NCBI RefSeq assembly: GCF_900166585.1
Contig: NZ_FVZC01000008.1
Location: 806,001 to 870,000 of the forward strand
Length of the DNA: 64,000 nt
From: Mesobacillus jeotgali
GTDB taxonomy: Bacteria > Bacillota > Bacilli > Bacillales > Cytobacillaceae
Reading direction: 5' to 3'
The translations under genes were made by a program, and so were the position numbers. The notes beneath the pieces are model-generated. The model was given only the letters and a program-made list of their open reading frames with translations, did not search any database and was not told the DNA's origin. Positions 1-64,000 of the stretch are shown here, one piece after another; the stretch's first letter is position 1, and every line of letters starts with the position of its first letter.

Positions 1-384
1 GAAGAAGGCGATGTCCTTAAGCACTATATCCGCAAGGGCGGATCAGGTGAAGAACAAGAAGAAACAAAATATCAAAACATAGTCTCAAACGAAGATGTTG
101 TCAAAAAGCTTGAAGCAAATGAGGATGTTGTTGTCCTTGATGTTAGAGAGCCGGCTGAATATGCTTTTGGACATATTCCAAATGCGATTTCCATTCCTTT
201 CGGTGATCTGGAAAATCGCGTGGCGGAACTTGATAAGTCCAAAACAATCCTTGTTGTTTGCCGCACCGGCAATAGAAGTGATATGGCATCACAGACACTT
301 GCTAGCCAAGGTTTTGAAAAGGTATGGAATGTTGTGCCAGGAATGTCTGTATGGAATGGACCAACTGAGTCTAAAGTAAAATAA
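1..384 (+). CDS. Rhodanese-domain sulfurtransferase, YrkF/CstA-like (5' end outside window)
   Basis: Partial gene, open from base 1 to TAA at 382-384; 127 C-terminal residues are visible. They form one rhodanese domain with LDVREPAEY and the active-site loop CRTGNRS, whose Cys would carry the persulfide. The first ~23 residues (ending in a Glu-rich linker) look like the tail of a preceding domain; in Bacillus YrkF that domain is TusA, but it lies outside the window. The gene is followed 42 bp later by a persulfide dioxygenase, a TusA and a TauE gene, the order of the B. subtilis yrk and S. aureus cst reactive-sulfur operons. Role inferred: cytosolic transfer of sulfane sulfur between protein thiols. 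Confidence 0.85.
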   Translation, partial: EEGDVLKHYIRKGGSGEEQEETKYQNIVSNEDVVKKLEANEDVVVLDVREPAEYAFGHIPNAISIPFGDLENRVAELDKSKTILVVCRTGNRSDMASQTLASQGFEKVWNVVPGMSVWNGPTESKVK

Positions 385-426
385 ATTTTTTTGACAAAAT
401 GAATACCTTAGGAGGTAAAGTGGATT

Positions 427-1548
427 ATGAGACCTATGACGTCTAAAGAAGTTACTAAAAAAGTTTTCAATAAAGAAGCACTTTTCATTCTTGATGTCCG
501 TAACGAGAGCGACTTCAATGATTGGAAAATCGAAGGCGAGAACTTTGATTATTTGAACATCCCTTACTTCGATCTTCTTGACGGGGTAGAAGAAATCCTT
601 GACCAAGTACCTGCAGATAAAGAAGTCCTTGTAGTTTGTGCTAAAGAAGGTTCTTCTGTGATGGTCGCTGAAATGCTTGAGGAAGCAGGACGAGAAGTGT
701 CTTATCTTCAAGGCGGTATGAAAGCGTGGAGTGAACACCTTGAGCCAGTCAAGGTTGGCGATTTAAAGGATGGCGGATCAATGTACCAGTTCGTCCGCAT
801 CGGAAAAGGATGCCTGTCTTACGCAGTCGTTTCTAACGGTGAGGCTGCTCTAATCGACGCGACTAGAATGACTGATGTATACCTTGATTTTGCTAAAGAA
901 CTTGGCGTGGAAATCAAGCATGTATTCGATACACACTTGCACGCAGACCACATTTCCGGCGGCAGAAAAATTGCTGAAGCAACAGGTGCAACATACTGGC
1001 TGCCTCCAAAAGATGCTGATGAAGTAACATTTAACTACCAGCCTCTGGAAGATGGCAACAATGTAAAAATCGGTGAAACAAACATCGATATCAATGCGCT
1101 TTACACACCAGGCCATACAATCGGATCGACTTCATTTGTAGTAGATGAAAAATATCTTCTGTCTGGGGATATACTATTCATCGATTCAATTGGACGCCCA
1201 GACCTTGCTGGTAAAGCAGAAGACTGGGTAACGGACCTTAGAAACTCGCTGTACACACGTTACAAGCAGCTTTCAGATGACCTGGTGGTTCTGCCAGCGC
1301 ACTTCATGATTATCGAAGAACTGAACGAAGATGGAAGCGTATCTGAAAAATTAGGCACGTTGTTCGCAAAGAACCATGGCTTGAATATCGAAGACGAAGC
1401 AGAGTTCAGGAAGCTCGTTACTGAGAACCTGCCTCCACAGCCAAACGCCTATCAGGAAATCCGTGAAACAAACATGGGCAAAATCAGTCCGGATGATGAA
1501 AAGCAAAGAGAAATGGAAATCGGACCAAACCGCTGTGCAGTAAGATAA
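427..1548 (+). CDS. Rhodanese - metallo-beta-lactamase persulfide dioxygenase, YrkH-like
   Basis: 373 residues, ATG start with AGGAGGT at 410-416. An N-terminal rhodanese domain (about 1-105; Cys71 in VVCAKEGSS) is followed by a metallo-beta-lactamase domain (about 115-345) with the metal motif THLHADH at about 169-175, TPGHT near 228 and SGD near 245. This is the ETHE1/CstB-type iron fold that oxidises glutathione- or CoA-type persulfides to sulfite. The order rhodanese-then-MBL matches B. subtilis YrkH rather than CstB, where MBL comes first. It sits between rhodanese and TusA genes, and sulfite made here could leave through the TauE protein at 1927. Function is by family; substrate is inferred. 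Confidence 0.88.
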
Positions 1549-1607
1549 TTCTGTCCAGGGACGGTAATCGAAAAAATAATTTATAAACAACCAAGGAGGA
1601 TTTTAAC

Positions 1608-1835
1608 ATGAACGTAGCAAAAGTATTAGACGCAAAAGGACTAGCTTGTCCAATGCCAATCGTAAAAACTAAGAAGGCAATCACAGACCTTCAATCTGGA
1701 GAAGTTCTGGAAATTCATACAACTGATAAAGGCGCTGTAAAGGATCTGGCAGCCTGGGCACAGTCAACTGGAAACGAACTGCTGAAGCATGAAGAGGAAA
1801 ACGGTGTGTTCAAATTCTGGATGAAGAAGGCCTAA
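1608..1835 (+). CDS. TusA-family sulfur carrier protein, YrkI-like
   Basis: 75 residues with AAGGAGGA at 1593-1600. The TusA signature is clear: LDAKGLACPMPIVKTKKAI, with the persulfide-carrying Cys14 in a CPxP motif, then a C-terminal beta-alpha-beta ending in FWMKKA. TusA proteins pass sulfane sulfur between rhodaneses and acceptors in the cytoplasm. Placement directly after the persulfide dioxygenase and before the TauE exporter supports a role in reactive-sulfur handling rather than tRNA thiolation. The length equals that of stand-alone TusA proteins. Confidence 0.9.
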   Translation: MNVAKVLDAKGLACPMPIVKTKKAITDLQSGEVLEIHTTDKGAVKDLAAWAQSTGNELLKHEEENGVFKFWMKKA

Positions 1836-1926
1836 TTGAACGAAAGGGGAGCTTGTCTCCCTTTTCTTTTGGCTTTTTTAAGACGGCTGTCCATGTAAGT
1901 AGTTTTTATAAAAAGGAGGAAGCCCG

Positions 1927-2703
1927 ATGGATTTCACGTATCTTATTGTCATCTTTCTTATTGGTTTTATCGGCTCTTATATATCCGGGATGGTTGGAAT
2001 CGGCGGTTCAATCATTAAATACCCAATGTTATTATACATTCCGCCATTGTTCGGCATTGCTGCATTCAGTGCGCACGAGGTTTCGGGAATCAGTGCTGTC
2101 CAGGTTTTCTTTGCAACCATTGGCGGTGTCTGGGCATACCGCAAAGGCGGCTACCTGAACAAGACATTGATCATTTATATGGGATCCGCAATCCTAGTCG
2201 GTTCCTTGATCGGAAGTTATGGTTCACGCTTCATGTCTGAGGGCGGCATCAATCTAATTTACGGTATCCTTGCATTGATTGCAGCCATCATGATGTTCGT
2301 CCCAAAGAAAAACGTCGATGATATCCCGCTTGATCAGGTAACATTCAATAAATGGCTGGCCGCATTCTTCGCGTTCATCGTTGGTGTGGGAGCAGGTATC
2401 GTTGGTGCAGCCGGTGCGTTCCTGCTAGTGCCAATCATGCTGGTTGTGTTAAAGATTCCTACTCGAATGACAATAGCAACATCACTAGCGATTACCTTCA
2501 TTTCCTCAATCGGATCAACTGTCGGTAAGCTAGCAACCGGCCAGGTAGAATTTTGGCCAGCGTTGATCATGGTAGTAGCAAGTCTGATTGCCTCACCACT
2601 TGGTGCAAATGCAGGCAAAAAAGTTAACACGAAGATTCTGCAATACATCCTTGCAGTACTGATCCTCGGTACAGCAATCAAAATCTGGATGGATATCCTT
2701 TAA
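1927..2703 (+). CDS. TauE/SafE-family sulfite/anion exporter, YrkJ-like
   Basis: 258 residues, ATG start with AAAGGAGGA about 8 bp upstream. Eight or so hydrophobic segments, a Gly-rich first helix ([15 protein letters not shown]) and its internal repeat near 158 ([20 protein letters not shown]) are the two-fold repeat of the TauE/SafE (DUF81) permeases, which export sulfite, sulfonates or other anions. It is the last gene of the sulfur operon: a strong terminator follows within 10 bp. Sulfite produced by the upstream dioxygenase is the likely substrate; this is inferred from gene order, not from residues. Confidence 0.87.
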
Positions 2704-2709
2704 GACACG

Positions 2710-2740
2710 AAAAAGACTTCGCTCCGGCGGAGTCTTTTTT
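2710..2740 (+). terminator. Intrinsic terminator of the sulfur operon
   Basis: AAAGACTtCGC paired with GCGGAGTCTTT around a TCCG loop, followed by a T run; starts 7 bp after the TauE stop codon. Confidence 0.9.
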
Positions 2741-2779
2741 AGTGTTTTGATACCTTATGGTGTGTTACTGGTTTTGTTA

Positions 2780-3030
2780 AAGACTTCGGAAAACTCTAAA
2801 GTCAGTAAGTTTTTAGGCCTTGAGAGGAAATTGGGAAATGACTTTAGACAGCTTTTGAGGAGGAGAAGCCTGCGCTGTCGAGAAATCTCTGCTATTAAGA
2901 CAGCTTTTAAGGCAGAGCGGCGAAAGCTGTCAAGAAACGTCTGTAATTAAGACAGCCTTCATGATGAAAGAGTGAAAGCTGTCAAGAATCTCCCGTTATT
3001 AAGACTGCTAACAACCAAAGTTGTCTAAAA
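2780..3030. repeat. 52-bp tandem repeat array A with a palindrome in each unit
   Basis: The AGACAGC motif recurs at 2846, 2898 and 2950, with AGACTGC at 3002, exactly 52 bp apart, and a degenerate unit begins near 2780. Each unit carries an inverted repeat: GACAGCTTT...AAAGCTGTC in the second, GACTT...AAGTC in the degenerate first, AGAC...GTCT in the last. Arms differ between units but still pair, which suggests structure is kept rather than sequence. The array fills most of the gap between the sulfur operon terminator and the M6 protease. A 67-codon frame at 2747-2950 runs through it and is not credible as a gene. Confidence 0.85.
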
Positions 3031-3219
3031 AGTTATGTCTAAGCAGCAAAGGCAGTTGTAATTACTCTACAGAAAATTGGTTTATTATGGCAGTATAATG
3101 AAATTAAGTCTTTTGATTCACCTATAAAACTAGCAAATAAGTAATTCTCCCTATTTAGAATATACTGAATATTTTATATTATTTAGGAAATAGAAATATT
3201 CCAATAGGGAGTGAATGAA

Positions 3220-5046
3220 TTGTTAAAAGTCCTTTCCACTTCGGCGTTATCCCTTGCTTTAGCGGGCAGCGCAGTATTTGCGGGAGTCCATGCTAATGAT
3301 TCCGCAGTCAAACCACAAAGTAAATATGAACTAAGCCTTGCTCACCATGTAGGTGCTGCGCCAGAGCTTGTTGATAGAGCCAAGGAATTAGGAATCGATA
3401 TTTCCAAGGTCGATCCTGCAGAGAAAATTGCCCAGACTGGAGCGAAATTCCAGGAGCCTGGTGATAAGCATGTAGCTTACAAGGAAGCAACTGGTGATAT
3501 CCCGGTACTGGTTATTTTGGCTAAGTACAAGGATGGAGATGAGCCGGTTGGCGACATGAAGGGTCAAGTCCCAGCTCATTATTATGAAGATTTAATTTTT
3601 GGAAGCGAATATAATCCTTACGAGCTGCCACAATTCCAAAAGTATGATGGCCCAGATGTTCCAAAAGATCGTACGATGCAAAATGCTTATAAGGAATCAA
3701 GTTACGGAAAAACAAACCTTATCCGCAAAGAAAACACTGAATTTGTTTGGGTTGAGCTGCCAAAGGGTGCCTCTTACTATCTTGACCAGGAAGGAACATA
3801 CGCTGAAGGCGGAGTGTACAAGCTTGGTAACGTAAATGGAGACGCACATACTGGCGAATTCATCCGTGACCTGTTAAAAGCAGCGGATGGTCAAGTGGAT
3901 TTCTCTAAGTATGCAGATGAGAATGGAGAGGTTCCAAACGTATTCGTCGTCCACGAAGGAACTGGAGCGGAATACAGCCGTGACCCGGCACAATTCTGGT
4001 CTCATAAATGGAGCCTGTTAAGTGCACTTTACTATGGAAAATACTATGAAACTGGCAAGACTGCACCTCAGTATGAAGGAATCAGCCAGGGCGCATGGAT
4101 TGACAGGACAGTCAAAGAAGACATGACATACGATGGAGTAGTCGTTAACAACTACAATATCCAGCCAGGTATCGGCGGTAACGTAGCTGGTTTCGACGCA
4201 GCGACAAACACTTATAAAGAAGAAGCGAAGACAGGTCCATTCCCAGTACAGACTGGCGTTTATGCACACGAATTTGGACATGCACTAGGATTGCCTGATT
4301 TCTATGACACTCTTTACTCATCAGAGGGAGTAGGAAACTATTCCATGATGGCAGGCGGATCATGGATGCGCTATCCGAATAAGGCGGAGTACGGCGGAAA
4401 CTCACCGACACACTTCGATCCATTCTCAAAGGTTTTCCTTGGATGGGCTAATCCAATCGAAGTCAAGCCAGGTGAAGTTAAGCAAATCACCTTGCCTGCT
4501 GCAAACAAAGCAACAGCAGATAACGGTATCGTGAAAATGGAAGTGCCGGGTTCTAATGGCACTGAATACTTCTTGTTCGAAAATATGCAGCAGGATGGCT
4601 TCAACAAAGGTATGGTCCGTCAGGGTGAAAACGCTCATGGTTTAGTGGCATGGCATGTTGACGAAAATGTCATCAACCTGTACCAGACAGCTGGCTTCCG
4701 TCCGAACAATGTTGAAAACTGGATGAACAAGCGCTTCCAGTACAATCAGTCACAGACTGCGAGCAATGGGGATGTGGTAACTCACTACGGATTGTCAGTC
4801 CTTCAGGCAGATGGCTTGTATGACCTTGAGAAGAACCTAAACCGCGGTGATGCTGGTGACTTCTTCAAGACTGGCAGCAAGATCACTCCTGTTTCAGGAA
4901 ATGTACACACTGGTTCTTACTACTTCTGGAAAGGCTTAAGTGATACACCTGCTGATTCCGGAATCCATGTGACTGATATCAAGGAAAACAAAGATGGTTC
5001 CATCTCAGCCAAATTCTTCTATAACTTTAATTCAAGTGTAAAATAA
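3220..5046 (+). CDS. Secreted M6-family metalloprotease (immune inhibitor A-like)
   Basis: 608 residues from TTG at 3220, preferred because AGGGAGTGA (3205-3213) lies 6-7 bp upstream; the in-frame GTG at 3211 would overlap that site. The N-terminus is a signal peptide (LKVLSTSALSLALAGSAVFAGVHA). The zinc motif HEFGHALGLPDF starts at His350, with Glu351 and His354, and is followed by a SMMAGGSW Met-turn-like segment. Immune inhibitor A proteases degrade host antibacterial proteins; family members in B. cereus/thuringiensis are near 795 residues, so this one is shorter and appears to lack much of the C-terminal beta domains. Stand-alone gene with its own terminator. Confidence 0.88.
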   Translation: MLKVLSTSALSLALAGSAVFAGVHANDSAVKPQSKYELSLAHHVGAAPELVDRAKELGIDISKVDPAEKIAQTGAKFQEPGDKHVAYKEATGDIPVLVILAKYKDGDEPVGDMKGQVPAHYYEDLIFGSEYNPYELPQFQKYDGPDVPKDRTMQNAYKESSYGKTNLIRKENTEFVWVELPKGASYYLDQEGTYAEGGVYKLGNVNGDAHTGEFIRDLLKAADGQVDFSKYADENGEVPNVFVVHEGTGAEYSRDPAQFWSHKWSLLSALYYGKYYETGKTAPQYEGISQGAWIDRTVKEDMTYDGVVVNNYNIQPGIGGNVAGFDAATNTYKEEAKTGPFPVQTGVYAHEFGHALGLPDFYDTLYSSEGVGNYSMMAGGSWMRYPNKAEYGGNSPTHFDPFSKVFLGWANPIEVKPGEVKQITLPAANKATADNGIVKMEVPGSNGTEYFLFENMQQDGFNKGMVRQGENAHGLVAWHVDENVINLYQTAGFRPNNVENWMNKRFQYNQSQTASNGDVVTHYGLSVLQADGLYDLEKNLNRGDAGDFFKTGSKITPVSGNVHTGSYYFWKGLSDTPADSGIHVTDIKENKDGSISAKFFYNFNSSVK

Positions 5047-5050
5047 GGCT

Positions 5051-5092
5051 AAAAAAACCTGAGCAGGAGATATTCCAGCTCAGGTTTTTTTG
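5051..5092. terminator. Bidirectional terminator between convergent genes
   Basis: AAAAAACCTGAGC pairs with GCTCAGGTTTTTT, with A and T runs on both sides. The TGA stop of the minus-strand lipid kinase (5080-5082) lies inside the hairpin. Confidence 0.9.
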
Positions 5093-5976
5093 TTGCTCGG
5101 CACATAAATATCCAGATGACCTGGAAGGACTTTTGCGCTGAATGGAAGCGGTTCGCCTTCTTCACCGTCGATATTGACCGCATGTGCTTTGTCGGACGAA
5201 ACATTAAGAAAGGAAGTCCGGAAATATTCCACATCCTTGCTATCTTCCAATTCCCCCCTCAAAAGTGAAGGAATGAGTGTGGCGATTTTTGGGACAGACA
5301 TCTTTTTTATGATGAAAGTGTGCATTTTGCCGTCATTCACATTCGCTTCAGGTGCAAGGGCCTCGAAACCGCCAACGGAATTAGTGAGGGCTGCAAGCAA
5401 AAGGAAAGTCTGGCCTTCCCATTTCCCGCCGTCATGTTCAACACAGATCTCAATAGCTTCCCCACTCAGGAAGGATTTTGCTCCTTCCATAAAATAAGCC
5501 AGTGATCCGAGTCTGGTTTTTTGTTCCGGGCTGACATTATAAGAGGCTTCCGCTATCGCGCCAACAGCTAAAACATTGGCAAAATAATACTCATTGACCT
5601 TCCCGATATCTACAGGACGAAGATATTGTTCTTTCAAAGTGGCAATCGCCTGATATGGCTCGAGCGGAATATTGAGCGCCCTGGCAAAATCATTGATGGT
5701 GCCGAGCGGGATGATACCAAGAACGGGACGATGTGCCTGTTCGGCAAGACCGTTGATGGCTTCATTGATCGTCCCGTCACCGCCCATTGCAATTACTGCA
5801 TCATATAAAGCCACACAGGCTTCGGTGGCAAACGCGGCAGCATCGCCTTCTTTCTCCGTTTCTTTTACATCAATCATGTGAAAAGCTTCTTGCAGGGTTT
5901 CTTGTATTTTCTCCACATAGTCCTTCGCTTTTTCTTTTCCAGACGATGGATTGACGATAATCATAGCCTTTTTCAT
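5080..5976 (-). CDS. Diacylglycerol kinase-family lipid kinase
   Basis: 298 residues from ATG at 5976, chosen because GGAGGT precedes it; a longer frame upstream to 6024 has no ribosome site and overlaps the GNAT stop. MKKAMIIVNPSSGK at the start and the nucleotide-binding loop AMGGDGTINEAINGL (GGDGT at 65-69) define the DAGK catalytic domain (DagK/BmrU/YtlR type). These soluble enzymes phosphorylate lipids such as diacylglycerol at the membrane. It is the second gene of a minus-strand pair with a GNAT protein 44 bp upstream. Which of the several Bacillus paralogues it equals cannot be told from the sequence alone. Confidence 0.88.
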   Translation of the reverse strand: MKKAMIIVNPSSGKEKAKDYVEKIQETLQEAFHMIDVKETEKEGDAAAFATEACVALYDAVIAMGGDGTINEAINGLAEQAHRPVLGIIPLGTINDFARALNIPLEPYQAIATLKEQYLRPVDIGKVNEYYFANVLAVGAIAEASYNVSPEQKTRLGSLAYFMEGAKSFLSGEAIEICVEHDGGKWEGQTFLLLAALTNSVGGFEALAPEANVNDGKMHTFIIKKMSVPKIATLIPSLLRGELEDSKDVEYFRTSFLNVSSDKAHAVNIDGEEGEPLPFSAKVLPGHLDIYVPSNKKT

Positions 5977-6020
5977 GTTCTTACCTCCGTTGCTGGCTTC
6001 CGCGTTACTGAGGCCAAAAT

Positions 6021-6590
6021 TCATTTAGCCTTGCTGAAGCTTTTCTTCCTCAGCTGCAATACGTCATCAGCAGGCTGAGGATTCTTGCCATATAACTTTT
6101 TCGAGTTAAAAGCATGGATTTCCTGGTAAACGTATTTCATCCGTTCGAATACCCATTCGTCGGTTCTTGGCGATGGAGCCCAGCTATAAATATCCATTTT
6201 ATTCAGTTCCCCAGTGACAGCATGGATTCTTTCATACTGAATAGAACCCATTTCCTTGAATCCATTTCGCTGGTAAAAATCGATCCGCTTTAAAGAATCG
6301 GGATCGCTGGCATTTTCCGGCTCGACTTCGAGAATGATGGCTTTATTCTTTTGTTTAAGTCTGTCCAAAAGCCTGGAACCTGTACCCCTGCTTCTTCTGC
6401 TGCCGCTTACCAAAATATAATCAATAAAAATAAAATCCTGCTGTTCAAGGTAAACAAGGACATATTCCGGTCCTTCTTCTTTTTTATATACTTTTTCCTT
6501 TTCGGTAAAAAGGGATTCAAAATGTTTTTTTGATTTCATTTCACGGGCCGGGAAGTATTCCAACAGCTTTTCATGCCAGTCTTTAATCAC
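6021..6590 (-). CDS. GNAT-family N-acetyltransferase
   Basis: 189 residues from GTG at 6590, chosen because AAAGGAG lies 8 bp upstream; the upstream ATG frame to 6662 lacks a ribosome site. The middle part carries a GNAT acetyl-CoA loop (SRRSRGTGSRLLDRL), a beta strand AIILEVEPEN, and FYQRNGFKEMG, which is the typical end of the fold. Substrate unknown. It is divergent from the ATP-grasp gene at 6766, the two sharing a 175-bp promoter region with a large palindrome. Confidence 0.82.
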   Translation of the reverse strand: MIKDWHEKLLEYFPAREMKSKKHFESLFTEKEKVYKKEEGPEYVLVYLEQQDFIFIDYILVSGSRRSRGTGSRLLDRLKQKNKAIILEVEPENASDPDSLKRIDFYQRNGFKEMGSIQYERIHAVTGELNKMDIYSWAPSPRTDEWVFERMKYVYQEIHAFNSKKLYGKNPQPADDVLQLRKKSFSKAK

Positions 6591-6683
6591 GTTTGGTGCT
6601 CCTTTATAGTAATTTGGATTTACCATCTTGATGGAAACTATAATTACATACCTGAAAAACAAGAATATTAAACCATTTTTTTG

Positions 6684-6712
6684 AAAATAGTAGTTTGAAA
6701 AATTACTATTTT
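6684..6712. promoter_or_regulatory. Perfect 9-bp inverted repeat, probable operator
   Basis: AAAATAGTA and TACTATTTT, separated by 11 bp (6693-6703). It overlaps the candidate -35 box of the ATP-grasp gene and lies 94 bp upstream of the divergent GNAT start. Size and spacing fit a dimeric repressor; no regulator gene is adjacent. Confidence 0.65.
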
Positions 6713-6723
6713 GGAAATATATA
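6695..6723 (+). promoter_or_regulatory. SigA-type promoter of the ATP-grasp gene
   Basis: TTGAAA (6695-6700), 17-bp spacer, TATATA (6718-6723), ending 42 bp before the ATG at 6766. Confidence 0.65.
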
Positions 6724-6765
6724 AGTCGTTATACTACTTTTTTTAGTGGAAGCGGGGAGCTTTTA

Positions 6766-7995
6766 ATGGAGAATACAGAAAATAAAAAAGAACAGCTAAC
6801 AGCCATATTGGGATGGAGTCTTCCTGCGATCGAAGCTATGGATAAGCTTGGCCGTCCATTCGTCGTAGTAGGTCCGCCTGATTTCCAGGAGTTTGCGGAT
6901 AAGCATGAAATTCAATTTATTGGCTGGGAATTCGACCGTTTAAATGAAAAATCGACCGAGCTTTATGAAAAGCTCAGGATGCTCAACACTAGGCTCGCTG
7001 TCCCGATTTATGAAGAAACGGTCGAATGGGCCGGGGCGCTAAATGCAAGATTTACAGGAGACCCTAGAATCTTTAATCGTTCACTTCTGCTTCGGGACAA
7101 AGGGCTGATGAAACGTAAAGCACAAATTGCAGGTATGAGAGTCGGAGTTTTTGAAGAGGCATATGACAAGCAGGATGTATACAGATTCCTGAAGCGGGTT
7201 AATGAGGCATTGATTAAGCTGGATGGCGATCCGAATGACCCTATTCATGTAAAGCCGCTTAATAAAGCGGGTACAGTCGGGCACAGGATGATCAGGGAAG
7301 CAAAAGAGATTGAGATGATGGATGACTCTGAGTTTCCATGTCTGATGGAAAGCCATCTTGATGGCCAGGAATTCTCTTGTGAAGTTTTTATCCATAATGG
7401 AAAAATTCGCTTTCTGAATATCACGGAATATGTACAGCTAGGCCATTCGAATTTTGTGCCAGCCTCTCCTTCTCTAGAGGAATGGAGACCGCAAATCAGG
7501 GCAGAGATTGAGAAACTGGTAGAGTCCTTCGAAATAAAATACGGCGTCATCCACCCGGAATTTTTCATTTCCCCGGACGGAAAAATCAATTTTGGCGAAG
7601 TGGCTGCCAGGGTTCCGGGAGGGCATATTTTCGAACTGATTGAAAGGGCTTATGGCTTCAGTGCTTTTCAGGCGCAAATTCTCTGCAGTGATCCACTGAC
7701 AACCGAAGAGGAGCTCGAAGCCTTTTTCCCTGAAGAAGTTGTATCTGCAAAAGGGTTTGCGGGAAGCCTCATGGTCTATCCCCGTGTACAGCTGATTGAA
7801 AAGCTGAATGTCCCAACTGAATTGAAGGAAAATCCATACTTCGAAAGACATGATATGTTCATCCCTGTTACTTCAAAGGTGGCTGAGCGGGTAGGGTTCG
7901 GAAACCATTACGGAACGATCTTTTTCTTTGGCGATGACAGCACAAAGATGAGAGAGCTTTTGAAAGAATACGAGAATTACGATTTTTATTTATAA
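6766..7995 (+). CDS. ATP-grasp ligase of unknown product
   Basis: 409 residues. The ATP-grasp fold is visible: lysine in HVKPLNKAGTVG (161-172), the glycine-rich PCLMESHLDGQEFSCEVFI (191-209), and the metal-binding end GVIHPEFFISPDGKINFGEVAARVPGGHI (260-288; Glu278, Arg282). ATP-grasp enzymes join a carboxylate to an amine or thiol through an acyl phosphate; carnosine synthase and the BacD-type dipeptide ligases belong to this superfamily. The substrate here is unknown. The next gene starts 15 bp downstream, so the two are co-transcribed up to the terminator at 9997. GCGGGGAGC serves as ribosome site. Inference: it makes an amide-bonded small molecule or modifies a peptide. Confidence 0.8.
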   Translation: MENTENKKEQLTAILGWSLPAIEAMDKLGRPFVVVGPPDFQEFADKHEIQFIGWEFDRLNEKSTELYEKLRMLNTRLAVPIYEETVEWAGALNARFTGDPRIFNRSLLLRDKGLMKRKAQIAGMRVGVFEEAYDKQDVYRFLKRVNEALIKLDGDPNDPIHVKPLNKAGTVGHRMIREAKEIEMMDDSEFPCLMESHLDGQEFSCEVFIHNGKIRFLNITEYVQLGHSNFVPASPSLEEWRPQIRAEIEKLVESFEIKYGVIHPEFFISPDGKINFGEVAARVPGGHIFELIERAYGFSAFQAQILCSDPLTTEEELEAFFPEEVVSAKGFAGSLMVYPRVQLIEKLNVPTELKENPYFERHDMFIPVTSKVAERVGFGNHYGTIFFFGDDSTKMRELLKEYENYDFYL

Positions 7996-8010
7996 GGGAG
8001 AAGAGCAGCG

Positions 8011-9975
8011 ATGAGCAATGATATGACTATTATAAAAGACAGATTCAACCAGGCGCTCGACACTCTTGACCAGGCAAGACCCTTCGCCAAAAGCATGTAC
8101 CAGACAAATGTATTCCAGCTTGCAATAGAACTGGCCTCAACGGACGAAGGACTGTCTCATCTCTATGACAAGGCCTCTTTATTTGATCAGGCTGGTGTTT
8201 TTAACAGCGGTCCCTGGGAAAATCCTGAAAAATTGCAGCCTCCCTTTGTTGGTGGTTCCCTGAAGGTTAAGGGAGTAAACTCCATTGTGGAACTTCTTAG
8301 CGAAATGAGGATGCTCTCGATTGCGAAAGGTGACTATCAGCATGAGCTGGTTTCAGCGGAGGAAGCGAGGGAATTTTTGAATGAGGTACTGGCGCTGAAC
8401 CTGGACCTTCTTTTTCCTCCTGAAACCGAGGAGGCGAGGATTGAACATGGTGAACATATTGAAAGGGCACAGCGGTTATTCCGTTTTCTTGGCGAAGAAT
8501 TAAGCTTTAAGGCGATTGCCAATAATCTTGTGGAAGAGATTGAGCGGCTGGCCGTCCAAAGACCGATCATGGTCAACAGGATCATTAAGATGATTGAGTC
8601 GGCTGAACAGTTAATGGAAACCGGAATTGAGGGCCAGGAACAAGAAACAATCAGAAAATACCATAATGCTTTTCAGGCTCCAAGCCCTTTGAGCCGGGAA
8701 AATCAAAGCCAGAGAGATTACCGGGTCAGACTGAAGGATGCCTATCAGGAAGAGCTGGAAACTGAAGCAAAGGCTTTTGCGGCTTCAATGAAGGATACTG
8801 GTCTTGTTTCCCCATATCATGCCGTTTACATTCGGTTTATAAACCGGGCGCATCCAGAACTGGTGCCGCTTGCGCTTGATTTGTCTGAGACTGGCGTTGC
8901 CAGCTACAATGCCAACCAGCAGTTGGTTCATGACTTGATTCAGCTGTCGATTTTTCCGGAAACAAGGCAATCAATTTATGGCCTTGCCAAAATGCTGGAC
9001 AGGGGCGTCCTGACACAGGAGCCCATTCTGCCGGGAATTCGCCGGCTATTCGAGCTTCCAATCCATCATGAGGTCAAGAGGGCCCTGATGAAGAAAGAAT
9101 TTGAGCAAGGAGGCATTTCTCCGAACGGAGTTCTTGTGGCCGGAACAGTCAGCGTGCTTGGCCAGCCACTTGGAATCGGACAGGGCCTGAATCCTACATG
9201 CCAGTCTGCAAGGGCGATCAGCCTTTGGGCGCAGCATGGAATCGGCCAGCTGTTAGAGTATATTGCCAGAGCTGCAAGGGATAATGATATTGATATGACC
9301 TTCGAGGGAGAGACAATCCATTCGAGCCAGATTGAAGGCGGTGTAGCGGACAAGATTGACATGGAGCTGGATCCCGTTTCCGTCGTACTCGTTCCGCATC
9401 TTGATAAAATCTATAACGAAATGATGAAAAGAACACTTCTCAGGGGAGAAGATGGGCATAAATGGGTGAACCCTGAATTTTATGGAGAATGGATCCCAAG
9501 GGGGTTCATCAATGTAGTCGATCCCATAACAGGAGCAGTTTCCAATTATCAGGCATTTGTGAAGCTCTTTTATGCCACCCACCATCCAGACTACAATGAG
9601 GGATATGAAATGATCTATCCTAATCCAGTGGGGATTTTCATTACAAGTGTAAATGCGGAACTAATGGGGCTGCATGCAGTTTCCATTCAGCGAATCACCA
9701 GGGATGAGCAAGGGGAGTACCGGGTTTATTTCTATAACCCTAATAATGACAGCGGCCAAAATTGGGGGCAGGGCATTTCGCCTGCGGTCCAGGGAAATGG
9801 AGAATTAGAAGGGGAATCCTCTCTTCCATTCCATGAGTTCCTGGCACGTATGTATGCATTCCATTATAATCCTTATGAACAAGGAGAGACCTATATGGTA
9901 GAGGACTCGCTTGTAAGTGAAGTTGAAGCGCTGGCAAAGGAAAGCTGGGGCAAGTCCTACCCAGCCTGGATATAA
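8011..9975 (+). CDS. Large conserved protein of unknown family, possible Cys-His hydrolase
   Basis: 654 residues, ATG with AGGGAGAAG; no family recognised. No signal peptide or membrane segment, so cytosolic. The first ~370 residues are mostly helical. The last third holds the segments shared with the paralogue at 10166: GLNPTCQSARA (Cys397), VPHLDKIYNEMMKR (461-474), HKWVN (483-487), and LHAVSIQRI with His555 followed by RVYFYNPNNDSG (Asn576). A Cys at the start of a helix, then a His before a beta strand and an Asn/Asp at its end, is the order of papain-like and transglutaminase-like active sites. That reading is inference. Co-transcription with the ATP-grasp enzyme suggests that the two act on the same compound. 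Confidence 0.75.
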   Translation: MSNDMTIIKDRFNQALDTLDQARPFAKSMYQTNVFQLAIELASTDEGLSHLYDKASLFDQAGVFNSGPWENPEKLQPPFVGGSLKVKGVNSIVELLSEMRMLSIAKGDYQHELVSAEEAREFLNEVLALNLDLLFPPETEEARIEHGEHIERAQRLFRFLGEELSFKAIANNLVEEIERLAVQRPIMVNRIIKMIESAEQLMETGIEGQEQETIRKYHNAFQAPSPLSRENQSQRDYRVRLKDAYQEELETEAKAFAASMKDTGLVSPYHAVYIRFINRAHPELVPLALDLSETGVASYNANQQLVHDLIQLSIFPETRQSIYGLAKMLDRGVLTQEPILPGIRRLFELPIHHEVKRALMKKEFEQGGISPNGVLVAGTVSVLGQPLGIGQGLNPTCQSARAISLWAQHGIGQLLEYIARAARDNDIDMTFEGETIHSSQIEGGVADKIDMELDPVSVVLVPHLDKIYNEMMKRTLLRGEDGHKWVNPEFYGEWIPRGFINVVDPITGAVSNYQAFVKLFYATHHPDYNEGYEMIYPNPVGIFITSVNAELMGLHAVSIQRITRDEQGEYRVYFYNPNNDSGQNWGQGISPAVQGNGELEGESSLPFHEFLARMYAFHYNPYEQGETYMVEDSLVSEVEALAKESWGKSYPAWI

Positions 9976-9996
9976 AAAGTTTAATATGGAACAATT

Positions 9997-10033
9997 ACCT
10001 GTTATCGGCAGTATGCTGATAACAGGTTTTTTA
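9997..10033 (+). terminator. Intrinsic terminator between the two paralogues
   Basis: CCTGTTATC ... GATAACAGG followed by six T. It separates the ATP-grasp/654-residue operon from the second paralogue, which therefore needs its own promoter. Confidence 0.9.
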
Positions 10034-10165
10034 TTATGTCTTAAAGGGTTCATCTACTCGAAGCAGAATATAAAGTATACGTCTATTTTTCAACTTACCC
10101 AGTATTTCAGTCTTTTTTTGGCCATTATGATTAAGGGAAGGATTCGATCAGAAAGGGTAGGAGAT

Positions 10166-11995
10166 ATGGGATATATATTGAAAACTGCAGATTCCTCGTT
10201 CCGCAGAGCTTTATACCAGCTATGGGGCTGTGCTGAAGAGCAAAAAATACATTTTCGGGAGACGGTGCTGGAAGAGGCGGCAATGCTGCTGGGTGAAAAA
10301 AAAGGGTTGGAATTTCTGTATAGCTACGCAGCTGTCTTTGAACCCGCAGGAGTTTTTACTGGTACCGTCTGGGAGGATTTAAAGGGATTGAATCCCAGTC
10401 TTACAAGGGGAACACTGCTGGCAGGAGGGACCATGGCTGCAGCTGAAGCGCTGAGCAATTTGAGGATCCTGGCATTGGCAAGAGGGGTATATATTAATCC
10501 TGAGATGACTTCATCAGAGGCGACAGGATACCTTGAGAACCTGCTGGCCCTGAATATCGACATACTGGCATTGGGAGAGACGAAAAAGAGTCAAAAAAGG
10601 TGGAAAGATAAAGATGACTGCGCGGGTTCATTGATGAGATATCTGGCTTCATGCTGTTTTTCTCCGAAAATTTTCGATTTACTGGAACAGGATATAACCA
10701 ATCTTGTAGCTCAGAGGCCAATAATAGTCCGCGAAATAATCAGCATGGCCAATAGTGCGTGCAATCTGGCGCATGGGAATGTCAGCAGCCACCCAACCCT
10801 TCATGCATGTCAGCGCTCTCTCTTTTTCCCCTCTGAACTTGCCCGAAGGCAGGGGGACTATCTTAAGGAATTAAAAAATGCAGGTGATCTTGTTCTATTA
10901 ACAGAGGCTTCACAATTGAGGGATTCAATGCTGGAGTCAGGTCTGGTATCATCTTATCATGACACTTTCCTCCAGTTTATTTCTAAAGAAAAACCATATC
11001 TTCTTGAGGTCTTTTTCGGTAAAAGCTCCGCTGCTAGAGCGGCTCTTAAAAGAAATTTTCCATTAATCCGCAAGATTACAGAGGAAATCACCGGTAAAGA
11101 AGCAAGCCAGAGTATTTATGGTTTATATCATATGTTTGAGCGGCAGGTATTTAGTGCTGAAGTAGTCAGAGAGCTTGAAGCATTAGTCAGTGACCAATCA
11201 GCAATGGTTAATCTCTTTAATGAAAACAACAGCAATCGCCTGACGCTTAGAGACCAAATTTTAACAGGGCTGATCAGCATTTTGGGGCATCCGCTAGGAG
11301 CAGCACAAGGATTTAATCCGACATGCCAATCAACAAGGCTTCTGAGTTACCTGTCTCAGAAATATCCTTATAAATTGATCAGCATGGCCCGGAGATTATT
11401 GACTAGCGGAGAAATCGAAATTCAATTTGAGGGGAAAGCAATTTCTTCATCAGATCTCGTGCGTTGCGAGCTAAAAGATGTAGGTCATATTGACTCTCTG
11501 TCAGCAGTCATGCTTCCTCACCTTGATGCTATTTATGGCGAGATGCTTAAAAGAGCTGCCGGCAGGGATTCCGATCCCCACAAGTGGGTCAATGGCCAAT
11601 TCCATATGGCAGGTGTTTTACCAGGCTTTGCAGAACGGAATAAGTATAATGAACAGGAATTTGCAAATCTTTTCCAATATTTTTATGTTGCAGGGGCAGA
11701 AAGTATAAACAAATATTTGCCGCAGCCAGCAGGAATCCTGATGTACGACAGGAACGGCAACCTTCTTGGCCCGCATGCCATTCTTATACAAAGAATTGAA
11801 CCCACACAAGATGGGGATTTAAGGGTTTACTTTTTTAATCCTAATAATGACAGCCATCAGCACTGGTACAATGGCGTCATGACGAGTGTTAAGGATTACG
11901 GTGAACGACATGGCGAGGCATCACTTAGATTTGATGATTTTATAAAATGCTTGTATGCCTTTCATTTTCCTGAACAATCCTCTGCAGACCAATAA
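10166..11995 (+). CDS. Second paralogue of the unknown Cys-His protein
   Basis: 609 residues from ATG at 10166 (AAAGGG about 8 bp upstream); the open frame extends back to 9917 but that part overlaps the previous gene and its terminator. It aligns along its length with the 654-residue protein: PAGVFTGTVWEDL vs QAGVFNSGPWENP, VAQRPIIV vs AVQRPIMV, QSIYGL, ILGHPLGAAQGFNPTCQSTR (Cys387), PHLDAIYGEMLKR, HKWVN, and GPHAILIQRI (His537) with RVYFFNPNNDS (Asn558). All candidate catalytic positions are kept although the rest has diverged strongly, which argues against decay. Separately transcribed. Function unknown. Confidence 0.72.
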   Translation: MGYILKTADSSFRRALYQLWGCAEEQKIHFRETVLEEAAMLLGEKKGLEFLYSYAAVFEPAGVFTGTVWEDLKGLNPSLTRGTLLAGGTMAAAEALSNLRILALARGVYINPEMTSSEATGYLENLLALNIDILALGETKKSQKRWKDKDDCAGSLMRYLASCCFSPKIFDLLEQDITNLVAQRPIIVREIISMANSACNLAHGNVSSHPTLHACQRSLFFPSELARRQGDYLKELKNAGDLVLLTEASQLRDSMLESGLVSSYHDTFLQFISKEKPYLLEVFFGKSSAARAALKRNFPLIRKITEEITGKEASQSIYGLYHMFERQVFSAEVVRELEALVSDQSAMVNLFNENNSNRLTLRDQILTGLISILGHPLGAAQGFNPTCQSTRLLSYLSQKYPYKLISMARRLLTSGEIEIQFEGKAISSSDLVRCELKDVGHIDSLSAVMLPHLDAIYGEMLKRAAGRDSDPHKWVNGQFHMAGVLPGFAERNKYNEQEFANLFQYFYVAGAESINKYLPQPAGILMYDRNGNLLGPHAILIQRIEPTQDGDLRVYFFNPNNDSHQHWYNGVMTSVKDYGERHGEASLRFDDFIKCLYAFHFPEQSSADQ

Positions 11996-12000
11996 CCTGG

Positions 12001-12028
12001 CCGGGAAGCATATGCTGTCCCGGTTTTT
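12001..12028 (+). terminator. Intrinsic terminator after the second paralogue
   Basis: CCGGGA ... TCCCGG with a TTTTT tail, 6 bp after the stop codon. The following 12029-12283 shows no gene or clear motif apart from A/T-rich sequence that may hold the promoter of the riboswitch transcript. Confidence 0.85.
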
Positions 12029-12283
12029 CATTTGGTTTGGTTTCTAAAGGTAGTTGCCATGATCTTTTAAAAAAACGAAGAAATACTGTGCTTCAGTGAG
12101 CTAGACAGTGATTTTCCTGCAGTATCCATTTAAATTGGGTTAAAAGGGCTGTTTTGCTGTTCTTTTCCTGCTTTACAACTCGAAAGGCAGAGGAGTATGA
12201 TTACTACAGTTTTAAAAAATATACTCTCTTTTTTGGCTAAGGTTTTACGAAAAAGAGTCTGATTCAATGAGTTTCATATTTCT

Positions 12284-12440
12284 AAATCGCTGAATCCAAA
12301 AAGGAGCGGGGGAACCAACTGCGTGGATTTAATCCACTTGGGGTGAAGTCTTGAAAAAGGCGGGGCTATTCTGAGCCCTAATCCGACAGCTAACTCCGCA
12401 AGCGTTGCAGAAGAGGAAGATGAAGCTTGTGTGACGATTA
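12284..12440 (+). ncRNA. c-di-AMP riboswitch (ydaO-yuaA class)
   Basis: The core is recognisable: AATCGCTGAATCC, then AGGAGCGGGGGAACCA, GGGGTGAA near 12340, GCCCTAATCCGACAGCTAA near 12376, and CCGCAAGCG. These are the conserved blocks of the ydaO element, an OFF switch that binds c-di-AMP. A terminator hairpin follows at once and a potassium transporter gene lies 112 bp beyond, the classic target. Confidence 0.92.
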
Positions 12441-12443
12441 TCC

Positions 12444-12488
12444 AAAAGTCCACAAGGCTGCTATCTTTTAGCCTCTGGGGGCTTTTTT
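12444..12488 (+). terminator. Riboswitch-controlled terminator
   Basis: AAAAGTCC/GGGGCTTTT outer stem with inner AGGCT...AGCCT and a T run. It directly follows the aptamer and is the likely expression platform for ktrBA. Confidence 0.85.
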
Positions 12489-12599
12489 GTTTTGCGTGAT
12501 TTTAAAAAGGCCGGCTTTTTATAATCCCTAAAAGACAAAGTCCCTGCTAAGAAATATTAGACGCATAATTCCTCATACTAAGGAAAGAAGGAAGACACC

Positions 12600-13940
12600 A
12601 TGCGCAGGAAATTGTTTATTATGCTTGACCCTCCAAAGATACTTGTCTTGGGTTTCGGAGCGATTATCCTGATTGGGGCATTGTTGCTGTCACTGCCATC
12701 TGCAACAACTGATGGCAAGGGACTTTCGCTGCTTGATGCATTATTCACAGCAACATCCGCCACCTGTGTGACAGGACTTGTAGTTGTTGATACCGGCGAC
12801 ACGTTCACCACCTTTGGAGAAGTGGTCATCCTGTCGATGATTCAGGTCGGCGGATTGGGATTCATGAGCTTCGCTACATTGCTCGCATTCATTCTAGGAA
12901 AAAGAATTTCATTAAAAGAAAGATTGGTCATCCAGGAAGCGTTCAACAACGCAACGGTTGAAGGAGTCGTAAGGCTTGTAAAAAGAATCCTGATTTTTAC
13001 AGCCGTCGCCGAAATTGGCGGGGGAATCCTTCTGTCATTGAGATTTTCACAGGACATGGCTGCTGGAAAAGCTATTTATTTCGGTTTCTTCCACGCAATT
13101 TCAAACTTTAATAATGCCGGGTTTGACTTGATGGGAGATTTCAGGAGCCTTACCGCCTATGCTGAAGATCCCATCGTAAATATTACGGTGATTTCACTGA
13201 TCAGCCTGGGAGGCATAGGCTTCATCGTAATGAATGAATTGTTTGAATACCGAAGCACCCGTCGGTTGTCCCTCCACTCAAAAATGGCACTGGCTGTTTC
13301 GGGTTTTCTGGTAGCTGGCGGTACCATCCTGGTTTTTATTCTGGAGTATAATAACCCAGCTACCCTGAAGCCGTTATCAGCGGCTGGCAAAATATTCGGG
13401 GCTTTTTACCAGGCTGTCACACCAAGGACCGCCGGATCTAATACCTTAAGCATTCCGGATTTACAGCAGTCAACCTTGTTTTTGATCATCTTCTTGATGT
13501 TCATCGGCGCTTCACCGGGATCAACTGGCGGAGGAATCAAGACAACCACGCTTGCCGTCTTGATCGGTGCCGTCAAATCGCAAATTCGCGGCAGGGAAGA
13601 TGTAACTTTCTTTGGAAGAAGGATGGATTACAGTATTGTTTCGAAATCTTTGACTGTTACTCTCATAGCTATTTTCTTGGTAATATCCATGACAATGGTG
13701 TTGACCATCACAGAGCAGGGAAAAGACTTTCTGATGATTTTTTTTGAAGTGGTGTCAGCCTTTTCAACGGTTGGGCTTTCAATGGGCTTGACGCCGGATT
13801 TGTCACCATACGGAAAGATATTCATTTTAATTACAATGTTTGCAGGCCGGGTTGGTCCATTGACACTCGCGTATGCAGTGGCAAGAAAAAGAAAAGAGGA
13901 TCATTATCGTTATCCAGCTGGAAAAGTGATGATTGGGTAG
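12600..13940 (+). CDS. ktrB: Ktr potassium uptake system, membrane subunit
   Basis: 446 residues, the KtrB length. Four pore repeats of the TrkH/KtrB type are visible, each with the selectivity Gly region: TATSATCVTGLVVVDTGD, AISNFNNAGFDL, AVTPRTAGSNT and VVSAFSTVGLSMG. The protein is a K+ channel-like transporter that works with the RCK ring of KtrA, encoded next (stop codon TAG lies within the next gene's TAGGAGGA site). Na+-coupled K+ import is the family role. Transcription runs through the c-di-AMP riboswitch at 12284, so high c-di-AMP should shut the operon down. Gene order ktrB-ktrA differs from the B. subtilis ktrA-ktrB order. Confidence 0.93.
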   Translation: MRRKLFIMLDPPKILVLGFGAIILIGALLLSLPSATTDGKGLSLLDALFTATSATCVTGLVVVDTGDTFTTFGEVVILSMIQVGGLGFMSFATLLAFILGKRISLKERLVIQEAFNNATVEGVVRLVKRILIFTAVAEIGGGILLSLRFSQDMAAGKAIYFGFFHAISNFNNAGFDLMGDFRSLTAYAEDPIVNITVISLISLGGIGFIVMNELFEYRSTRRLSLHSKMALAVSGFLVAGGTILVFILEYNNPATLKPLSAAGKIFGAFYQAVTPRTAGSNTLSIPDLQQSTLFLIIFLMFIGASPGSTGGGIKTTTLAVLIGAVKSQIRGREDVTFFGRRMDYSIVSKSLTVTLIAIFLVISMTMVLTITEQGKDFLMIFFEVVSAFSTVGLSMGLTPDLSPYGKIFILITMFAGRVGPLTLAYAVARKRKEDHYRYPAGKVMIG

Positions 13941-13952
13941 GAGGATTATATT

Positions 13953-14609
13953 ATGGCAAGGCAATTCGCAGTAATCGGGATGGGCCGTTTCGGGTCCAGT
14001 GTAGCAATCACCCTGTATCATGAAGGACATGAAGTACTGGCTATTGATAAGAGTGAACAGCATATCGAGGAATATAAAGAGTTTGTCACGCATGCAGTAA
14101 TCGGGGATTCGACCGACGAGCAAACATTGAGGGCAGTCGGGATCCGTAACTTTGATACCGTCATTGTGGCAATCGGTGATGACATTCAGGCTAGTATCCT
14201 AACGGTTCTTATTTTAAAAGAAATGGGTGTATCCAATGTCGTAGCAAAGGCCCTCAACAAGCACCATGCACAGGTGTTGTTCAAGGTTGGCGCGGACAAA
14301 GTCATCTTCCCGGAACGGGATATGGGGGAGAGGGTTGCCCACCAGCTGATGGCTTCACCGAATGTATTGAATTTCATTGAGCTTTCCGATGACTACAGCA
14401 TCGAAGAAATCAAGCTGCCAATGAGCATGGCCGGCAAAAATCTGATTGAAATCAATCTTCGTGCTAAATACAATATCACGGTAATTGGCGTTAAAACTGG
14501 GAACAAGGTTGATATTTCGCCAGATCCGGAGAAGACGCTGAGAGCAGAGGATATCCTGATTGTCCTTGGGGAAAATGGCGATTTGAACAGGTTTACAAAA
14601 ATTAAATAA
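13953..14609 (+). CDS. ktrA: Ktr potassium uptake system, regulatory RCK subunit
   Basis: 218 residues. N-terminal Rossmann/RCK_N domain begins FAVIGMGRFGSSVAITLYHEGHEVLAID, with the GxGxxG ATP/ADP/NAD-binding loop and the acidic residue ending strand 2; RCK_C follows from about 135 (SDDYSIEEIKLP...). KtrA octamers gate KtrB, with ATP opening and c-di-AMP binding to RCK_C closing. Because the same nucleotide also controls transcription through the upstream riboswitch, potassium uptake is under dual c-di-AMP control. Ribosome site TAGGAGGA; terminator 9 bp after the stop. Confidence 0.93.
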   Translation: MARQFAVIGMGRFGSSVAITLYHEGHEVLAIDKSEQHIEEYKEFVTHAVIGDSTDEQTLRAVGIRNFDTVIVAIGDDIQASILTVLILKEMGVSNVVAKALNKHHAQVLFKVGADKVIFPERDMGERVAHQLMASPNVLNFIELSDDYSIEEIKLPMSMAGKNLIEINLRAKYNITVIGVKTGNKVDISPDPEKTLRAEDILIVLGENGDLNRFTKIK

Positions 14610-14617
14610 TAACGTCA

Positions 14618-14645
14618 AGCAGGCTGGGAAAACGGCCTGCTTTTT
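14618..14645 (+). terminator. Terminator of ktrBA
   Basis: AGCAGGC ... GCCTGCT with a TTTT tail. Confidence 0.88.
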
Positions 14646-14766
14646 CTATGTGAACATTATTTTGAAAATTAGTAAAAGAAAGACTTTGGGTTTTGCCATT
14701 AACAAAAATGGGTGCTGGTCGATGAAAAAGATATAAATTTTATTGAAAAAGGGGCAGGACAACAAG

Positions 14767-15747
14767 ATGAAACGAATCATGCATATGTTTATAAGTGCGA
14801 TTTTACTCTTAGGAGTGCTGGCGGGATGCACGAATACAGAGTTGAAGGCAAAGGAAAGGGTGAAGATTGGCATTATGTTGTCTGACGTCGGACTTGGTGA
14901 CCAATCTTTTAGTGATGCCGCATTTGCGGGACTGACAAAAGCGAGGGACGAACTCGATATTCTTTTTGATTATCGGGAGCTGAAGGAAGTCGGCAGCTAT
15001 GAAAAGGGATTTACAGAGCTGGTGGAGGAGGGAAATGACCTTGTCATCGGGCTCGGTTTCATGGTCCTCGAAGACCTTGAAAAAGTCGCGAAAAAATATC
15101 CGGAACAGCAATTTGTTCTGGTCGACTCGGTATCAGAGCTAGATAATATCACATCCATTATTTTTAAAGAAGAACAGGGCAGCTTCCTGGCCGGTGCGGT
15201 TGCCGGGATGGCCACCAAATCAAATGTCGTCGGTTTTGTCGGCGGCGCCGATGTTCCGCTGATCCGCAAGTTTAAAGCCGGATTTGAGCAGGGTGTAAAA
15301 GCAGTGAAGCCTGATGCAGAGGTAAAGGTTGCCTATGCCAATGATTTTGGCAATGCCGAGCTTGGAGGCAAGATTGCTTCCGGTATGGTGGATGACGGTG
15401 CGGATGTACTATACGCTGCGGCTGGTTTTACCGGAGTAGGCGTATTGAAGGAAGCGCAAGCCAGGAAAAAATTTGCGATTGGCGTGGATAGTGACCAGTA
15501 CTTTTTTGCCGAAAAAGCGATCATTACGTCAATGCTTAAAAATGTGGACATCGCTTTATATGAAGCCGTAAAGGAGTTCCAGTCAGGGAAGAAGCTGAAA
15601 TCAAGGCAGATTGAGCTCGGCATTAATGAGAAGGGTGTTGGGCTTGCCCCGATCCGTGTGATCAAGCTGACTCCAGAACAAGAAAAGGACCTGAAAGAAC
15701 TGGAAGCAAAATTATCGACGAATGAAGTTTCAATTCAGCTGGATTAA
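14767..15747 (+). CDS. BMP-family lipoprotein (PnrA/Med-like binding protein)
   Basis: 326 residues from ATG at 14767. A lipoprotein signal ends in the lipobox GVLAGC, Cys21. The body is a BMP/PnrA periplasmic-binding fold: [56 protein letters not shown] and [10 protein letters not shown], residues that bind purine nucleosides in PnrA. No permease or ATPase gene is next to it; instead a chemoreceptor starts 23 bp downstream. The likely job is to bind a nucleoside-like ligand at the outer membrane face and present it to that receptor, or to an importer elsewhere. The ligand is inferred from family only. Confidence 0.85.
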
Positions 15748-15770
15748 CAGCTGCAACTGGGGGAACCAAC

Positions 15771-17426
15771 ATGACAATCAAAAAGAAATTACTATTGAAT
15801 TTATTGCTCGCTATCGGCTTATCGATTGTGATGATTTCTTTTATCATCTATAGAATGCTGATGGTCCAATCATCCAATCAAGACTATGTGCAGGTTCTGC
15901 TTACGGTACAGAATCTCCAGGCTGAAACCTCGGCCACGAAGCAATCGCTCAGCAATTTTTCCTTCAATCCAACCGAAGGGAACAGGCAGGAAGCTTTGAC
16001 GAAAATGAAGAAAACCTCGGATATTTTCACACAGGCTGAAGGATTGATCCAGCAAGAGGACAGCAAGAAAGTGTTGGGTAAAGCTTTTGAAAAGTTCACA
16101 GCCCTTAAGTCAGAAGCTGAAAAAGCACTTGATGGCAAGGTCAGTGCTGAAGTGAAGCGTCAGTCGCTGCGCAGTGAAGGTGTCCTGAACGACTTGCACC
16201 TATTGAATATCCAGGTTAATGACTATTACGATTATCTGCAGGAGGACTTGAAAAACCAAATTCAATTCATCATATTGTCGGCCATCATCGGCAGCATCCT
16301 GCTAGTAGTCATCGCCGGGGGAATCGGGATCAGGCTGACAAGCTCAATCACAAGGCCCTTGAAAAAGATCGCTATTAACGCCCAAGAAATTGCCAAAGGC
16401 AACTTAATGATTGAAAAAGTCTCATACAAGCATAAGGATGAGCTTGGAACCTTGAACGAGTCATTCGACATGATGGCAGCACAATTGACATCCTTGCTGC
16501 AAAAGGTGAATATGGCCAGCAAGGAAGTGGAAGATTTCGCGCAGGAAATAGAACAGGAAAATGTATCGCTTACAGAGATTTCGAATCAGGTTGCTGTATC
16601 AACGGATGAGCTATCCGCAGGAGCCCAGACTGTCTCTGAAGATTTACAGCAATCTGTCGAACTGATTGACGAAATGGATAAGGAAATCATGCTGAATCTA
16701 GATCACACCCAGGAATCTTCTTCATACAGCAAGGAAGCCGTGGAAGCAATCAGCAAAGGCAGAAAAGCGATAGAGGGGCAAAAGGTTTTGATAACGGAAA
16801 ACAAAGAAGCCTCGTATTCTATCCAGGCAGCAACAGATCAATTCGTAGGATATGCAGCAAAAATTGAAGACATGGCCAAGTCTGTTTCAGCCATCGCTGC
16901 CCAGACCAACCTGCTTGCGTTGAATGCAGCCATTGAAGCTGCAAGGGCCGGCGAGGCGGGCAAAGGGTTCGCGGTAGTTGCTTCAGAGGTGAGGAAGCTG
17001 GCTGAAGAATCAAATAAAGCAACAACGCAAATTTTTGATATGGTCAACCTTCTAAAGACAGGTCTCGATGAGATTGGGGAAGCGGTGAACAAAGGCGGGG
17101 CAATCGCTGATGAGCAAATGGCATCGATGAATCTGACTATGTCCGCATTTGAAAATATCGAAACAAAAGTAGGCAGCATCTCGGAAAAGGTATTCCAGCT
17201 TGTGAAAGGTATGGAAGCTTCGAAGGAACTAGGAGCCAGGGTTCTCCATAATGTCGAATCTATCAGTGCTGTCGTCGAAGAAACCGCCGCTGGAAGCGAA
17301 GAAATCTCGGCATCCACAACTGAACAATTATCCGCATTTGGCAACCTGTCCAAAAAAGTGACAGACCTGAGGAAGCTGACAAATGAGCTAAACGGATCCG
17401 TTTCCGTATTTAAATTTAATAAGTGA
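15771..17426 (+). CDS. Methyl-accepting chemotaxis protein
   Basis: 551 residues. Membrane helix at about 8-30, a small four-helix-type extracellular domain of ~130 residues, second helix at about 165-188, HAMP about 189-242, then a long coiled-coil signalling domain with the invariant hairpin tip ([20 protein letters not shown], about 375-395). Chemoreceptors of this class control CheA. The ligand domain is short and resembles those that read a binding protein rather than a free ligand; the lipoprotein gene directly upstream is the obvious partner. Terminator follows 4 bp after the stop. Confidence 0.92.
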
Positions 17427-17429
17427 TTT

Positions 17430-17465
17430 TAAAAGTATCATAGCTTGGGCTATGGTACTTTTTTA
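17430..17465 (+). terminator. Terminator after chemoreceptor gene
   Basis: AAAGTAtCATAGC ... GCTATGgTACTTT with further T. Confidence 0.88.
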
Positions 17466-17523
17466 TGCTAAGGAGTAAAAGCGATGGCGTTACAGATAGA
17501 TTTCAATTCTATGTAAATCAAAG

Positions 17524-17662
17524 TTTGGCCGATGTATGATTAGGTGGTTGATATAATTAAGAATGTGGTCGATATACTCTGAAATATGGTCGATATAATG
17601 AAAAATCCGCTGATATATTTTAAAAAGTGGTCGATAAATTAGAAAAATCGCCAATATAACAA
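17524..17662. repeat. 20-21 bp tandem repeat array B1 (TGGTCGATATA family)
   Basis: TGGTCGATATA-like motifs recur with the GAT core at 17571, 17592, 17612, 17633 and 17653 (spacings 21, 20, 21, 20), preceded by degenerate units from 17526. A homologous array with the same order of motifs and spacings lies at 50151-50271. Located between the chemoreceptor terminator and the chromate transporter; no gene seen in 17466-17805. Confidence 0.85.
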
Positions 17663-17805
17663 ACATGGCACATGAAATTCCGGAAAATCCAAAGAAAATG
17701 AGCCAGAGTCAAAAAAAGTCACATCAATTTGACATGCAGTTTCCAACACATGAGTCTATAATAAAATAAAATGGCACCAGGCTAAAAATAAGAGAAGGTG
17801 AAGTT

Positions 17806-18381
17806 TTGAAACAAAGAGATTTATTCATGGTTTTTTTTCGGGTGGGAATCCTCGGATACGGCGGCGGCCCATCCTCGATTCCGCTTGTACATAAGGAAGT
17901 TGTAGATAAGTATAAATGGATGGACGCTGATGAGTTCGGAGATATCCTTGCTCTGGGAAATGCGCTCCCTGGTCCGATTGCGACTAAAATGGCCGGCTAT
18001 ATAGGCTATCGAGTTGGCGGAGTCCTTGGCATGCTCAATGCCCTGGCCGCCACGATGGTTCCGACGATTCTCCTGATGATTTTTCTGCTTACCGCTCTGA
18101 ACTCATACAAGGATCAGCCCTGGGTAAAGGGGATGGCCGAAGCGGTCGTTCCGGTTGTTGCAGTCATGCTTGCCGTCCTTACATGGGATTTCATCAATAA
18201 ATCTGGAAAATCGAAGCTTGGCTGGATTTGGACCATAGTGGCGCTCATTGTCAGCCTCGTCCTGCTCCAAATGATGAATGTGCACCCTGCCATTTTAATT
18301 TCTGTCCTGCTTCTCGGTGCTTTGTTTAAAAAAGACTCTTCTCCATCCGAACAAAAACAAGGGGGAGGAGATCAAACATGA
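17806..18381 (+). CDS. Chromate transporter, N-terminal-type half (YwrB/YwrA-like pair)
   Basis: 191 residues from TTG at 17806 with GAGAAGGTGAAG upstream. The CHR motif is present: FFRVGILGYGGGPSSIPLV and ALGNALPGPIATKMAGYIGY, followed by four or five hydrophobic segments. Short-chain CHR proteins work in pairs, each about half of ChrA; the second half is encoded next with a 4-bp overlap. The family exports chromate, but in many Bacilli the real substrate is unknown. The Gln/Gly-rich C-terminal tail overlaps the ribosome site of the partner gene. Confidence 0.88.
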   Translation: MKQRDLFMVFFRVGILGYGGGPSSIPLVHKEVVDKYKWMDADEFGDILALGNALPGPIATKMAGYIGYRVGGVLGMLNALAATMVPTILLMIFLLTALNSYKDQPWVKGMAEAVVPVVAVMLAVLTWDFINKSGKSKLGWIWTIVALIVSLVLLQMMNVHPAILISVLLLGALFKKDSSPSEQKQGGGDQT

Positions 18382-18908
18382 TTTATATCAAAATATTTCT
18401 GGCATTTTTCATACCAGGAATTTTAGGATATGGCGGCGGGCCAGCCTCCATCCCGTTGATTGAGAATGAAGTAGTGGACCGTTATGAATGGATGACTGTC
18501 AATGAATTCAGTGAAGTACTGGCAATGGGCAACGCTCTTCCTGGACCGATTGCGACGAAGATGGCCGGGTATATCGGATATACAGAAGGCGGCGTCCTTG
18601 GCGCGATAGTCGGGGTATTTGCATCGGTTGCCCCTTCATTGGTTTTAATGATCGGCCTGCTCGGCCTGTTGATGAAATTCAAGGATTCTGCTCGTGTAAA
18701 AAGGCTGACAATCGTTGTACGGCCGGTAATAGCTGTACTTCTCGGGGTCATGACCTATGATTTCTTTTTTTCCTCCTATGAAGGGATTGGCTTAACACAA
18801 ACAATTCTGCTTGGAGGAATCAGTTTTGTCCTGATGGAAAAATTAAAAGTCCACCCAGCCTATGTAATTGCCGGTGCACTTGTATATGGAGCCCTTGTTT
18901 TGGCATAA
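18378..18908 (+). CDS. Chromate transporter, second half
   Basis: 176 residues, start overlapping the previous gene by 4 bp with AGGGGGAGGAG upstream. It repeats the CHR motif (FFIPGILGYGGGPASIPLI, AMGNALPGPIATKMAGYIGY), so the two proteins are ancient duplicates with probably opposite membrane orientation, forming a heterodimer. The stop codon sits in the loop of its own terminator hairpin. Confidence 0.88.
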   Translation: MIYIKIFLAFFIPGILGYGGGPASIPLIENEVVDRYEWMTVNEFSEVLAMGNALPGPIATKMAGYIGYTEGGVLGAIVGVFASVAPSLVLMIGLLGLLMKFKDSARVKRLTIVVRPVIAVLLGVMTYDFFFSSYEGIGLTQTILLGGISFVLMEKLKVHPAYVIAGALVYGALVLA

Positions 18909-18925
18909 ACAAGGGTTTTTGTTTT
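18892..18925 (+). terminator. Terminator overlapping the chromate transporter 3' end
   Basis: CCCTTGTTT ... AAACAAGGG followed by TTTTTG; the left arm is inside the coding region. 18926-19086 shows no gene. Confidence 0.85.
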
Positions 18926-19086
18926 GCTGCCTTGTATTAGTTTTTAAGGAGGAAAGAATCTTCCTCTAATCAAATCAGATCAAGTCATGTAAAAAGGTGC
19001 AGTTTAAGCTTTTATTGTGAAAAATAATTTCCTTACTCTGCCAGCACTGTAAGCGTTATCACCAGCAAAACACAGAAAAAACTATA

Positions 19087-19115
19087 TTGACAAATTAAAC
19101 TGAGAGTTTTAATAT
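19087..19115 (+). promoter_or_regulatory. SigA promoter of the met operon leader
   Basis: TTGACA (19087-19092), 17-bp spacer, TAATAT (19110-19115), 30 bp before the S-box aptamer. Confidence 0.85.
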
Positions 19116-19144
19116 TTCAATTATTGAAATGAATTTAATAAGTT

Positions 19145-19247
19145 ACTTATCAAGAGAGACTGAGGGATTAGGCCCAATGACGTCCGGCAACCTCCTTTAT
19201 GGAAAGGTGCCACTTCCTGCAGAATGTGTTCATTCTGAAAGATAAGT
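19145..19247 (+). ncRNA. SAM-I (S-box) riboswitch
   Basis: P1 arms ACTTATC (19145) and GATAAGT (19241); core AAGAGAGACTGAGGGA, GGCCCAATGACGTCCGGCAACC, AAGGTGCCACTTCCTGCAG. This is a textbook S-box. It binds S-adenosylmethionine and stabilises the terminator at 19264, turning the methionine importer off. Confidence 0.96.
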
Positions 19248-19263
19248 CGTATAGTTGTTTACG

Positions 19264-19297
19264 ATGCCTCTTTCTATGAATGAAAGAGGCATTTTTT
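19264..19297 (+). terminator. S-box-controlled terminator
   Basis: ATGCCTCTTTC ... GAAAGAGGCAT with seven T, 27 bp before the metN start. Confidence 0.93.
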
Positions 19298-19323
19298 TAT
19301 TGAGCGAAAATGGGGGTGTAAAC

Positions 19324-20337
19324 ATGATTGAAGTGAAGAATCTGGTCAAGGTGTATAACACGAAAAAGGGATCGGTGACTGGTGTTGACGATGTTTCGTT
19401 AAAAGTAGAAAATGGCGAAATTTATGGGATTGTCGGATACAGCGGCGCAGGCAAAAGTTCCTTGTTGAGATGCCTCAATCTTCTGGAGCAGCCGACGTCG
19501 GGAGAAATTTATATAGATGGTGTCGAGCTTACATCCTTAAGCAAGGGGGAGCTAAGGAAGGCACGACTTAAAATCGGGATGATTTTTCAGCACTTCCATC
19601 TAGTTAGCGCAAAGACTGTCAGTGAGAACATCGCTTTTGCGCTTAAAGCTGCAGGTACTCCAAAAGCGAGAATAAATGAAAGAGTACTTGAGCTATTACA
19701 TATGGTGGGTCTGTCGGACAAAAAAGATGTCTATCCGGCTCAGTTGTCTGGCGGTCAGAAGCAGCGTGTGGGCATAGCAAGGGCACTTGCGAACAACCCA
19801 TCGGTTCTGTTATGCGACGAAGCAACATCCGCCCTGGACCCGAGCACCACTCGCTCTATATTATCTTTGCTGAAAAAGATTAATAGAGAGCTAGGAATCA
19901 CTATTGTCCTGATCACTCATGAAATGGAAGTAGTCAAGACGATTTGTGACAGGATGGCCGTTATGCAGGACGGGAAAATCATTGAGGAAGGAAATGTCTA
20001 TGATGTTTTTGCGAATCCACAAGAGCCGCTGACAAAGGATTTCGTTAACTCCATCCTTCAATTCGAACTGCCTGATAGGCTGATGAAGGAACGCAAAGGA
20101 AAACTGATCAAGATTTACTTTCAAGGTGAGATTGCTGAGCAGGGTGTGATTGCCGATGTGTTCCAAAAATTTAATGTCCGGGGAAATATCCTGCACGGAA
20201 AGATTGAGTATATACAGGATACTCCACTCGGAATCTTTATTATGGAAGTTTCGGGCGAAACGCTGGAAATCGATCGGGCCATTGACTATATTGCGGCAAG
20301 AACGAGAAATCTGGAGGTGATTGGCGATGCTGCTTGA
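19324..20337 (+). CDS. metN: Methionine ABC transporter ATP-binding protein
   Basis: 337 residues from ATG at 19324 (GGGGGTG upstream); the longer frame to 19255 runs through the terminator and is rejected. Walker A GYSGAGKSS, Q-loop MIFQHFHL, signature LSGGQKQR, Walker B VLLCDEATSALDP and the H-loop LITHEM are all present, followed by the C-terminal NIL domain (about 265-337) that senses methionine in MetN. With metI (overlapping 11 bp) and metQ it forms a methionine importer controlled by the S-box. Confidence 0.95.
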   Translation: MIEVKNLVKVYNTKKGSVTGVDDVSLKVENGEIYGIVGYSGAGKSSLLRCLNLLEQPTSGEIYIDGVELTSLSKGELRKARLKIGMIFQHFHLVSAKTVSENIAFALKAAGTPKARINERVLELLHMVGLSDKKDVYPAQLSGGQKQRVGIARALANNPSVLLCDEATSALDPSTTRSILSLLKKINRELGITIVLITHEMEVVKTICDRMAVMQDGKIIEEGNVYDVFANPQEPLTKDFVNSILQFELPDRLMKERKGKLIKIYFQGEIAEQGVIADVFQKFNVRGNILHGKIEYIQDTPLGIFIMEVSGETLEIDRAIDYIAARTRNLEVIGDAA

Positions 20338-20992
20338 TAACCTGGTTGCCCTTCTCCCGGAGCTGAATAAGGCCTTCTTTGAAACAATCTATATGGTTGG
20401 CATCTCCATACTGGTTGCAGTCATTGTAGGCTTGCCTACAGGTGTCCTGCTTTTTGTCACTGACAAAGGACTATTCCTCGAAAACCAGCTCTTTAAAAAT
20501 ATTGCTGGCTTCATCGTGAACATGATTCGCTCGGTACCTTTTATTATCCTGCTGATTGCCTTGCTGCCGCTTGCGAATTTAATCGCCGGCACGACAATCG
20601 GGCCGACTGCAGCGTCTGTTTCCTTATCGGTCGCGGCGATTCCCTTCTTTGCGAGAATCGTAGAGCAAAGTTTTCGTGAAATTGATAAAGGAGTCATCGA
20701 AGCCGCTGTTGCAACCGGAGCAACTCCCTGGATGATCATCAAAGATGTATTGATTCCAGAGGCCAAACCTGGCATTGTCCAGGGTGTAACCATCACCATT
20801 ATCAGCCTGGTGGCGTACTCAGCAATGGCTGGTATTGTCGGCGGCGGCGGGGTCGGTGACCTGGCAATCCGCTTCGGCTATTACCGGTACGATAATACAA
20901 TCATGATTACTACCGTTATTATTTTAATCTGCCTCGTCCAGCTGATTCAGTTTGGCGGAGACAGGATTGCAAGATTAGTAGACAAAAGATAA
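20327..20992 (+). CDS. metI: Methionine ABC transporter permease
   Basis: 221 residues from ATG at 20327, preferred over TTG 20321 because GGAGGTGA (20313-20320) needs spacing. Five membrane segments and the EAA loop (EAAVATGATPWMIIKDVLIPEAKPGI) that docks on MetN. It overlaps metN by 11 bp, indicating translational coupling. Confidence 0.94.
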   Translation: MLLDNLVALLPELNKAFFETIYMVGISILVAVIVGLPTGVLLFVTDKGLFLENQLFKNIAGFIVNMIRSVPFIILLIALLPLANLIAGTTIGPTAASVSLSVAAIPFFARIVEQSFREIDKGVIEAAVATGATPWMIIKDVLIPEAKPGIVQGVTITIISLVAYSAMAGIVGGGGVGDLAIRFGYYRYDNTIMITTVIILICLVQLIQFGGDRIARLVDKR

Positions 20993-21011
20993 AATTTGGG
21001 GGTTTTTTGAA

Positions 21012-21842
21012 ATGAAGAAATTATTATTCTCTTTACTGCTGCTTTTATCAATCGGAATGTTGGCTGCATGTGGCAGTGACTCTGCATCAAACGGTGATGC
21101 CAAGACGGCTGAAGATAAGCAGGTTACACTTGGTGCTACATCTGGACCATACAGCGACATGGTCACCAAAGGCATCAAGCCTCTGCTCGAGAAAAAAGGC
21201 TATGAGGTAAAAGTTGTAGAATTCAGCGATTACATCCAGCCAAACCTGGCACTCTCAAAAGGGGATCTGGACGCCAACCTATTCCAGCACAAGGTATACA
21301 TGGAAAACTTCGCGAAAGAACATAAGCTTGAGCTTTCGGAAGTTATTGTCGTGCCAACAGCACCAATGGGAATTTACTCAAAGAAGTTTAAATCCCTTGA
21401 TAAAGTCGCAGAAGGTTCTGCTATCGCAATTCCGAACGATCCAACCAATGCAGCTCGTGCATTCCTGATCCTTCAGGATGCTGGCCTCCTTACACTTGAT
21501 CCTAACGCTGACCCGCTGACAGTTTCTGAAAAGGATGTAAAAGATAACGTCAAGAAGCTGCAGTTCAAGCCTATTGAAGCTGCACAGCTGCCAAGAGCAG
21601 TAGAAAGCGTTGACCTTTCAGCCGTACCAGGGAACTTTGCCCTTGCAGCAAAAATGGATCTGCTGGATGCGCTTCAGCTCGAAAACATGCCTGACCAATA
21701 TCGTAACCGCATCGTTATAAACAAAAAGGACCAGGATGCCCAATTCGCCAAGGACATCAAAGAAGTCGTAGAATCCGATGACTTTGAAAAAATCATCGAT
21801 AAAGAATTCAAAGGCTTTGGAAAGCCAGAATGGATGAAATAG
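21012..21842 (+). CDS. metQ: Methionine-binding lipoprotein
   Basis: 276 residues. Lipoprotein signal with lipobox MLAAC (Cys20), then the NlpA/MetQ fold: VTLGATSGPYSDMV, YVKVVEFSDYIQPNLAL-type strand, DANLFQHKVYMENF, and AIPNDPTNAARAFLILQDAGLL. It captures methionine outside the membrane for MetNI. Gene lies 19 bp after metI and ends the operon at a terminator. Confidence 0.94.
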   Translation: MKKLLFSLLLLLSIGMLAACGSDSASNGDAKTAEDKQVTLGATSGPYSDMVTKGIKPLLEKKGYEVKVVEFSDYIQPNLALSKGDLDANLFQHKVYMENFAKEHKLELSEVIVVPTAPMGIYSKKFKSLDKVAEGSAIAIPNDPTNAARAFLILQDAGLLTLDPNADPLTVSEKDVKDNVKKLQFKPIEAAQLPRAVESVDLSAVPGNFALAAKMDLLDALQLENMPDQYRNRIVINKKDQDAQFAKDIKEVVESDDFEKIIDKEFKGFGKPEWMK

Positions 21843-21856
21843 ATAAGGATATATTT

Positions 21857-21889
21857 AAGTCCCAGCAGCCATAAGCTTCTGGGACTTTT
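21857..21889 (+). terminator. Terminator of metNIQ
   Basis: AAGTCCCAG ... CTGGGACTT then TTCC and more T. Confidence 0.85.
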
Positions 21890-22010
21890 CCTTTTTTATA
21901 GCTTTCTCCCCTATAAATTGGTTAAAATATTGAAGAGACCCTTTTTATAAAGCTCTTTTGTTATTTTAATATTACGGATTTTGGATTGGTAACACCTACA
22001 AGCACAGAAG

Positions 22011-22410
22011 GTGACACAGAAAAATTCTATAAGCCCAAACGAGGCTTCAAGCGGAAAAAGGTCACATAGAAGAATTCTATAAGCCCAAATAAGGCTGCCA
22101 AGCGGAAAAAGGTCACATAGAAGAATTCTATAAGCCCGAATGAGGCTGCCAAGCGGAAAAAGGTCACATAGAAGAATTCTATAAGCCCAAATGAGGCTGC
22201 CAAGCGGAAAAAGGTCACATAGAAGAATTCTATAAGCCCGAATGAGGTTACCGAGCTCAAAAAGGTCACATAGAAGAATTCTATAAGCCCGAACGAGGTT
22301 ACCGAGCTCAAAAAGGTCACATAGGAAAATTCTATAAGCCCGAATGAGGTTACCGAGCTCAAAAAGGTCACATAGAAGAATTCTATAAGCCCGAATGAGG
22401 TTACCGATTA
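22011..22410. repeat. 51-bp tandem repeat array C, about eight units
   Basis: GGTCACATAG recurs every 51 bp (about 22060, 22111, 22162, 22213, 22264, 22315, 22366), with a degenerate unit before. Each unit holds the palindrome ATAGAAgaaTTCTAT (an EcoRI site at its centre). Two sub-types form blocks: units ending GCTGCCAAGCGG first, GTTACCGAGCTC later, showing block-wise homogenisation. Because 51 is divisible by three, long open frames cross it on the minus strand (21911-22423); these are artefacts of the repeat. It fills the gap between metQ and the DUF445 gene. Confidence 0.93.
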
Positions 22411-22470
22411 AATATTGCACCAACAGCCAGTAAATTGCTCATTTAATCAAACAGTAACAGAGGGAGATAT

Positions 22471-23730
22471 ATGGAAAAACGAGATAAGAGATCAAGACAT
22501 TTAGCAGCTATTTCGCTTGCGATTATGGGAGTCGGCTTCCTCGCAATGATTCCGTTTCAGGATTCATTGATTGGGAAATTGCTGATGGGCGGTTTTGAAG
22601 CAGGTCTGGTTGGCGGTCTTGCTGACTGGTTTGCTGTGACCGCACTATTCAGGCATCCGCTAGGCATCCCGATTCCACATACAGCACTTTTGCCTAAAAA
22701 CCGCGATAAAGTGACGCGTGCCTTAATCAATATGCTCGAAAATGACTGGCTCACGAAAGAGAGCATCATGGACAAGTTCAAGCAGATTCATATTTTGGAT
22801 AAGATTTTTGAAACAATTGAAAAGGAACTGCACTCTGAATCTGTTAAAAAAAGCATCCAGGCATTCAGTCTTGATGTGGTAAAGAAAATCGAGGTTGAGC
22901 GTTTTGCACCAACCATTGAACAGGAAATCAAAGGCTTCCTGCTTTCAGCGGATTCTTCCGAGTTTTTGCAAAAGGCCTCGAGTCATATATTGGCGAAGGA
23001 ATATGATTCGGCTGCTTTTGACTATGTACTTCAAGAGACGGAAAAATGGGCGTCGCAAAATGAAGCAAAAATAGTGCTCGGAAAGCTTGGAAAACAGGCA
23101 ATCGATACAACCGAGGCGGACGGACTCCTAAAATTTGCAATCCAATCATTCAGCAATATGATTACGGAAGAAAAAGTTGGAAATATCCTGCAGTCGTTCA
23201 TTTTAAAAAGAATGAAAAACCTTCAGCAGGATGATAATCGATACCGGCATATGATTCTGGATAAGATTCGTAAAGAGCTTGGAAGCATTAATGAGCGAGA
23301 GGCTCTTATGTCGGAAATCCAATCCTGGAAAAACAAGATGGTCGAGGAAATGGCTTTAACCGGACAAATCAAGGATGTTCTGGCAAAGTCCAAGGACCGG
23401 GTAATTTCCCTTATCGAAAAAGACAGCTTTGTCGATGATACTGTTACTCCTATAGTCAAAAAGTTCATCAATGAAATCAGGGCAGACGATCAAAAAGTAA
23501 TAGCAATCGAGAGCTGGCTCCATGCAAAGATAGCTGGACTTATTGAAAGAAACCACTCTAAAATCGGGAAGCTTGTCAGAGAAAACCTTGATAAGCTGGA
23601 TACGGAAACACTCATTGATATGATGGAAAACAATGTAGGGAAAGACCTGCAATGGATCAGGGTAAATGGTGCGGTGTGCGGCTTCCTCATCGGGCTTGCC
23701 TTAACGATTTTTAAACTAATCGTCATGTAA
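22471..23730 (+). CDS. DUF445-family membrane protein
   Basis: 419 residues, ATG with GAGGGAGA. A hydrophobic N-terminus (about 13-60, with GGFEAGLVGGLADWFAVTALFRHPLGIPIPHTALLP, split here by family-typical Gly and Pro) and a single C-terminal membrane helix (GAVCGFLIGLALTIFKLIVM) flank a long charged helical middle of about 330 residues. The N-terminal block is the DUF445 (YheB/YjiN) signature. Function of the family is not established. The gene is alone, with the repeat array in front and a terminator behind. Confidence 0.85.
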   Translation: MEKRDKRSRHLAAISLAIMGVGFLAMIPFQDSLIGKLLMGGFEAGLVGGLADWFAVTALFRHPLGIPIPHTALLPKNRDKVTRALINMLENDWLTKESIMDKFKQIHILDKIFETIEKELHSESVKKSIQAFSLDVVKKIEVERFAPTIEQEIKGFLLSADSSEFLQKASSHILAKEYDSAAFDYVLQETEKWASQNEAKIVLGKLGKQAIDTTEADGLLKFAIQSFSNMITEEKVGNILQSFILKRMKNLQQDDNRYRHMILDKIRKELGSINEREALMSEIQSWKNKMVEEMALTGQIKDVLAKSKDRVISLIEKDSFVDDTVTPIVKKFINEIRADDQKVIAIESWLHAKIAGLIERNHSKIGKLVRENLDKLDTETLIDMMENNVGKDLQWIRVNGAVCGFLIGLALTIFKLIVM

Positions 23731-23771
23731 ATAAGACGAATCTGATAATGGATCTTCAATCGTTATAAATG

Positions 23772-23801
23772 TAAAGGCCTGGTCATGGACCAGGCCTTTT
23801 T
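23772..23801. terminator. Bidirectional terminator between convergent genes
   Basis: AAAGGCCTGGTC-ATG-GACCAGGCCTTT with T on one side and A on the other; the minus-strand stop follows at 23803. Confidence 0.92.
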
Positions 23802-23802
23802 G

Positions 23803-24573
23803 CTACTCATCTCTCTTAACAAGCTCATAACCAGTCTGTTTCCAGACATATCGGATTCCATGGACGAAGGTGTTGAACATAGGGACATTTACGTGCAAAC
23901 CATTCTGTACAATGGATTTGGCCATTTCGGGACGTATGCCAACATAGATGGATAGGACGCCCATCAGCTTTAATGCGTTTATAACCTGCTGCAATCGAAA
24001 TGCAATATGTGCGTCCATTTCATCTGAAACACCAGTGAAGTCAAAAATGACATATTCATTTCCTTGTTCGGCACTGTGCGAGAGGATTTTTTCACCGAGA
24101 AAGGCCAGGCGATCTTCAGTCAATTTCCCCATTACGGGCACCAGTACTGCTGTGTCTACTGACAACGGGATGACAGGCATATCAAGGATTTGAAGCTGTT
24201 TCCTGATTTCCTTTAACTGCTCTTCAAATTCGGTTACATCCTTCCATGTCAGGATATACCCTTTGTTGTTACCTTTTTCGTCGGTTAATTGATCGATCCC
24301 AATCTCCGCGTAAAATTTATTGAACAATCTAATGCTGACAGTACAAGGAAAACTTCCATTGTTCTGGATTTTCTGTTGAAGGCCGAATACTCCAAGGCTG
24401 CTGCCAAGAAACTCCTCTGGCTCACTAAACCCTGCATATGGGCCAATTTGCGTTAATAATTTTCTTGCAGAATCGTTGAAAAATACAATGTTATATTCTT
24501 TATCCGCTATAAAAATATTTTCGTTGATTTTATGTAAAAGCTCGTAAGTTTCGCTTGCATTGAATCTGAACAA
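23803..24573 (-). CDS. PAS-STAS protein related to RsbR stressosome proteins
   Basis: 256 residues from TTG at 24573 (AGGAGC upstream at 24581-24586). N-terminal PAS domain (about 8-115; ENIFIADKEYNIVFFNDSARKLL) then a STAS domain (about 132-250; YVIFDFTGVSDEMDAHIAFRLQQVINALKLMG, VGIRPEMAKSIV). The layout and length match YtvA, but the LOV flavin-binding Cys motif (NCRFLQ) is absent, so it is not a blue-light sensor. Against RsbR proteins, the first phosphorylated Thr of the STAS domain aligns with Glu185 and the second with Ser220; this alignment is from memory. Likely role: input or modulator of the general stress stressosome. Confidence 0.8.
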   Translation of the reverse strand: MFRFNASETYELLHKINENIFIADKEYNIVFFNDSARKLLTQIGPYAGFSEPEEFLGSSLGVFGLQQKIQNNGSFPCTVSIRLFNKFYAEIGIDQLTDEKGNNKGYILTWKDVTEFEEQLKEIRKQLQILDMPVIPLSVDTAVLVPVMGKLTEDRLAFLGEKILSHSAEQGNEYVIFDFTGVSDEMDAHIAFRLQQVINALKLMGVLSIYVGIRPEMAKSIVQNGLHVNVPMFNTFVHGIRYVWKQTGYELVKRDE

Positions 24574-24642
24574 AGAAATCGCTCCTGTTTTTTAGGCGTC
24601 TGTAAAAATTATAGCTAAGTTTTCCAGTTGGTACAAGAAATA

Positions 24643-24672
24643 CCAAAAACCCCCTGAAGTTGCTCAGGAGGC
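24643..24672 (-). terminator. Terminator of the first DoxX gene
   Basis: Minus strand: CCTCCTGA ... TTCAGGGGG followed by TTTTT, 9 bp after the stop at 24681. Confidence 0.85.
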
Positions 24673-24680
24673 TTGATGAT

Positions 24681-25181
24681 TCATTTTATGGCTGCCTTTT
24701 TCCTTGCAATTGCTTTTTGTAAAAATGGAATCACCCAGCGGTCTAAACCATACCGTCCTGCGTTATAGCCAGCGAACAGGATGATGAAGCCGAGGAATAT
24801 ATCTGTAGGATTGTGGGATACGGTTCCGGCAAGGAAGAAGCTAAAGTTCATTACCAATCCGAAAAACATCGCTGCGGTTGTTAGACATCCCAATATAAGT
24901 CCCAATCCAACCAGGAATTCACCGACAGGGACAATGAAGTTAAAAAGCTCGATGTTTGGAAGTGCGAAGTTTTCCAAAAAAGACACATACCAGCCATAAA
25001 CCATATTGCCATCAGGACCCTTTACCGGATTGGCGACAGCATTCTTCAGGTATCCGGCAGCATCAAAACCATCAGTCAATTTGTGCCAGCCTGCAACCAT
25101 CCAGTTGTACCCAAGCCATATACGAATGAACGTCAGCAGGCCAGCCGCCACATTGTTTTCCCTTAACCATTTTGCGAACAT
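24681..25181 (-). CDS. DoxX-family membrane protein, copy 1 of 3
   Basis: 166 residues, ATG with GAAGGGAAG upstream. Four membrane helices of the DoxX/DoxD type: AAGLLTFIRIWLGYNWMVAGWHKL, NFIVPVGEFLVGLGLILGC, AAMFFGLVMNFSFFLAG, and NPTDIFLGFIILFAGYNAGRYGLDRW, each listed here in part. Between helices 1 and 2 lies NPVKGPDGNMVYGWYVSFL, shared with the copies at 25371 and 43353. DoxX proteins are tied to quinone, thiosulfate or redox metabolism but the exact role is open. It is the most diverged of the three close paralogues in this window. Confidence 0.85.
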   Translation of the reverse strand: MFAKWLRENNVAAGLLTFIRIWLGYNWMVAGWHKLTDGFDAAGYLKNAVANPVKGPDGNMVYGWYVSFLENFALPNIELFNFIVPVGEFLVGLGLILGCLTTAAMFFGLVMNFSFFLAGTVSHNPTDIFLGFIILFAGYNAGRYGLDRWVIPFLQKAIARKKAAIK

Positions 25182-25326
25182 ATGAATCGCTTCCCTTCAA
25201 AAATGAATGATTTTTTGATTACACTACAATATATTGATTTTCCTTTTTTAAATGAGGGCATTAGGACGTTGTTCACAAAATAGCAATAACATATTGTCGG
25301 CATTATGAACGGTGAACTATTTCAGC

Positions 25327-25360
25327 GCAAAAAAAAGAACCTGCAATAACAGGTCCTTTA
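25327..25360 (-). terminator. Terminator of the second DoxX gene
   Basis: Minus strand: GGACCTG ... CAGGTTC followed by eight T; directly after the stop at 25371. Confidence 0.88.
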
Positions 25361-25370
25361 CAGATCGTAG

Positions 25371-25886
25371 TTAAACGGCTTTATGTGCAGCTTCGGGTTC
25401 TCTTTTTATGACAGTTTTGCGGATGAAAGGAACCACCCAGCGGTCTAAGCCATATTTTCCAGCATTATAGCCAGCGAACAGGATGATGAAGCCGAAGAAG
25501 ATGTCAGTTGGGTTATGAGATACAGTTCCGGCAAGGAAGAAACTGAAGTTCATCACAAGACCGAAGAACATTGCTGCTGTTGTCAAACATCCAAGGATCA
25601 ACCCAAGACCTATTAGGAATTCCCCAAGCGGAACGATGAAGTTGAACAGATCTACATTCGGAATCGCGAAGTTTTCAAGGAAGTTCACATACCATCCATA
25701 AACCATGTTTCCATCAGGACCTTTCACCGGATTGGCAACTGCATTTTTCAGATATCCGGTAGCATCGAATCCTTCACCAGTCAATTTACCCCATCCAGCA
25801 GTCATCCAGTTATATCCAAGCCATACCCTGATGACAGTCAACAGGCCAGCAGCAATATTGTTTTCTCTTAGCCATTTCGCAAACAT
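25371..25886 (-). CDS. DoxX-family membrane protein, copy 2 of 3
   Basis: 171 residues, four membrane helices, same layout as copy 1. It is nearly identical to copy 3 at 43353 (differences at only about a dozen positions, for example IKREPEAAHKAV versus FKKTPEAAHKAV at the C-terminus). The ribosome-site sequence GAAGGGAAGCGATTTAT is also shared by the copies. A perfect TGTGAAGTTGTTCACA palindrome lies about 80 bp upstream of the start, which points to Rex- or Fnr-type redox control. Role unknown beyond the family link to quinone/redox metabolism. Confidence 0.87.
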   Translation of the reverse strand: MFAKWLRENNIAAGLLTVIRVWLGYNWMTAGWGKLTGEGFDATGYLKNAVANPVKGPDGNMVYGWYVNFLENFAIPNVDLFNFIVPLGEFLIGLGLILGCLTTAAMFFGLVMNFSFFLAGTVSHNPTDIFFGFIILFAGYNAGKYGLDRWVVPFIRKTVIKREPEAAHKAV

Positions 25887-25966
25887 ATAAATCGCTTCCC
25901 TTCAAAAATAAGTAATTATTGATTACACTTACAATATATCAGAATTGGAAAGAAAAATGAGTTGGC

Positions 25967-25982
25967 TGTGAAGTTGTTCACA
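25967..25982. promoter_or_regulatory. Rex- or Fnr-type operator upstream of DoxX copy 2
   Basis: TGTGAA-GTTG-TTCACA, a perfect palindrome, continuing into A's (TTCACAAAA). It matches the Rex consensus (TTGTGAANNNNTTCACAA) and equally the Fnr form TGTGA-N6-TCACA. A candidate -10 TATATT on the minus strand is at 25938-25933 without a good -35. A degenerate match, GTGAA-CTAT-TTCA, is at 25312-25324 upstream of copy 1. Confidence 0.7.
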
Positions 25983-26078
25983 AAAATGCAACAACAAATT
26001 GACAGAATATTGAACATGATTCTTTTTGAAAAGGATAGGGTGCCTAAAGAACGTTTTTAATCGAAAGGATGAAAGCAA

Positions 26079-27260
26079 ATGGATCAATCAGGAGGAGCAG
26101 CTCAACAGGGCACTGAAAAGATTTGGAGCAAGGATTTTGTGTTTATATTCCTGGCAAACTTCTTTATTTTCTTGGGCTTTCAAATGACCTTGCCAACTAT
26201 CCCGCTGTTTGTCGAGCATTTGGGCGGAAATGACCAGCTGATCGGTTTTGTCGTTGGGATATTCACATTTTCTGCATTGCTTGTCCGCCCATATGCAGGC
26301 CGCATGCTTGAAACGAAAGGGAGAGGGTTCATTTACTTAATTGGTCTGGTAATCTTCGTGATTTCTGTAGGATCGTTTGGATTTGCCCAGGGAATTGCCT
26401 TCTTGTTTTTGATGCGCATCGTACAGGGGGTTGGCTGGGGATTTTCAACGACAGCATCAGGCACAATTGCAACCGATTTAATCCCGCCACGCCGCAGGGG
26501 AGAAGGGATGGGGTACTTTGGTCTTTCCGGAAATATAGCGCTCGCTATGGGGCCGACGCTTGGCCTTGCGCTGGCTGCGGCAATCACATTCAAGCAGTTA
26601 TTTTTAATTAGTGCTTGTCTTGGCCTTGCAGCATTTCTGCTGGCATCCAGGATTACCTATAAAAAGGTGGAGAAAACTGAAGAGAAAACAGTGAAGCGGA
26701 GATGGGATGTGTATGAGAAGTCTGCATTGCAGCCGTCCTTGTTATTATTGTTCATTACGATCACCTTTGGAGGCATTGCCTCATTCCTGCCGCTCTACTC
26801 GGCTCAGAAGGGGATAGAGGGCATTGAGTGGTACTTCTTCATTTTTGCCATGACCCTAATGCTCTCCCGGTCCTTTGCCGGCAAACTCTATGATAAAAAA
26901 GGGCATGGCGCTGTCTTCCTGCCCGGGACCTTTTTGATTATGGCGGCGATGATCCTTTTAGCTTGGCTGCCAAACAGCCTGGTCATGTACATTGCAGCTG
27001 GTCTATACGGATTCGGCTTTGGTTCCGTTCAGCCGGCACTGCAGGCATGGGCCGTCCAGGATGCACCGATGAACAGAAAAGGGATGGCAAATGCAACGTT
27101 CTTCTCCTTTTTCGATTTAGGTGTCGGAGTCGGGGCGATGGCTTTTGGCCAAATCGGCCACTGGCTTGGATATGGAAGCATTTATATTGCCTCCGCCATT
27201 TCCGTATTAGTTTCTATTATTCTATATGTTTTAATAGCGAGAAGGCCTGTAAGAAACTAG
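26079..27260 (+). CDS. MFS transporter
   Basis: 393 residues with twelve predicted membrane helices, ATG with AAAGGATGA upstream. The MFS loop 2-3 signature is present in the form RPYAGRMLETKGRG, with its C-half counterpart RSFAGKLYDKKGHG, and motif C-like GLSGNIALAMGPTLGLALA in helix 5, which is typical of drug/proton antiporters (YfkF/YwoG group). Substrate cannot be told. Single gene with its own terminator; it sits between the DoxX genes and a repeat array. Confidence 0.87.
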   Translation: MDQSGGAAQQGTEKIWSKDFVFIFLANFFIFLGFQMTLPTIPLFVEHLGGNDQLIGFVVGIFTFSALLVRPYAGRMLETKGRGFIYLIGLVIFVISVGSFGFAQGIAFLFLMRIVQGVGWGFSTTASGTIATDLIPPRRRGEGMGYFGLSGNIALAMGPTLGLALAAAITFKQLFLISACLGLAAFLLASRITYKKVEKTEEKTVKRRWDVYEKSALQPSLLLLFITITFGGIASFLPLYSAQKGIEGIEWYFFIFAMTLMLSRSFAGKLYDKKGHGAVFLPGTFLIMAAMILLAWLPNSLVMYIAAGLYGFGFGSVQPALQAWAVQDAPMNRKGMANATFFSFFDLGVGVGAMAFGQIGHWLGYGSIYIASAISVLVSIILYVLIARRPVRN

Positions 27261-27289
27261 ACCTGTTCCGATTGGAGCAGGTTTTTTTT
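27261..27289 (+). terminator. Terminator of the MFS gene
   Basis: ACCTGTTCC-GATT-GGAGCAGGT followed by eight T, immediately after the stop codon. Confidence 0.9.
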
Positions 27290-27413
27290 GTAAAAACAAG
27301 GAGGATCTTCTTTTCACAAGCGCGATAAGCTAGTTACATACTTATGCAGCGTATTCGGTTCACAAAAGGGAGAGTAGGAGTATAAAACACCCTGATAAGC
27401 ACGTTTGCACTAC

Positions 27414-27750
27414 ATAAGGGTCTATTTAGAAGCTAATGACACCCTTATGAAGCCGGAAGTCGTTGGATAAGGGTGCATTTAAGGGTGAAAGACACCCTTA
27501 TGCAGCCTGATATCGTTGGATAAGGGTGCATTTAAGGGCAAAAGACACCCTTATGCAGCCGGATGTCGTTGGATAAGGGTGCATTTAAGGGCAAAAGACA
27601 CCCTTATGAAGCCTGATGTCGTTGGATAAGGGTGCATTTAAGGGTGAAAGACACCCTTATGCCGTCGGACGTCGTTGGATAAGGGTGCATTTAGGGGTGA
27701 AAGACACCCATATGCAGCCGGATGTCGTTGGATAAGGGTGCATTTAGGAG
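27414..27750. repeat. 53-bp tandem repeat array D, seven units
   Basis: ATAAGGGTG/C recurs at 27414, 27467, 27520, 27573, 27626, 27679 and 27732, every 53 bp. Each full unit holds ATAAGGGTG ... CACCCTTAT, a 9-bp inverted repeat around about 17 bp, then a spacer AGCCGGATGTCGTTGG. The architecture is the same as array G at 52214. It occupies the gap between the MFS terminator and the persulfide dioxygenase promoter; nothing else is seen in 27290-27413. Confidence 0.93.
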
Positions 27751-27814
27751 AGTGCTTGTAGTCTTGACATATTTCAATTTGGAGTTAGTTTTTACACTTA
27801 AGGAGATTTGACGA

Positions 27815-27829
27815 AATACTGCGGGTATT
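27815..27829. promoter_or_regulatory. Possible CsoR/CstR-type operator
   Basis: AATAC-TGCGG-GTATT, inverted repeat upstream of the persulfide dioxygenase gene; a further GGTATGGGGTATA stretch at 27876-27888 lies closer to the start. CsoR-family sites have ATAC...GTAT arms around a G tract. A TATAAT at 27851-27856 lies between the two. Confidence 0.4.
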
Positions 27830-27939
27830 TAACATAGCAAACAGCACAGGTATAATTTTTACTTTTAAAAAATATGGTATGGGGTATAAGTAGAGTATAG
27901 TTTTCATAAAACCTATTGATATATGAAGGGAGTATTCAC

Positions 27940-29325
27940 ATGTATTTCAAATCCTTTTTTGATGACCAGCTGGCACATATGTCTTATTTGATTGGCTGCC
28001 AGAGAACGGGTGAGGCAATTGTCATTGACCCGGCAAGGAATATCCAGCCATACCTGGATATCGCCAAAAAGGAAGGACTTAAGATCTCTGCTGCTGCTGA
28101 AACCCATATTCATGCAGATTATCTGTCTGGCGCAAGGGAGCTAGCTCACCATCATGGCGTCAAGCTTTTTGTATCAGATGAAGGTGATAAAGAATGGAAG
28201 TATCAATATGTCGACCAGTATGAACATGAATTGCTGACAGAAGGTTCAAATTTCAATATCGGGAATGTTTATTTTGAAGTTATCCACACGCCAGGACATA
28301 CACCGGAAAGCATTTCATTCCTGTTGACGGATAAAGGCGGAGGTGCCAATGAACCAATGGGCATTTTCTCAGGGGATTTCCTGTTCGTTGGCGACGTCGG
28401 ACGTCCGGATCTTCTCGAAAAAGCTGCAGGCATCAAGGATACTTCTGAAGCCGGGGCACGCCAGATGTTCGAATCACTCCGCAAAGTCGAAAAGCTGTCA
28501 GACTTCCTCCAGGTGTGGCCTGCACATGGGGCAGGAAGCGCCTGCGGGAAATCTCTTGGTGCGGTGCCAATGTCCACCCTCGGTTATGAAAAAAAATTCA
28601 TCTGGGCTTTCCAGGTCAAAGAAGAGGAAAAATTTATGGAGGAGCTGCTTGCCGGCCAGCCAGAGCCTCCAAAATACTTCGCACAGATGAAGAAGCAGAA
28701 CAAGGAAGGCCCTGAACTGCTCCGCCGCGAAGAAACCCCTAGAGTATCACTGGCAGAGGCGGAGAATTCAGCGGTCGTTGACACCCGTCCGGCCGGGGAG
28801 TTCGCCGAGCGACATCCAGAAGGAACCATCAATATCCCATACAATAAATCCTTTACTAACTGGGCTGGCTGGCTATTGAACTATGATGAGGATATCATGT
28901 TGATTGCTGATCCAAAGGAACTGCCAGATGTGAAAAAATCACTGCAATCAATCGGATTAGACCAGGTAACAGGCTATGTTGATCCGAAAGAGCTCAGCGG
29001 AAAATTGGAAGAATACAAGTCGGTAACCGCAAGTGAAGCAAAAGAACTGATGGAAGACGATAACTACTTCGTCATTGACGTCCGAAACGAGAGTGAATGG
29101 AACAGCGGCCATATTCCAGGGGCCCATCACCTTATGCTAGGGAACCTGACCGATAACCTTGAAAAAGTGCCTAAAGACAAGAAAATCATCGCACATTGCC
29201 AGTCAGGCGCCCGCTCCGCAATCGGAACAAGCCTGCTTCTGAAACGTGGCTTTAAAAATGTCCTTAATCTTGAAGGCGGCTTCTCCGCATGGGAAAAAGA
29301 AGGCCTCCCTGTAAAAAAAGATTAA
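27940..29325 (+). CDS. Persulfide dioxygenase-rhodanese fusion (CstB-like)
   Basis: 461 residues from ATG at 27940 (GAAGGGAG upstream). N-terminal metallo-beta-lactamase domain (1-250) with ETHIHADYLSG (His56, His58, Asp60), TPGHTPES and SGDFLFVGDVGRPDL; then a degenerate rhodanese (about 265-350, no catalytic Cys) and a C-terminal rhodanese (about 360-460) with LDVRNESEW-type start and active-site Cys420 in AHCQSGARS. This MBL-pseudorhodanese-rhodanese order is that of S. aureus CstB, which oxidises persulfides to thiosulfate. The last His of the usual HxHxDH motif is Tyr here, which is outside the iron triad. Second such enzyme in the window (see 427). Confidence 0.9.
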   Translation: MYFKSFFDDQLAHMSYLIGCQRTGEAIVIDPARNIQPYLDIAKKEGLKISAAAETHIHADYLSGARELAHHHGVKLFVSDEGDKEWKYQYVDQYEHELLTEGSNFNIGNVYFEVIHTPGHTPESISFLLTDKGGGANEPMGIFSGDFLFVGDVGRPDLLEKAAGIKDTSEAGARQMFESLRKVEKLSDFLQVWPAHGAGSACGKSLGAVPMSTLGYEKKFIWAFQVKEEEKFMEELLAGQPEPPKYFAQMKKQNKEGPELLRREETPRVSLAEAENSAVVDTRPAGEFAERHPEGTINIPYNKSFTNWAGWLLNYDEDIMLIADPKELPDVKKSLQSIGLDQVTGYVDPKELSGKLEEYKSVTASEAKELMEDDNYFVIDVRNESEWNSGHIPGAHHLMLGNLTDNLEKVPKDKKIIAHCQSGARSAIGTSLLLKRGFKNVLNLEGGFSAWEKEGLPVKKD

Positions 29326-29332
29326 AACCCGT

Positions 29333-29365
29333 GCCAGCTCGGTTGTTAAGCTGGCTTTCTGTATT
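29333..29365 (+). terminator. Probable terminator after the CstB-like gene
   Basis: GCCAGCT ... AGCTGGC followed by TTTCTGTATTTT; moderate T tract. 29366-29509 shows no gene. Confidence 0.7.
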
Positions 29366-29509
29366 TTATTAAACGGAATGAGTTCAAAACATGAACAAAC
29401 TATGACCAAACGATTAAATCTTCTGTCCAAGAGGGTGAAACGATTGATTCTTACCTCGTTGCGCTATAATTTAGATGTAACAGATAATGTATAACGATAA
29501 TGATTTACT

Positions 29510-29720
29510 TAAGTTCATAAGAAGGAATTATTGTCACGTCAATTGCTTTAATCTACGGATAAAAAAGAAGCAGCAAGGATTATCGTCACACAAATGCCTT
29601 TAATAAAAGGATAAAGAAGGAGCAGCTGAGGTTATCGGCACGTAAACGACTTTAATATACGGATAAAGAAGGATCTGCGAAGATTAAGGTCACATAAAGC
29701 AGGGACAACGAAGTTCAATG
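29510..29720. repeat. 52-bp tandem repeat array E, about four degenerate units
   Basis: Units beginning AAG(A/G)AGCAGC and ending GGATAAAG recur every 52 bp from about 29515; each contains TTATCG-TCAC-like and CTTTAAT segments. Divergence between units is greater than in arrays C, D and G. Only one unit shows a clear small hairpin (CCTTT-AATA-AAAGG). Lies just before the two-component operon. Confidence 0.75.
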
Positions 29721-29758
29721 TCATATTAATTGATACAGAAGAAATTGAGGGGGTTGCC

Positions 29759-30457
29759 GTGAAGATATTAGTGATTGAGGATAATGAAAGTGTCTGCGCG
29801 ATGATTGAGATGTTCTTTTTAAAAGAGGGCATTGATGGCAGGTTTGTGAATGATGGACTCAAAGGTTATGAGGCTTTTAAAAGTGAGCAATGGGACCTGC
29901 TGATAGTGGACTGGATGCTGCCGGGGATGGATGGAGTCAGCTTATGCAGGAAGATCAGGCAGGAGGACAGTGATGTGCCGATCATTATGCTGACTGCCAA
30001 GGACAGTGAATCGGACCAGGTTCTTGGTTTGGAGATGGGGGCGGATGATTATGTGACGAAGCCCTTCAGCCCGCTTGCTTTGATGGCGAGGATCAAGGCT
30101 GTCGCCCGCCGTTATCAAAAACAGAAGCCTGACGAGAACAGCGATATCGGGACAGGGCGCTTGAAGATCAACAAAGAAACCCGTGAAGTGAGCCTGGATG
30201 GGAAACCAGTTACAAATTTGACGCCAAAGGAGTTTGACCTGCTTCTATTTTTCGCCCAGCATCCCCGCCAGGTTTTTACAAGAGAGCAGCTTCTCGAGCG
30301 GGTGTGGGGTTATCAGTTTTACGGGGATGAACGTACGGTGGATGTTCATATCAAACGTTTAAGAAAAAAGATCGGCACCGCTGAACAGCCATTTTTCCAT
30401 ACTGTCTGGGGAGTTGGCTATAAATTCGATGAATCGGTGGATGGGCATGAAGGTTAA
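29759..30457 (+). CDS. OmpR-family response regulator
   Basis: 232 residues from GTG at 29759 (GAGGGGG upstream). Receiver domain 1-115 with the acidic pair EDN at 7-9, phospho-acceptor Asp51 in LLIVDWMLPGMDG, and Lys in VTKPFSP; C-terminal winged helix (about 130-230) ending RTVDVHIKRLRKKIG and VWGVGYKFD. It binds DNA as a dimer after phosphorylation by the kinase encoded next, whose start overlaps this gene by 11 bp. Target genes are unknown. Confidence 0.93.
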   Translation: MKILVIEDNESVCAMIEMFFLKEGIDGRFVNDGLKGYEAFKSEQWDLLIVDWMLPGMDGVSLCRKIRQEDSDVPIIMLTAKDSESDQVLGLEMGADDYVTKPFSPLALMARIKAVARRYQKQKPDENSDIGTGRLKINKETREVSLDGKPVTNLTPKEFDLLLFFAQHPRQVFTREQLLERVWGYQFYGDERTVDVHIKRLRKKIGTAEQPFFHTVWGVGYKFDESVDGHEG

Positions 30458-31853
30458 GTATATTTACCAGCAATTCCTGAGCCATATCAGCATCATTATT
30501 GTCGCCTTCCTTATCTTGAGCCTGGTTTTCACGCAGTATGTTGAAACACTTGTTTATAAAAACAAGACGGAGGAGCTGATTTCCTACGGTGATAACATTC
30601 TCCGTGATCTCGACCGCGGTACGGAAAGGCCGGACCAGGTGATCAATCAATATGCGAGGGTCTTGTTTGGACGTGACATTCAATTCAGTGTGTTCGATGA
30701 GAATATCCAGCTGCTGAACCCAATCAGATGGAGAGGGCCAGCTATTGAATTATCGGAGAAAGAGTGGAGCCAGCTAACAAACGGGGAGCCCATTGTGAAA
30801 AATTATGACCTAAAACGTTATGACCGTGCTGTAACCCTGGTTGTTCTGCCGTATATAAACCGCGGCAACTTCATTGGCGGCATTCTCCTGACCTCTCCGA
30901 TCAGCGGGACAAGGGAGATGATTACCGAAATCAATAAGTACTTGTTTTATACGGTGCTGATTGCGCTTGCTGTTTCATTCCTTCTGAGCTGGCTGCTGTC
31001 ACGCATCCATGTGAACAGGATTAAAAAACTCCAGGAAGCAACCTCGGCCGTTGCAGCCGGGGATTATACGGTGAAAGTTCCTTCTTCTGATTTTGATGAA
31101 ATCGGAGAATTGGCGAATGATTTCAACGGGATGGTGGACAGGCTGAATGCCTCGAAGTCTGAAATCGAAAGTCTGGAAAACCGGCGCCGCCAATTCATGT
31201 CCGATGTGTCCCATGAATTGAGGACACCGCTAACGACCATCAGCGGGATGATTGAGGGACTCAGGAATAATATGATCCCTGAGGCGGAGAAAGAGCGGGG
31301 CATCAACCTCGTCAGCCAGGAAACGAAGAGGCTGATCAGGCTGGTCAATGAAAACCTTGATTATGATAAAATCCGCTCCAATCAGGTGCAGCTTCATAAA
31401 GAGGAAATCGAGCTGATCGAGGTGCTTGAAATCATTCAGGATCAGTTGGAATTGCAGGCAGAGGAGCGTAATAACCGAATTGAGATTGAATCCGGGGATT
31501 CGGCAATTGTCTATGCGGATTATGACCGTCTCGTTCAAATTCTGATCAATATTACGAAAAATAGTATCCAGTTCACTGAAAACGGGACAATCACGTTACG
31601 TGGCAGGAAGAGTGGGCAGATGACAGTAATTGAAATTGAGGACACCGGCATTGGCATCGAACCCGCTGAAATCGAAAAAATCTGGCATCGTTTTTACAAA
31701 GCCGATATTTCGAGGACGAGCAATCCTTTTGGGGAATTCGGTCTTGGTCTATCCATCGTTAAGCAGCTGGTACAGATGCACGATGGTAAAATTACAGTGG
31801 AGAGCGAACAAGGAAAAGGGACAAAATTTGTGATACAACTTCCTTTTCGATAA
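30447..31853 (+). CDS. Sensor histidine kinase
   Basis: 468 residues from ATG at 30447 (second ATG, with GGTGGA at proper distance). Membrane helix about 10-32, extracellular sensor domain about 33-165, second helix about 168-190, HAMP to about 245, H-box with phospho-His256 in SDVSHELRTPLTT, N-box ITKNSIQF, G1 EDTGIGIE and G2 GEFGLGLSIV. It pairs with the response regulator at 29759. The extracellular domain of about 130 residues is unassigned, so the signal is unknown; the layout resembles envelope-stress kinases such as CssS. Confidence 0.92.
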   Translation: MKVKYIYQQFLSHISIIIVAFLILSLVFTQYVETLVYKNKTEELISYGDNILRDLDRGTERPDQVINQYARVLFGRDIQFSVFDENIQLLNPIRWRGPAIELSEKEWSQLTNGEPIVKNYDLKRYDRAVTLVVLPYINRGNFIGGILLTSPISGTREMITEINKYLFYTVLIALAVSFLLSWLLSRIHVNRIKKLQEATSAVAAGDYTVKVPSSDFDEIGELANDFNGMVDRLNASKSEIESLENRRRQFMSDVSHELRTPLTTISGMIEGLRNNMIPEAEKERGINLVSQETKRLIRLVNENLDYDKIRSNQVQLHKEEIELIEVLEIIQDQLELQAEERNNRIEIESGDSAIVYADYDRLVQILINITKNSIQFTENGTITLRGRKSGQMTVIEIEDTGIGIEPAEIEKIWHRFYKADISRTSNPFGEFGLGLSIVKQLVQMHDGKITVESEQGKGTKFVIQLPFR

Positions 31854-31862
31854 GATAAAAAA

Positions 31863-31893
31863 GGAGCTGCGGGCATCGTCCCCGGCTTTTGCT
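31863..31893 (+). terminator. Weak terminator-like hairpin
   Basis: AGCTGCGGG ... CCCCGGCT followed by TTTTGC; one mismatch and a short T tract. Confidence 0.55.
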
Positions 31894-31913
31894 ATTTGAA
31901 AGGGTGAAGCAAC

Positions 31914-32897
31914 ATGGTGCGTTTCGGAGTAGTAGGTACGAATTGGATTACAGAATCATTTATTAGAGGAGCAAGCCACCATCAGGATTTTCAGCTTGTT
32001 GCAGTTTACTCACGCACAGAGGAGCGAGCTGCAAAGTTTGCCGGGAAATATGATGTGGATAACATTTTTACAGACCTGGAAGAAATGGCGAAAAGCGATG
32101 CAATTGATGCTGTCTATCTCGCCAGTCCTAATTCTTTGCATGCCAGCCAGGCAATTACCTTTATGAAAAATGGGAAGCATGTTCTTTCCGAAAAAGCGAT
32201 TGCGTCCAACAGCCAGGAACTGGGCGATATGATCAGGACAGCAAAGGATAATCGGGTAGTTTTGATGGAGGCGCTAAAATCAACCCTTATGCCAAACTTT
32301 AAGGCAGTCCAGGAGAATCTGGATAAAATCGGTACAGTCAGAAGATACTTTGCAAGCTATTGCCAGTACTCGTCCCGCTACGATAAATATAAAGAAGGTA
32401 CATTAATGAACGCCTTCAATCCGGAATTTTCAGCAGGTTCCTTAATGGATATCGGGATTTATTGTATCTACCCACTCGTCGTCCTGTTTGGAGAGCCGAA
32501 AACGATTCAGGCGAACGGCTATGTACTTGAATCTGGAGTGGATGGAGAAGGCAGCCTTATTTTGAAATACGATGAAATGGATGCTGTCATCATGTTTTCA
32601 AAAATCACCGATTCAACACTTCCTTCTGAAATACACGGAGAGAATGGAAACATCAGGATTGATAAAATCAGCACGCCTGAAAAAGTGGAAATCATTTATC
32701 GTGATGGCAGAAGTGAAGATTTATCAAGAAAGCAGCTGGCCGATAATATGTTTTATGAGGCAGAGGAATTCATTACACTAATTCAGCAGGGAAAAATGGA
32801 ATCCGAAAACAACTCGCTTGAAAACTCGAGGATCACGATGAAGATTCTGGATGAGGCCAGGTTGCAAATGGGTGTCAAATTCCCAAGTGATAAATAA
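31914..32897 (+). CDS. Gfo/Idh/MocA-family oxidoreductase
   Basis: 327 residues, ATG with GGGTGAAG upstream. N-terminal Rossmann fold VRFGVVGTNWITESFI, then LASPNSLHASQAI and the family EKP motif in the variant form HVLSEKAIASN, followed by the C-terminal alpha/beta domain (SAGSLMDIGIYCIYPLVVLFG with the conserved D-G-Y). Members oxidise sugars or inositols with NAD(P). Pro of EKP is replaced by Ala here, so catalysis may differ. Substrate not deducible; resembles B. subtilis YulF in length. Confidence 0.87.
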   Translation: MVRFGVVGTNWITESFIRGASHHQDFQLVAVYSRTEERAAKFAGKYDVDNIFTDLEEMAKSDAIDAVYLASPNSLHASQAITFMKNGKHVLSEKAIASNSQELGDMIRTAKDNRVVLMEALKSTLMPNFKAVQENLDKIGTVRRYFASYCQYSSRYDKYKEGTLMNAFNPEFSAGSLMDIGIYCIYPLVVLFGEPKTIQANGYVLESGVDGEGSLILKYDEMDAVIMFSKITDSTLPSEIHGENGNIRIDKISTPEKVEIIYRDGRSEDLSRKQLADNMFYEAEEFITLIQQGKMESENNSLENSRITMKILDEARLQMGVKFPSDK

Positions 32898-32902
32898 AAA
32901 GT

Positions 32903-32938
32903 TAGGCAGGTGCCGTAGCAGCACCTGCCTTGTTTTTT
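32903..32938. terminator. Terminator between convergent genes
   Basis: AGGCAGGTGC ... GCACCTGCCT with TGTTTTTT; the TAA of the minus-strand gene (32937-32939) touches its T tract. Confidence 0.92.
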
Positions 32939-33992
32939 AGTAATTCAGAAACTTTACACAAACCGGATCCGGAATCTTTACATCAGACTGCAACAAAGTT
33001 AACTCGCCTGTTTCAGCGTCCCGAGAGTAGAGCGCCACATTGCTGGAATTTTGGTTTGTGGCAATCACGTATTTTTCGCTAGGATCAAGGACAAAGTCCC
33101 GTGGCCAATTGCCTTCTGTTGATGTATGTTCAACAAAAGCAAGCTTGAAGCTTTCTGGATCCACCCTGAAAGTAGCGATACTATCATGGCCGCGGTTGGC
33201 TGCATAGACGTATCTCCCATCAGAAGAAATATGGATCGCACTTCCCTGGTTGTTTTCAGTAAAATCTGCAGGAAGGGTAGAGATCGCCTGGAGCTGTTCA
33301 AAGCTGCCATTTTCCGACTGGTATTTTAAGACAAGAACCTCAGAACTGAATTCGGTCATCAAATAGGCGATTCTGTTGTTTGGATGGAAAACGAGATGTC
33401 TTGGACCGCTGCCAGGTTTAATAGGCAATATACTCTTTTCAATCAGCTGGCCGTTGTCGAGAGTGTAGGTAATCAACTGATCGATGCCAAGATCGATCAC
33501 TGCCGCATATTTCCCGTCTGGGGTGAAACCGGCATAATGGGTATGCGCTTTTTCCTGGCGCTCATCCGGACCGGAGCCTTCATGGACCGCGCTTGAGAGC
33601 ACCGCTTCAATACTTCCTGTTTCAGCGTTAAGCAGATAAGAATCAGCTGAACCTTTATGGTAATTGGCTGATAAAAGAAGGTTGTTTTCCTTGTTCACGC
33701 TTACGTGGCATGGTGAAGCTCCTGCCGCAAGCTGTGAATCAATAAATGATAGCTTTCCGGAATCGAGGATGCTGAAGCCTGCAACACCCCCCGAACCACC
33801 TTCTTTAGCGACAGCATAAAGGAAGCGATTATCATTGCTGATCGACAGATAAGTAGGGTTCTCCAGGGCAGCTGCTGGTTCCACATCCATGATTTTTCCA
33901 TTCACAGCATCGAGGGTGAAAGAATAGATTCCCTCACTGTCACCTTTTGTATAGGTACCGAAATACCCTTTGAATTTTTCATGATTAGCCAT
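32937..33992 (-). CDS. pgl: 6-phosphogluconolactonase, YkgB-type beta-propeller
   Basis: 351 residues from ATG at 33992 (GGAGG at 8 bp); the frame extending five codons further has no ribosome site. FGTYTKGDSEGIY at the start and repeated motifs of the seven-bladed lactonase propeller follow: NPTYLSISNDNRFLYAV, GASPCHVSVNKENNLLLSANY, AHTHYAGFTPDGKYAAVIDLGID, GSGPRHLVFHPN, GRYVYAANRGHDSI and NWPRDFVLDPSEKYVIATNQNSS, each spanning a blade. Hydrolyses 6-phosphogluconolactone in the oxidative pentose phosphate pathway. Single gene, divergent from nadE. Confidence 0.88.
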   Translation of the reverse strand: MANHEKFKGYFGTYTKGDSEGIYSFTLDAVNGKIMDVEPAAALENPTYLSISNDNRFLYAVAKEGGSGGVAGFSILDSGKLSFIDSQLAAGASPCHVSVNKENNLLLSANYHKGSADSYLLNAETGSIEAVLSSAVHEGSGPDERQEKAHTHYAGFTPDGKYAAVIDLGIDQLITYTLDNGQLIEKSILPIKPGSGPRHLVFHPNNRIAYLMTEFSSEVLVLKYQSENGSFEQLQAISTLPADFTENNQGSAIHISSDGRYVYAANRGHDSIATFRVDPESFKLAFVEHTSTEGNWPRDFVLDPSEKYVIATNQNSSNVALYSRDAETGELTLLQSDVKIPDPVCVKFLNY

Positions 33993-34211
33993 TATGAATG
34001 CCTCCAATTCGATTCAAATAATCGTATGAATCCTAGTCTAGCAAAAAAATCATAGGAGACAAAATGTTACGTCAATCAAGGGAATGGGTAAAATAAATTT
34101 GAGCATTGTGGAATTGTTGGAATGTCAGGTTTCCTGACTAACATCTGGACTTTGAACCTTGGAAGGGATATGCTCTTTTTAAATAGTTTCTCGTGAATTA
34201 GGAGGGTTATT

Positions 34212-35033
34212 ATGAGTTTACAAAAACAGATTATCGAGGCTTTAAATGTGAAGCCGCAAATTGATCCCCAGCAGGAAATCAGGAACAGAATCGACTTTTT
34301 AAAAGAGTATTTACTTACGGCAAAGGCGAAAGGATTCGTGCTTGGAATCAGCGGCGGCCAGGATTCCACTCTTGGTGGGAGACTTGCCCAGTTGGCTGCA
34401 GAGGAATTGCGGTCAGAGGGTAAGGAGGCCAAATTTGTGGCTGTCAGGCTTCCCTATGCTGTGCAAAAGGACGAGGAAGATGCTCAAAAAGCACTGGACT
34501 TCATCCAGCCTGACCAAACGATCACTTTCAATATTCAGCCTGCGGTCGATACATTCAATACACAATTTGAAGCAGCGATCGGCGACAAGATGACCGACTT
34601 CAATAAAGGGAACGCAAAGGCAAGGATGAGGATGATTACACAGTATGCAATTGCCGGGCAGGAAGGCTTGCTCGTGATTGGGACAGATCACGCTGCCGAG
34701 GCAGTAACCGGTTTTTACACAAAATACGGAGATGGCGGAGCTGATTTGCTGCCTTTATCAGGCTTGAACAAGCGACAGGGCAGGGAGCTGCTGAAGGCTT
34801 TGAACGCAGAACCGAGATTGTACCTGAAAGAGCCTACTGCCGACCTTCTTGACAATAAGCCGCTTCAGTCAGATGAAACGGAGCTTGGTGTCAGCTATGA
34901 TGCAATTGATGATTACCTTGAAGGAAAGCAAATTGAAGAAGCAACAGCTGCCAAAATTGAAGGCAGATATCTAGTTTCAGAGCATAAACGGCAGATGCCC
35001 GCATCCATGTTCGACTCATGGTGGAAAAAATAA
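34212..35033 (+). CDS. nadE: NH3-dependent NAD+ synthetase
   Basis: 273 residues, ATG with GGAGGGTT upstream. The PP-loop [12 protein letters not shown], the ATP/NaAD-contact [22 protein letters not shown] and [11 protein letters not shown], and [16 protein letters not shown] are all family blocks. The protein matches the B. subtilis NadE length. It amidates deamido-NAD with ammonia and ATP in the last step of NAD synthesis, as a homodimer. Monocistronic, with a terminator directly after. Confidence 0.96.
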
Positions 35034-35042
35034 TCACAAAAA

Positions 35043-35095
35043 AAGGCCTGGCTTCCGATTTTCGTTTCAATCAATCAGCCAGGCTTTATTTTTAT
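35043..35095. terminator. Terminator shared by nadE and a convergent gene
   Basis: AGGCCTGGC ... GCCAGGCTT with TTATTTTTATT on one side and an A run on the other; long loop of about 25 bases. Confidence 0.8.
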
Positions 35096-35436
35096 TCAGT
35101 TTGCGCGATTGCGAAGTGTGGCACATCTTCTTTTTCAGTCACCTTGTCAATTTTATCCGTGAACATTTGAAAAACTCGCTTTTTCTCTTCCAGCTCCTTG
35201 ATATATTCTTTCAGATCATTGAATCTCTCTTCAAACGGCTGATGATACAGTTCCAGAATTTTCCTGTTCAAGTCGGGGTTCACTGTTGACTGGACGACCT
35301 GCTTCGTGATGTTGAATTTATATGTATATACTTGTAACTCATTTTTTACTTCTTCATATTCTGCGTCAATCTCTTTTAAAACTTCTTCGATTTCCGCTTT
35401 CCATTCATCTAGCGACTTCTTAACATGCTGTTCCAT
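35092..35436 (-). CDS. Small coiled-coil protein, unknown
   Basis: 114 residues, ATG with AGGGGGAT upstream. Highly charged and helical throughout with heptad-like patterns (SLDEWKAEIEEVLKEIDAEYEEV; RFNDLKEYIKELEEKKRVF), no Cys, no membrane segment. I do not recognise a family. It is a single gene, convergent with nadE, and its upstream region holds a degenerate repeat array. Confidence 0.75.
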   Translation of the reverse strand: MEQHVKKSLDEWKAEIEEVLKEIDAEYEEVKNELQVYTYKFNITKQVVQSTVNPDLNRKILELYHQPFEERFNDLKEYIKELEEKKRVFQMFTDKIDKVTEKEDVPHFAIAQTE

Positions 35437-35584
35437 AAGGATCCCCCTGCCATTCGCCTTAATAAAGCTTCTTCCTTTTATTCTAGCAAGCGAATTTTAC
35501 ATAGAGATTGCTGGTATATTACATTGTGAAAACAAACTATTAATAGGAAGGAAGCGGGGAACTTTATTTAATAAAGGTGCTTTT

Positions 35585-35765
35585 GCTAGAAAACCTGAGT
35601 CAGGATTGCCTTCGGATAAAAATCCGTTAAGAACACTCATATTATCTGAACCCGGACTGCCTTCAGAAAGAATATCCATTAAGTCCATTAGTATTGCCTA
35701 AACCGGGTTTCTTTTGGACAGAGTACTCATCAAGCCCTTGAGTATTGGCTGAACCTTATTTGCCT
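35585..35765. repeat. Degenerate tandem repeat array F, units of about 51-57 bp
   Basis: Three imperfect units with GAACC(C/T)G ... GCCTTC(G/A)GA ... (T/C)CC(G/A)TTAAG ... ATTATCTGAACC. Unit lengths are about 57, 52 and 51 bp. It lies in the divergent gap 35437-36331. 35766-35937 shows no gene or clear motif. Confidence 0.65.
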
Positions 35766-35937
35766 TCCAACAACAGACCTATGACGGTAAAGTCTGAGTG
35801 TAGACCAAACACGATGTGAAGTCTCGGTTTTACGAGAACTTCACCATCATTTCTTTTGTACGACAAAGCCGGTTCTCGATGCATTGAAAAAGTTATAGGA
35901 AAATAGACTCATCTTTGTAATTAATTGGCGAATTTTG

Positions 35938-35966
35938 TTGAAAGAATAGTACTAAAGTTTTATATT
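35938..35966 (+). promoter_or_regulatory. SigA-type promoter of the c-di-GMP riboswitch
   Basis: TTGAAA (35938-35943), 17-bp spacer, TATATT (35961-35966); 17 bp before the aptamer. Confidence 0.7.
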
Positions 35967-35982
35967 TGAATTAGAACTGAAA

Positions 35983-36057
35983 AAGGCAAACTTATCGAAA
36001 GGTGAGGACGCAAAACTACGAGTCTAAGGCCAACGGGCTATGATCGTCGGGTTGCCA
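35983..36057 (+). ncRNA. c-di-GMP-I (GEMM) riboswitch
   Basis: GGCAAAC at 35985, TCGAAAGGTGAGGACGCAAA, CTAAGGCCAACGGGCTATGAT and the closing GTCGGGTTGCC match the GEMM-I blocks: the GNRA-type CGAAA loop, the GGACGCAAA turn, and the tetraloop-receptor CTAAGG...ATG. It binds cyclic di-GMP. The transcript reads to the right, towards the small gene at 36332. Confidence 0.9.
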
Positions 36058-36121
36058 TAAAAAGATCGGATGAGAAATAAAGTATAGGTGAATAGTTATG
36101 TGTTAACTGTTTTGCCAAATG

Positions 36122-36152
36122 AAATCCGCCATCTTTTTGGGGGATTCTTTTA
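36122..36152 (+). terminator. Probable riboswitch expression platform terminator
   Basis: AATCCGCC ... GGGGGATT followed by CTTTTATT, with one mismatched pair; 65 bp downstream of the c-di-GMP aptamer. 36153-36331 holds no other gene. Confidence 0.65.
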
Positions 36153-36331
36153 TTTAACTGTCTTTTTCTCCTTCAAAAAATGGCAAAAGAGATAAATTTC
36201 ACGTTTGTCGGTTGTGATAGAGGATAAATAATACTTAAGATACTTGACAGGATAAATGAAAGTAATCCTTTTGGCAGGTTTTGTATTTGGTGTAAAGGAT
36301 TTCAAAAAATGGAATGAAGGGTGGAGGGAAC

Positions 36332-36556
36332 GTGACTGTTTTATTTGGAACGGTAGAATATTTTGAACGGGAAATTGAGTTTCATTTATCTGAAGTTGAA
36401 AAAAGAGAGAGATTTCGGGAAGAAATACAGCAAATTCAAATGAAGCTGGAAGAAGAGCTTCGGAATGATTTTATCTGCGACGAAAAGTTAAGGATGGAGT
36501 GTCTCGACAATCTATCAAACGCTTGCAATAAGTTAGCTGAGGATTACGTAGTTTGA
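36332..36556 (+). CDS. Small helical protein downstream of a c-di-GMP riboswitch
   Basis: 74 residues from GTG at 36332 (GGTGGAGGG upstream); an ATG six codons earlier lacks a ribosome site. Sequence is charged and helical (EVEKRERFREEIQQIQMKLEEELRNDF, here continuous helix; then a second helix LRMECLDNLSNACNKLAEDYVV) with two or three Cys and no membrane segment or signal. No family recognised; the two-helix shape recalls Spo0E-like proteins but their SQxLD motif is missing. It is the only gene between the c-di-GMP riboswitch and a terminator, so cyclic di-GMP probably controls it. Confidence 0.65.
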   Translation: MTVLFGTVEYFEREIEFHLSEVEKRERFREEIQQIQMKLEEELRNDFICDEKLRMECLDNLSNACNKLAEDYVV

Positions 36557-36572
36557 AAACTACTATAATATG

Positions 36573-36605
36573 AAAGCCTGTGGTGCGTTCCACAGGCTTT
36601 TTTTA
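36573..36605. terminator. Bidirectional terminator
   Basis: AAAGCCTGTGG ... CCACAGGCTTT with seven T; serves both the small gene and the convergent thiolase. Confidence 0.92.
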
Positions 36606-36609
36606 TTGG

Positions 36610-37794
36610 TTAAATGTTTTCGATAATTGTTGCTACGCCCATTCCGCCGCCAATGCAAAGGGTGGCCAGCCCGTATTTTTGTTCACGCTTCTTAAGTTCA
36701 TGAATAAGTGTGACCAGAATTCTTGCTCCGCTCGCGCCAATTGGGTGGCCAAGCGCAATGGCTCCTCCGTTGACATTGACATTCTCCTCACTCATGTCCA
36801 GTTCCTTCATGACCGAAAGAGCTTGTGCGGCAAATGCTTCATTTGCCTCTACTAAATCGATATCCGTTAACTCCATGTCTGTTTTCTTAAGGGCTTTCTT
36901 TACAGCATTAACTGGTCCAATTCCCATGATGGATGGGTCAACACCTGCGGAAGCATTCGCCTTGATTGTTACTAACGGGGTAATTCCTAGTTCTTTTGCT
37001 TTTTTGCCGCTCATGACAACAACTGCAGCGGCACCATCGTTGATTCCAGAAGCATTGGCTGCTGTTACGGTTCCGTCCTTCTTGAATGCAGGCCTTAACT
37101 TGCCAATCTTCTCAATAGTGCTGCCGAATTTTGGATGCTCATCCTGATCGACGATGATGGGGTCACCTTTACGCTGCTTTACTTCAACAGGGACAATTTC
37201 ATCCTTGAAGCGGCCGGAAGTAATCGCTGCTTCAGCCCGATTCTGGCTCTTGACGGCGAAAGTGTCCTGTTCGCTGCGTGAAATTTCATATTTTTCCGCA
37301 AGGTTTTCGGCAGTAATGCCCATGTGATAATCATTAAATGCACATACGAGTCCATCGCCAAGCAATGTATCTACTAGCTTTTGGTCGCCCATCTTGAAGC
37401 CTTCCCGCGCACCTTTAAGAACGAAAGGTGCCTGGCTCATGTTTTCCATGCCGCCAGCGACGACGATGTCGGCTTCACCTGCGGCAATGGCCTGATATGC
37501 CAGGTGAACCGCCTTCAAACCTGATCCGCACAGTTTATTGATCGTCATGGATGGACAGGTTTCAGGGAGCCCAGCTCTCATGGCAGCCTGGCGGGCAGGG
37601 TTTTGGCCGAGCCCAGCCTGAAGCACATTCCCCATGATGACTTCGTCTACAACATCAGTGCTTACATTCGCTTTTTCCAGTGCAGACTTAATAGCCGCTG
37701 CTCCGAGATCCACTGCTGATACTTTCGAAAAAGCTCCGCCAAATGCTCCGGTCGCCGTTCTTACCGCACTTGCAATAACAATTGTATTTTCCAT
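36610..37794 (-). CDS. Acetyl-CoA C-acetyltransferase (thiolase)
   Basis: 394 residues, ATG with GAAGGGGT. Thiolase motifs: nucleophile Cys in [15 protein letters not shown] (about Cys88), [30 protein letters not shown] with the catalytic His, and [10 protein letters not shown] with the second Cys. It interconverts two acetyl-CoA and acetoacetyl-CoA. As the last gene of a minus-strand operon with a CoA-transferase and a permease, the likely direction is cleavage of acetoacetyl-CoA during growth on ketone bodies or short-chain fatty acids. Confidence 0.93.
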
Positions 37795-37861
37795 TTTTTA
37801 CTACCCCTTCCGAATTGAATTTAAGAAAGGAGGATGTTCTCCTCCTTTGCTGTTGTTATTA

Positions 37862-39304
37862 TTATACTAGTCCAGTTAACTTGTAGACTGCAATAATGAA
37901 GAATACAGCCAAAGTTTTAATGATGGTGATGGCGAAAATATCTTTATAAGATTGTTTATGAGTCAATCCAGTAACCGCAAGCAATGTGATGACTGCTCCG
38001 TTGTGCGGAAGTGTATCCATGCCGCCGGACGCCATCGAGATGACACGGTGCATAACCTCTGGCGGAATATTGAACTCTGTGATTGCTTTCATATACGTAT
38101 CTGCCATTGCACTCAAAGCAATTCCCATTCCGCCTGAAGCGGATCCAGTCACACCAGCAAGAGTGGTCGTCGTCACCGCTCCATTAATCAGAGGGTCTGT
38201 GAAAGTAGTAGAAATTCCTTTACTAACAACCGAGAAGCCAGGCAGAGAGGAAATGACCCCGCCGAAACCATATTCAGCACCAGTGTTCATCGAGGCAAGC
38301 AAAGCACCGCCAATCGCCGTGTTGATCCCAACCTTGAAGCCGCCGGTAACCTTTTTCCAATCATAGAGAAGTGTAGCCAGGATACCAAGGATTAATGCCA
38401 GCTCAACGGACCAGATTCCTACTACTCCGGACATTTGGACAGTACCGTAAGATTCTAGGCCGATTTTTGAAAAATCAAAGCCATTAGGATACCATTTTGG
38501 CAGATTCACGGTGAAGAACTTGTTGGCAACTCCTACAAGCACCAATGGAACAAAAGCCAAAACAGCCCTTAAGGTGTTTGTTTTAGCTGTCATGTCAATG
38601 CTGCTGCCACCTTCCTCCAGTACATCAGCTTCAGCTGCAGCAGCAGATTCGGCGTTATCAAATCCGTAGAATCCTTCACCGCGTCTTGCAGCTTTTTTGC
38701 GGAGGGTTTCGAGATAGAGCATACCTAATGCGAATACCAGGATTGCCCCGATGATTCCAAGGGCAGGTGCCGCGTAAATATCAGTGCCAAAAAAGCTTGT
38801 CGGAATGACGTTCTGGATCTGTGGCGTTCCTGGGAGCGCATCCATAGTGAAAGTGAACGCACCAAGTGCGATTGTCCCCGGAATAAGTCTTTTCGGAATA
38901 TTCGCCTCTCTGAATAAGTTTTTAGCAAAAGGATAGATTGCAAAAACGACAACGAAAAGGCTGACACCGCTGTATGTTAAAATGGCGCCCATCAGAACAA
39001 TTGCCAGGATTGCGCGAGTGCCGCCGACAAGTTTAATGATTGATTTGGCGATTGATTCGGCAATCCCTGACATTTCAACGACCTTTCCGAAAATCGCACC
39101 CAGCAAGAATACCGGGAAGTAGTTCTTAATGAATCCAACCATCTTCTCCATGAAGATGTTGCTGAAAAAAGGAAGCACGTGGCTTGGATCCGTCAGCAGC
39201 ACCGCCAAAAGGGCTGCAATCGGGGCGAAAAGGATAACTGAATACCCTTTATAAGCCGTGAACATCAATAATCCAAGGGCCAAAAGTATAATGAATAGCT
39301 CCAT
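37862..39304 (-). CDS. GntP-family permease, probably for hydroxybutyrate/acetoacetate
   Basis: 480 residues, about twelve hydrophobic helices, ATG start. GntP-family features include YKGYSVILFAPIAALLAVLL at the N-terminus, ILTYSGVSLFVVVFAIYPF and the C-terminal SGGMDTLPHNGAVITLLAVTGLTHKQSY, each cut by the membrane segments around it. B. subtilis YxjC, encoded with scoAB and yxjF, is the nearest context match. Substrate is inferred from neighbours: CoA-transferase upstream (40 bp gap), thiolase downstream. Confidence 0.87.
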   Translation of the reverse strand: MELFIILLALGLLMFTAYKGYSVILFAPIAALLAVLLTDPSHVLPFFSNIFMEKMVGFIKNYFPVFLLGAIFGKVVEMSGIAESIAKSIIKLVGGTRAILAIVLMGAILTYSGVSLFVVVFAIYPFAKNLFREANIPKRLIPGTIALGAFTFTMDALPGTPQIQNVIPTSFFGTDIYAAPALGIIGAILVFALGMLYLETLRKKAARRGEGFYGFDNAESAAAAEADVLEEGGSSIDMTAKTNTLRAVLAFVPLVLVGVANKFFTVNLPKWYPNGFDFSKIGLESYGTVQMSGVVGIWSVELALILGILATLLYDWKKVTGGFKVGINTAIGGALLASMNTGAEYGFGGVISSLPGFSVVSKGISTTFTDPLINGAVTTTTLAGVTGSASGGMGIALSAMADTYMKAITEFNIPPEVMHRVISMASGGMDTLPHNGAVITLLAVTGLTHKQSYKDIFAITIIKTLAVFFIIAVYKLTGLV

Positions 39305-39343
39305 TTAGGGAACTCCTTTCTAAAACACAGGTTTTTATTTTGA

Positions 39344-40939
39344 TCAGATTGCCGCAATATTACGAAAGCCAGCAGTCTTTTTATCTTTTAAACCCATCGG
39401 CTGATCCATGAATATCCTGCTGTCCATCAATTTCAGGTCTTTGGCGATCAATGGCCTGAAATCCATCAGGGAAAGGATATCTCTTTCTAAGTTGATGCCC
39501 GGCGCGATTTCTGTAAGTGTTAATCCCTCAGGCAAAAGTTCAAAGACGGCACGCTCGGTGATATAGATGACCTTTTTGCTATTTTCCCGTGCCACATCAC
39601 CGCTGAAAGTAATTTGCTCGACTTCTTCAATAAATTTCTTTGCCTTGCCCTCCTGGAGAATTTGCAGTTTCCCACTGCCTGTCTCCACCTTCAGGCCTCC
39701 GGCAGTGAACGTTCCGCAAAATGCGATTTGCCTTGCGTTTTGGGTAATATTGATGAATCCGCCGCAACCGGCAATTTTAGGTCCGAACTTTGAAACATTA
39801 ATATTCCCTTTTGTATCACATTGAGCCAGGCCAAGGAATGCAGCATCAATTCCGCCGCCATCATAATAGTCAAACATGTAAGGCTGGTCAATGATTGCCT
39901 CTGGTCCAATCGAGCAGCCAAAGTCGAGTCCGCCAGCTGCAGTGCCGCCAATGGCACCCGGTTCCAGCGTTGGAGTGAACAGGTCATTCATTCCTTCTTC
40001 CTGAAGTACATGTGCGATGATTTCAGGCACACCGATACCGTAATTTAATACTTTTATATCTTTGTTTAAAAGCATGGCTGCACGCCGCGCGATCACCTTG
40101 CGTTCGTTAAGAGGATATTTTGCAGCTGATTGCTTGTGGACGACATCGCTTCTGTAAAAGTCTTCGTTGTGCTGCGTACCGAATGTTTGCATATGGTTTG
40201 CCGGATTCTCAACAACCACCACATAGTCGACCAGTATTCCCGGAATAGCCACAAGCTTAGGGTCGATTGAACCATTTTTGACGATTTTTTCAACCTGGAC
40301 AATTACTTTGCCGCCGCTGTTGCGCGCATTCATGGCAATGGAGAGGATCTCCAAAGTAAGCGGTTCCTTTTCGAAGCTGATATTGCCATTTTCGTCAGAA
40401 ACCGAACCCTTCAGCAAAGCGAAATCAAGCTTTTGTGTTTTATAGGCAAGATAAGGTTTACCATCAAAGCTTACTTTTTCAACAATCTCATCTTTTGTTG
40501 CATCATTGAGTTTGCCGCCATCAACATCAGGGTCGACAAATGTTCCAAGTCCAACATGCGTAATCGTGCGCGGCTTGCCGGCGGCGCCGTCCCGGAACAT
40601 TTGTGAAATGACACCCTGTGGCAGGTTATAGGCTTCAATTTTATTATTTACAACAAGCGGCTGGAACTTCGGTGCAAGCCCCATATGTCCGCCAATGATT
40701 CTTTTCACAAGTCCTTCGTGAGCATAATGATTCATGCCGCGGTCTATCCCATCACCATTCCCGGCAGCATAAACCAGGGTAAGGTTTTTAGGGGAGTGGT
40801 TTTCAAGGAACCTTTTTTCTACTTCAATATAAATCTCTTCGGCAACGCCTACGCCGATAAAACCGCCGAGGCCAACAACTGCGTTATCGGTGAACAGATT
40901 CGCTGCTTCCTGTGAGGAAATGATTTTTATAGAAGACAT
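39344..40939 (-). CDS. Acyl-CoA:acetate/3-ketoacid CoA-transferase, single-chain
   Basis: 531 residues from ATG at 40939 (GAGGTG 6-7 bp upstream; GTG three codons earlier is inside that site). Both halves of a family I CoA-transferase are fused: alpha part with AVVGLGGFIGVGVAEEIY and beta part with IGVPEIIAHVLQEEGM, the catalytic Glu in TLEPGAIGGTAAGG, and GGGIDAAFLGLAQCD. Fused enzymes of this size (YdiF/Pct type) move CoA between acetate, propionate, acetoacetate or similar acids through a glutamyl-CoA thioester. In B. subtilis the same step uses separate ScoA and ScoB. Confidence 0.9.
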   Translation of the reverse strand: MSSIKIISSQEAANLFTDNAVVGLGGFIGVGVAEEIYIEVEKRFLENHSPKNLTLVYAAGNGDGIDRGMNHYAHEGLVKRIIGGHMGLAPKFQPLVVNNKIEAYNLPQGVISQMFRDGAAGKPRTITHVGLGTFVDPDVDGGKLNDATKDEIVEKVSFDGKPYLAYKTQKLDFALLKGSVSDENGNISFEKEPLTLEILSIAMNARNSGGKVIVQVEKIVKNGSIDPKLVAIPGILVDYVVVVENPANHMQTFGTQHNEDFYRSDVVHKQSAAKYPLNERKVIARRAAMLLNKDIKVLNYGIGVPEIIAHVLQEEGMNDLFTPTLEPGAIGGTAAGGLDFGCSIGPEAIIDQPYMFDYYDGGGIDAAFLGLAQCDTKGNINVSKFGPKIAGCGGFINITQNARQIAFCGTFTAGGLKVETGSGKLQILQEGKAKKFIEEVEQITFSGDVARENSKKVIYITERAVFELLPEGLTLTEIAPGINLERDILSLMDFRPLIAKDLKLMDSRIFMDQPMGLKDKKTAGFRNIAAI

Positions 40940-40985
40940 TTTCAACACCTCATTGTCGTATTTCTAGTCCTGTCCAAAATCCCGA

Positions 40986-41711
40986 CTAAAGTCTTAATCC
41001 GCCAGTCACTTCAAGGACGTGCCCATTAACATAACTTGACTCATCGCTTGCAAGGAACAATACTGCATTGGCAATTTCCTGCGGCTTGCCAAGACGTCCA
41101 AGCGGAGTTTTCTCTCTGATTGGCTGGAGGACTTTATCAGGAACCGTTGCCATCATTTCAGTTTCCACATACCCTGGGGCGATTGCATTTGAGCGGACTG
41201 CCGCACCTTTGCGTGTGAATTCCTTCGCCCATGTATAAGTCATGCCGATTACACCGGCTTTTGTTGCGGCATAGTTCGTCTGTCCAACGTTTCCATAAAC
41301 TCCTACAACAGAAGAAATGCTGACGATGGAGCCTTTTCCATTTTCCATCATGATTGGAGCGACTGCCTGAGTCAGGTTGAACACTCCCTTTAGATTCACA
41401 TCTATTACTGCATCCCACATATCCTCAGTCATTTTTTGAATTAAAGCATCACGGGTGATGCCGGCATTATTTACAAGCACATCGATTTGGCCCACTTCAT
41501 TTTTTACTTCTTCGACAAATTTCGCAACCTGGTCACGATTCGTCACATTCAATTGAATATGGCGTACATTTGAAAATTCATACTCTCCGTTCCCCATATC
41601 GAGAGAATAGATTAGTTTGGCGCCTTCTCGCGCAAGCGTTTCCACTATCTGGCGTCCGATGCCACGTGCTCCCCCTGTCACAATAGCCACTTTACCTTCC
41701 ATTCTATTCAT
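40986..41711 (-). CDS. Short-chain dehydrogenase (3-oxoacyl/acetoacetyl reductase or hydroxybutyrate dehydrogenase)
   Basis: 241 residues, ATG with AGGGGGC. SDR motifs: TGGARGIG cofactor loop, NNAG, catalytic Ser in SISSVVGVYG, YAATK with Tyr and Lys, and APGYVETEM. It is the first gene of the operon with CoA-transferase (46 bp downstream), GntP permease and thiolase. FabG/PhaB-like sequence suggests reduction or oxidation between acetoacetyl and 3-hydroxybutyryl groups; in the matching B. subtilis cluster the SDR is YxjF, a hydroxybutyrate dehydrogenase. Which direction applies is inferred. Confidence 0.88.
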   Translation of the reverse strand: MNRMEGKVAIVTGGARGIGRQIVETLAREGAKLIYSLDMGNGEYEFSNVRHIQLNVTNRDQVAKFVEEVKNEVGQIDVLVNNAGITRDALIQKMTEDMWDAVIDVNLKGVFNLTQAVAPIMMENGKGSIVSISSVVGVYGNVGQTNYAATKAGVIGMTYTWAKEFTRKGAAVRSNAIAPGYVETEMMATVPDKVLQPIREKTPLGRLGKPQEIANAVLFLASDESSYVNGHVLEVTGGLRL

Positions 41712-41822
41712 AATGTAAGCCCCCTACAGGATTTAAAATAAGTACACCATTAATGTAAGCGGTATCAGAAATAAAATAAAATACATATAAATCATGATTG
41801 CTATAACTTCTGGTTATGGAAT

Positions 41823-41866
41823 AAAAAAGCAGGAGTGTAGGTTGGTGATAACCTTTCACTCCTGCC
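41823..41866 (-). terminator. Terminator of the LysR gene
   Basis: Minus strand: GCAGGAGTG ... CACTCCTGC followed by TTTTTTATT. It isolates the LysR transcript from the ketone-body operon, whose promoter must lie in 41712-41822. Confidence 0.88.
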
Positions 41867-41908
41867 TGTATGAATGTTTAATGATATGGAATAGTTTGAA
41901 GCTAATCA

Positions 41909-42793
41909 TTACTTAATATTTTCCTTAACATACTCAATGAATTTCTTCGCTGCAAAAGAGATGTATCGATTTTTTTTCAAAATGATTGCAATCCGCCATT
42001 TCATTTCTGGATGTTCAATCGGGATTTGCCGAATATTTTTGCTGTTGAATCTCGCCAGAATTGGCCGCGGCAAAATGGAAACCCCCTGGTTAAGACAGAC
42101 CAGTTCGGTAAGAAAATCCCATTGTGAGCTCTTAAAATAAACATTGGGTTCGAAGCCGGCTTCTCGGCAGGCTTTGATAACATGATGGTGAAGAAGAAAG
42201 GTCTCATTGAGGAGAGCGAAGGTTTCATCCTTCAAATCCTCGAATACAACTTTTTCCTTTTTAGCCAGAGGATGATCGTTATGGACGATTAAAACAACTT
42301 CATCTTCTGTCACGGGGATGTATTCAATACGGTCAGAAAGCTCTGGTAAAATGACGAGGCCCAGGTCGACATAACCCTTCTCCACCATTTCGTACACAGT
42401 TACTGCCCCATTTTCAATTATAGAAAGGTTAATTCCCGGGTATTCTTGCCTGAAATTGGCAATCAGCGGAGGGAAATAACTGGTTCCAATTACAGGAGGT
42501 ATTCCAACGCTCACATTGCCGGTCCTTAAATTTTTTGTATCCTGAATCGCTTCCGTGATCGAGTCCATCTCAAGGAGCAGTTTTTGTCCCTCTTCGAAGA
42601 GCTTTTCTCCTGCATCAGTCAAAGCCATTTTATGCTCAGATCGGTCAAAAAGCTGGACACCGAGTTCTTCTTCCAGTTTTTTGATCATTTTGCTCAAAGC
42701 GGGTTGAGAGAGATGGAGTTTCCTCGCTGCTACTGTAAAGCTGTTATCCTTTGCAACCTGGACAAAATACGCTAACTGCCGTGTATCCATCAT
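41909..42793 (-). CDS. LysR-family transcriptional regulator
   Basis: 294 residues. Starts MMDTRQLAYFVQVAKDNSFTVAARKLHLSQPALSKMIKKLEEELG, a LysR winged helix (residues 1-60), then a periplasmic-binding-like effector domain (about 90-294). The second ATG (42790) is better spaced from GGAGGA than the first. It lies directly upstream of and parallel to the ketone-body operon, so it probably controls that operon in response to an acid or acyl-CoA; this is inferred from position. Confidence 0.9.
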   Translation of the reverse strand: MMDTRQLAYFVQVAKDNSFTVAARKLHLSQPALSKMIKKLEEELGVQLFDRSEHKMALTDAGEKLFEEGQKLLLEMDSITEAIQDTKNLRTGNVSVGIPPVIGTSYFPPLIANFRQEYPGINLSIIENGAVTVYEMVEKGYVDLGLVILPELSDRIEYIPVTEDEVVLIVHNDHPLAKKEKVVFEDLKDETFALLNETFLLHHHVIKACREAGFEPNVYFKSSQWDFLTELVCLNQGVSILPRPILARFNSKNIRQIPIEHPEMKWRIAIILKKNRYISFAAKKFIEYVKENIK

Positions 42794-42971
42794 TATTCCT
42801 CCGTATCACTCCATGGTATCGTTATTGTAACATAAGCAGTCCTCAGATAAATATCTATAGAGGTAAACCTTTAAAGAGGGAGAAGGTTGGTGGCTGGATT
42901 TCACGAAACGCGTTTGAACATGTGGATTTAAGGTTATGTTTATGAATATGACAGCTAAAGGGGAAATCGCC

Positions 42972-43307
42972 ATGGAAAAGATAGAATATAACAAACTCGT
43001 AAGGGACTATTTTCCGGATCTGATGAAGGATAAAGGGAAGAAAGTTGAATTTGAAGTTTTAGAAGGCAGTGAATATAGCGAGAAACTCATGGAGAAATTC
43101 AATGAGGAAGTTGAAAAGTTCCGCAGTGCAGGAACGGACAGGCTGCTGAGTGAAATAGTTGATTTGCTCGAAGTGGTCTATGCTATTGCCGAGCACAGAG
43201 GAATTACCGAATCGGAAGTAGAGTTCATGCGCCAGCTGAAAAAGAACCGCAGCGGAGGCTTCCGGAAAAAAATCCTCCTTAAGTCGATTGGAGAATCTCA
43301 AAAATAA
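42972..43307 (+). CDS. MazG-like nucleotide pyrophosphohydrolase
   Basis: 111 residues from ATG at 42972 (AAAGGGG upstream). KIEYNKLVRDYFPDLMKDKGK followed by EKFNEEVEKF and SEIVDLLEVVYAIAEHRGI, with the acidic ExxE...ExxD residues that bind Mg in all-alpha NTP pyrophosphatases (phosphoribosyl-ATP pyrophosphohydrolase-like, COG4997). It probably removes non-standard nucleotides. A single gene ending at a bidirectional terminator. Confidence 0.82.
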   Translation: MEKIEYNKLVRDYFPDLMKDKGKKVEFEVLEGSEYSEKLMEKFNEEVEKFRSAGTDRLLSEIVDLLEVVYAIAEHRGITESEVEFMRQLKKNRSGGFRKKILLKSIGESQK

Positions 43308-43312
43308 AAATT

Positions 43313-43345
43313 AAGCCCTCTGCTGACTTGGCAGAGGGCTATCTT
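43313..43345. terminator. Bidirectional terminator
   Basis: AAGCCCTCTGC-TGACTTG-GCAGAGGGCT; A and T tracts flank it, serving the MazG-like gene and the convergent DoxX gene. Confidence 0.88.
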
Positions 43346-43352
43346 TATATCG

Positions 43353-43868
43353 TTAAACCGCTTTATGTGCTGCTTCTGGTGTCTTTTTGAACACAGTCTT
43401 GCGGATGAAAGGAACGACCCAGCGGTCTAAACCATATTTGCCAGCGTTGAAACCTGCAAACAGGATAATAAATCCGAAGAAGATGTCAGTTGGGTTGTGG
43501 GATACAGTACCGGCAAGGAAGAAGCTGAAATTCATCACGAGACCGAAGAACATGGCGGCAGTAGTCAAACATCCAAGGATCAAACCTAGACCGATAAGGA
43601 ATTCGCCAAGCGGAACGATGAAGTTGAACAGATCCACATTTGGAATCGCAAAGCTTTCAAGGAAGTTTACATACCATCCATATACCATGTTACCATCTGG
43701 TCCTTTTACCGGATTAGCTGCAGCATTTTTTAGATAACCAGTTGCATCAAAACCCTCACCAGTCAATTTTCCCCATCCAGCAGTCATCCAGTTGTATCCG
43801 AGCCATACACGAATTGCAGTCAACAGGCCAGCAGCAATATTGTTTTCCCTTAACCAATTAGCGAACAT
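43353..43868 (-). CDS. DoxX-family membrane protein, copy 3 of 3
   Basis: 171 residues, four membrane helices, nearly the same protein as copy 2 at 25371 though 18 kb away. The ribosome site and the leader GAAGGGAAGCGATTTA are conserved as well. The upstream palindrome of copy 2 is not kept; instead TGTGAAG occurs twice as a direct repeat at 43937-43954. Such recent duplication of a redox-linked membrane protein suggests dosage or condition-specific expression. Function unknown. Confidence 0.87.
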   Translation of the reverse strand: MFANWLRENNIAAGLLTAIRVWLGYNWMTAGWGKLTGEGFDATGYLKNAAANPVKGPDGNMVYGWYVNFLESFAIPNVDLFNFIVPLGEFLIGLGLILGCLTTAAMFFGLVMNFSFFLAGTVSHNPTDIFFGFIILFAGFNAGKYGLDRWVVPFIRKTVFKKTPEAAHKAV

Positions 43869-44117
43869 CTAAATCGCTTCCCTTCAAAATATATAATGAT
43901 TACACTTATAAGATATCAAAGCAATAAATGGAAATCTGTGAAGAAAGTGTGAAGACACACATCAGCCATAATGTTATGAACAAATTTTGACAGCAATTTT
44001 CCTTTAATGGCACCAACACCCTAAAGGGTATTTATTTCTAATTTTTTTCTTGTCTCATATATTGGAAATATATAGAATAAACATAAAGTGAATACAGGCA
44101 GGAGAGGGGAAGATAAA

Positions 44118-44570
44118 ATGAGTGAGCTATTATTCAAGCAATTTGAATTAACCAGAGGTAATTTCTTAAAGCATATTGAGGGATTAGCTTCTGAGCAGGC
44201 AAGTTTTAAGCCTGAAGGCTTCAATAACAATATCCAATGGCACATTGGGCATGTGCTAACAGTGGCAGAACAGTTCATGCTTGGCTTTCCTAAAAAATCA
44301 AACCATCTTCCTTCAAATTACATAGAGCTGTTTGGAAATGGCACAAGCCCATCAGACTGGGAAGGCGATGTTCCATCTGTGGAGGAATTGGCTAACCAAT
44401 TGAAAGCGCAGCTCGGAAGAATCAAGGAGGTGCCGGCATCAATGCTGGATCAAAGGCTTAAACAGCCTTTTCTTGGGTTGGAGACGTTTGGAGAGATTGC
44501 CAATATGGCTTTATTTCATGAATCCTATCACCTTGGTCAAATCCATGCCATGAAAAAGTTATTGAAATAG
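44118..44570 (+). CDS. DinB-family (four-helix, metal-dependent) protein
   Basis: 150 residues from ATG at 44118 (GAGGGGAAG). DinB/YfiT four-helix bundle with the metal ligands in the usual places: WHIGHVL in helix 2 and HESYHLGQI near the C-terminus. Proteins of this fold include thiol transferases dependent on bacillithiol or mycothiol. Substrate unknown. 248 bp of non-coding sequence separate it from the divergent DoxX gene. Confidence 0.85.
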   Translation: MSELLFKQFELTRGNFLKHIEGLASEQASFKPEGFNNNIQWHIGHVLTVAEQFMLGFPKKSNHLPSNYIELFGNGTSPSDWEGDVPSVEELANQLKAQLGRIKEVPASMLDQRLKQPFLGLETFGEIANMALFHESYHLGQIHAMKKLLK

Positions 44571-44679
44571 AATACTGAAATTGCAGCGTTCAAGATGGGC
44601 GCTGCTTTTGGCAATTTGCAGGGTTATGAGAATGGATTCGGGCCGTACTGGAAATTTTCGAAAATGGAGGCAGCAGATT

Positions 44680-45075
44680 TTGAATCAGGAGACTTGTCCA
44701 TATTGCAACTTGCACTCTGATGCTGAGCAGCAAATTGTATTAGAGAATGAAACTTGTTATTTCATCCAAAAGGGATCAGAACAACGAATCCTGCAGGGAA
44801 GCGGACTGATCATCCCAAAACAGCATAAACGGGATGTATTTGAGCTGTCAGAACAGGAGTGGAAGGATTCGGGGCAACTGCTGAAGGCGGCTAAGGAGCT
44901 GCTTGACAGGCAGTATTCACCAGATGGCTACAGTGTAGGATGGAATACTGGCAGAGCAGGCGGCCAGTCCATTTTCCATGCGCATTTGCATATCATTCCG
45001 CGGTTTAAAGATGAGCCTTTTGCCGGCAGGGGAATCAGGTATTGGATCAAACAGGAGAGTAATAAAAGAAATTAA
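44680..45075 (+). CDS. HIT-family hydrolase with CxxC zinc motif
   Basis: 131 residues from TTG at 44680, chosen because GGAGG lies 8 bp upstream and the protein then starts MNQETCPYC, as in HIT proteins with an N-terminal zinc knuckle; the open frame begins further left without a ribosome site. The histidine triad HAHLHIIP is at about 100-107, and IIPKQH is the family's nucleotide-binding strand. Likely a nucleotide phosphohydrolase (AP4A or AMP-lysine type). Confidence 0.85.
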   Translation: MNQETCPYCNLHSDAEQQIVLENETCYFIQKGSEQRILQGSGLIIPKQHKRDVFELSEQEWKDSGQLLKAAKELLDRQYSPDGYSVGWNTGRAGGQSIFHAHLHIIPRFKDEPFAGRGIRYWIKQESNKRN

Positions 45076-45076
45076 T

Positions 45077-45110
45077 AAAAATGGCCTCTGCACATGCAGG
45101 GCCATTTTTA
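45077..45110. terminator. Bidirectional terminator
   Basis: AAAATGGCC-TCTGCA-CATGCAG-GGCCATTTTT; the TAA of the convergent gene (45108-45110) is at its edge. Confidence 0.85.
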
Positions 45111-45320
45111 GGTGGTACCTTCGTTCCAATCTGTATATAAACCGCTTCCATTACAGCCAGGACATTCATAAGGTGCTGCGTAATAGACAAACTCATTCGC
45201 GGAAAAAGCATAATAACCCCTGCCATGGCAATCAGGGCATTTATTTTGATCCTTCATGTTCGCCAGGTGACTTTCGTATCTGGCACTTCTCCATTGATTA
45301 AGCGCATTGAATAACCCCAT
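45108..45320 (-). CDS. Small zinc-ribbon protein with two CxxCxGxG motifs
   Basis: 70 residues from ATG at 45320 (GGGAGGTG upstream); the longer frame to 45533 is not supported by a ribosome site. CPDCHGRG and CPGCNGSG form a DnaJ-type zinc-binding pair separated by an aromatic loop (YYAFSANEFVYYAAPYE). No J domain or other part of DnaJ is present. Small proteins like this occur in Bacilli without known function; possible roles are zinc storage or chaperone-like binding. Confidence 0.78.
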   Translation of the reverse strand: MGLFNALNQWRSARYESHLANMKDQNKCPDCHGRGYYAFSANEFVYYAAPYECPGCNGSGLYTDWNEGTT

Positions 45321-45543
45321 TCTAACACCTCCCGTTCTATGCATAGTTTGGAGAAATTTACTTATTTTTATGTATAGTATATGGAGATTTTTGGTTTTTG
45401 CCTCTGATAGAAGCACAAGACTTGTCTGAAAAGATGACCATACTGTGGGCAGGCCGGCCCTAATCATTGAGGTATTGAAAGGCCAGAAAGCAAATGATGA
45501 CGAAGCAATTAGCTCCTTTTTTCTCTGTTCCAAGAAAGTTTAC

Positions 45544-45588
45544 TTGACGTAAATTATTAACTAAAATATAATTACTTACATAAAGTAA
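45544..45588 (+). promoter_or_regulatory. Promoter and probable quinone-repressor operator of the catDE-like operon
   Basis: TTGACG (45544-45549), 17-bp spacer, TATAAT (45567-45572). TTACTT-ACAT-AAAGTAA (45572-45588) is an inverted repeat over the start point; B. subtilis catDE and azoR1 are controlled at such sites by the HxlR-type repressors CatR and YodB, whose Cys senses quinones. The assignment to those repressors is inference. Confidence 0.6.
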
Positions 45589-45655
45589 CTTACTAACGAT
45601 TATGTAACTGCAGTGCAATTTTCGTTAAAAAGAATGACAAAGGGGAATTTGACTA

Positions 45656-46063
45656 ATGTTAAAGACGAATGAAGCAGGAGCAACGATTTTAAGGATTGTT
45701 TTAGGAGCTACTTTTTTAATCCATGGAGCATCAAAGTTCCAGGGAGGCATCGGAAACACTGCTGGTTTCTTTGAAAGCCTAGGCCTGCCAGGTTTCTCGG
45801 CGTACATTGTAGCTTTAATAGAATTAGTCGGCGGCATCGCGATGATACTTGGATTAGGAACAAGAATTGTTTCGATTTTATTTGCCGCAGTTTTAGCAGT
45901 AGCAGTTATAAAGGTTAAGCTTGCTGGAGGGTTCCTTGGAAATGGCCAGATGGCTGGATATGAACTTGACCTGGCATTGATGGCAATTTCAATTTATTTG
46001 GCAATATCAAATAAATCACTGTTCGCTATTGATAATGTAATTTTCCCGTCAAAAAATGCCTAA
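45656..46063 (+). CDS. catD: DoxX-family protein, CatD-like
   Basis: 135 residues, ATG with AAAGGGGAA upstream. Four membrane helices (ATILRIVLGATFLIHGASKF, YIVALIELVGGIAMILGLG, ILFAAVLAVAVIKVKL, LDLALMAISIYLAI) as in DoxX. Its size and its place 15 bp before a CatE-like dioxygenase match B. subtilis catDE, a catechol/quinone stress operon. It is only distantly related to the three other DoxX paralogues in the window. Probably part of membrane quinone detoxification. Confidence 0.82.
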   Translation: MLKTNEAGATILRIVLGATFLIHGASKFQGGIGNTAGFFESLGLPGFSAYIVALIELVGGIAMILGLGTRIVSILFAAVLAVAVIKVKLAGGFLGNGQMAGYELDLALMAISIYLAISNKSLFAIDNVIFPSKNA

Positions 46064-46078
46064 AGGGAGGAATAGTAA

Positions 46079-46948
46079 TTGAATTTTCATCAACCACCGG
46101 TATCTTTTGTAGGCCAGGTAAATTTAAAAGTGCAGGATCTAGAGAGATCAGTTGCTTTTTATCAAGAGGTAATCGGGTTTCAAATCTTAGAAAAAACGGA
46201 AAGGTCAGCGAAATTAACAGCAGATGGAAAGACTGTCCTGCTGGCAATTGAACAGCCAGATAATGTTCAGCCAAAACAGAGAAGAACTTCAGGACTATAC
46301 CATTTCGCACTATTATTGCCTCGTCGTGCTGATTTAGCCAATATACTGAAGCATTTTGTGCAGATAAAATATCCGCTGCAGGGAGCATCAGACCACCTTG
46401 TGAGTGAGGCACTGTATCTGGCAGACCCAGATGGAAATGGTATTGAAATCTACTCGGATCGCCCAGCAGCCATGTGGGAATGGAATGAAAATGAAGTTGT
46501 GATGACCACTGAGCCATTGGATGCAGAAAGTCTGCTTTCAGAGGTAGAAGAAACGATATGGAATGGATTGCCTGAAGGCACGTTAATGGGACATATCCAT
46601 CTGCATGTTTCTGAATTAGTTAAAACCGAAGAGTTTTACACTAAAGGGCTGGGCTTTGAGGTAGTTACCCGTTATGGTTCACAGGCTCTCTTCATTTCAT
46701 CAGGTAAATATCATCATCATATCGGACTGAATACGTGGAATGGGGTTGGAGCGCCTAAGCCCGCTGATAATAGTGTGGGACTTGAATCATTTAGTCTGGT
46801 ACTCCCTAATGATGAGTCAGTATATGCAACGATTGCCCGACTAAAGGAAATTGGTGCTTCAGTTACAGAAGACAATGGTGTATGGGTTACGGTGGATCCT
46901 TCCGGAAACAAGATTAGATTTGAAACAGCTTTAAACAAAAACAAGTGA
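46079..46948 (+). CDS. catE: Catechol 2,3-dioxygenase-type VOC protein, CatE-like
   Basis: 289 residues from TTG at 46079 (AAAGGGAGG upstream). Two VOC/glyoxalase modules (about 8-125 and 165-287). In the second the metal ligands are visible: GHIHLHVSEL, HHIGLNTW and the Glu in IRFETA. In the first the first His position is Asn (VNLKVQDL), so only the second module should bind iron, as in extradiol dioxygenases. CatE opens catechol rings and protects against catecholic compounds. Encoded with CatD. Confidence 0.85.
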   Translation: MNFHQPPVSFVGQVNLKVQDLERSVAFYQEVIGFQILEKTERSAKLTADGKTVLLAIEQPDNVQPKQRRTSGLYHFALLLPRRADLANILKHFVQIKYPLQGASDHLVSEALYLADPDGNGIEIYSDRPAAMWEWNENEVVMTTEPLDAESLLSEVEETIWNGLPEGTLMGHIHLHVSELVKTEEFYTKGLGFEVVTRYGSQALFISSGKYHHHIGLNTWNGVGAPKPADNSVGLESFSLVLPNDESVYATIARLKEIGASVTEDNGVWVTVDPSGNKIRFETALNKNK

Positions 46949-47018
46949 ATCGCAGGCGGTGGAAATTATGGGACTATTAAATAAACTATTTGGAAGTAAA
47001 ACGAAGGAGGATAAAATC

Positions 47019-47567
47019 ATGGCTGCAGAAAAAATGAATATCGGGATAATTCTAGGAAGCACAAGGCAGGGACGTGTGAGCCCGCAAGTTGGAGAGTGGG
47101 TTAAGGAACTGGCGGACAAACGAGGGGACGCGAATTATGAAATCGTGGATATCGCGGACTTCAATTTGCCCTTCTTAGGAACAACAGACGGTACTGAACC
47201 GGGAATCGCTGCATGGAATGAAAAGCTTTCAAGCCTCGATGGATTCGTGTTCATCGTTCAGGAATACAATCACAGCATTACTGGAGCTTTAAAAAATGCA
47301 CTTGATTTTGCTCGTGAAGCATGGAATAACAAGGCAGCAGGAATTGTCAGCTATGGATCAACAGGCGGTGCTAGAGCAGCTGAACATTTAAGAGGGATTT
47401 GCGGAGAATTAAAAATTGCTGACGTCCGTACACATCCAACCTTATCACTGTTTACCGACTTTGAAAACGGCTCAGAATTTAAACCGCAGCCTCTCCATCT
47501 TGATAATGTCAATGCCATGCTTGACGAAGTAGTGGCCTGGAGCGGGGCATTAAAGACTTTAAGATAG
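47019..47567 (+). CDS. NADPH-dependent FMN reductase family protein
   Basis: 182 residues from ATG at 47019, which has a strong AAGGAGGAT site. An in-frame ATG at 46968 would add MGLLNKLFGSKTKEDKI, an amphipathic leader, and cannot be excluded. The flavodoxin-like fold begins MNIGIILGSTRQGR, with PEYNHSIT-type loop VQEYNHSITGALKNALDF and YGSTGGARAAEHLR. Members reduce quinones, azo dyes or chromate by using FMN. It follows catE within the same run and ends at a terminator at 47611. Confidence 0.85.
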   Translation: MAAEKMNIGIILGSTRQGRVSPQVGEWVKELADKRGDANYEIVDIADFNLPFLGTTDGTEPGIAAWNEKLSSLDGFVFIVQEYNHSITGALKNALDFAREAWNNKAAGIVSYGSTGGARAAEHLRGICGELKIADVRTHPTLSLFTDFENGSEFKPQPLHLDNVNAMLDEVVAWSGALKTLR

Positions 47568-47610
47568 CCAAATGAGCATATAAATTGACCAGTATTTTTA
47601 TACGCGGTAA

Positions 47611-47650
47611 TATCTCGAAGTGAGCTATTTTAACTTCGAGATATTTTTTT
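47611..47650 (+). terminator. Terminator between FMN reductase and azoreductase genes
   Basis: ATCTCGAAGT ... ACTTCGAGAT followed by A and seven T; azoR therefore has its own promoter (TTGAAA at 47649, TATAGG at 47671 is a candidate). Confidence 0.88.
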
Positions 47651-47693
47651 GAAATAGCTTATCAAATATATATAGGATAGGTGGAATTACATC

Positions 47694-48329
47694 ATGGCCA
47701 AAGTTTTATATATTACCGCTCATCCGCTGACTGAGGAACAATCCTTCAGTCTGGCAGCAGGTAAAGCTTTCCTTGAAACCTACAAGGAACAAAACCAAAA
47801 TGATGAAGTCGTTCATCTCGATCTATTTAAGGAAAATATTCCTCATATTGATGCCGATGTATTGGGCGGCTGGGGAAAACTGCAAAAGGGCATTGAATTT
47901 TCAGCCCTAACTGCAGAAGAGCAGGCAAAAGTCGGCCGTCTTGCAGAATTGGTCGACCAGTTCACATCTGCAGACAAATTCGTTTTCGTGACACCGCTAT
48001 GGAACTTCTCATTCCCGCCAGTCATGAAGGCTTACTTAGATTCAGTAGCAGTCGCAGGCAAAACATTCAGATATACCCAAGAAGGACCTGTTGGTTTAAT
48101 GACCGATAAAAAAGCCCTTCATATCCAGGCGCGAGGCGGATATTACTCTGAAGGACCGGCGGCAGACATGGAAATGGGACACCGTTACATTCAAACAATG
48201 ATGAACTTCTTCGGTGTACCTTCAACTGAATCCCTTGTTCTTGAAGGCCACAATGCAAACCCTGAGAAAGCACAGGAAATCAAAGAAAACGGAATTGCGC
48301 GTGCAAAGGATCTGGCACACACATTCTAA
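47694..48329 (+). CDS. azoR: FMN-dependent NADH-azoreductase
   Basis: 211 residues, ATG with AGGATAGGTGG upstream. Flavodoxin-like: [60 protein letters not shown]. This matches the AzoR1/AzoR2 family, which reduces quinones and azo compounds by two electrons with FMN and NADH. Adjacent catDE-like and FMN-reductase genes make this a quinone-stress island. Confidence 0.92.
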
Positions 48330-48366
48330 TTTTGATATTAGACGAGTTATTCATATCTATACGGAA

Positions 48367-48397
48367 GAAAGCTGGCCTGATTGGCCAGCTTTTTTAT
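48367..48397 (+). terminator. Terminator of azoR
   Basis: AAGCTGGCC-TGATT-GGCCAGCTT with TTTTTATTTT. Confidence 0.9.
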
Positions 48398-48496
48398 TTT
48401 ACAAGCCAAGCTTTTTCGATTATAGGTATTTGATGTTTCAAAAGCCTGAGTAAGTCCCCATGTAGATATCCATATCCCTTTAAATACAAAAAGCCG

Positions 48497-48527
48497 AAAA
48501 GGATGCCCGCCAAGGACATCCTTTTTG
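48497..48527 (-). terminator. Terminator of the catalase gene
   Basis: AAAAGGATG ... CATCCTTTT hairpin 3 bp downstream of the catalase stop, with a T-rich minus-strand tail. Confidence 0.75.
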
Positions 48528-48529
48528 TT

Positions 48530-49994
48530 CTATCTTTTAACTTCCTGTGGCACCCTCAGTCCAAGCCCTTGCGCGATACGAGATCCGTACTCAGGATCCG
48601 CTTTGTAAAAGTGGCCGATCTGGCGGAGTTTGATGTCATCGCGTTCGACCGGCATCATCGCAGCGACAATATTAGAGACAAGGCGCTCCCTTTCTTCCTC
48701 GCTCATCAGACGGTAAAGGTCACCAGCTTGTGTGTAGTGGTCATGGTGATCGTAGCCAACATTTTCGGCCACGCCGCTAACAGGGAAGGATGCCTGTTTG
48801 TGTTCCTTGACTTCCGTTGGGCCTCCGAAACTATTAGGCTCGTAATTCACAGCTTTGCCCCCGTTGCCGTCAAAACGCATCTGGCCATCACGCTGGTAGG
48901 AGTTCACTTCGGACTTCGGCCTGTTGATTGGCAGGTGCTGATGATTTGCGCCTACACGATAACGGTGTGCGTCAGCATAAGCAAACAAACGGCCTTGAAG
49001 CATTTTGTCTGGAGAGACATCGATACCAGGCACTAGTGTTCCAGGAGAGAATGTTGCCTGTTCGACTTCCGCGAAGTAGTTTTCTGGATTGCGGTCCAAT
49101 ACCATCCGGCCGACCTCGATTAATGGATAGTCTTTTTGTGACCAAACCTTCGTAACATCGAATGGGTCGAAGCGGTACGTATTCGCATCCTCCAGTGGCA
49201 TGATTTGGACATACAGCCTCCATGCAGGGAAATCACCTGCTTCAATTGCATTAAAAAGATCTTCAGTGTGGAAATCAGGATTTTCTCCAGCAATTTTAGC
49301 TGCTACATCGGCCGTCAGGTTCTTCACTCCTTGCTCAGTCTTAAAGTGGTATTTAATCCAGACGCCCTTCGCCTTCAGCATTGGTCCATTTAAAAGTATG
49401 GCTGCCAAAACCGTGCATATGGCGGAAGGTAGCCGGTATACCGCGGTCGGACATCAAGATCGTTACCTGGTGCAAGGCTTCCGGGGAAAGTGACCAGAAG
49501 TCCCAAACTGCATTTGGATCCTTTAGATGAGTCTGCGGGTTCCTTTTTTGTGTATGGATGAAATCCGGGAACTTGATGGCATCACGGATAAAAAATACAG
49601 GTGTATTGTTCCCGACGATGTCATAGTTTCCTTCCTCTGTATAAAACTTCACTGCAAAACCGCGCGGGTCTCTTACTGTATCAGCAGAGCCCAGTTCACC
49701 GGCAACCGTTGAAAAACGGATGAATAAAGGTGTCTTTTTCCCAACCTCTGACAGGAAAGCAGCTTTTGTATATTGTGTTACATCAGTTGTCACTTCGAAA
49801 TAGCCATGTGCGCCCGCGCCTTTAGCATGCACGACACGCTCCGGCACACGCTCGCGGTTAAAGTGTGCTAACTTCTCCAAAAGATGAACGTCCTGAAGTA
49901 AAGCAGGACCTCTTTGTCCAGCCGTCATAGAGTTCTGGTTGTCGCCAACGGGCGCTCCCCAGCTTGTAGTTAAATGCTTATTTTGATTGCTCAT
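48530..49994 (-). pseudogene. katA: Catalase gene interrupted by a one-base frameshift
   Basis: Two frames together encode a full monofunctional heme catalase: 49994 down to about 49366 gives the N-terminus through [18 protein letters not shown], then the reading moves by one base into [17 protein letters not shown] and on to the stop at 48530. The total is 1465 nt, one more than a multiple of three, so an extra base is present; the CCC at 49365-49367 (GGG on the coding strand, in GAAGGGCGTC) is the likely place. Without it the protein would be 487 residues, the KatA length, and the heme Tyr region [14 protein letters not shown] is intact. As read, translation ends at residue 213. A PerR box lies upstream. 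Confidence 0.85.
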
Positions 49995-50068
49995 TTAGAT
50001 AACCTGCCTTTATTAAGATTTGTTGATAACTAAATGATAACACTTTTCATTTAGAAATCAATACTAAA

Positions 50069-50083
50069 TTATAATTATTTTAA
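50069..50083. promoter_or_regulatory. PerR box upstream of katA
   Basis: TTATAATTATTTTAA matches the PerR consensus TTATAATNATTATAA at all but one position, 75 bp before the katA start. PerR represses katA until peroxide oxidises it. Confidence 0.8.
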
Positions 50084-50150
50084 AAAAGAAATTAATATTA
50101 ATAGAGTTTATATGGCATACCCTGCATTTTTTTGGAGGAACTTGGTTATG

Positions 50151-50271
50151 AGTTGGGTGATCGATATATTTCAAGATATGGTTGATATATCAAGAAAAGT
50201 GGTCGATATAATGGAAAATCCGCTGATATAATCTGAAAAGTGGTCGATATATTTTGATTTTCGCCATAAAA
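50151..50271. repeat. 20-21 bp tandem repeat array B2, homologue of B1
   Basis: GAT cores at 50163, 50184, 50205, 50225 and 50246 (spacings 21, 21, 20, 21), ending at the CGCC unit near 50263. The series TGGTTGATAT, TGGTCGATAT, CGCTGATAT, TGGTCGATA, CGCC is the same, in the same order, as at 17545-17660. It lies in the divergent gap between katA and the LysM hydrolase; 50272-50510 shows no further gene. Confidence 0.85.
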
Positions 50272-50510
50272 CGTTCCCGGTTACATATCTGTAACACTAT
50301 GTAAAAATTGAACCGTAAACTTACAGCGCTGGTTAGTTAAGGAAGAGTGAGCCGATTGGAATAAACTACTAGGTTTACATAGAAACAAGCGTTGTCAATA
50401 GCTTTAGGCAGTTTCTCCCGATTGGCACTTATTGGACGATGAATCACTATGTTACAACTGCTAGCCTTAATAGTAGAGAAATAGAGCAATTCTACTGGGA
50501 GGTTTGGAGA

Positions 50511-51107
50511 ATGAGAAAGATGAAAAAAACTTTGGCAGCGCTGACAGCTGTTGTGTCACTATCTTTATTTTCAATGGGAGCGGCTGCAGAAGCTGCAACG
50601 CATCAGGTGAAAGCAGGAGATACTTTATGGGGCGTTGCCAGTAAGTATGGAGTGCCAATCACCAAGTTGAAACAAACGAATAATAGAACTAGCAATCTAC
50701 TATATCCAGGACAAAAGTTGACGATTCCAGCTGCAACGGTATCTGCAGCAGATCAGGACTTGCTTGCAAGACTGGTCCGCGCCGAGGCTAAAGGCGAGCC
50801 ATATGCAGGGAAAGTAGCAGTAGCAACTGTTGTCTTGAATAGAGTAGCAAGCTCTGAATTTCCGAATACAATTAAGGGTGTAATCTATCAAAAATCAAAC
50901 GGTTATTATGCATTCACACCTGTGAAAAATGGTGCGATCAACAAGCCGGCTGACGCCGATTCCAAGAAAGCCGTAAAAGAAGCCCTTGCATTCAGGGGAC
51001 AGGGGAATGGCTCATTATTCTTCTTTAACCCAAAAACGGCTGTAAGCAAATGGGTATTTTCAAGAGAAGTAACCGTAACAATTGGCAATCATAGATTTGC
51101 GAAGTAA
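50511..51107 (+). CDS. LysM-SleB-type cell wall hydrolase
   Basis: 198 residues from ATG at 50511 (GGGAGGT upstream). Signal peptide (KKTLAALTAVVSLSLF ... AAAEAA), one LysM domain (about 33-76, HQVKAGDTLWGVASKYGV ... LYPGQKLTIP), then a Hydrolase_2/SleB-CwlJ catalytic domain (about 85-198) with LLARLVRAEAKGEPYAGKVAVA holding the catalytic Glu. Family members cut peptidoglycan, often spore cortex, as in SleB, CwlJ and YkvT. Secreted and bound to the wall by LysM. Single gene with its own terminator. Confidence 0.9.
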   Translation: MRKMKKTLAALTAVVSLSLFSMGAAAEAATHQVKAGDTLWGVASKYGVPITKLKQTNNRTSNLLYPGQKLTIPAATVSAADQDLLARLVRAEAKGEPYAGKVAVATVVLNRVASSEFPNTIKGVIYQKSNGYYAFTPVKNGAINKPADADSKKAVKEALAFRGQGNGSLFFFNPKTAVSKWVFSREVTVTIGNHRFAK

Positions 51108-51110
51108 CAA

Positions 51111-51150
51111 GAAAAAGCTGTGCAGATTCTCAATCTGCACAGCTTTTTCT
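51111..51150 (+). terminator. Strong terminator after the LysM hydrolase
   Basis: GAAAAAGCTGTGCAGATT-CTC-AATCTGCACAGCTTTTTC, an 18-bp stem. Confidence 0.95.
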
Positions 51151-51253
51151 CAATTAAGTAAGCTGATGCCCTGGTATTAAGAATTAAGCTTGTTAAATAT
51201 TCAAATAAAACATAATATTAAATTGCAATACATAATGATAGGAGGAATCTTTT

Positions 51254-52165
51254 TTGATAGTTAAATCGCGTGTTGAATCCTTGGAACTGCAAATTCTGAG
51301 AATGCTGAATGCTCGAATGAACTTGTCTCCGAAAGAACACAGTAACTATCTATACCTGGAAAAAGGTTATGAAGGAGAGGTGATTTTTGATCACTGGATG
51401 GAGGAGGTTGAAAAAGGCTTTCTGGTTTTGAATGATCTGCTCCTTGAACATGGAAATACTAAATTTCAAATCGACTCCTTATTCCTTTCCCAGATCATCC
51501 ATATGTTTGAAGTGAAGAATATGGAAGGAGATTATTATATCGAAGGCGATAGGTGGTATACCAACACAGGAGCAGAAATTAAGAATCCTCTAATACAAAT
51601 GGAAAGAGCAGAGTCTCTTCTGCGAAGGATGGTACGAGAGCTTGGATACAATATTAATATTGAATCGACTCTAGTCTTTGTGAACCCAAACTTTTACCTC
51701 TATCAAGCACCACGCAATTTACCAATTATCTTTCCGAACCAAATTCCACGACTTCTAAGAAACCTTCAAAAACAATTCGCTCCAATAAAGAATACCCACA
51801 CAAACCTAGCAGAACGGCTGGTTTCCCTTCATATCCATGAATCACCGTATAACAGGCTGCCTGAATATAGTTACGACCGGCTTGAGAAGGGAATAACTTG
51901 TTCGCATTGTCATACCATGAATACTACAGTTACTAGAAAAACATTAATTTGCAATAGTTGCGGAAGACGGGAAAATATTCATCAAGCAGTATTAAGAAGT
52001 ATCAGGGATCTCCAATTACTTTTTCCAGAAGAAGAATTAACAGTCAATAAGATCCAAGGATGGTGCAATTCGATTAAAACAAAGAAAGCCATGAGGAACA
52101 TTCTTTCAGAAAGCTTTACCTTAAGCGGCTATGGCCGTTCTGCACACTATATAAACAAAGAGTAG
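51254..52165 (+). CDS. NERD-domain protein with C-terminal zinc ribbon
   Basis: 303 residues from TTG at 51254 with GGAGGA 7 bp upstream. Residues about 38-150 match the nuclease-related domain: GYEGEVIFDHWM, FQIDSLFLSQIIHMFEVKN with the Asp and Glu-x-Lys of a PD-(D/E)XK fold, and GDRWYTNTGAEIKNPLIQMERAESLLRR. A zinc ribbon CSHCHTMN ... CNSCGRRE lies at about 217-240. NERD proteins are common in Bacilli and unexplored; a DNA-processing role is inferred from the fold. A 13-to-14-unit repeat array begins 49 bp downstream. Confidence 0.82.
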   Translation: MIVKSRVESLELQILRMLNARMNLSPKEHSNYLYLEKGYEGEVIFDHWMEEVEKGFLVLNDLLLEHGNTKFQIDSLFLSQIIHMFEVKNMEGDYYIEGDRWYTNTGAEIKNPLIQMERAESLLRRMVRELGYNINIESTLVFVNPNFYLYQAPRNLPIIFPNQIPRLLRNLQKQFAPIKNTHTNLAERLVSLHIHESPYNRLPEYSYDRLEKGITCSHCHTMNTTVTRKTLICNSCGRRENIHQAVLRSIRDLQLLFPEEELTVNKIQGWCNSIKTKKAMRNILSESFTLSGYGRSAHYINKE

Positions 52166-52213
52166 GGTAAAGTGCGAGGCAAGAAATAAGCAGAAAAAAT
52201 ATAACTTATCTGT

Positions 52214-52990
52214 ATAAGGGTCCATTTCAAGGTTAAAGGACCCTTATTTAGTCTAACCGAACTGCATAAGGATCCTGTTCGAGGTTAAATGGGACCTTAT
52301 GAAGGTAAATCCAGCTACATAAGGGTGCCGTTGGAGGTTAAAAGGAGTCTTATGAAGTCAAAGCGAGCCATATAAGGGTGCCGTTGGAGGTTAAAAGGAG
52401 TCTTATGAAGTCGAAGCGAGCCAGATAAGGGTGCCATTGGAGGTTAAAAGGAGTCTTATGAAGCCAAACCGAGCCAGATAAGGGTGCCGTTGGAGGTTAA
52501 AAGGAGTCTTATAGAGCCAAAGCGAGCCATATAAGGGTGCCGTTGGAGGTTAAAAGGAGTCTTATGAAGTCAAAGCGAGCCAGATAAGGGTGCCGTTGGA
52601 GGTTAAAAGGAGTCTTATGAAGTCAAAGCGAGCCAGATAAGGGTGCCGTTGGAGGTTAAAAGGAGTCTTATGAAGTCAAACCGAGCCAGATAAGGGTGCC
52701 GTTGGAGGTTAAAAGGAGTCTTATGAAGTCAAACCGAGCCAGATAAGGGTGCTGTTGTAGGTTAAAAGGAGTCTTAGGAAGTCAAAGCGAGCCATATAAG
52801 GTTGCCGTTGGAGGTTAAAAGGACCCTTATGAAGTCAAAGCGAGCCATATAAGGTTGCCGTTGGAGGTTAAAAGGACCCTTATGAAGTCAAATCCAGCTA
52901 CATAAGGATCCCGTTCCAGATTAAAAGGAGTCTTTGCGTCTTGTACGAGGTTAAAAGCCCCTTACAAATACAACCCCATCTACATAAGGC
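52214..52990. repeat. 53-bp tandem repeat array G, about 14 units
   Basis: ATAAGG recurs at 52214, 52266, 52319, 52372, 52425 and onward to 52902 every 53 bp (one step is 52), with a last partial unit at 52984. Edge units have perfect palindromes (ATAAGGGTCC ... GGACCCTTAT in the first); central units share a nearly fixed form (GTGCCGTTGGAGGTTAAAAGGAGTCTTAT) in which the right arm has changed to GGAGTC, so pairing is poorer. Same plan as array D. It fills the convergent gap between the NERD gene and the DD-carboxypeptidase, ending 15 bp from its stop codon, and no other terminator is seen there. Confidence 0.95.
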
Positions 52991-53004
52991 CACCGCTCAA
53001 TCCT

Positions 53005-54513
53005 TTACCTTGGTTGTTTTGCCAGTATCCTAATAATCTGATCCTCGACCTCCCTTCCATTTCTGTCATCCAGCAGATTATTCAGCAGAATGGTGAAAAT
53101 GACGGTTTCGCCTCCGGCTGTTTTTACGTATCCAGCCAGAGTGCTTACTCCTGTAAGCGAGCCTGTTTTGGCCTGTACTACAATTCGTTGCGATTCATCT
53201 TTTAATCGATTCCGCATCGTCCCGCCAACCATTCTGTCCTTTTCCCCGGCGACTGGAAGTGACTGCAAAAATACCGGAAACCATTTCTCCTTTTGGACTT
53301 GAAATAGAAGCTTTGTCATTTCATTTGCTGGTATCAGGTTTGCATGGGAAATGCCTGATCCATCACGCAGAACGATCTGGCTGGTATCAATCCCGAAACG
53401 CTCCAGCTCATCTGCCACGACCTCGAGACCTTTATCCCAGCTGCCGCTGCCATGGACAACTTTCCCCATTTCTTTTATGAGTACTTCGGCGTGGCCATTA
53501 TTGCTGAGCTTCATGAAGGGTATCATCAGCTCGGCAAGGGGAAGTGATTTATGAAAAATTAATACTGGCATGGCATTTGAAGCCTTACCATTTTTTATTT
53601 TCCCAACTACTTGGATTCCCTGTTCCTCCAGAGCCTTTTTAAAAAGGCTTCCGGCATAATGCGTCGGGTTCCAAACGGCAACCCACTCTCTCGTCTTAGG
53701 TGAATCAGCAGGAAATGTACCTGTTACCTTGATTGTATTGGTGCCATGTTCCCGTTCGAAGCGGATATCCTGTTTTCCTTTGGAATCTACTGTTTTAGTT
53801 TCATTGACAATCGTGACAAAATCAGTGTCAGGTTCTAGTGAAATCTCAGCGGCTGCCCCTTTTTTGCCTTGAGAAACGTTAACTATCACTGTTCCGGCGT
53901 CATAATCTTTATTTGGAGAAGCTGTCAGTGCCGATATTTGCGCCCCATAATATTGATGTTCATCATTCCAGGTTAGATCCTCTGAATATCGTACATCGTC
54001 ATACCAGCTGTCATCGGTGATGAGATCGCCATCGATTTTCATGATTCCTTCGTTCTTCAGTTTTTTTGCCATTTCAGCAAAGTCTGCCGGCAGCAGTGTC
54101 GGATTTCCTTTGCCTTTTAAATAAAGGTCGCCTAAAAGAGTTCCGCCGGTTATTTTTCCTTCTGTTAGTAATTCAGTTGTAAAGCGGTAATCCTCCCCTA
54201 AGACTGAAAGTGACGCAGCAGCCGTGAGAAGCTTCAGAACGGAAGCAGGCTGCATTCTTATACCGCCATTATGCTCATACAGCAGCTTTCCATCCTCTGC
54301 TGACCTGATGCTGATTCCAGCCAAAGCCCCCTTCAGAATCGGTTCTGTTTTTAAAAGGCCATTGATTTCTTCTTGCATTCCCACTTGGGAGGAGACAGCC
54401 TTTGCAGGAGGCTCTTCAGTATAAAAAAGTGCGTTCAAGGCTAAAATGCTAACAAACATGAACAGGATGATTAATGTAATTTTTTGTTTCAAGATTTCGT
54501 TCATTCCCTTCAT
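53005..54513 (-). CDS. dacC: D-alanyl-D-alanine carboxypeptidase, S13/PBP4 type
   Basis: 502 residues from ATG at 54513; a TTG frame to 54552 has no ribosome site. One N-terminal membrane helix (about 11-31), then the S13 penicillin-binding fold: SVLK with Ser91 and Lys94, SNN near residue 335, and KTG near 449 (QAKTGSLTGVSTLAGYV). Between SxxK and SxN lies the large insertion that marks this family. It trims or cuts peptidoglycan peptides outside the membrane. Annotated dacC or PBP4a in B. subtilis; orthology is probable, not proven. Confidence 0.9.
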   Translation of the reverse strand: MKGMNEILKQKITLIILFMFVSILALNALFYTEEPPAKAVSSQVGMQEEINGLLKTEPILKGALAGISIRSAEDGKLLYEHNGGIRMQPASVLKLLTAAASLSVLGEDYRFTTELLTEGKITGGTLLGDLYLKGKGNPTLLPADFAEMAKKLKNEGIMKIDGDLITDDSWYDDVRYSEDLTWNDEHQYYGAQISALTASPNKDYDAGTVIVNVSQGKKGAAAEISLEPDTDFVTIVNETKTVDSKGKQDIRFEREHGTNTIKVTGTFPADSPKTREWVAVWNPTHYAGSLFKKALEEQGIQVVGKIKNGKASNAMPVLIFHKSLPLAELMIPFMKLSNNGHAEVLIKEMGKVVHGSGSWDKGLEVVADELERFGIDTSQIVLRDGSGISHANLIPANEMTKLLFQVQKEKWFPVFLQSLPVAGEKDRMVGGTMRNRLKDESQRIVVQAKTGSLTGVSTLAGYVKTAGGETVIFTILLNNLLDDRNGREVEDQIIRILAKQPR

Positions 54514-54606
54514 ATCTCTTCTGTTTTCGACAGGAATTTTCCCAATAAACAACTAGTAGAGTCTATGATAATGTTTAATTTAATAGAAGGTTGAGGAGGA
54601 GAAAAA

Positions 54607-54807
54607 ATGTACCGATACTTTTGGAATACTTTATTCATTGTAGCCATCGGAGCAGGATTTTACTTCTATGTTCAACTCATTTTTTCAAAGGTTACGGATC
54701 CGCTGTATGGCACATTGGCACTTCTTGCGGGCTGTCTGTTTGCGGCAGGGATATCCAGGGAGCTGCTGCTGCACGTGCCGATCAGAAATGAAAATAGGCA
54801 AGTTTAG
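54607..54807 (+). CDS. Small two-helix membrane protein, unknown
   Basis: 66 residues, ATG with GAGGAGGAG upstream. Two membrane segments (about 7-27 and 35-53) joined by SKVTDPLYGT, with a short basic tail. No family recognised. It is divergent from the DD-carboxypeptidase and ends at its own terminator. Confidence 0.75.
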   Translation: MYRYFWNTLFIVAIGAGFYFYVQLIFSKVTDPLYGTLALLAGCLFAAGISRELLLHVPIRNENRQV

Positions 54808-54819
54808 AGTCGAGTGGCA

Positions 54820-54847
54820 TGCACCCTTGTTATAGGGTGTTTTTTTA
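54820..54847 (+). terminator. Terminator of the small membrane protein gene
   Basis: GCACCCT-TGTTAT-AGGGTG with eight T. Confidence 0.88.
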
Positions 54848-54872
54848 TTTGGAAAACAGTTTTTATGATAAG

Positions 54873-54889
54873 TACGTGAAGGGGGTATG
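54873..54889. promoter_or_regulatory. Candidate CsoR operator (autoregulation)
   Basis: TACGTGAAGGGGGTATG, 37 bp before the csoR-type gene. As I recall, the B. subtilis CsoR site has the form TAC...GGGGGTATG, so the right half agrees; the left half is weaker. Confidence 0.5.
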
Positions 54890-54926
54890 ATAAAATATAA
54901 GGAAACGGATAAAAGGGGGTTATTAG

Positions 54927-55268
54927 ATGGACATTTTAGAGCCCAAAGTCAACCCATCTGAATGTGCGGACAGCTGCTGCTCATCAGAGAGAAAAAGCCA
55001 TCACTCTGAAAAAACGAAAAAAAATCTTGTGACAAGATTGAATCGGATAGAAGGACAAATTCGCGGCATCAAAGGCCTGATTGAAAGGGATACGTATTGT
55101 GATGATGTCATCACACAAATTTCTGCGACACAGGCTGCATTAAATAGCGTCGCCAAGCTATTGCTTGAGGGTCATATGAAATCATGCATTGTTGAACGGA
55201 TTCAGGAAGGCGATCATGAAGTGGTTGACGAGCTGCTTACGACCATTGAGAAGTTGATGAAAAAATAG
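54927..55268 (+). CDS. csoR: CsoR-family metal/thiol-sensing repressor
   Basis: 113 residues, ATG with AAAGGGGG. The DUF156/CsoR helical fold is clear: LVTRLNRIEGQIRGIKGLIE and TQISATQAALNSVAKLLLEGH. The Cu(I) ligands Cys58, His83 and Cys87 (YCDD; GHMKSC) are all present, favouring a copper sensor over a persulfide sensor of the CstR type. The N-terminus is unusual, with Cys13, Cys17 and Cys18 plus His25/26, which may add metal or thiol chemistry. No copper ATPase or chaperone gene is adjacent, and the riboflavin operon leader follows at once. Confidence 0.87.
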   Translation: MDILEPKVNPSECADSCCSSERKSHHSEKTKKNLVTRLNRIEGQIRGIKGLIERDTYCDDVITQISATQAALNSVAKLLLEGHMKSCIVERIQEGDHEVVDELLTTIEKLMKK

Positions 55269-55330
55269 TCGAACAATTTGTTTTTATTTTAAGATAATGT
55301 TAGGTATAATTACTTTAACATAATATAATT

Positions 55331-55470
55331 CCTTCGGGGTCGGGTGAAATTCCCAACCGGCGGTGATGAAGCAAGAGCTTCTAAGTCCGTGACCCGCTTA
55401 ACATTTGTTAAACGGTGGATCTGGTGAAACTCCAGGGCCGACAGTTAAAGTCTGGATGGGAGAAGGAAAA
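55331..55470 (+). ncRNA. FMN riboswitch (RFN element)
   Basis: CTTCGGGGTCGGGTGAAATTCCCAACCGGCGGTGATGAAG, then GTCCGTGACCCG, GGTGGATCTGGTGAAACTCCAGGGCCGACAGTTAAAGTCTGGATGGGAGAAGG, given here only as the order of its blocks, match the RFN consensus throughout. FMN binding favours the terminator at 55539 and shuts riboflavin synthesis. A TATAAT at 55305-55310 is the likely -10 box. Confidence 0.97.
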
Positions 55471-55538
55471 AACGAGGATTAAAAAAACGGGATTAGTATA
55501 CCCTTTTTTAACCCTCTGGTTTGACATTGCCTTTTTTA

Positions 55539-55576
55539 GGACCCCGAAGCAATTTTGTTTCGGGGTCTTTTTATTT
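55539..55576 (+). terminator. FMN riboswitch-controlled terminator
   Basis: GACCCCGAA ... TTTCGGGGTC followed by TTTTTATTTTT, 24 bp before ribD. Confidence 0.93.
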
Positions 55577-55599
55577 TTACTTTTTAAAAAGGAGGGATT

Positions 55600-56685
55600 A
55601 TGGTGGACAACCGTGACTATATGGCTCTTGCCATCAATCTTGCCAGTGTGACCGAGGGCCAAACAACGCCTAATCCGCGGGTTGGGGCTGTCCTTGTAAA
55701 AGATAGCCAGATCATTGGGATGGGCGCCCATCTGAAGGCGGGTGAGCCGCATGCTGAGGTTCATGCAATCGGCATGGCGGGGGAAAAAGCCAATGGCGCA
55801 ACGCTCTACGTCACACTTGAGCCATGCAGTCATTTCGGGAAGACGCCTCCATGTTCCAATCTGGTGATTGAGTCCGGCATCAAGAAAGTCTTTGTTGCTT
55901 CGGTGGATCCTAACCCGCTTGTCGGCGGGGCAGGAATTAAAAAAATGCTTGATGCAGGCATTGAGGTTGAGGTTGGCTTATTGGAGGAAGAAGCGACTGC
56001 CCTAAATAAGGTGTTTTTTCATTACATAAGCACAGGGCTCCCGTATGTAACCCTCAAATCAGCCACCAGCCTTGATGGCAAAATAGCGACAGTGGCCGGT
56101 GAGAGTAAATGGATCACCGGAGAAGGAGCGAGGAAGGATGTCCACCAATTCCGCCATACACATGATGCGATACTGGTCGGCGTCAATACCGTTATCAAAG
56201 ATAACCCGAGCCTGACGACCAGACTAGAAACTGGCGGAAAAAACCCCATCCGCGTGATTCTGGATTCCAAACTCAGAGCTCCTTTGGAAGCAGGGATTTT
56301 CAATGACAAAGCTGCTGAGACGATTATTGTGACAGGGATAGACGCCGGGCCTGAAAGGGAAAGACAGTTTTTAGAGCGGGGCATCGAAATCATTAAGCTG
56401 GACACTGTAAAAGTCGGCATAAAAGACATGCTAAAGAAATTAGGCAAACGCGGTATCACCTCCCTATATGTTGAAGGCGGGGCAGAGGTACATGGCAGTT
56501 TTTTAAAGGAAGAAGCTTTCCAGCGCGTAATAACCTACATCGCTCCAAAGTTGATTGGCGGAAAAAATGCTCCGGCTGCTTATGGAGGCGAAGGAATTCC
56601 ACGGCTTGAGGATACAGTGCCTTTGGAGATCGTGGATGTAAAACAAATTGGCCAGGATATCAGAATCATTGCTGAGCCGGTTTAG
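55600..56685 (+). CDS. ribD: Bifunctional diaminohydroxyphosphoribosylaminopyrimidine deaminase / reductase
   Basis: 361 residues, ATG with AAAGGAGGG. Deaminase domain 1-145 with the zinc site HAEVHAIG and PCSHFGKTPPCSN; reductase domain about 150-361 with TLKSATSLDGKIAT, GVNTVIKDNPSLTTR and YVEGGAEVHGSF. Catalyses the second and third steps of riboflavin synthesis from GTP. First gene of ribD-ribE-ribBA-ribH under FMN riboswitch control. Confidence 0.97.
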   Translation: MVDNRDYMALAINLASVTEGQTTPNPRVGAVLVKDSQIIGMGAHLKAGEPHAEVHAIGMAGEKANGATLYVTLEPCSHFGKTPPCSNLVIESGIKKVFVASVDPNPLVGGAGIKKMLDAGIEVEVGLLEEEATALNKVFFHYISTGLPYVTLKSATSLDGKIATVAGESKWITGEGARKDVHQFRHTHDAILVGVNTVIKDNPSLTTRLETGGKNPIRVILDSKLRAPLEAGIFNDKAAETIIVTGIDAGPERERQFLERGIEIIKLDTVKVGIKDMLKKLGKRGITSLYVEGGAEVHGSFLKEEAFQRVITYIAPKLIGGKNAPAAYGGEGIPRLEDTVPLEIVDVKQIGQDIRIIAEPV

Positions 56686-56697
56686 AAGGAGGTTTGT

Positions 56698-57354
56698 ATG
56701 TTTACTGGGATTATTGAAGAAATCGGGACAGTAGCCAATATTCAGCATAGCGGTGAATCATTTGTCCTGACAATAGACGCAAAAAAAGTCCTGTCTGATG
56801 TCCATCTGGGAGACAGTATTGCTGTAAACGGAGTTTGCCTGACCGTCACTTCCTTCACCGAAAACCGGTTTACCGTTGATGTCATGCCGGAAACGGTTAG
56901 AGCATCGAGCTTGAAAACCGTTAAAAGAGGCTCGAAGGTGAACCTGGAAAGAGCAATGGCAGCGGGAGGACGCTTTGGCGGTCACTTTGTCGCTGGCCAT
57001 GTAGATGGAGTCGGTGTCATTAAAGGAAAAAAGCAGATTGAAAACGCGGTATATTATGAAATTCAAGTAGAACCTGAATTGCTGAAATATGTCATCATGA
57101 AGGGCTCTGTCGCCATTGATGGTACAAGCCTGACGGTATTCGGAATATCGGAAGACAGTTTGACCCTGTCACTGATTCCGCTTACCCTTTCGGATACGGT
57201 ACTTGGTTTCAAGGGTACAGGAGATCTCGTTAACATTGAATGTGACATGATCGGAAAATATGTGGGACATTTTTTGAGTAACCAGGTCCCTTCAGCTCCA
57301 AAACGAGGGAACGATATTACAGCCCAATTCCTGCAGGATAACGGGTTTATGTGA
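56698..57354 (+). CDS. ribE: Riboflavin synthase, alpha subunit
   Basis: 218 residues, ATG with AGAAGGAGG. Two homologous lumazine-binding barrels: [12 protein letters not shown] ... VNGVCLTV, and the second from about 98 ([12 protein letters not shown] ... IDGTSLTV). It dismutates two molecules of dimethyl-ribityllumazine to riboflavin, inside the RibH capsid in Bacilli. The stop overlaps the ribosome site of ribBA. Confidence 0.96.
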
Positions 57355-57365
57355 GGGTGATGAAG

Positions 57366-58559
57366 ATGTTTGATCCTATTGAAGAAGCGATTTATGAACT
57401 TATGCAAGGAAATGTCGTCATAGTTTGTGATGATGAAGACAGGGAGAATGAAGGGGATTTCATCGCGCTTGCTGAGAGGGCAACGCCTGATGTCATCAAT
57501 TTCATGGCAACACACGGCCGGGGGCTGATCTGTGTTCCAATCGAAACAGAACTGGCACAAAGACTCGACCTCATGCCGATGGTTTCACGCAACACTGATC
57601 CCCATGGAACTGCATTTACGGTTAGTATCGACCATAAGTATTCCACAACCGGAATCTCTGCATTCGAGCGCTCGGCCACCGTTCTGAGCATGCTTGATCC
57701 GGAATCCAAGGCTGCTGATTTTAAAAGGCCCGGACACATCTTCCCGCTCGTTGCCAAGAAAGGCGGAGTATTAAGAAGGGCCGGCCATACAGAAGCAGCG
57801 GTGGACCTGGCTAAAATGTGCGGCGCCCAGCCTGCTGGAGTCATTTGCGAAATCATGAATGAAGACGGCACAATGGCACGTGTACCTCAGCTCCGGAAGA
57901 TTGCTGATCAGTTCGACCTTAAGATGATCACAATCAAGGACCTTATTCAATATCGGAACCGGAAGGACAAGCTCATTAACAGGGAAGTGGAAATCAACCT
58001 TCCCACTGAATTCGGGATGTTCAAAGCCGTTGGATACACGAATCTCGTAGATGACAAAGAGCATATCGCACTCGTTAAAGGAGAAATCAATCCTGATGAA
58101 CCGGTTCTTGTCAGAGTCCATTCTGAATGCCTGACAGGTGATGTATTCGGTTCCTACCGTTGTGATTGCGGGCCTCAGCTTCATGCTGCTTTAAGCCAGA
58201 TCAATAAGGAAGGGCGCGGCGTTCTTCTTTATTTGCGCCAGGAAGGAAGAGGCATCGGGCTCATGAACAAGCTGCGTGCCTATAAGCTTCAGGAAGAGGG
58301 CTATGACACGGTCGAAGCCAATGAAAAGCTCGGATTTGGTGCCGATTTGCGTGAGTATGGGATCGGTGCTCAAATTTTAAAAGACCTTGGCATCAAGCAA
58401 ATGAGATTGCTGACCAACAATCCAAGGAAAATCAAAGGGCTGAAAGGATACGATCTTGAGGTAGTAGACCGCGTGCCAATCCAGATGCCAACTAAAGAAG
58501 AAAATGAAAATTACTTAAAAACCAAGCACAGCAAATTAGGACATTTACTTAAATTTTAA
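57366..58559 (+). CDS. ribBA: Bifunctional DHBP synthase / GTP cyclohydrolase II
   Basis: 397 residues from ATG at 57366, preferred over GTG 57351 and ATG 57360 because GAGGG (57353) is then 8 bp away. DHBP synthase 1-200 ([29 protein letters not shown]) and GTP cyclohydrolase II about 205-397 with the zinc ligands in [18 protein letters not shown] and the [10 protein letters not shown] loop. Supplies both entry precursors of the pathway. Confidence 0.97.
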
Positions 58560-58601
58560 ATCGGAAAAAAGATAAATAATAGCTAAAATGGAGGAATAGT
58601 C

Positions 58602-59072
58602 ATGAACAGAACATTTGAAGGTAATTTAGTAGGAACAGGTCTTAAAATCGGGATCGTTGTAGGCCGATTCAATGAGTTCATTACAAGCAAGCTTTTAGGC
58701 GGAGCGCAGGATGCACTGAAAAGACATGGTGTGGACGAAAGCAATGTCGATGTTGCCTGGGTCCCAGGTGCATTTGAAATCCCGCTAGTCGCACAGAAAA
58801 TGGCGAAAAGCAATAAATATGATGCTGTCATCACATTAGGTACAGTGATCCGCGGCTCTACTCCTCACTTTGACTATGTTTGCAATGAAGCTGCCAAAGG
58901 TGTATCAGCAGCCGCTATGAACTCAGGCATCCCGGTCATCTTCGGTGTACTGACTACTGATACAATCGAGCAGGCAATCGAACGTGCCGGCACTAAAGCT
59001 GGCAACAAAGGCTGGGACGCTGCCGCTTCAGCAATCGAAATGGCGAACTTAATGAAGAGTATTGAAATGTAA
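58602..59072 (+). CDS. ribH: 6,7-dimethyl-8-ribityllumazine synthase
   Basis: 156 residues, ATG with [60 protein letters not shown] with the catalytic His, and [16 protein letters not shown] are the lumazine synthase blocks. Forms the 60-subunit shell. Last gene of the operon. Confidence 0.97.
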
Positions 59073-59082
59073 TCTAATTTTG

Positions 59083-59117
59083 AAAGCTGCAGGCAACCAT
59101 GTCTGCAGCTTTTTTAT
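59083..59117 (+). terminator. Terminator of the rib operon
   Basis: AAGCTGCAG ... CTGCAGCTT with TTTTTATTTT. Confidence 0.92.
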
Positions 59118-59231
59118 TTTAAGACCGCAAAATTCTTCCCAATCTTTTAAACTCTTCGCCTCAGTTTGTTAATAATTTGTTCATATTTTCTGGTTAAGAT
59201 GAAGACAAGTTAGAAGCGAGGAGGAAAAATC

Positions 59232-60434
59232 ATGAGTGAATATAACTCGAATTCCCGGTACCAGGAAGTGGAGCCGGTCAAAAAGTCTAATAGATTAAAA
59301 AGCATCATGTCTACTGTTTTGGCAGGAGTAGTAGGTTCGGCTATTACGCTTGCTGCAGTGAATTTTACAGAGGAGGATGCTGGGAAACAGGTACAGCCCC
59401 AAACTCAAACAGCCACAGAAAGCAAGTCAAATATAGTCACTACACCGACTTCCGCCAAAAATTCCGGGTCGATAGCCGATATCATTGAAACATCTTCTAA
59501 ATCCATTGTCGGCATCACCAATATCCAGCAGCAAAGCAATCCGTTTTCCCAAAGCCAGGGGAATGTCGAAAGCGGTTCTGGCTCTGGTGTGATTTTTAAA
59601 AAGCAAGGAAACAGTGCCTTTATCGTCACGAATAACCATGTAATTGAGGGAGCATCAAAGGTCGAGGTTTCCCTTTACAATGGAGAGAAGGTTCCAGCAG
59701 AGGTGGTTGGTGCAGACGCATTAACTGACCTGGCCGTTGTGAAAATCGATGCATCCAAGGCAGCGGATGTCATTGAATTTGGTGATTCTTCAGTGTTGCG
59801 GCCAGGCGACCAGGTGCTGGCGATTGGAAACCCGCTTGGCCTTGACTTATCAAGGACTGTGACCCAGGGAATCGTAAGTGCAGTTGACCGTTCTATCTCA
59901 GTGCCAACCTCTGCCGGGGAATGGGAAATGAATGTCATCCAGACAGACGCGGCAATCAACCCGGGAAACAGCGGCGGCGCTTTGATAAATACAGATGGAA
60001 AAGTGATTGGAATCAACAGCTTGAAGATTTCGCAAAATGGCGTGGAAGGCCTGGGTTTTGCGATTCCCAGCAATGAAGCCATGCCAATTGTTAATCAGCT
60101 GATCGAAAAAGGAAAAGTGGAACGTCCATATTTAGGTGTTAGCCTTGCGGACCTGACACAAATCCCTGATATGTATCTCGAGAAATTGCCGGACAATGTG
60201 GAATCGGGAACGATGATTACCTATGTCGACCCAAATTCCGCAGCTGCCAAAGCGGGTCTTAAGGAGCAGGATATCATCGTCGGCATCAATGATGAAAAAG
60301 TAGAGAATGCCAGTGACTTAAGAAGATACATGTATACTAAAATCAAAAACGGAGACAGTGCCGAGTTAAAAATATTCCGTGACGGCAAGCAGCAAACATT
60401 AAAGGTAACTTTGACTGTTTCAAGCGTTGAATAA
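59232..60434 (+). CDS. HtrA/DegP-like serine protease with PDZ domain
   Basis: 400 residues, ATG with GAGGAGG. Short cytosolic N-terminus, one membrane helix (about 25-45), Gln/Thr-rich linker, trypsin-like domain (about 78-280) with His136 (TNNHVI), Asp166 (LTDLAVV) and Ser247 (GNSGGAL), and one PDZ domain (about 295-395). Membrane-anchored quality-control protease of the HtrA/HtrB/YyxA group; which paralogue is not decidable here. The next gene, an extracytoplasmic foldase, starts 12 bp later, so protease and foldase are probably co-expressed. Confidence 0.93.
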   Translation: MSEYNSNSRYQEVEPVKKSNRLKSIMSTVLAGVVGSAITLAAVNFTEEDAGKQVQPQTQTATESKSNIVTTPTSAKNSGSIADIIETSSKSIVGITNIQQQSNPFSQSQGNVESGSGSGVIFKKQGNSAFIVTNNHVIEGASKVEVSLYNGEKVPAEVVGADALTDLAVVKIDASKAADVIEFGDSSVLRPGDQVLAIGNPLGLDLSRTVTQGIVSAVDRSISVPTSAGEWEMNVIQTDAAINPGNSGGALINTDGKVIGINSLKISQNGVEGLGFAIPSNEAMPIVNQLIEKGKVERPYLGVSLADLTQIPDMYLEKLPDNVESGTMITYVDPNSAAAKAGLKEQDIIVGINDEKVENASDLRRYMYTKIKNGDSAELKIFRDGKQQTLKVTLTVSSVE

Positions 60435-60446
60435 TGGAGGGAAATG

Positions 60447-61325
60447 ATGATTGCTTTTATGAAAAATAACAAATTAATGCTGATATTTGCTGTGATTTCC
60501 CTGGGGCTCCTTTTGATCTTTGCGACAGCTTTTACAAAAACAGAGACGGCAGCGAGCATCAATGGCGAAAAAATCACCAAGGAGGAATTGAACACAAAAA
60601 TGACCGAAATGTACGGCAATGATATGTTGGATTCACTAATCACAACTAAAGTGATCGAAATGGAAGCCGCGAAGAAAAAAGTAAATGTCACAGGCAATGA
60701 AATAGATGAAGAGTTAACAAAGCTTCAGGAATCGTATGGCGGTGAAGAAGCCTTTGCAGCTGCATTGGAGCAGAACAAAGTGTCAATGGACAGAATCAGG
60801 GAGGACATCGAGATTTATCTGCTCGCGGAAAAAATGATCAAACCATCAATCAAAGTGACCGAAAAAGAAATGAAAACATACTTTGAAGAGAATAAGGATT
60901 CGTTAGGGCAAAAGGAACAGGTAAAAGCCCAACATATTTTAGTCGAAGATGAGGCAACAGCCAAGAAAGTAAAGGAAAAGCTGGACAGTGGCAAAGACTT
61001 TGCTGAACTGGCGAAGGAATATTCCACGGATTCCAGCAATGCCGATAAGGGAGGAGACCTCGGCTATTTTGGAAAAGGAGAAATGGCAGAGGAATTCGAA
61101 AAGGCAGCATTCGCATTGGATGTTGATGGAATAAGTGAGCCGGTAAAAACCGAGTTTGGTTACCATATCATCAAGGTCACCGATAAAAAGGCAGCAAAAC
61201 CGGCAGTCTACGAAGATAATAAAAAAAAGATCGAAGAAATGCTATATGACCAAAAAATCCAGTCAGAATATGCTGGCTGGCTGGAAGAGAAAAAAGCAGA
61301 TTACGAAATTAAAAGGTATCTATAG
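60447..61325 (+). CDS. Parvulin-type peptidyl-prolyl isomerase, PrsA-like
   Basis: 292 residues from the second of two adjacent ATGs (60447), better spaced from GGAGGG. One N-terminal membrane helix (about 10-30) without a lipobox Cys, so it is a membrane-anchored rather than lipidated PrsA relative. SurA/PrsA N-domain (about 38-145) and a PPIC domain (about 150-245: VKAQHILVEDEATA, DLGYFGKGEMAEEF, GYHIIKV). Helps fold exported proteins. Coupled to the HtrA-like gene upstream. Confidence 0.9.
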   Translation: MIAFMKNNKLMLIFAVISLGLLLIFATAFTKTETAASINGEKITKEELNTKMTEMYGNDMLDSLITTKVIEMEAAKKKVNVTGNEIDEELTKLQESYGGEEAFAAALEQNKVSMDRIREDIEIYLLAEKMIKPSIKVTEKEMKTYFEENKDSLGQKEQVKAQHILVEDEATAKKVKEKLDSGKDFAELAKEYSTDSSNADKGGDLGYFGKGEMAEEFEKAAFALDVDGISEPVKTEFGYHIIKVTDKKAAKPAVYEDNKKKIEEMLYDQKIQSEYAGWLEEKKADYEIKRYL

Positions 61326-61333
61326 TTGAAATG

Positions 61334-61363
61334 ACACTCCTGCAGTAGCTGCAGGAGTTTTTT
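61334..61363 (+). terminator. Terminator of the htrA-like/foldase operon
   Basis: ACTCCTGCAG-TAG-CTGCAGGAGT with TTTTTG. Confidence 0.93.
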
Positions 61364-61404
61364 GTTGGCTTTTTAAAATTTTTAGAATAATTTAGTTGCA
61401 GGTC

Positions 61405-61513
61405 AAGTTTCCTATGCGATAAAATGTTGACCAAAGGAAACTTTTTAACATACCTGCATATATTGTTTCTAAGCAAAGGGAATCCTGCACCCTAAAAGTT
61501 TACCTAAGGAAAC
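61405..61513. promoter_or_regulatory. Cluster of MntR-like boxes upstream of the ZIP transporter
   Basis: Core GTTTACCTAAGGAAAC at 61498-61513 resembles the DtxR-family MntR box (TTTGCCTTAAGGAAAC as I remember it). Related copies: TTGACCAAAGGAAAC at 61427-61441, the reverse-oriented AAGTTTCCTATGCGATAA at 61405-61422, and a weaker one near 61463-61478. A TATAAT lies at 61543-61548. Together they suggest manganese-dependent control of the gene at 61654. No other feature is seen in 61364-61653. Confidence 0.6.
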
Positions 61514-61653
61514 AATTTAGAGTAAGTCCATCATTGATAGGTTATAATTTGTACGTGAAACATTTTATATTTATCGCATAAACTAAGGATTATTGTTTTC
61601 CTTATTAACAATCTAGGGTCAGGTTAAATATTGATACTCAAAGGAGAATATAT

Positions 61654-62463
61654 ATGACTGAGGAAATTTTATTTGCTTTCGGATTGACTCTATTTGCAGG
61701 CCTAGCTACCGGAATCGGAAGTGTTCTTGCCTTTTTCACATCGCGGACGAATACAAAATTCCTTTCGCTCGCGCTTGGTTTTTCGGCCGGGGTCATGATC
61801 TATGTGTCGATGATTGAGATTTTTGTAAAAGCAAAGGATGCACTAGTCTCAGCGATGGGTGTACAATTAGGGAACTGGGCGACTGTAGGCGGTTTTTTCG
61901 CCGGAATCGTATTGATTGCACTAATCGATAAGTTCATACCAAAGCAGAGTAATCCTCATGAGCTGAAAAAAGTCGAAGACATGAGCTCCCCTTCACAAGC
62001 TGTCAACGATGCTGCTCTGCTGAAAATGGGCACATTTACAGCGCTGGCGATTGGTATTCACAATTTTCCAGAGGGAATCGCAACCTTTACTTCTGCCATT
62101 CAGGATCCCGGCCTGGGTGTGGCCATTGCGATTGCGATCGCCATCCATAACATTCCGGAGGGCATTGCCGTTTCCGTACCAGTGTATTTCGCAACAGGGG
62201 ATAAGAAGAAAGCTTTCAATCTATCATTCTTGTCAGGGTTGTCTGAGCCGATTGGCGCACTGGCAGCTTATCTTTTCCTGATGCCATTCCTGAATGATAT
62301 CATGTTTGGAGTCATTTTTGCGGCAGTAGCCGGAATCATGGTATTCATATCACTTGATGAACTGCTGCCCGCTGCGAAGAAATATGATGAATCACATCTT
62401 GCCATCTACGGTTTGGTAGCTGGAATGGCCGTTATGGCGGTTAGCTTGCTATTGTTCATATAA
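61654..62463 (+). CDS. ZIP-family divalent metal transporter, ZupT-like
   Basis: 269 residues, ATG with CAAAGGAGA. Eight hydrophobic segments with the ZIP metal-path motifs HNFPEGIATF (helix 4) and HNIPEGIAVSVPV (helix 5), plus LDELLP near the end. A variable loop between helices 3 and 4 is charged. ZupT imports Zn, Fe and Mn. The MntR-like boxes upstream point to Mn as the physiological signal or substrate here; that is inference. Confidence 0.9.
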   Translation: MTEEILFAFGLTLFAGLATGIGSVLAFFTSRTNTKFLSLALGFSAGVMIYVSMIEIFVKAKDALVSAMGVQLGNWATVGGFFAGIVLIALIDKFIPKQSNPHELKKVEDMSSPSQAVNDAALLKMGTFTALAIGIHNFPEGIATFTSAIQDPGLGVAIAIAIAIHNIPEGIAVSVPVYFATGDKKKAFNLSFLSGLSEPIGALAAYLFLMPFLNDIMFGVIFAAVAGIMVFISLDELLPAAKKYDESHLAIYGLVAGMAVMAVSLLLFI

Positions 62464-62499
62464 ATTTGCAAGTGCGAAATTAACTATTATTTTCCAGAT

Positions 62500-62537
62500 A
62501 AAAGAGTGACCTGTAACAAAAGGGTCACTCTTTTTGG
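62500..62537 (+). terminator. Terminator of the ZIP transporter gene
   Basis: AAAGAGTGACC ... GGGTCACTCTTT with further T. Confidence 0.92.
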
Positions 62538-62646
62538 TTCTTTTGATATTGGGAAAAATTTAAAACAGTCCGATATACATGTGACTTTTATGTAAACGTG
62601 TATAATTACCTGATTCGAAAGACTTAAAAATGAACAGATTAGCATA

Positions 62647-62676
62647 TTGATATTATCAGAAAATTTTAAATATAAT
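62647..62676 (+). promoter_or_regulatory. SigA-type promoter of the subtilisin gene
   Basis: TTGATA (62647-62652), 18-bp spacer, TATAAT (62671-62676), 48 bp before the start codon. Confidence 0.65.
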
Positions 62677-62723
62677 AGATTTTGTAAAACCAGCAACACC
62701 ATAAAATGCAGAGGAGTGGTAAG

Positions 62724-63965
62724 ATGAAAAAAAGGAAGGCACTAGGAGCCGCACTACTAAGCATGACAATGGGCTTATCTTTATTCATGGCCGGGGCATT
62801 TGGCCAGGCGCCAGAGGCACAGGATTCATACCGGGTATTGGTTCAGGGTCCTGCAGCTGAAAAGGCGAAGGCAAAAGATCTATACGGTAAAAGATGGGAT
62901 TTTGGAGCAAAAGGTTTTACAACAACGGTTAATGCAAAGCAATACCAGGCACTATTAAAAAATAAGAACCTAAAAGTAGAGACAGTACAACAGGTACAGG
63001 TGGAAGCGAAACCAGGTGCCAGTGCCCAGGCGGCGCCATCTGATCGTACGCCTTGGGGAATGGAAGCAATCTATAATGATAGTAATCTTCAGGCTACATC
63101 TGGCGGAGGCGGCATCAAGGTAGCAGTTCTTGATACCGGGGTCAATGTTGCCCATGCAGACTTGGCCGGCAGCGATGAACAGTGTAAAGATTTCACTAAC
63201 CGCAGAACGCCATTAGTTAATGGTTCTTGTTCAGATAAGAATGGTCACGGAACTCATGTTGCAGGTACTGTACTGGCACATGGAGGATCAGGCCAGGGAA
63301 TTTACGGGGTAGCACCTGAAGCTGACCTGTGGGCTTACAAGGTATTGAATGACCAGGGCTCAGGCTATTCTGACGATATCGCGGGCGCAATCCAGCATGC
63401 AGCAGACGAAGCAGTCCGAACAGGTTCAAAGGTCGTCATTTCGATGTCACTTGGATCAAGCAGCAAAAGCACGCTGATTGCTGATGCGGTGGATTATGCA
63501 TATGGAAAAGGTGTCCTTGTAGTTGCAGCAGCTGGAAACAGCGGACCGAATGCAAATACAATCGGCTATCCAGGTGCACTTGTGAATGCAGTCGCAGTCG
63601 CCGCACTTGAAAATGTCCAGGAAAACGGTACATACCGTGTCGCTGACTTCTCATCCCGCGGAAACCCTGCTACAGATGGTGACTATGTCATCCAGGAACT
63701 CGATGTAGAAGTTTCTGCTCCAGGAAGAGCAATCGAATCAACATGGTTCGATGGAACATATAACACAATCAGCGGAACATCAATGGCCACACCGCACGTT
63801 TCCGGATTGGCTGCGAAAATCTGGGCTGCAAACCCAAGCATGAGCCATACACAGCTTCGTGCCGAACTGCAGAACCGTGCAAAAGCGAATGATATCCTAG
63901 GCGGATCAGGTGCCGCATCAGGTGATGACTATGCATCAGGATTTGGATTCCCGCGTGTGAAATAA
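62724..63965 (+). CDS. Secreted S8 subtilisin-type serine protease
   Basis: 413 residues from ATG at 62724 (GAGGAGTGG). Signal peptide (about 1-30), I9-type propeptide (about 35-100: YRVLVQGP ... VETVQQVQVE), then the mature protease with Asp137 (VAVLDTGV), His175 (GHGTHVAG) and Ser353 (GTSMATPHVSG). Cys154 and Cys169, in CKDFTNRRTPLVNGSC, could form a disulfide near the active site, a feature of Ak.1-like heat-stable subtilases. No C-terminal extra domain. The stop is at 63963-63965; the last 35 bases of the window hold nothing identifiable. Confidence 0.94.
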   Translation: MKKRKALGAALLSMTMGLSLFMAGAFGQAPEAQDSYRVLVQGPAAEKAKAKDLYGKRWDFGAKGFTTTVNAKQYQALLKNKNLKVETVQQVQVEAKPGASAQAAPSDRTPWGMEAIYNDSNLQATSGGGGIKVAVLDTGVNVAHADLAGSDEQCKDFTNRRTPLVNGSCSDKNGHGTHVAGTVLAHGGSGQGIYGVAPEADLWAYKVLNDQGSGYSDDIAGAIQHAADEAVRTGSKVVISMSLGSSSKSTLIADAVDYAYGKGVLVVAAAGNSGPNANTIGYPGALVNAVAVAALENVQENGTYRVADFSSRGNPATDGDYVIQELDVEVSAPGRAIESTWFDGTYNTISGTSMATPHVSGLAAKIWAANPSMSHTQLRAELQNRAKANDILGGSGAASGDDYASGFGFPRVK

Positions 63966-64000
63966 ATATAATGTGAAAAACCGCTTAATCAGTGATGATT

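Follow-up and report, generated by a model that had tools for sequence, protein, structure and literature searches.

What reaction might an ATP-grasp ligase and a large protein of no known family carry out together? The question is raised by two adjoining genes in a stretch of 64,000 nucleotides from Mesobacillus jeotgali (hereafter the window). Gene A (6766-7995, + strand) encodes an ATP-grasp ligase of 409 aa and gene B (8011-9975, + strand) a protein of 654 aa, a probable papain-like thiol enzyme with the residue set Q391, C397, H555 and N576. A preliminary description of this DNA had reported that the two co-directional genes are separated by 15 bp and share one promoter and one terminator. 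The spacing and orientation are as described, and so is the intrinsic terminator 3' of B (9997-10033, + strand), a 14-bp stem (9997-10027) followed by a T run; over 9985-10040 the folding energy is -20.9 kcal/mol (z -4.8), and an equally stable fold arose in 0 of 200 shuffles. The promoter is reduced to a candidate site 5' of A (TTGAAA-17-TACTAT, 6681-6709, + strand) from a consensus scan that returned 12 such sites in the region against 13.1 expected by chance, and expression of A and B from one shared promoter is no more than plausible.

Two neighbouring genes had been missed in that description: a GNAT N-acetyltransferase gene divergent from A (6021-6662, - strand; PF13508, 29.4 bits, cut-off 27) and gene C (10166-11995, + strand), encoding a B paralogue of 609 aa in which the Q/C/H/N set is kept. 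The codon at 6626 was used as the GNAT start in later searches. The start of C was placed at 10148 in the Pfam and NCBIfam searches and at 10166 in later ones; its ATG, which is preceded by AGGGTAGGAG, was picked by eye.

A belongs to the ATP-grasp superfamily. It matches PF13535 in Pfam (E 2.4e-9; 37.5 bits against a cut-off of 27), its family profile retrieved 4wd3 from the PDB at E 1.9e-12, and its nearest solved kin in that profile search is the L-amino acid ligase RizA. E265, E278 and R282 are invariant in 40 sequences, and A thus combines an ATP-grasp domain with conserved acidic residues. From this kinship we infer a dipeptide- or amide-forming activity of A, as in RizA-type ligases.

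B had been described as without a known family, and this holds for Pfam (best match bZIP, E 0.73), NCBIfam (nothing at E<=1) and PDB sequences (best E 1.3, or 0.64 with the family profile). Single Pfam searches with 72 B members returned weak, scattered matches (best of all E 0.0012), the commonest of which occurred in 7 members (best E 0.0037). In hhalign comparisons against narrow target sets, the C-terminal profile of B reached a probability of 0.3% with Peptidase_C39_2, 0.4% with Transglut_core and 0.1% with an ATP-grasp control; the comparison with these two papain-like families was thus negative, and no known papain-like family was matched in Pfam, by the PDB profile or in these two hhalign comparisons. 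B is a new family; the scoring of 8000 candidates gave at least 2347 relatives with E<=0.001. Those among the 240 listed, 120 from each of two rounds of 8000 candidates, carry the source names 'hypothetical' or 'uncharacterized' protein.

The preliminary description had also placed Cys397 in NPTCQSARA, His555 in LHAVSIQRI and Asn576 in YFYNPNND, in the order of papain-like or transglutaminase-like enzymes. All three are found at these positions, Q391, G392 and C397 are present in 363 of 363 aligned rows, and H555 and N576 each in 362 of 363 (near-copies kept in both counts), which argues that the Cys-His-Asn set is more than chance. The papain pattern comprises the order C-H-N, a Gln at -6 and HA at the His. 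B has Cys, His and Asn in this order, with a putative oxyanion Gln (Gln391) six residues N-terminal of Cys397, which is its sole Cys and the sole mostly-Cys column of the alignment. Hydrophobic moments place the helix after Cys397 at an unremarkable 72nd percentile and a strand-like segment at 569-577 at the 95th; the strand from His555 is poor (33rd). Papain-like chemistry of B is likely, judging from these residue patterns.

The neighbourhood survey bears out the pairing of the two genes. In 80 of 80 kept loci from named genomes A is the gene directly 5' of B and is read in the same direction, with a gap of -26 to 129 bp (median 18, longest-ORF starts); 577 loci were confirmed and the best 80 kept, and the count therefore speaks for near kin. 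The same arrangement was seen in 25 of 25 further loci, which may include the same species, from a search of the taxonomic order; they are new best-scoring places, lower-ranked ones being left out (among them ten A-less second copies in one genus). It was also seen in a Halomonas record, in which A is 55% identical. L006 and G031 probably represent one organism, and likewise L005 and G013. Of 101 genomes, 11 encode a full-length A, and full-length B is present in just these 11; the distances of A and B correlate across the 80 loci with r 0.83, a correlation that common descent alone also yields. B-type proteins were found without A as well. A same-genus genome (66% complete, 560 contigs) matches the window up to 5990 and again from 10142, and the GNAT-A-B stretch is therefore absent from it. 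The A-B pair is carried by many bacteria of soil and saline habitats, often with an adjoining acetyltransferase gene.

This acetyltransferase is of two types, which track two subtypes of A without crossing in the 80 loci. The window type, a member of the GNAT superfamily that matched only RimI, and weakly, has a relative next to A at 35 of the 80 loci, all of them among the 69 of subtype 1, whose remaining 34 show no such gene. In 10 of 11 subtype-2 loci (11 of 12 with G069 added) an AblB-type GNAT adjoins A-B instead, and subtype-2 GNATs scored 235.9 and 242.4 bits with the AblB model (cut-off 205.1). At the Halomonas locus there is no window-type GNAT, and AblB is missing from that record. 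Such absences are upper bounds, since locus ends cut off some neighbours. The window-type GNAT is distinct from a core GNAT that most relatives encode at another site, 19 of the 20 core rows grouping in a single clade (100/100). A second GNAT, of window type or a core relative, is present in 7 of 11 A-B genomes and is beside A in 6; in G093 the extra GNAT lies some 30 kb away from A and closely resembles the core copy. In the AblB tree a split at 84/96, with long branches, divides the 12 locus copies from the 3 canonical ones. Among the 12 genomes with AblB beside A-B (completeness not given for 10), AblA was not found in 7, fell below the cut-off in 1 and was present in 4; 2 of the 12 have AblA and, as their single AblB over the cut-off, the copy beside A-B.

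C is an old paralogue of B (34% identity over 611 columns) and lies beyond the terminator. A second B-type gene is found downstream in 20 of 80 loci, and a branch with SH-aLRT 98 sets the 20 downstream-type copies examined apart. In three lineages a polar amino-acid ABC transporter is encoded next to C-type copies. Near the A-less B copies of one genus (5 of 10 loci examined), an M20 dipeptidase gene adjoins B in 3 loci and is at most four genes away in the other 2. The remaining neighbourhood varies: A, B and GNAT aside, each neighbour family (ORFs of at least 70 aa) is limited to 23 of the 80 loci at most, and none of the 1051 short ORFs within 1.5 kb at these 80 loci is widely conserved, the largest groups covering 13 loci and the members listed for the top ten groups being near kin. 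A RiPP or graspetide system was rejected on the lack of a precursor-like ORF in this set. A phage or defence system was likewise rejected: neither PADLOC nor PHROGs gave a match at E<=0.01, phage records gave none, and viral contigs contained no confirmed relative of A or B.

The preliminary description had proposed that a ligase and a thiol enzyme act on one small compound. The conserved pair and the Cys-His-Asn set sustain this in part; the system is larger than A and B, with an adjoining GNAT gene at roughly half of the loci and the old B paralogue downstream at one in four. We give about even odds to the reading that A and B are the central genes of a so far undescribed pathway in which a small amino-acid compound is made or modified. 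In such a pathway A would convert a carboxylate into an acyl phosphate with ATP and couple this to an amine, so that a dipeptide or an amide of an amino acid results, and in many lineages the dedicated GNAT would acetylate an amine of the substrate or product. Cys397 of B, assuming a papain-like fold, would then attack the acyl group, assisted by His555 and Asn576 with Gln391 as the oxyanion hole, and form a thioester on B, from which the acyl group would go either to water, for turnover or trimming, or by transfer to a second amine. By analogy, this logic resembles known ATP-grasp/GNAT/papain-type systems. A more specific and quite tentative proposal is that B founds a new papain-like family which acts together with a RizA-like ligase and either of two acetyltransferases that were recruited separately, the product in Bacillales and Halomonadaceae being a dipeptide or diamino-acid amide in N-acetylated form that may belong to a new class of compatible solute. 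If true, this would mean a new cysteine-enzyme family and a new peptide-like metabolite pathway in common soil and saline bacteria, and would supply candidate genes for N-acetylated solutes in some halophiles.

Other readings have to be weighed against this pathway. B may not be papain-like, its invariant Cys, His and Asn serving structure, metal or cofactor binding, as could be argued from the missing profile match and from the 32 polar or aromatic residues invariant in 72 sequences, among which Cys-His-Asn is not unique; we hold this to be unlikely because residue order, Gln at -6, HA at His and single Cys fit papain closely and the sole row without H555 and N576 is an A-less copy (genome G054). 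Ligase and protease form a common modify/unmodify pairing, and A might modify a protein with an amino acid, in the manner of RimK, which B would take off again as a deconjugating protease, for which the approximately 370 residues of B before the thiol part could bind protein. Dipeptide-forming ligases as the nearest solved kin of A, the neighbouring GNAT, M20 dipeptidase and amino-acid transporter genes, and the lack of a widely conserved short ORF make this improbable. Equally improbable is specialised metabolite tailoring, in which B would transfer an acyl unit made by A. BtrJ is the ATP-grasp partner that precedes BtrH in butirosin biosynthesis. This tailoring would follow the logic of that pair, BtrH being described in an excerpt of PMC10318531 as a papain-like acyltransferase; against it stands the lack of a larger conserved cluster around A-B.

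An osmolyte role of the locus is attractive: GNAT, A and B would build and degrade a compatible solute, either a dipeptide or a diamino acid in N-acetylated form, as a functional counterpart of the NAGGN (N-acetylglutaminylglutamine amide) cassette. The product of AblB (beta-lysine N-acetyltransferase), whose cut-off the subtype-2 GNATs exceed, is a known osmolyte; AblA (lysine 2,3-aminomutase) was not found in 7 of the 12 genomes, so that the GNAT there may use another substrate, and carriers include halophiles by name (Halobacillus, Gracilibacillus, Salipaludibacillus, Pontibacillus, Halomonas). Many others, such as Neobacillus, Peribacillus and Lysinibacillus, are not halophiles by name, and in the two genomes with AblA and a single AblB beside A-B this enzyme may simply make N-acetyl-beta-lysine. 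The single proxy test gave no support, ectoine synthase being present in 17 of 47 B-positive genomes versus 70 of 252 others (p 0.29, kinship ignored), and was dropped as a proxy. Nor was a riboswitch found 5' of A in the 16 loci scanned; control by c-di-AMP was rejected, as the ydaO riboswitch of the window (12278-12420) sits before K+ transporter genes and none precedes A in those 16 other loci. On balance we consider the osmolyte cassette a possible but doubtful reading.

The pathway proposed for A and B can be set beside several known systems. The NAGGN cassette consists of Ngg (GNAT + ATP-grasp), AsnO and an M42 peptidase, and shares with our locus a GNAT and an ATP-grasp enzyme plus a third, hydrolase-like protein, with an N-acetylated dipeptide as the product (a putative one in our locus). 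It differs in that the GNAT here is separate and of two types, A is RizA-like and B probably papain-type. Membership in that cassette was rejected, the NAGGN synthetase being absent from the 13 NCBIfam families that A matched at E<=1, and the single M42 neighbour scanned (L142) scored 55.7 with TIGR03106, below the cut-off of 397.75. AblA/AblB, which make N-epsilon-acetyl-beta-lysine, resemble the subtype-2 loci in the AblB-type GNAT, although the locus GNATs are split from the canonical copies and AblA was not found in 7 of 12 genomes. GNAT-DUF3335 proteins have a RimK partner. The BtrJ/BtrH pair has in common with the scheme proposed for A-B activation by an ATP-grasp enzyme (BtrJ) followed by papain-like acyl transfer (BtrH; excerpt of PMC10318531), but B has no BtrH_N match. 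In a further excerpt of that paper, GNAT-DUF3335 (PF11814) proteins couple a papain-like domain to a GNAT, as the A-B system may do with an unfused GNAT; DUF3335 did not match B and is not among the 25 families listed for the 72 members. The closest likeness of A is to the L-amino acid ligases RizA and BL00235 (ATP-grasp_4), and profile positions 65-314 of A align with RizA, whose motif E-x-A-x-R is found in A as well; unlike these ligases, A has a C-terminal quarter outside the match and is paired with B in 105 of 105 loci examined.

Gene A (6766-7995, + strand) encodes an ATP-grasp enzyme of 409 aa and is followed after 15 bp, in the same direction, by gene B (8011-9975, +; 654 aa), with a strong terminator directly 3' of B. 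These three elements were named correctly in the preliminary description, which had proposed that a ligase and a thiol-dependent enzyme act on the same small peptide-like compound; that proposal is partly supported, and it overlooked a divergent acetyltransferase (GNAT) gene upstream of A (6021-6662, -) and gene C (10166-11995, +), a paralogue of B (34% identical) lying past the terminator. Elsewhere in the window are an M6-family (immune inhibitor A type) metalloprotease gene (3211-5046, +; TIGR03296, 136.6 bits vs 110.8), a c-di-AMP (ydaO) riboswitch (12278-12420, +; 94.2 bits) 5' of KtrB/KtrA-like potassium uptake genes (12600-14609, named by eye), and SAM (19144-19248, +), c-di-GMP-I (35975-36059, +) and FMN (55326-55471, +) riboswitches above the Rfam gathering score.

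The A-B system is real and conserved. A gene-neighbourhood survey found A 5' of B in 80/80 loci (the best 80 of 577 in a genome scan; median gap 18 bp with longest-ORF starts) and in all 25 new loci from a search of the bacterial order, where B is present in 47 of 299 genomes. Among 101 relatives' genomes, full-length A and B share the same 11, and three others (G009, G034 and G054) carry a C-type copy only, partial in G034. Beyond Bacillota, the pair occurs on a 1.8-Mb Halomonas record labelled plasmid, and the named relatives of its B among the matches listed are Halomonas, Vreelandella or Halomonadaceae; the pair was not found in phage records or viral contigs. The Halomonas B frame (locus L108, 9941-12025) diverges near its end from its relatives, which span about 89%, so that a frameshift is possible. 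A record titled Chryseobacterium sp. ISL-80, with a 96% identical B and the window's GNAT-A-B-C layout, is probably mislabelled.

B has at least 2347 relatives, named hypothetical or uncharacterized protein among the matches listed. As had been stated, it belongs to no known family: no significant match was detected in Pfam, NCBIfam, PADLOC, PHROGs or PDB sequences, and 72 B members gave only weak, scattered Pfam matches. The previously noted Cys, His and Asn in papain order proved near-invariant when conservation was assessed in 72 diverse members and then in 363 rows including 120 Halomonas-type sequences. Q391, G392 and C397, the sole Cys of B, are invariant in both sets; H555 and N576 are absent in one of the 363 rows only, a copy from G054, a genome without A and with an in-frame stop inside its homologous stretch. 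The Q-x5-C...HA...N pattern is that of papain, and B is likely a papain-like enzyme, as judged from these residues. By hhalign, B did not match two papain-like Pfam families, and a crude hydrophobic-moment test gave a mixed outcome.

A matches PF13535 (37.5 bits, cut-off 27), and a profile of 40 A relatives retrieved from PDB the L-amino acid ligase RizA (4wd3, E 1.9e-12) and next BL00235 (E 2.4e-6). Such ligases join free amino acids into dipeptides via an acyl phosphate, according to a portion of PMC9321006.

The two A subtypes are each marked by their own acetyltransferase type, with no crossing in 80 loci: the window-type GNAT adjoins A in 35/69 subtype-1 loci, and a GNAT resembling AblB (beta-lysine N-acetyltransferase) adjoins A-B in 10/11 subtype-2 loci. 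This second type sits upstream or downstream depending on the lineage, in convergent orientation in the latter case. A GNAT match is present in 86/101 relatives' genomes, and the window type differs from the GNAT that most relatives have elsewhere (19/20 core rows form one clade, 100/100; locus row L034 is uncertain). The only GNAT of genome G058, kept beside a polar amino-acid ABC transporter, groups with the locus copies; in G093 a further GNAT of the core type, some 30 kb away from A, speaks against a simple story. Locus AblB-type copies split from canonical AblB at 84/96, with just three canonical rows on long branches. Among 12 genomes with AblB beside A-B, AblA (lysine 2,3-aminomutase) was not found in seven and gave a sub-cut-off match in one; two have AblA and a second AblB, and two have AblA and no second AblB above cut-off. 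Overall, many loci tie a GNAT to A-B, but in the last two of these 12 genomes it might also be the ordinary beta-lysine acetyltransferase.

Genome G009, from the same genus and 66% complete, aligns with the window as far as 5990 and resumes at 10142; thus the GNAT-A-B stretch is missing and C is kept. C precedes a polar amino-acid ABC transporter in L006/G031, and both are kept without A-B in G034 and G054; NCBIfam names this transporter cystine/glutamine type, under equivalog cut-offs. In an unrooted tree, one branch separates the downstream C copies from the other sequences. A second B without A occurs in 10 genomes of one genus (A sought in five), and an M20 dipeptidase gene, assigned by family scan on one locus, lies near it in 5/5 loci examined, directly adjoining in three. 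Two of these loci carry an HMG-CoA-synthase-like gene 3' of B (L134, 7220-8770, below model cut-offs; L140, 11488-12903), accompanied by genes that by eye resemble those for a thiolase, an acyl-CoA dehydrogenase, an SDR and a CoA-transferase.

We give even chances to a scheme in which A would link an amino acid through an amide or peptide bond, a GNAT would in many lineages cap an amine, and B would take the acyl product as a Cys thioester, to be hydrolysed or handed to another amine. A small molecule is favoured over a protein target because of the neighbours, namely the dipeptidase, the amino-acid transporter and two amino-acid-type GNATs. In its boldest version the product would be an osmolyte, as the AblB link and the halophile hosts suggest, but co-occurrence of B with ectoine synthase is unsupportive (17/47 genomes with B vs 70/252 without, p 0.29).

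As far as could be seen, the A-B system is undescribed; the literature, judged by title or opening of abstract, yielded nothing describing the pair, which is a weak statement. The logic of an ATP-grasp enzyme with a GNAT and a papain-type or other hydrolase has precedents in the N-acetylglutaminylglutamine amide (NAGGN), BtrJ/BtrH and GNAT-DUF3335 systems; B does not match the Pfam families involved. The comparison draws in part on passages of PMC10318531, PMC2922099 and PMC4431377 and, for NAGGN, of PMC1224877.
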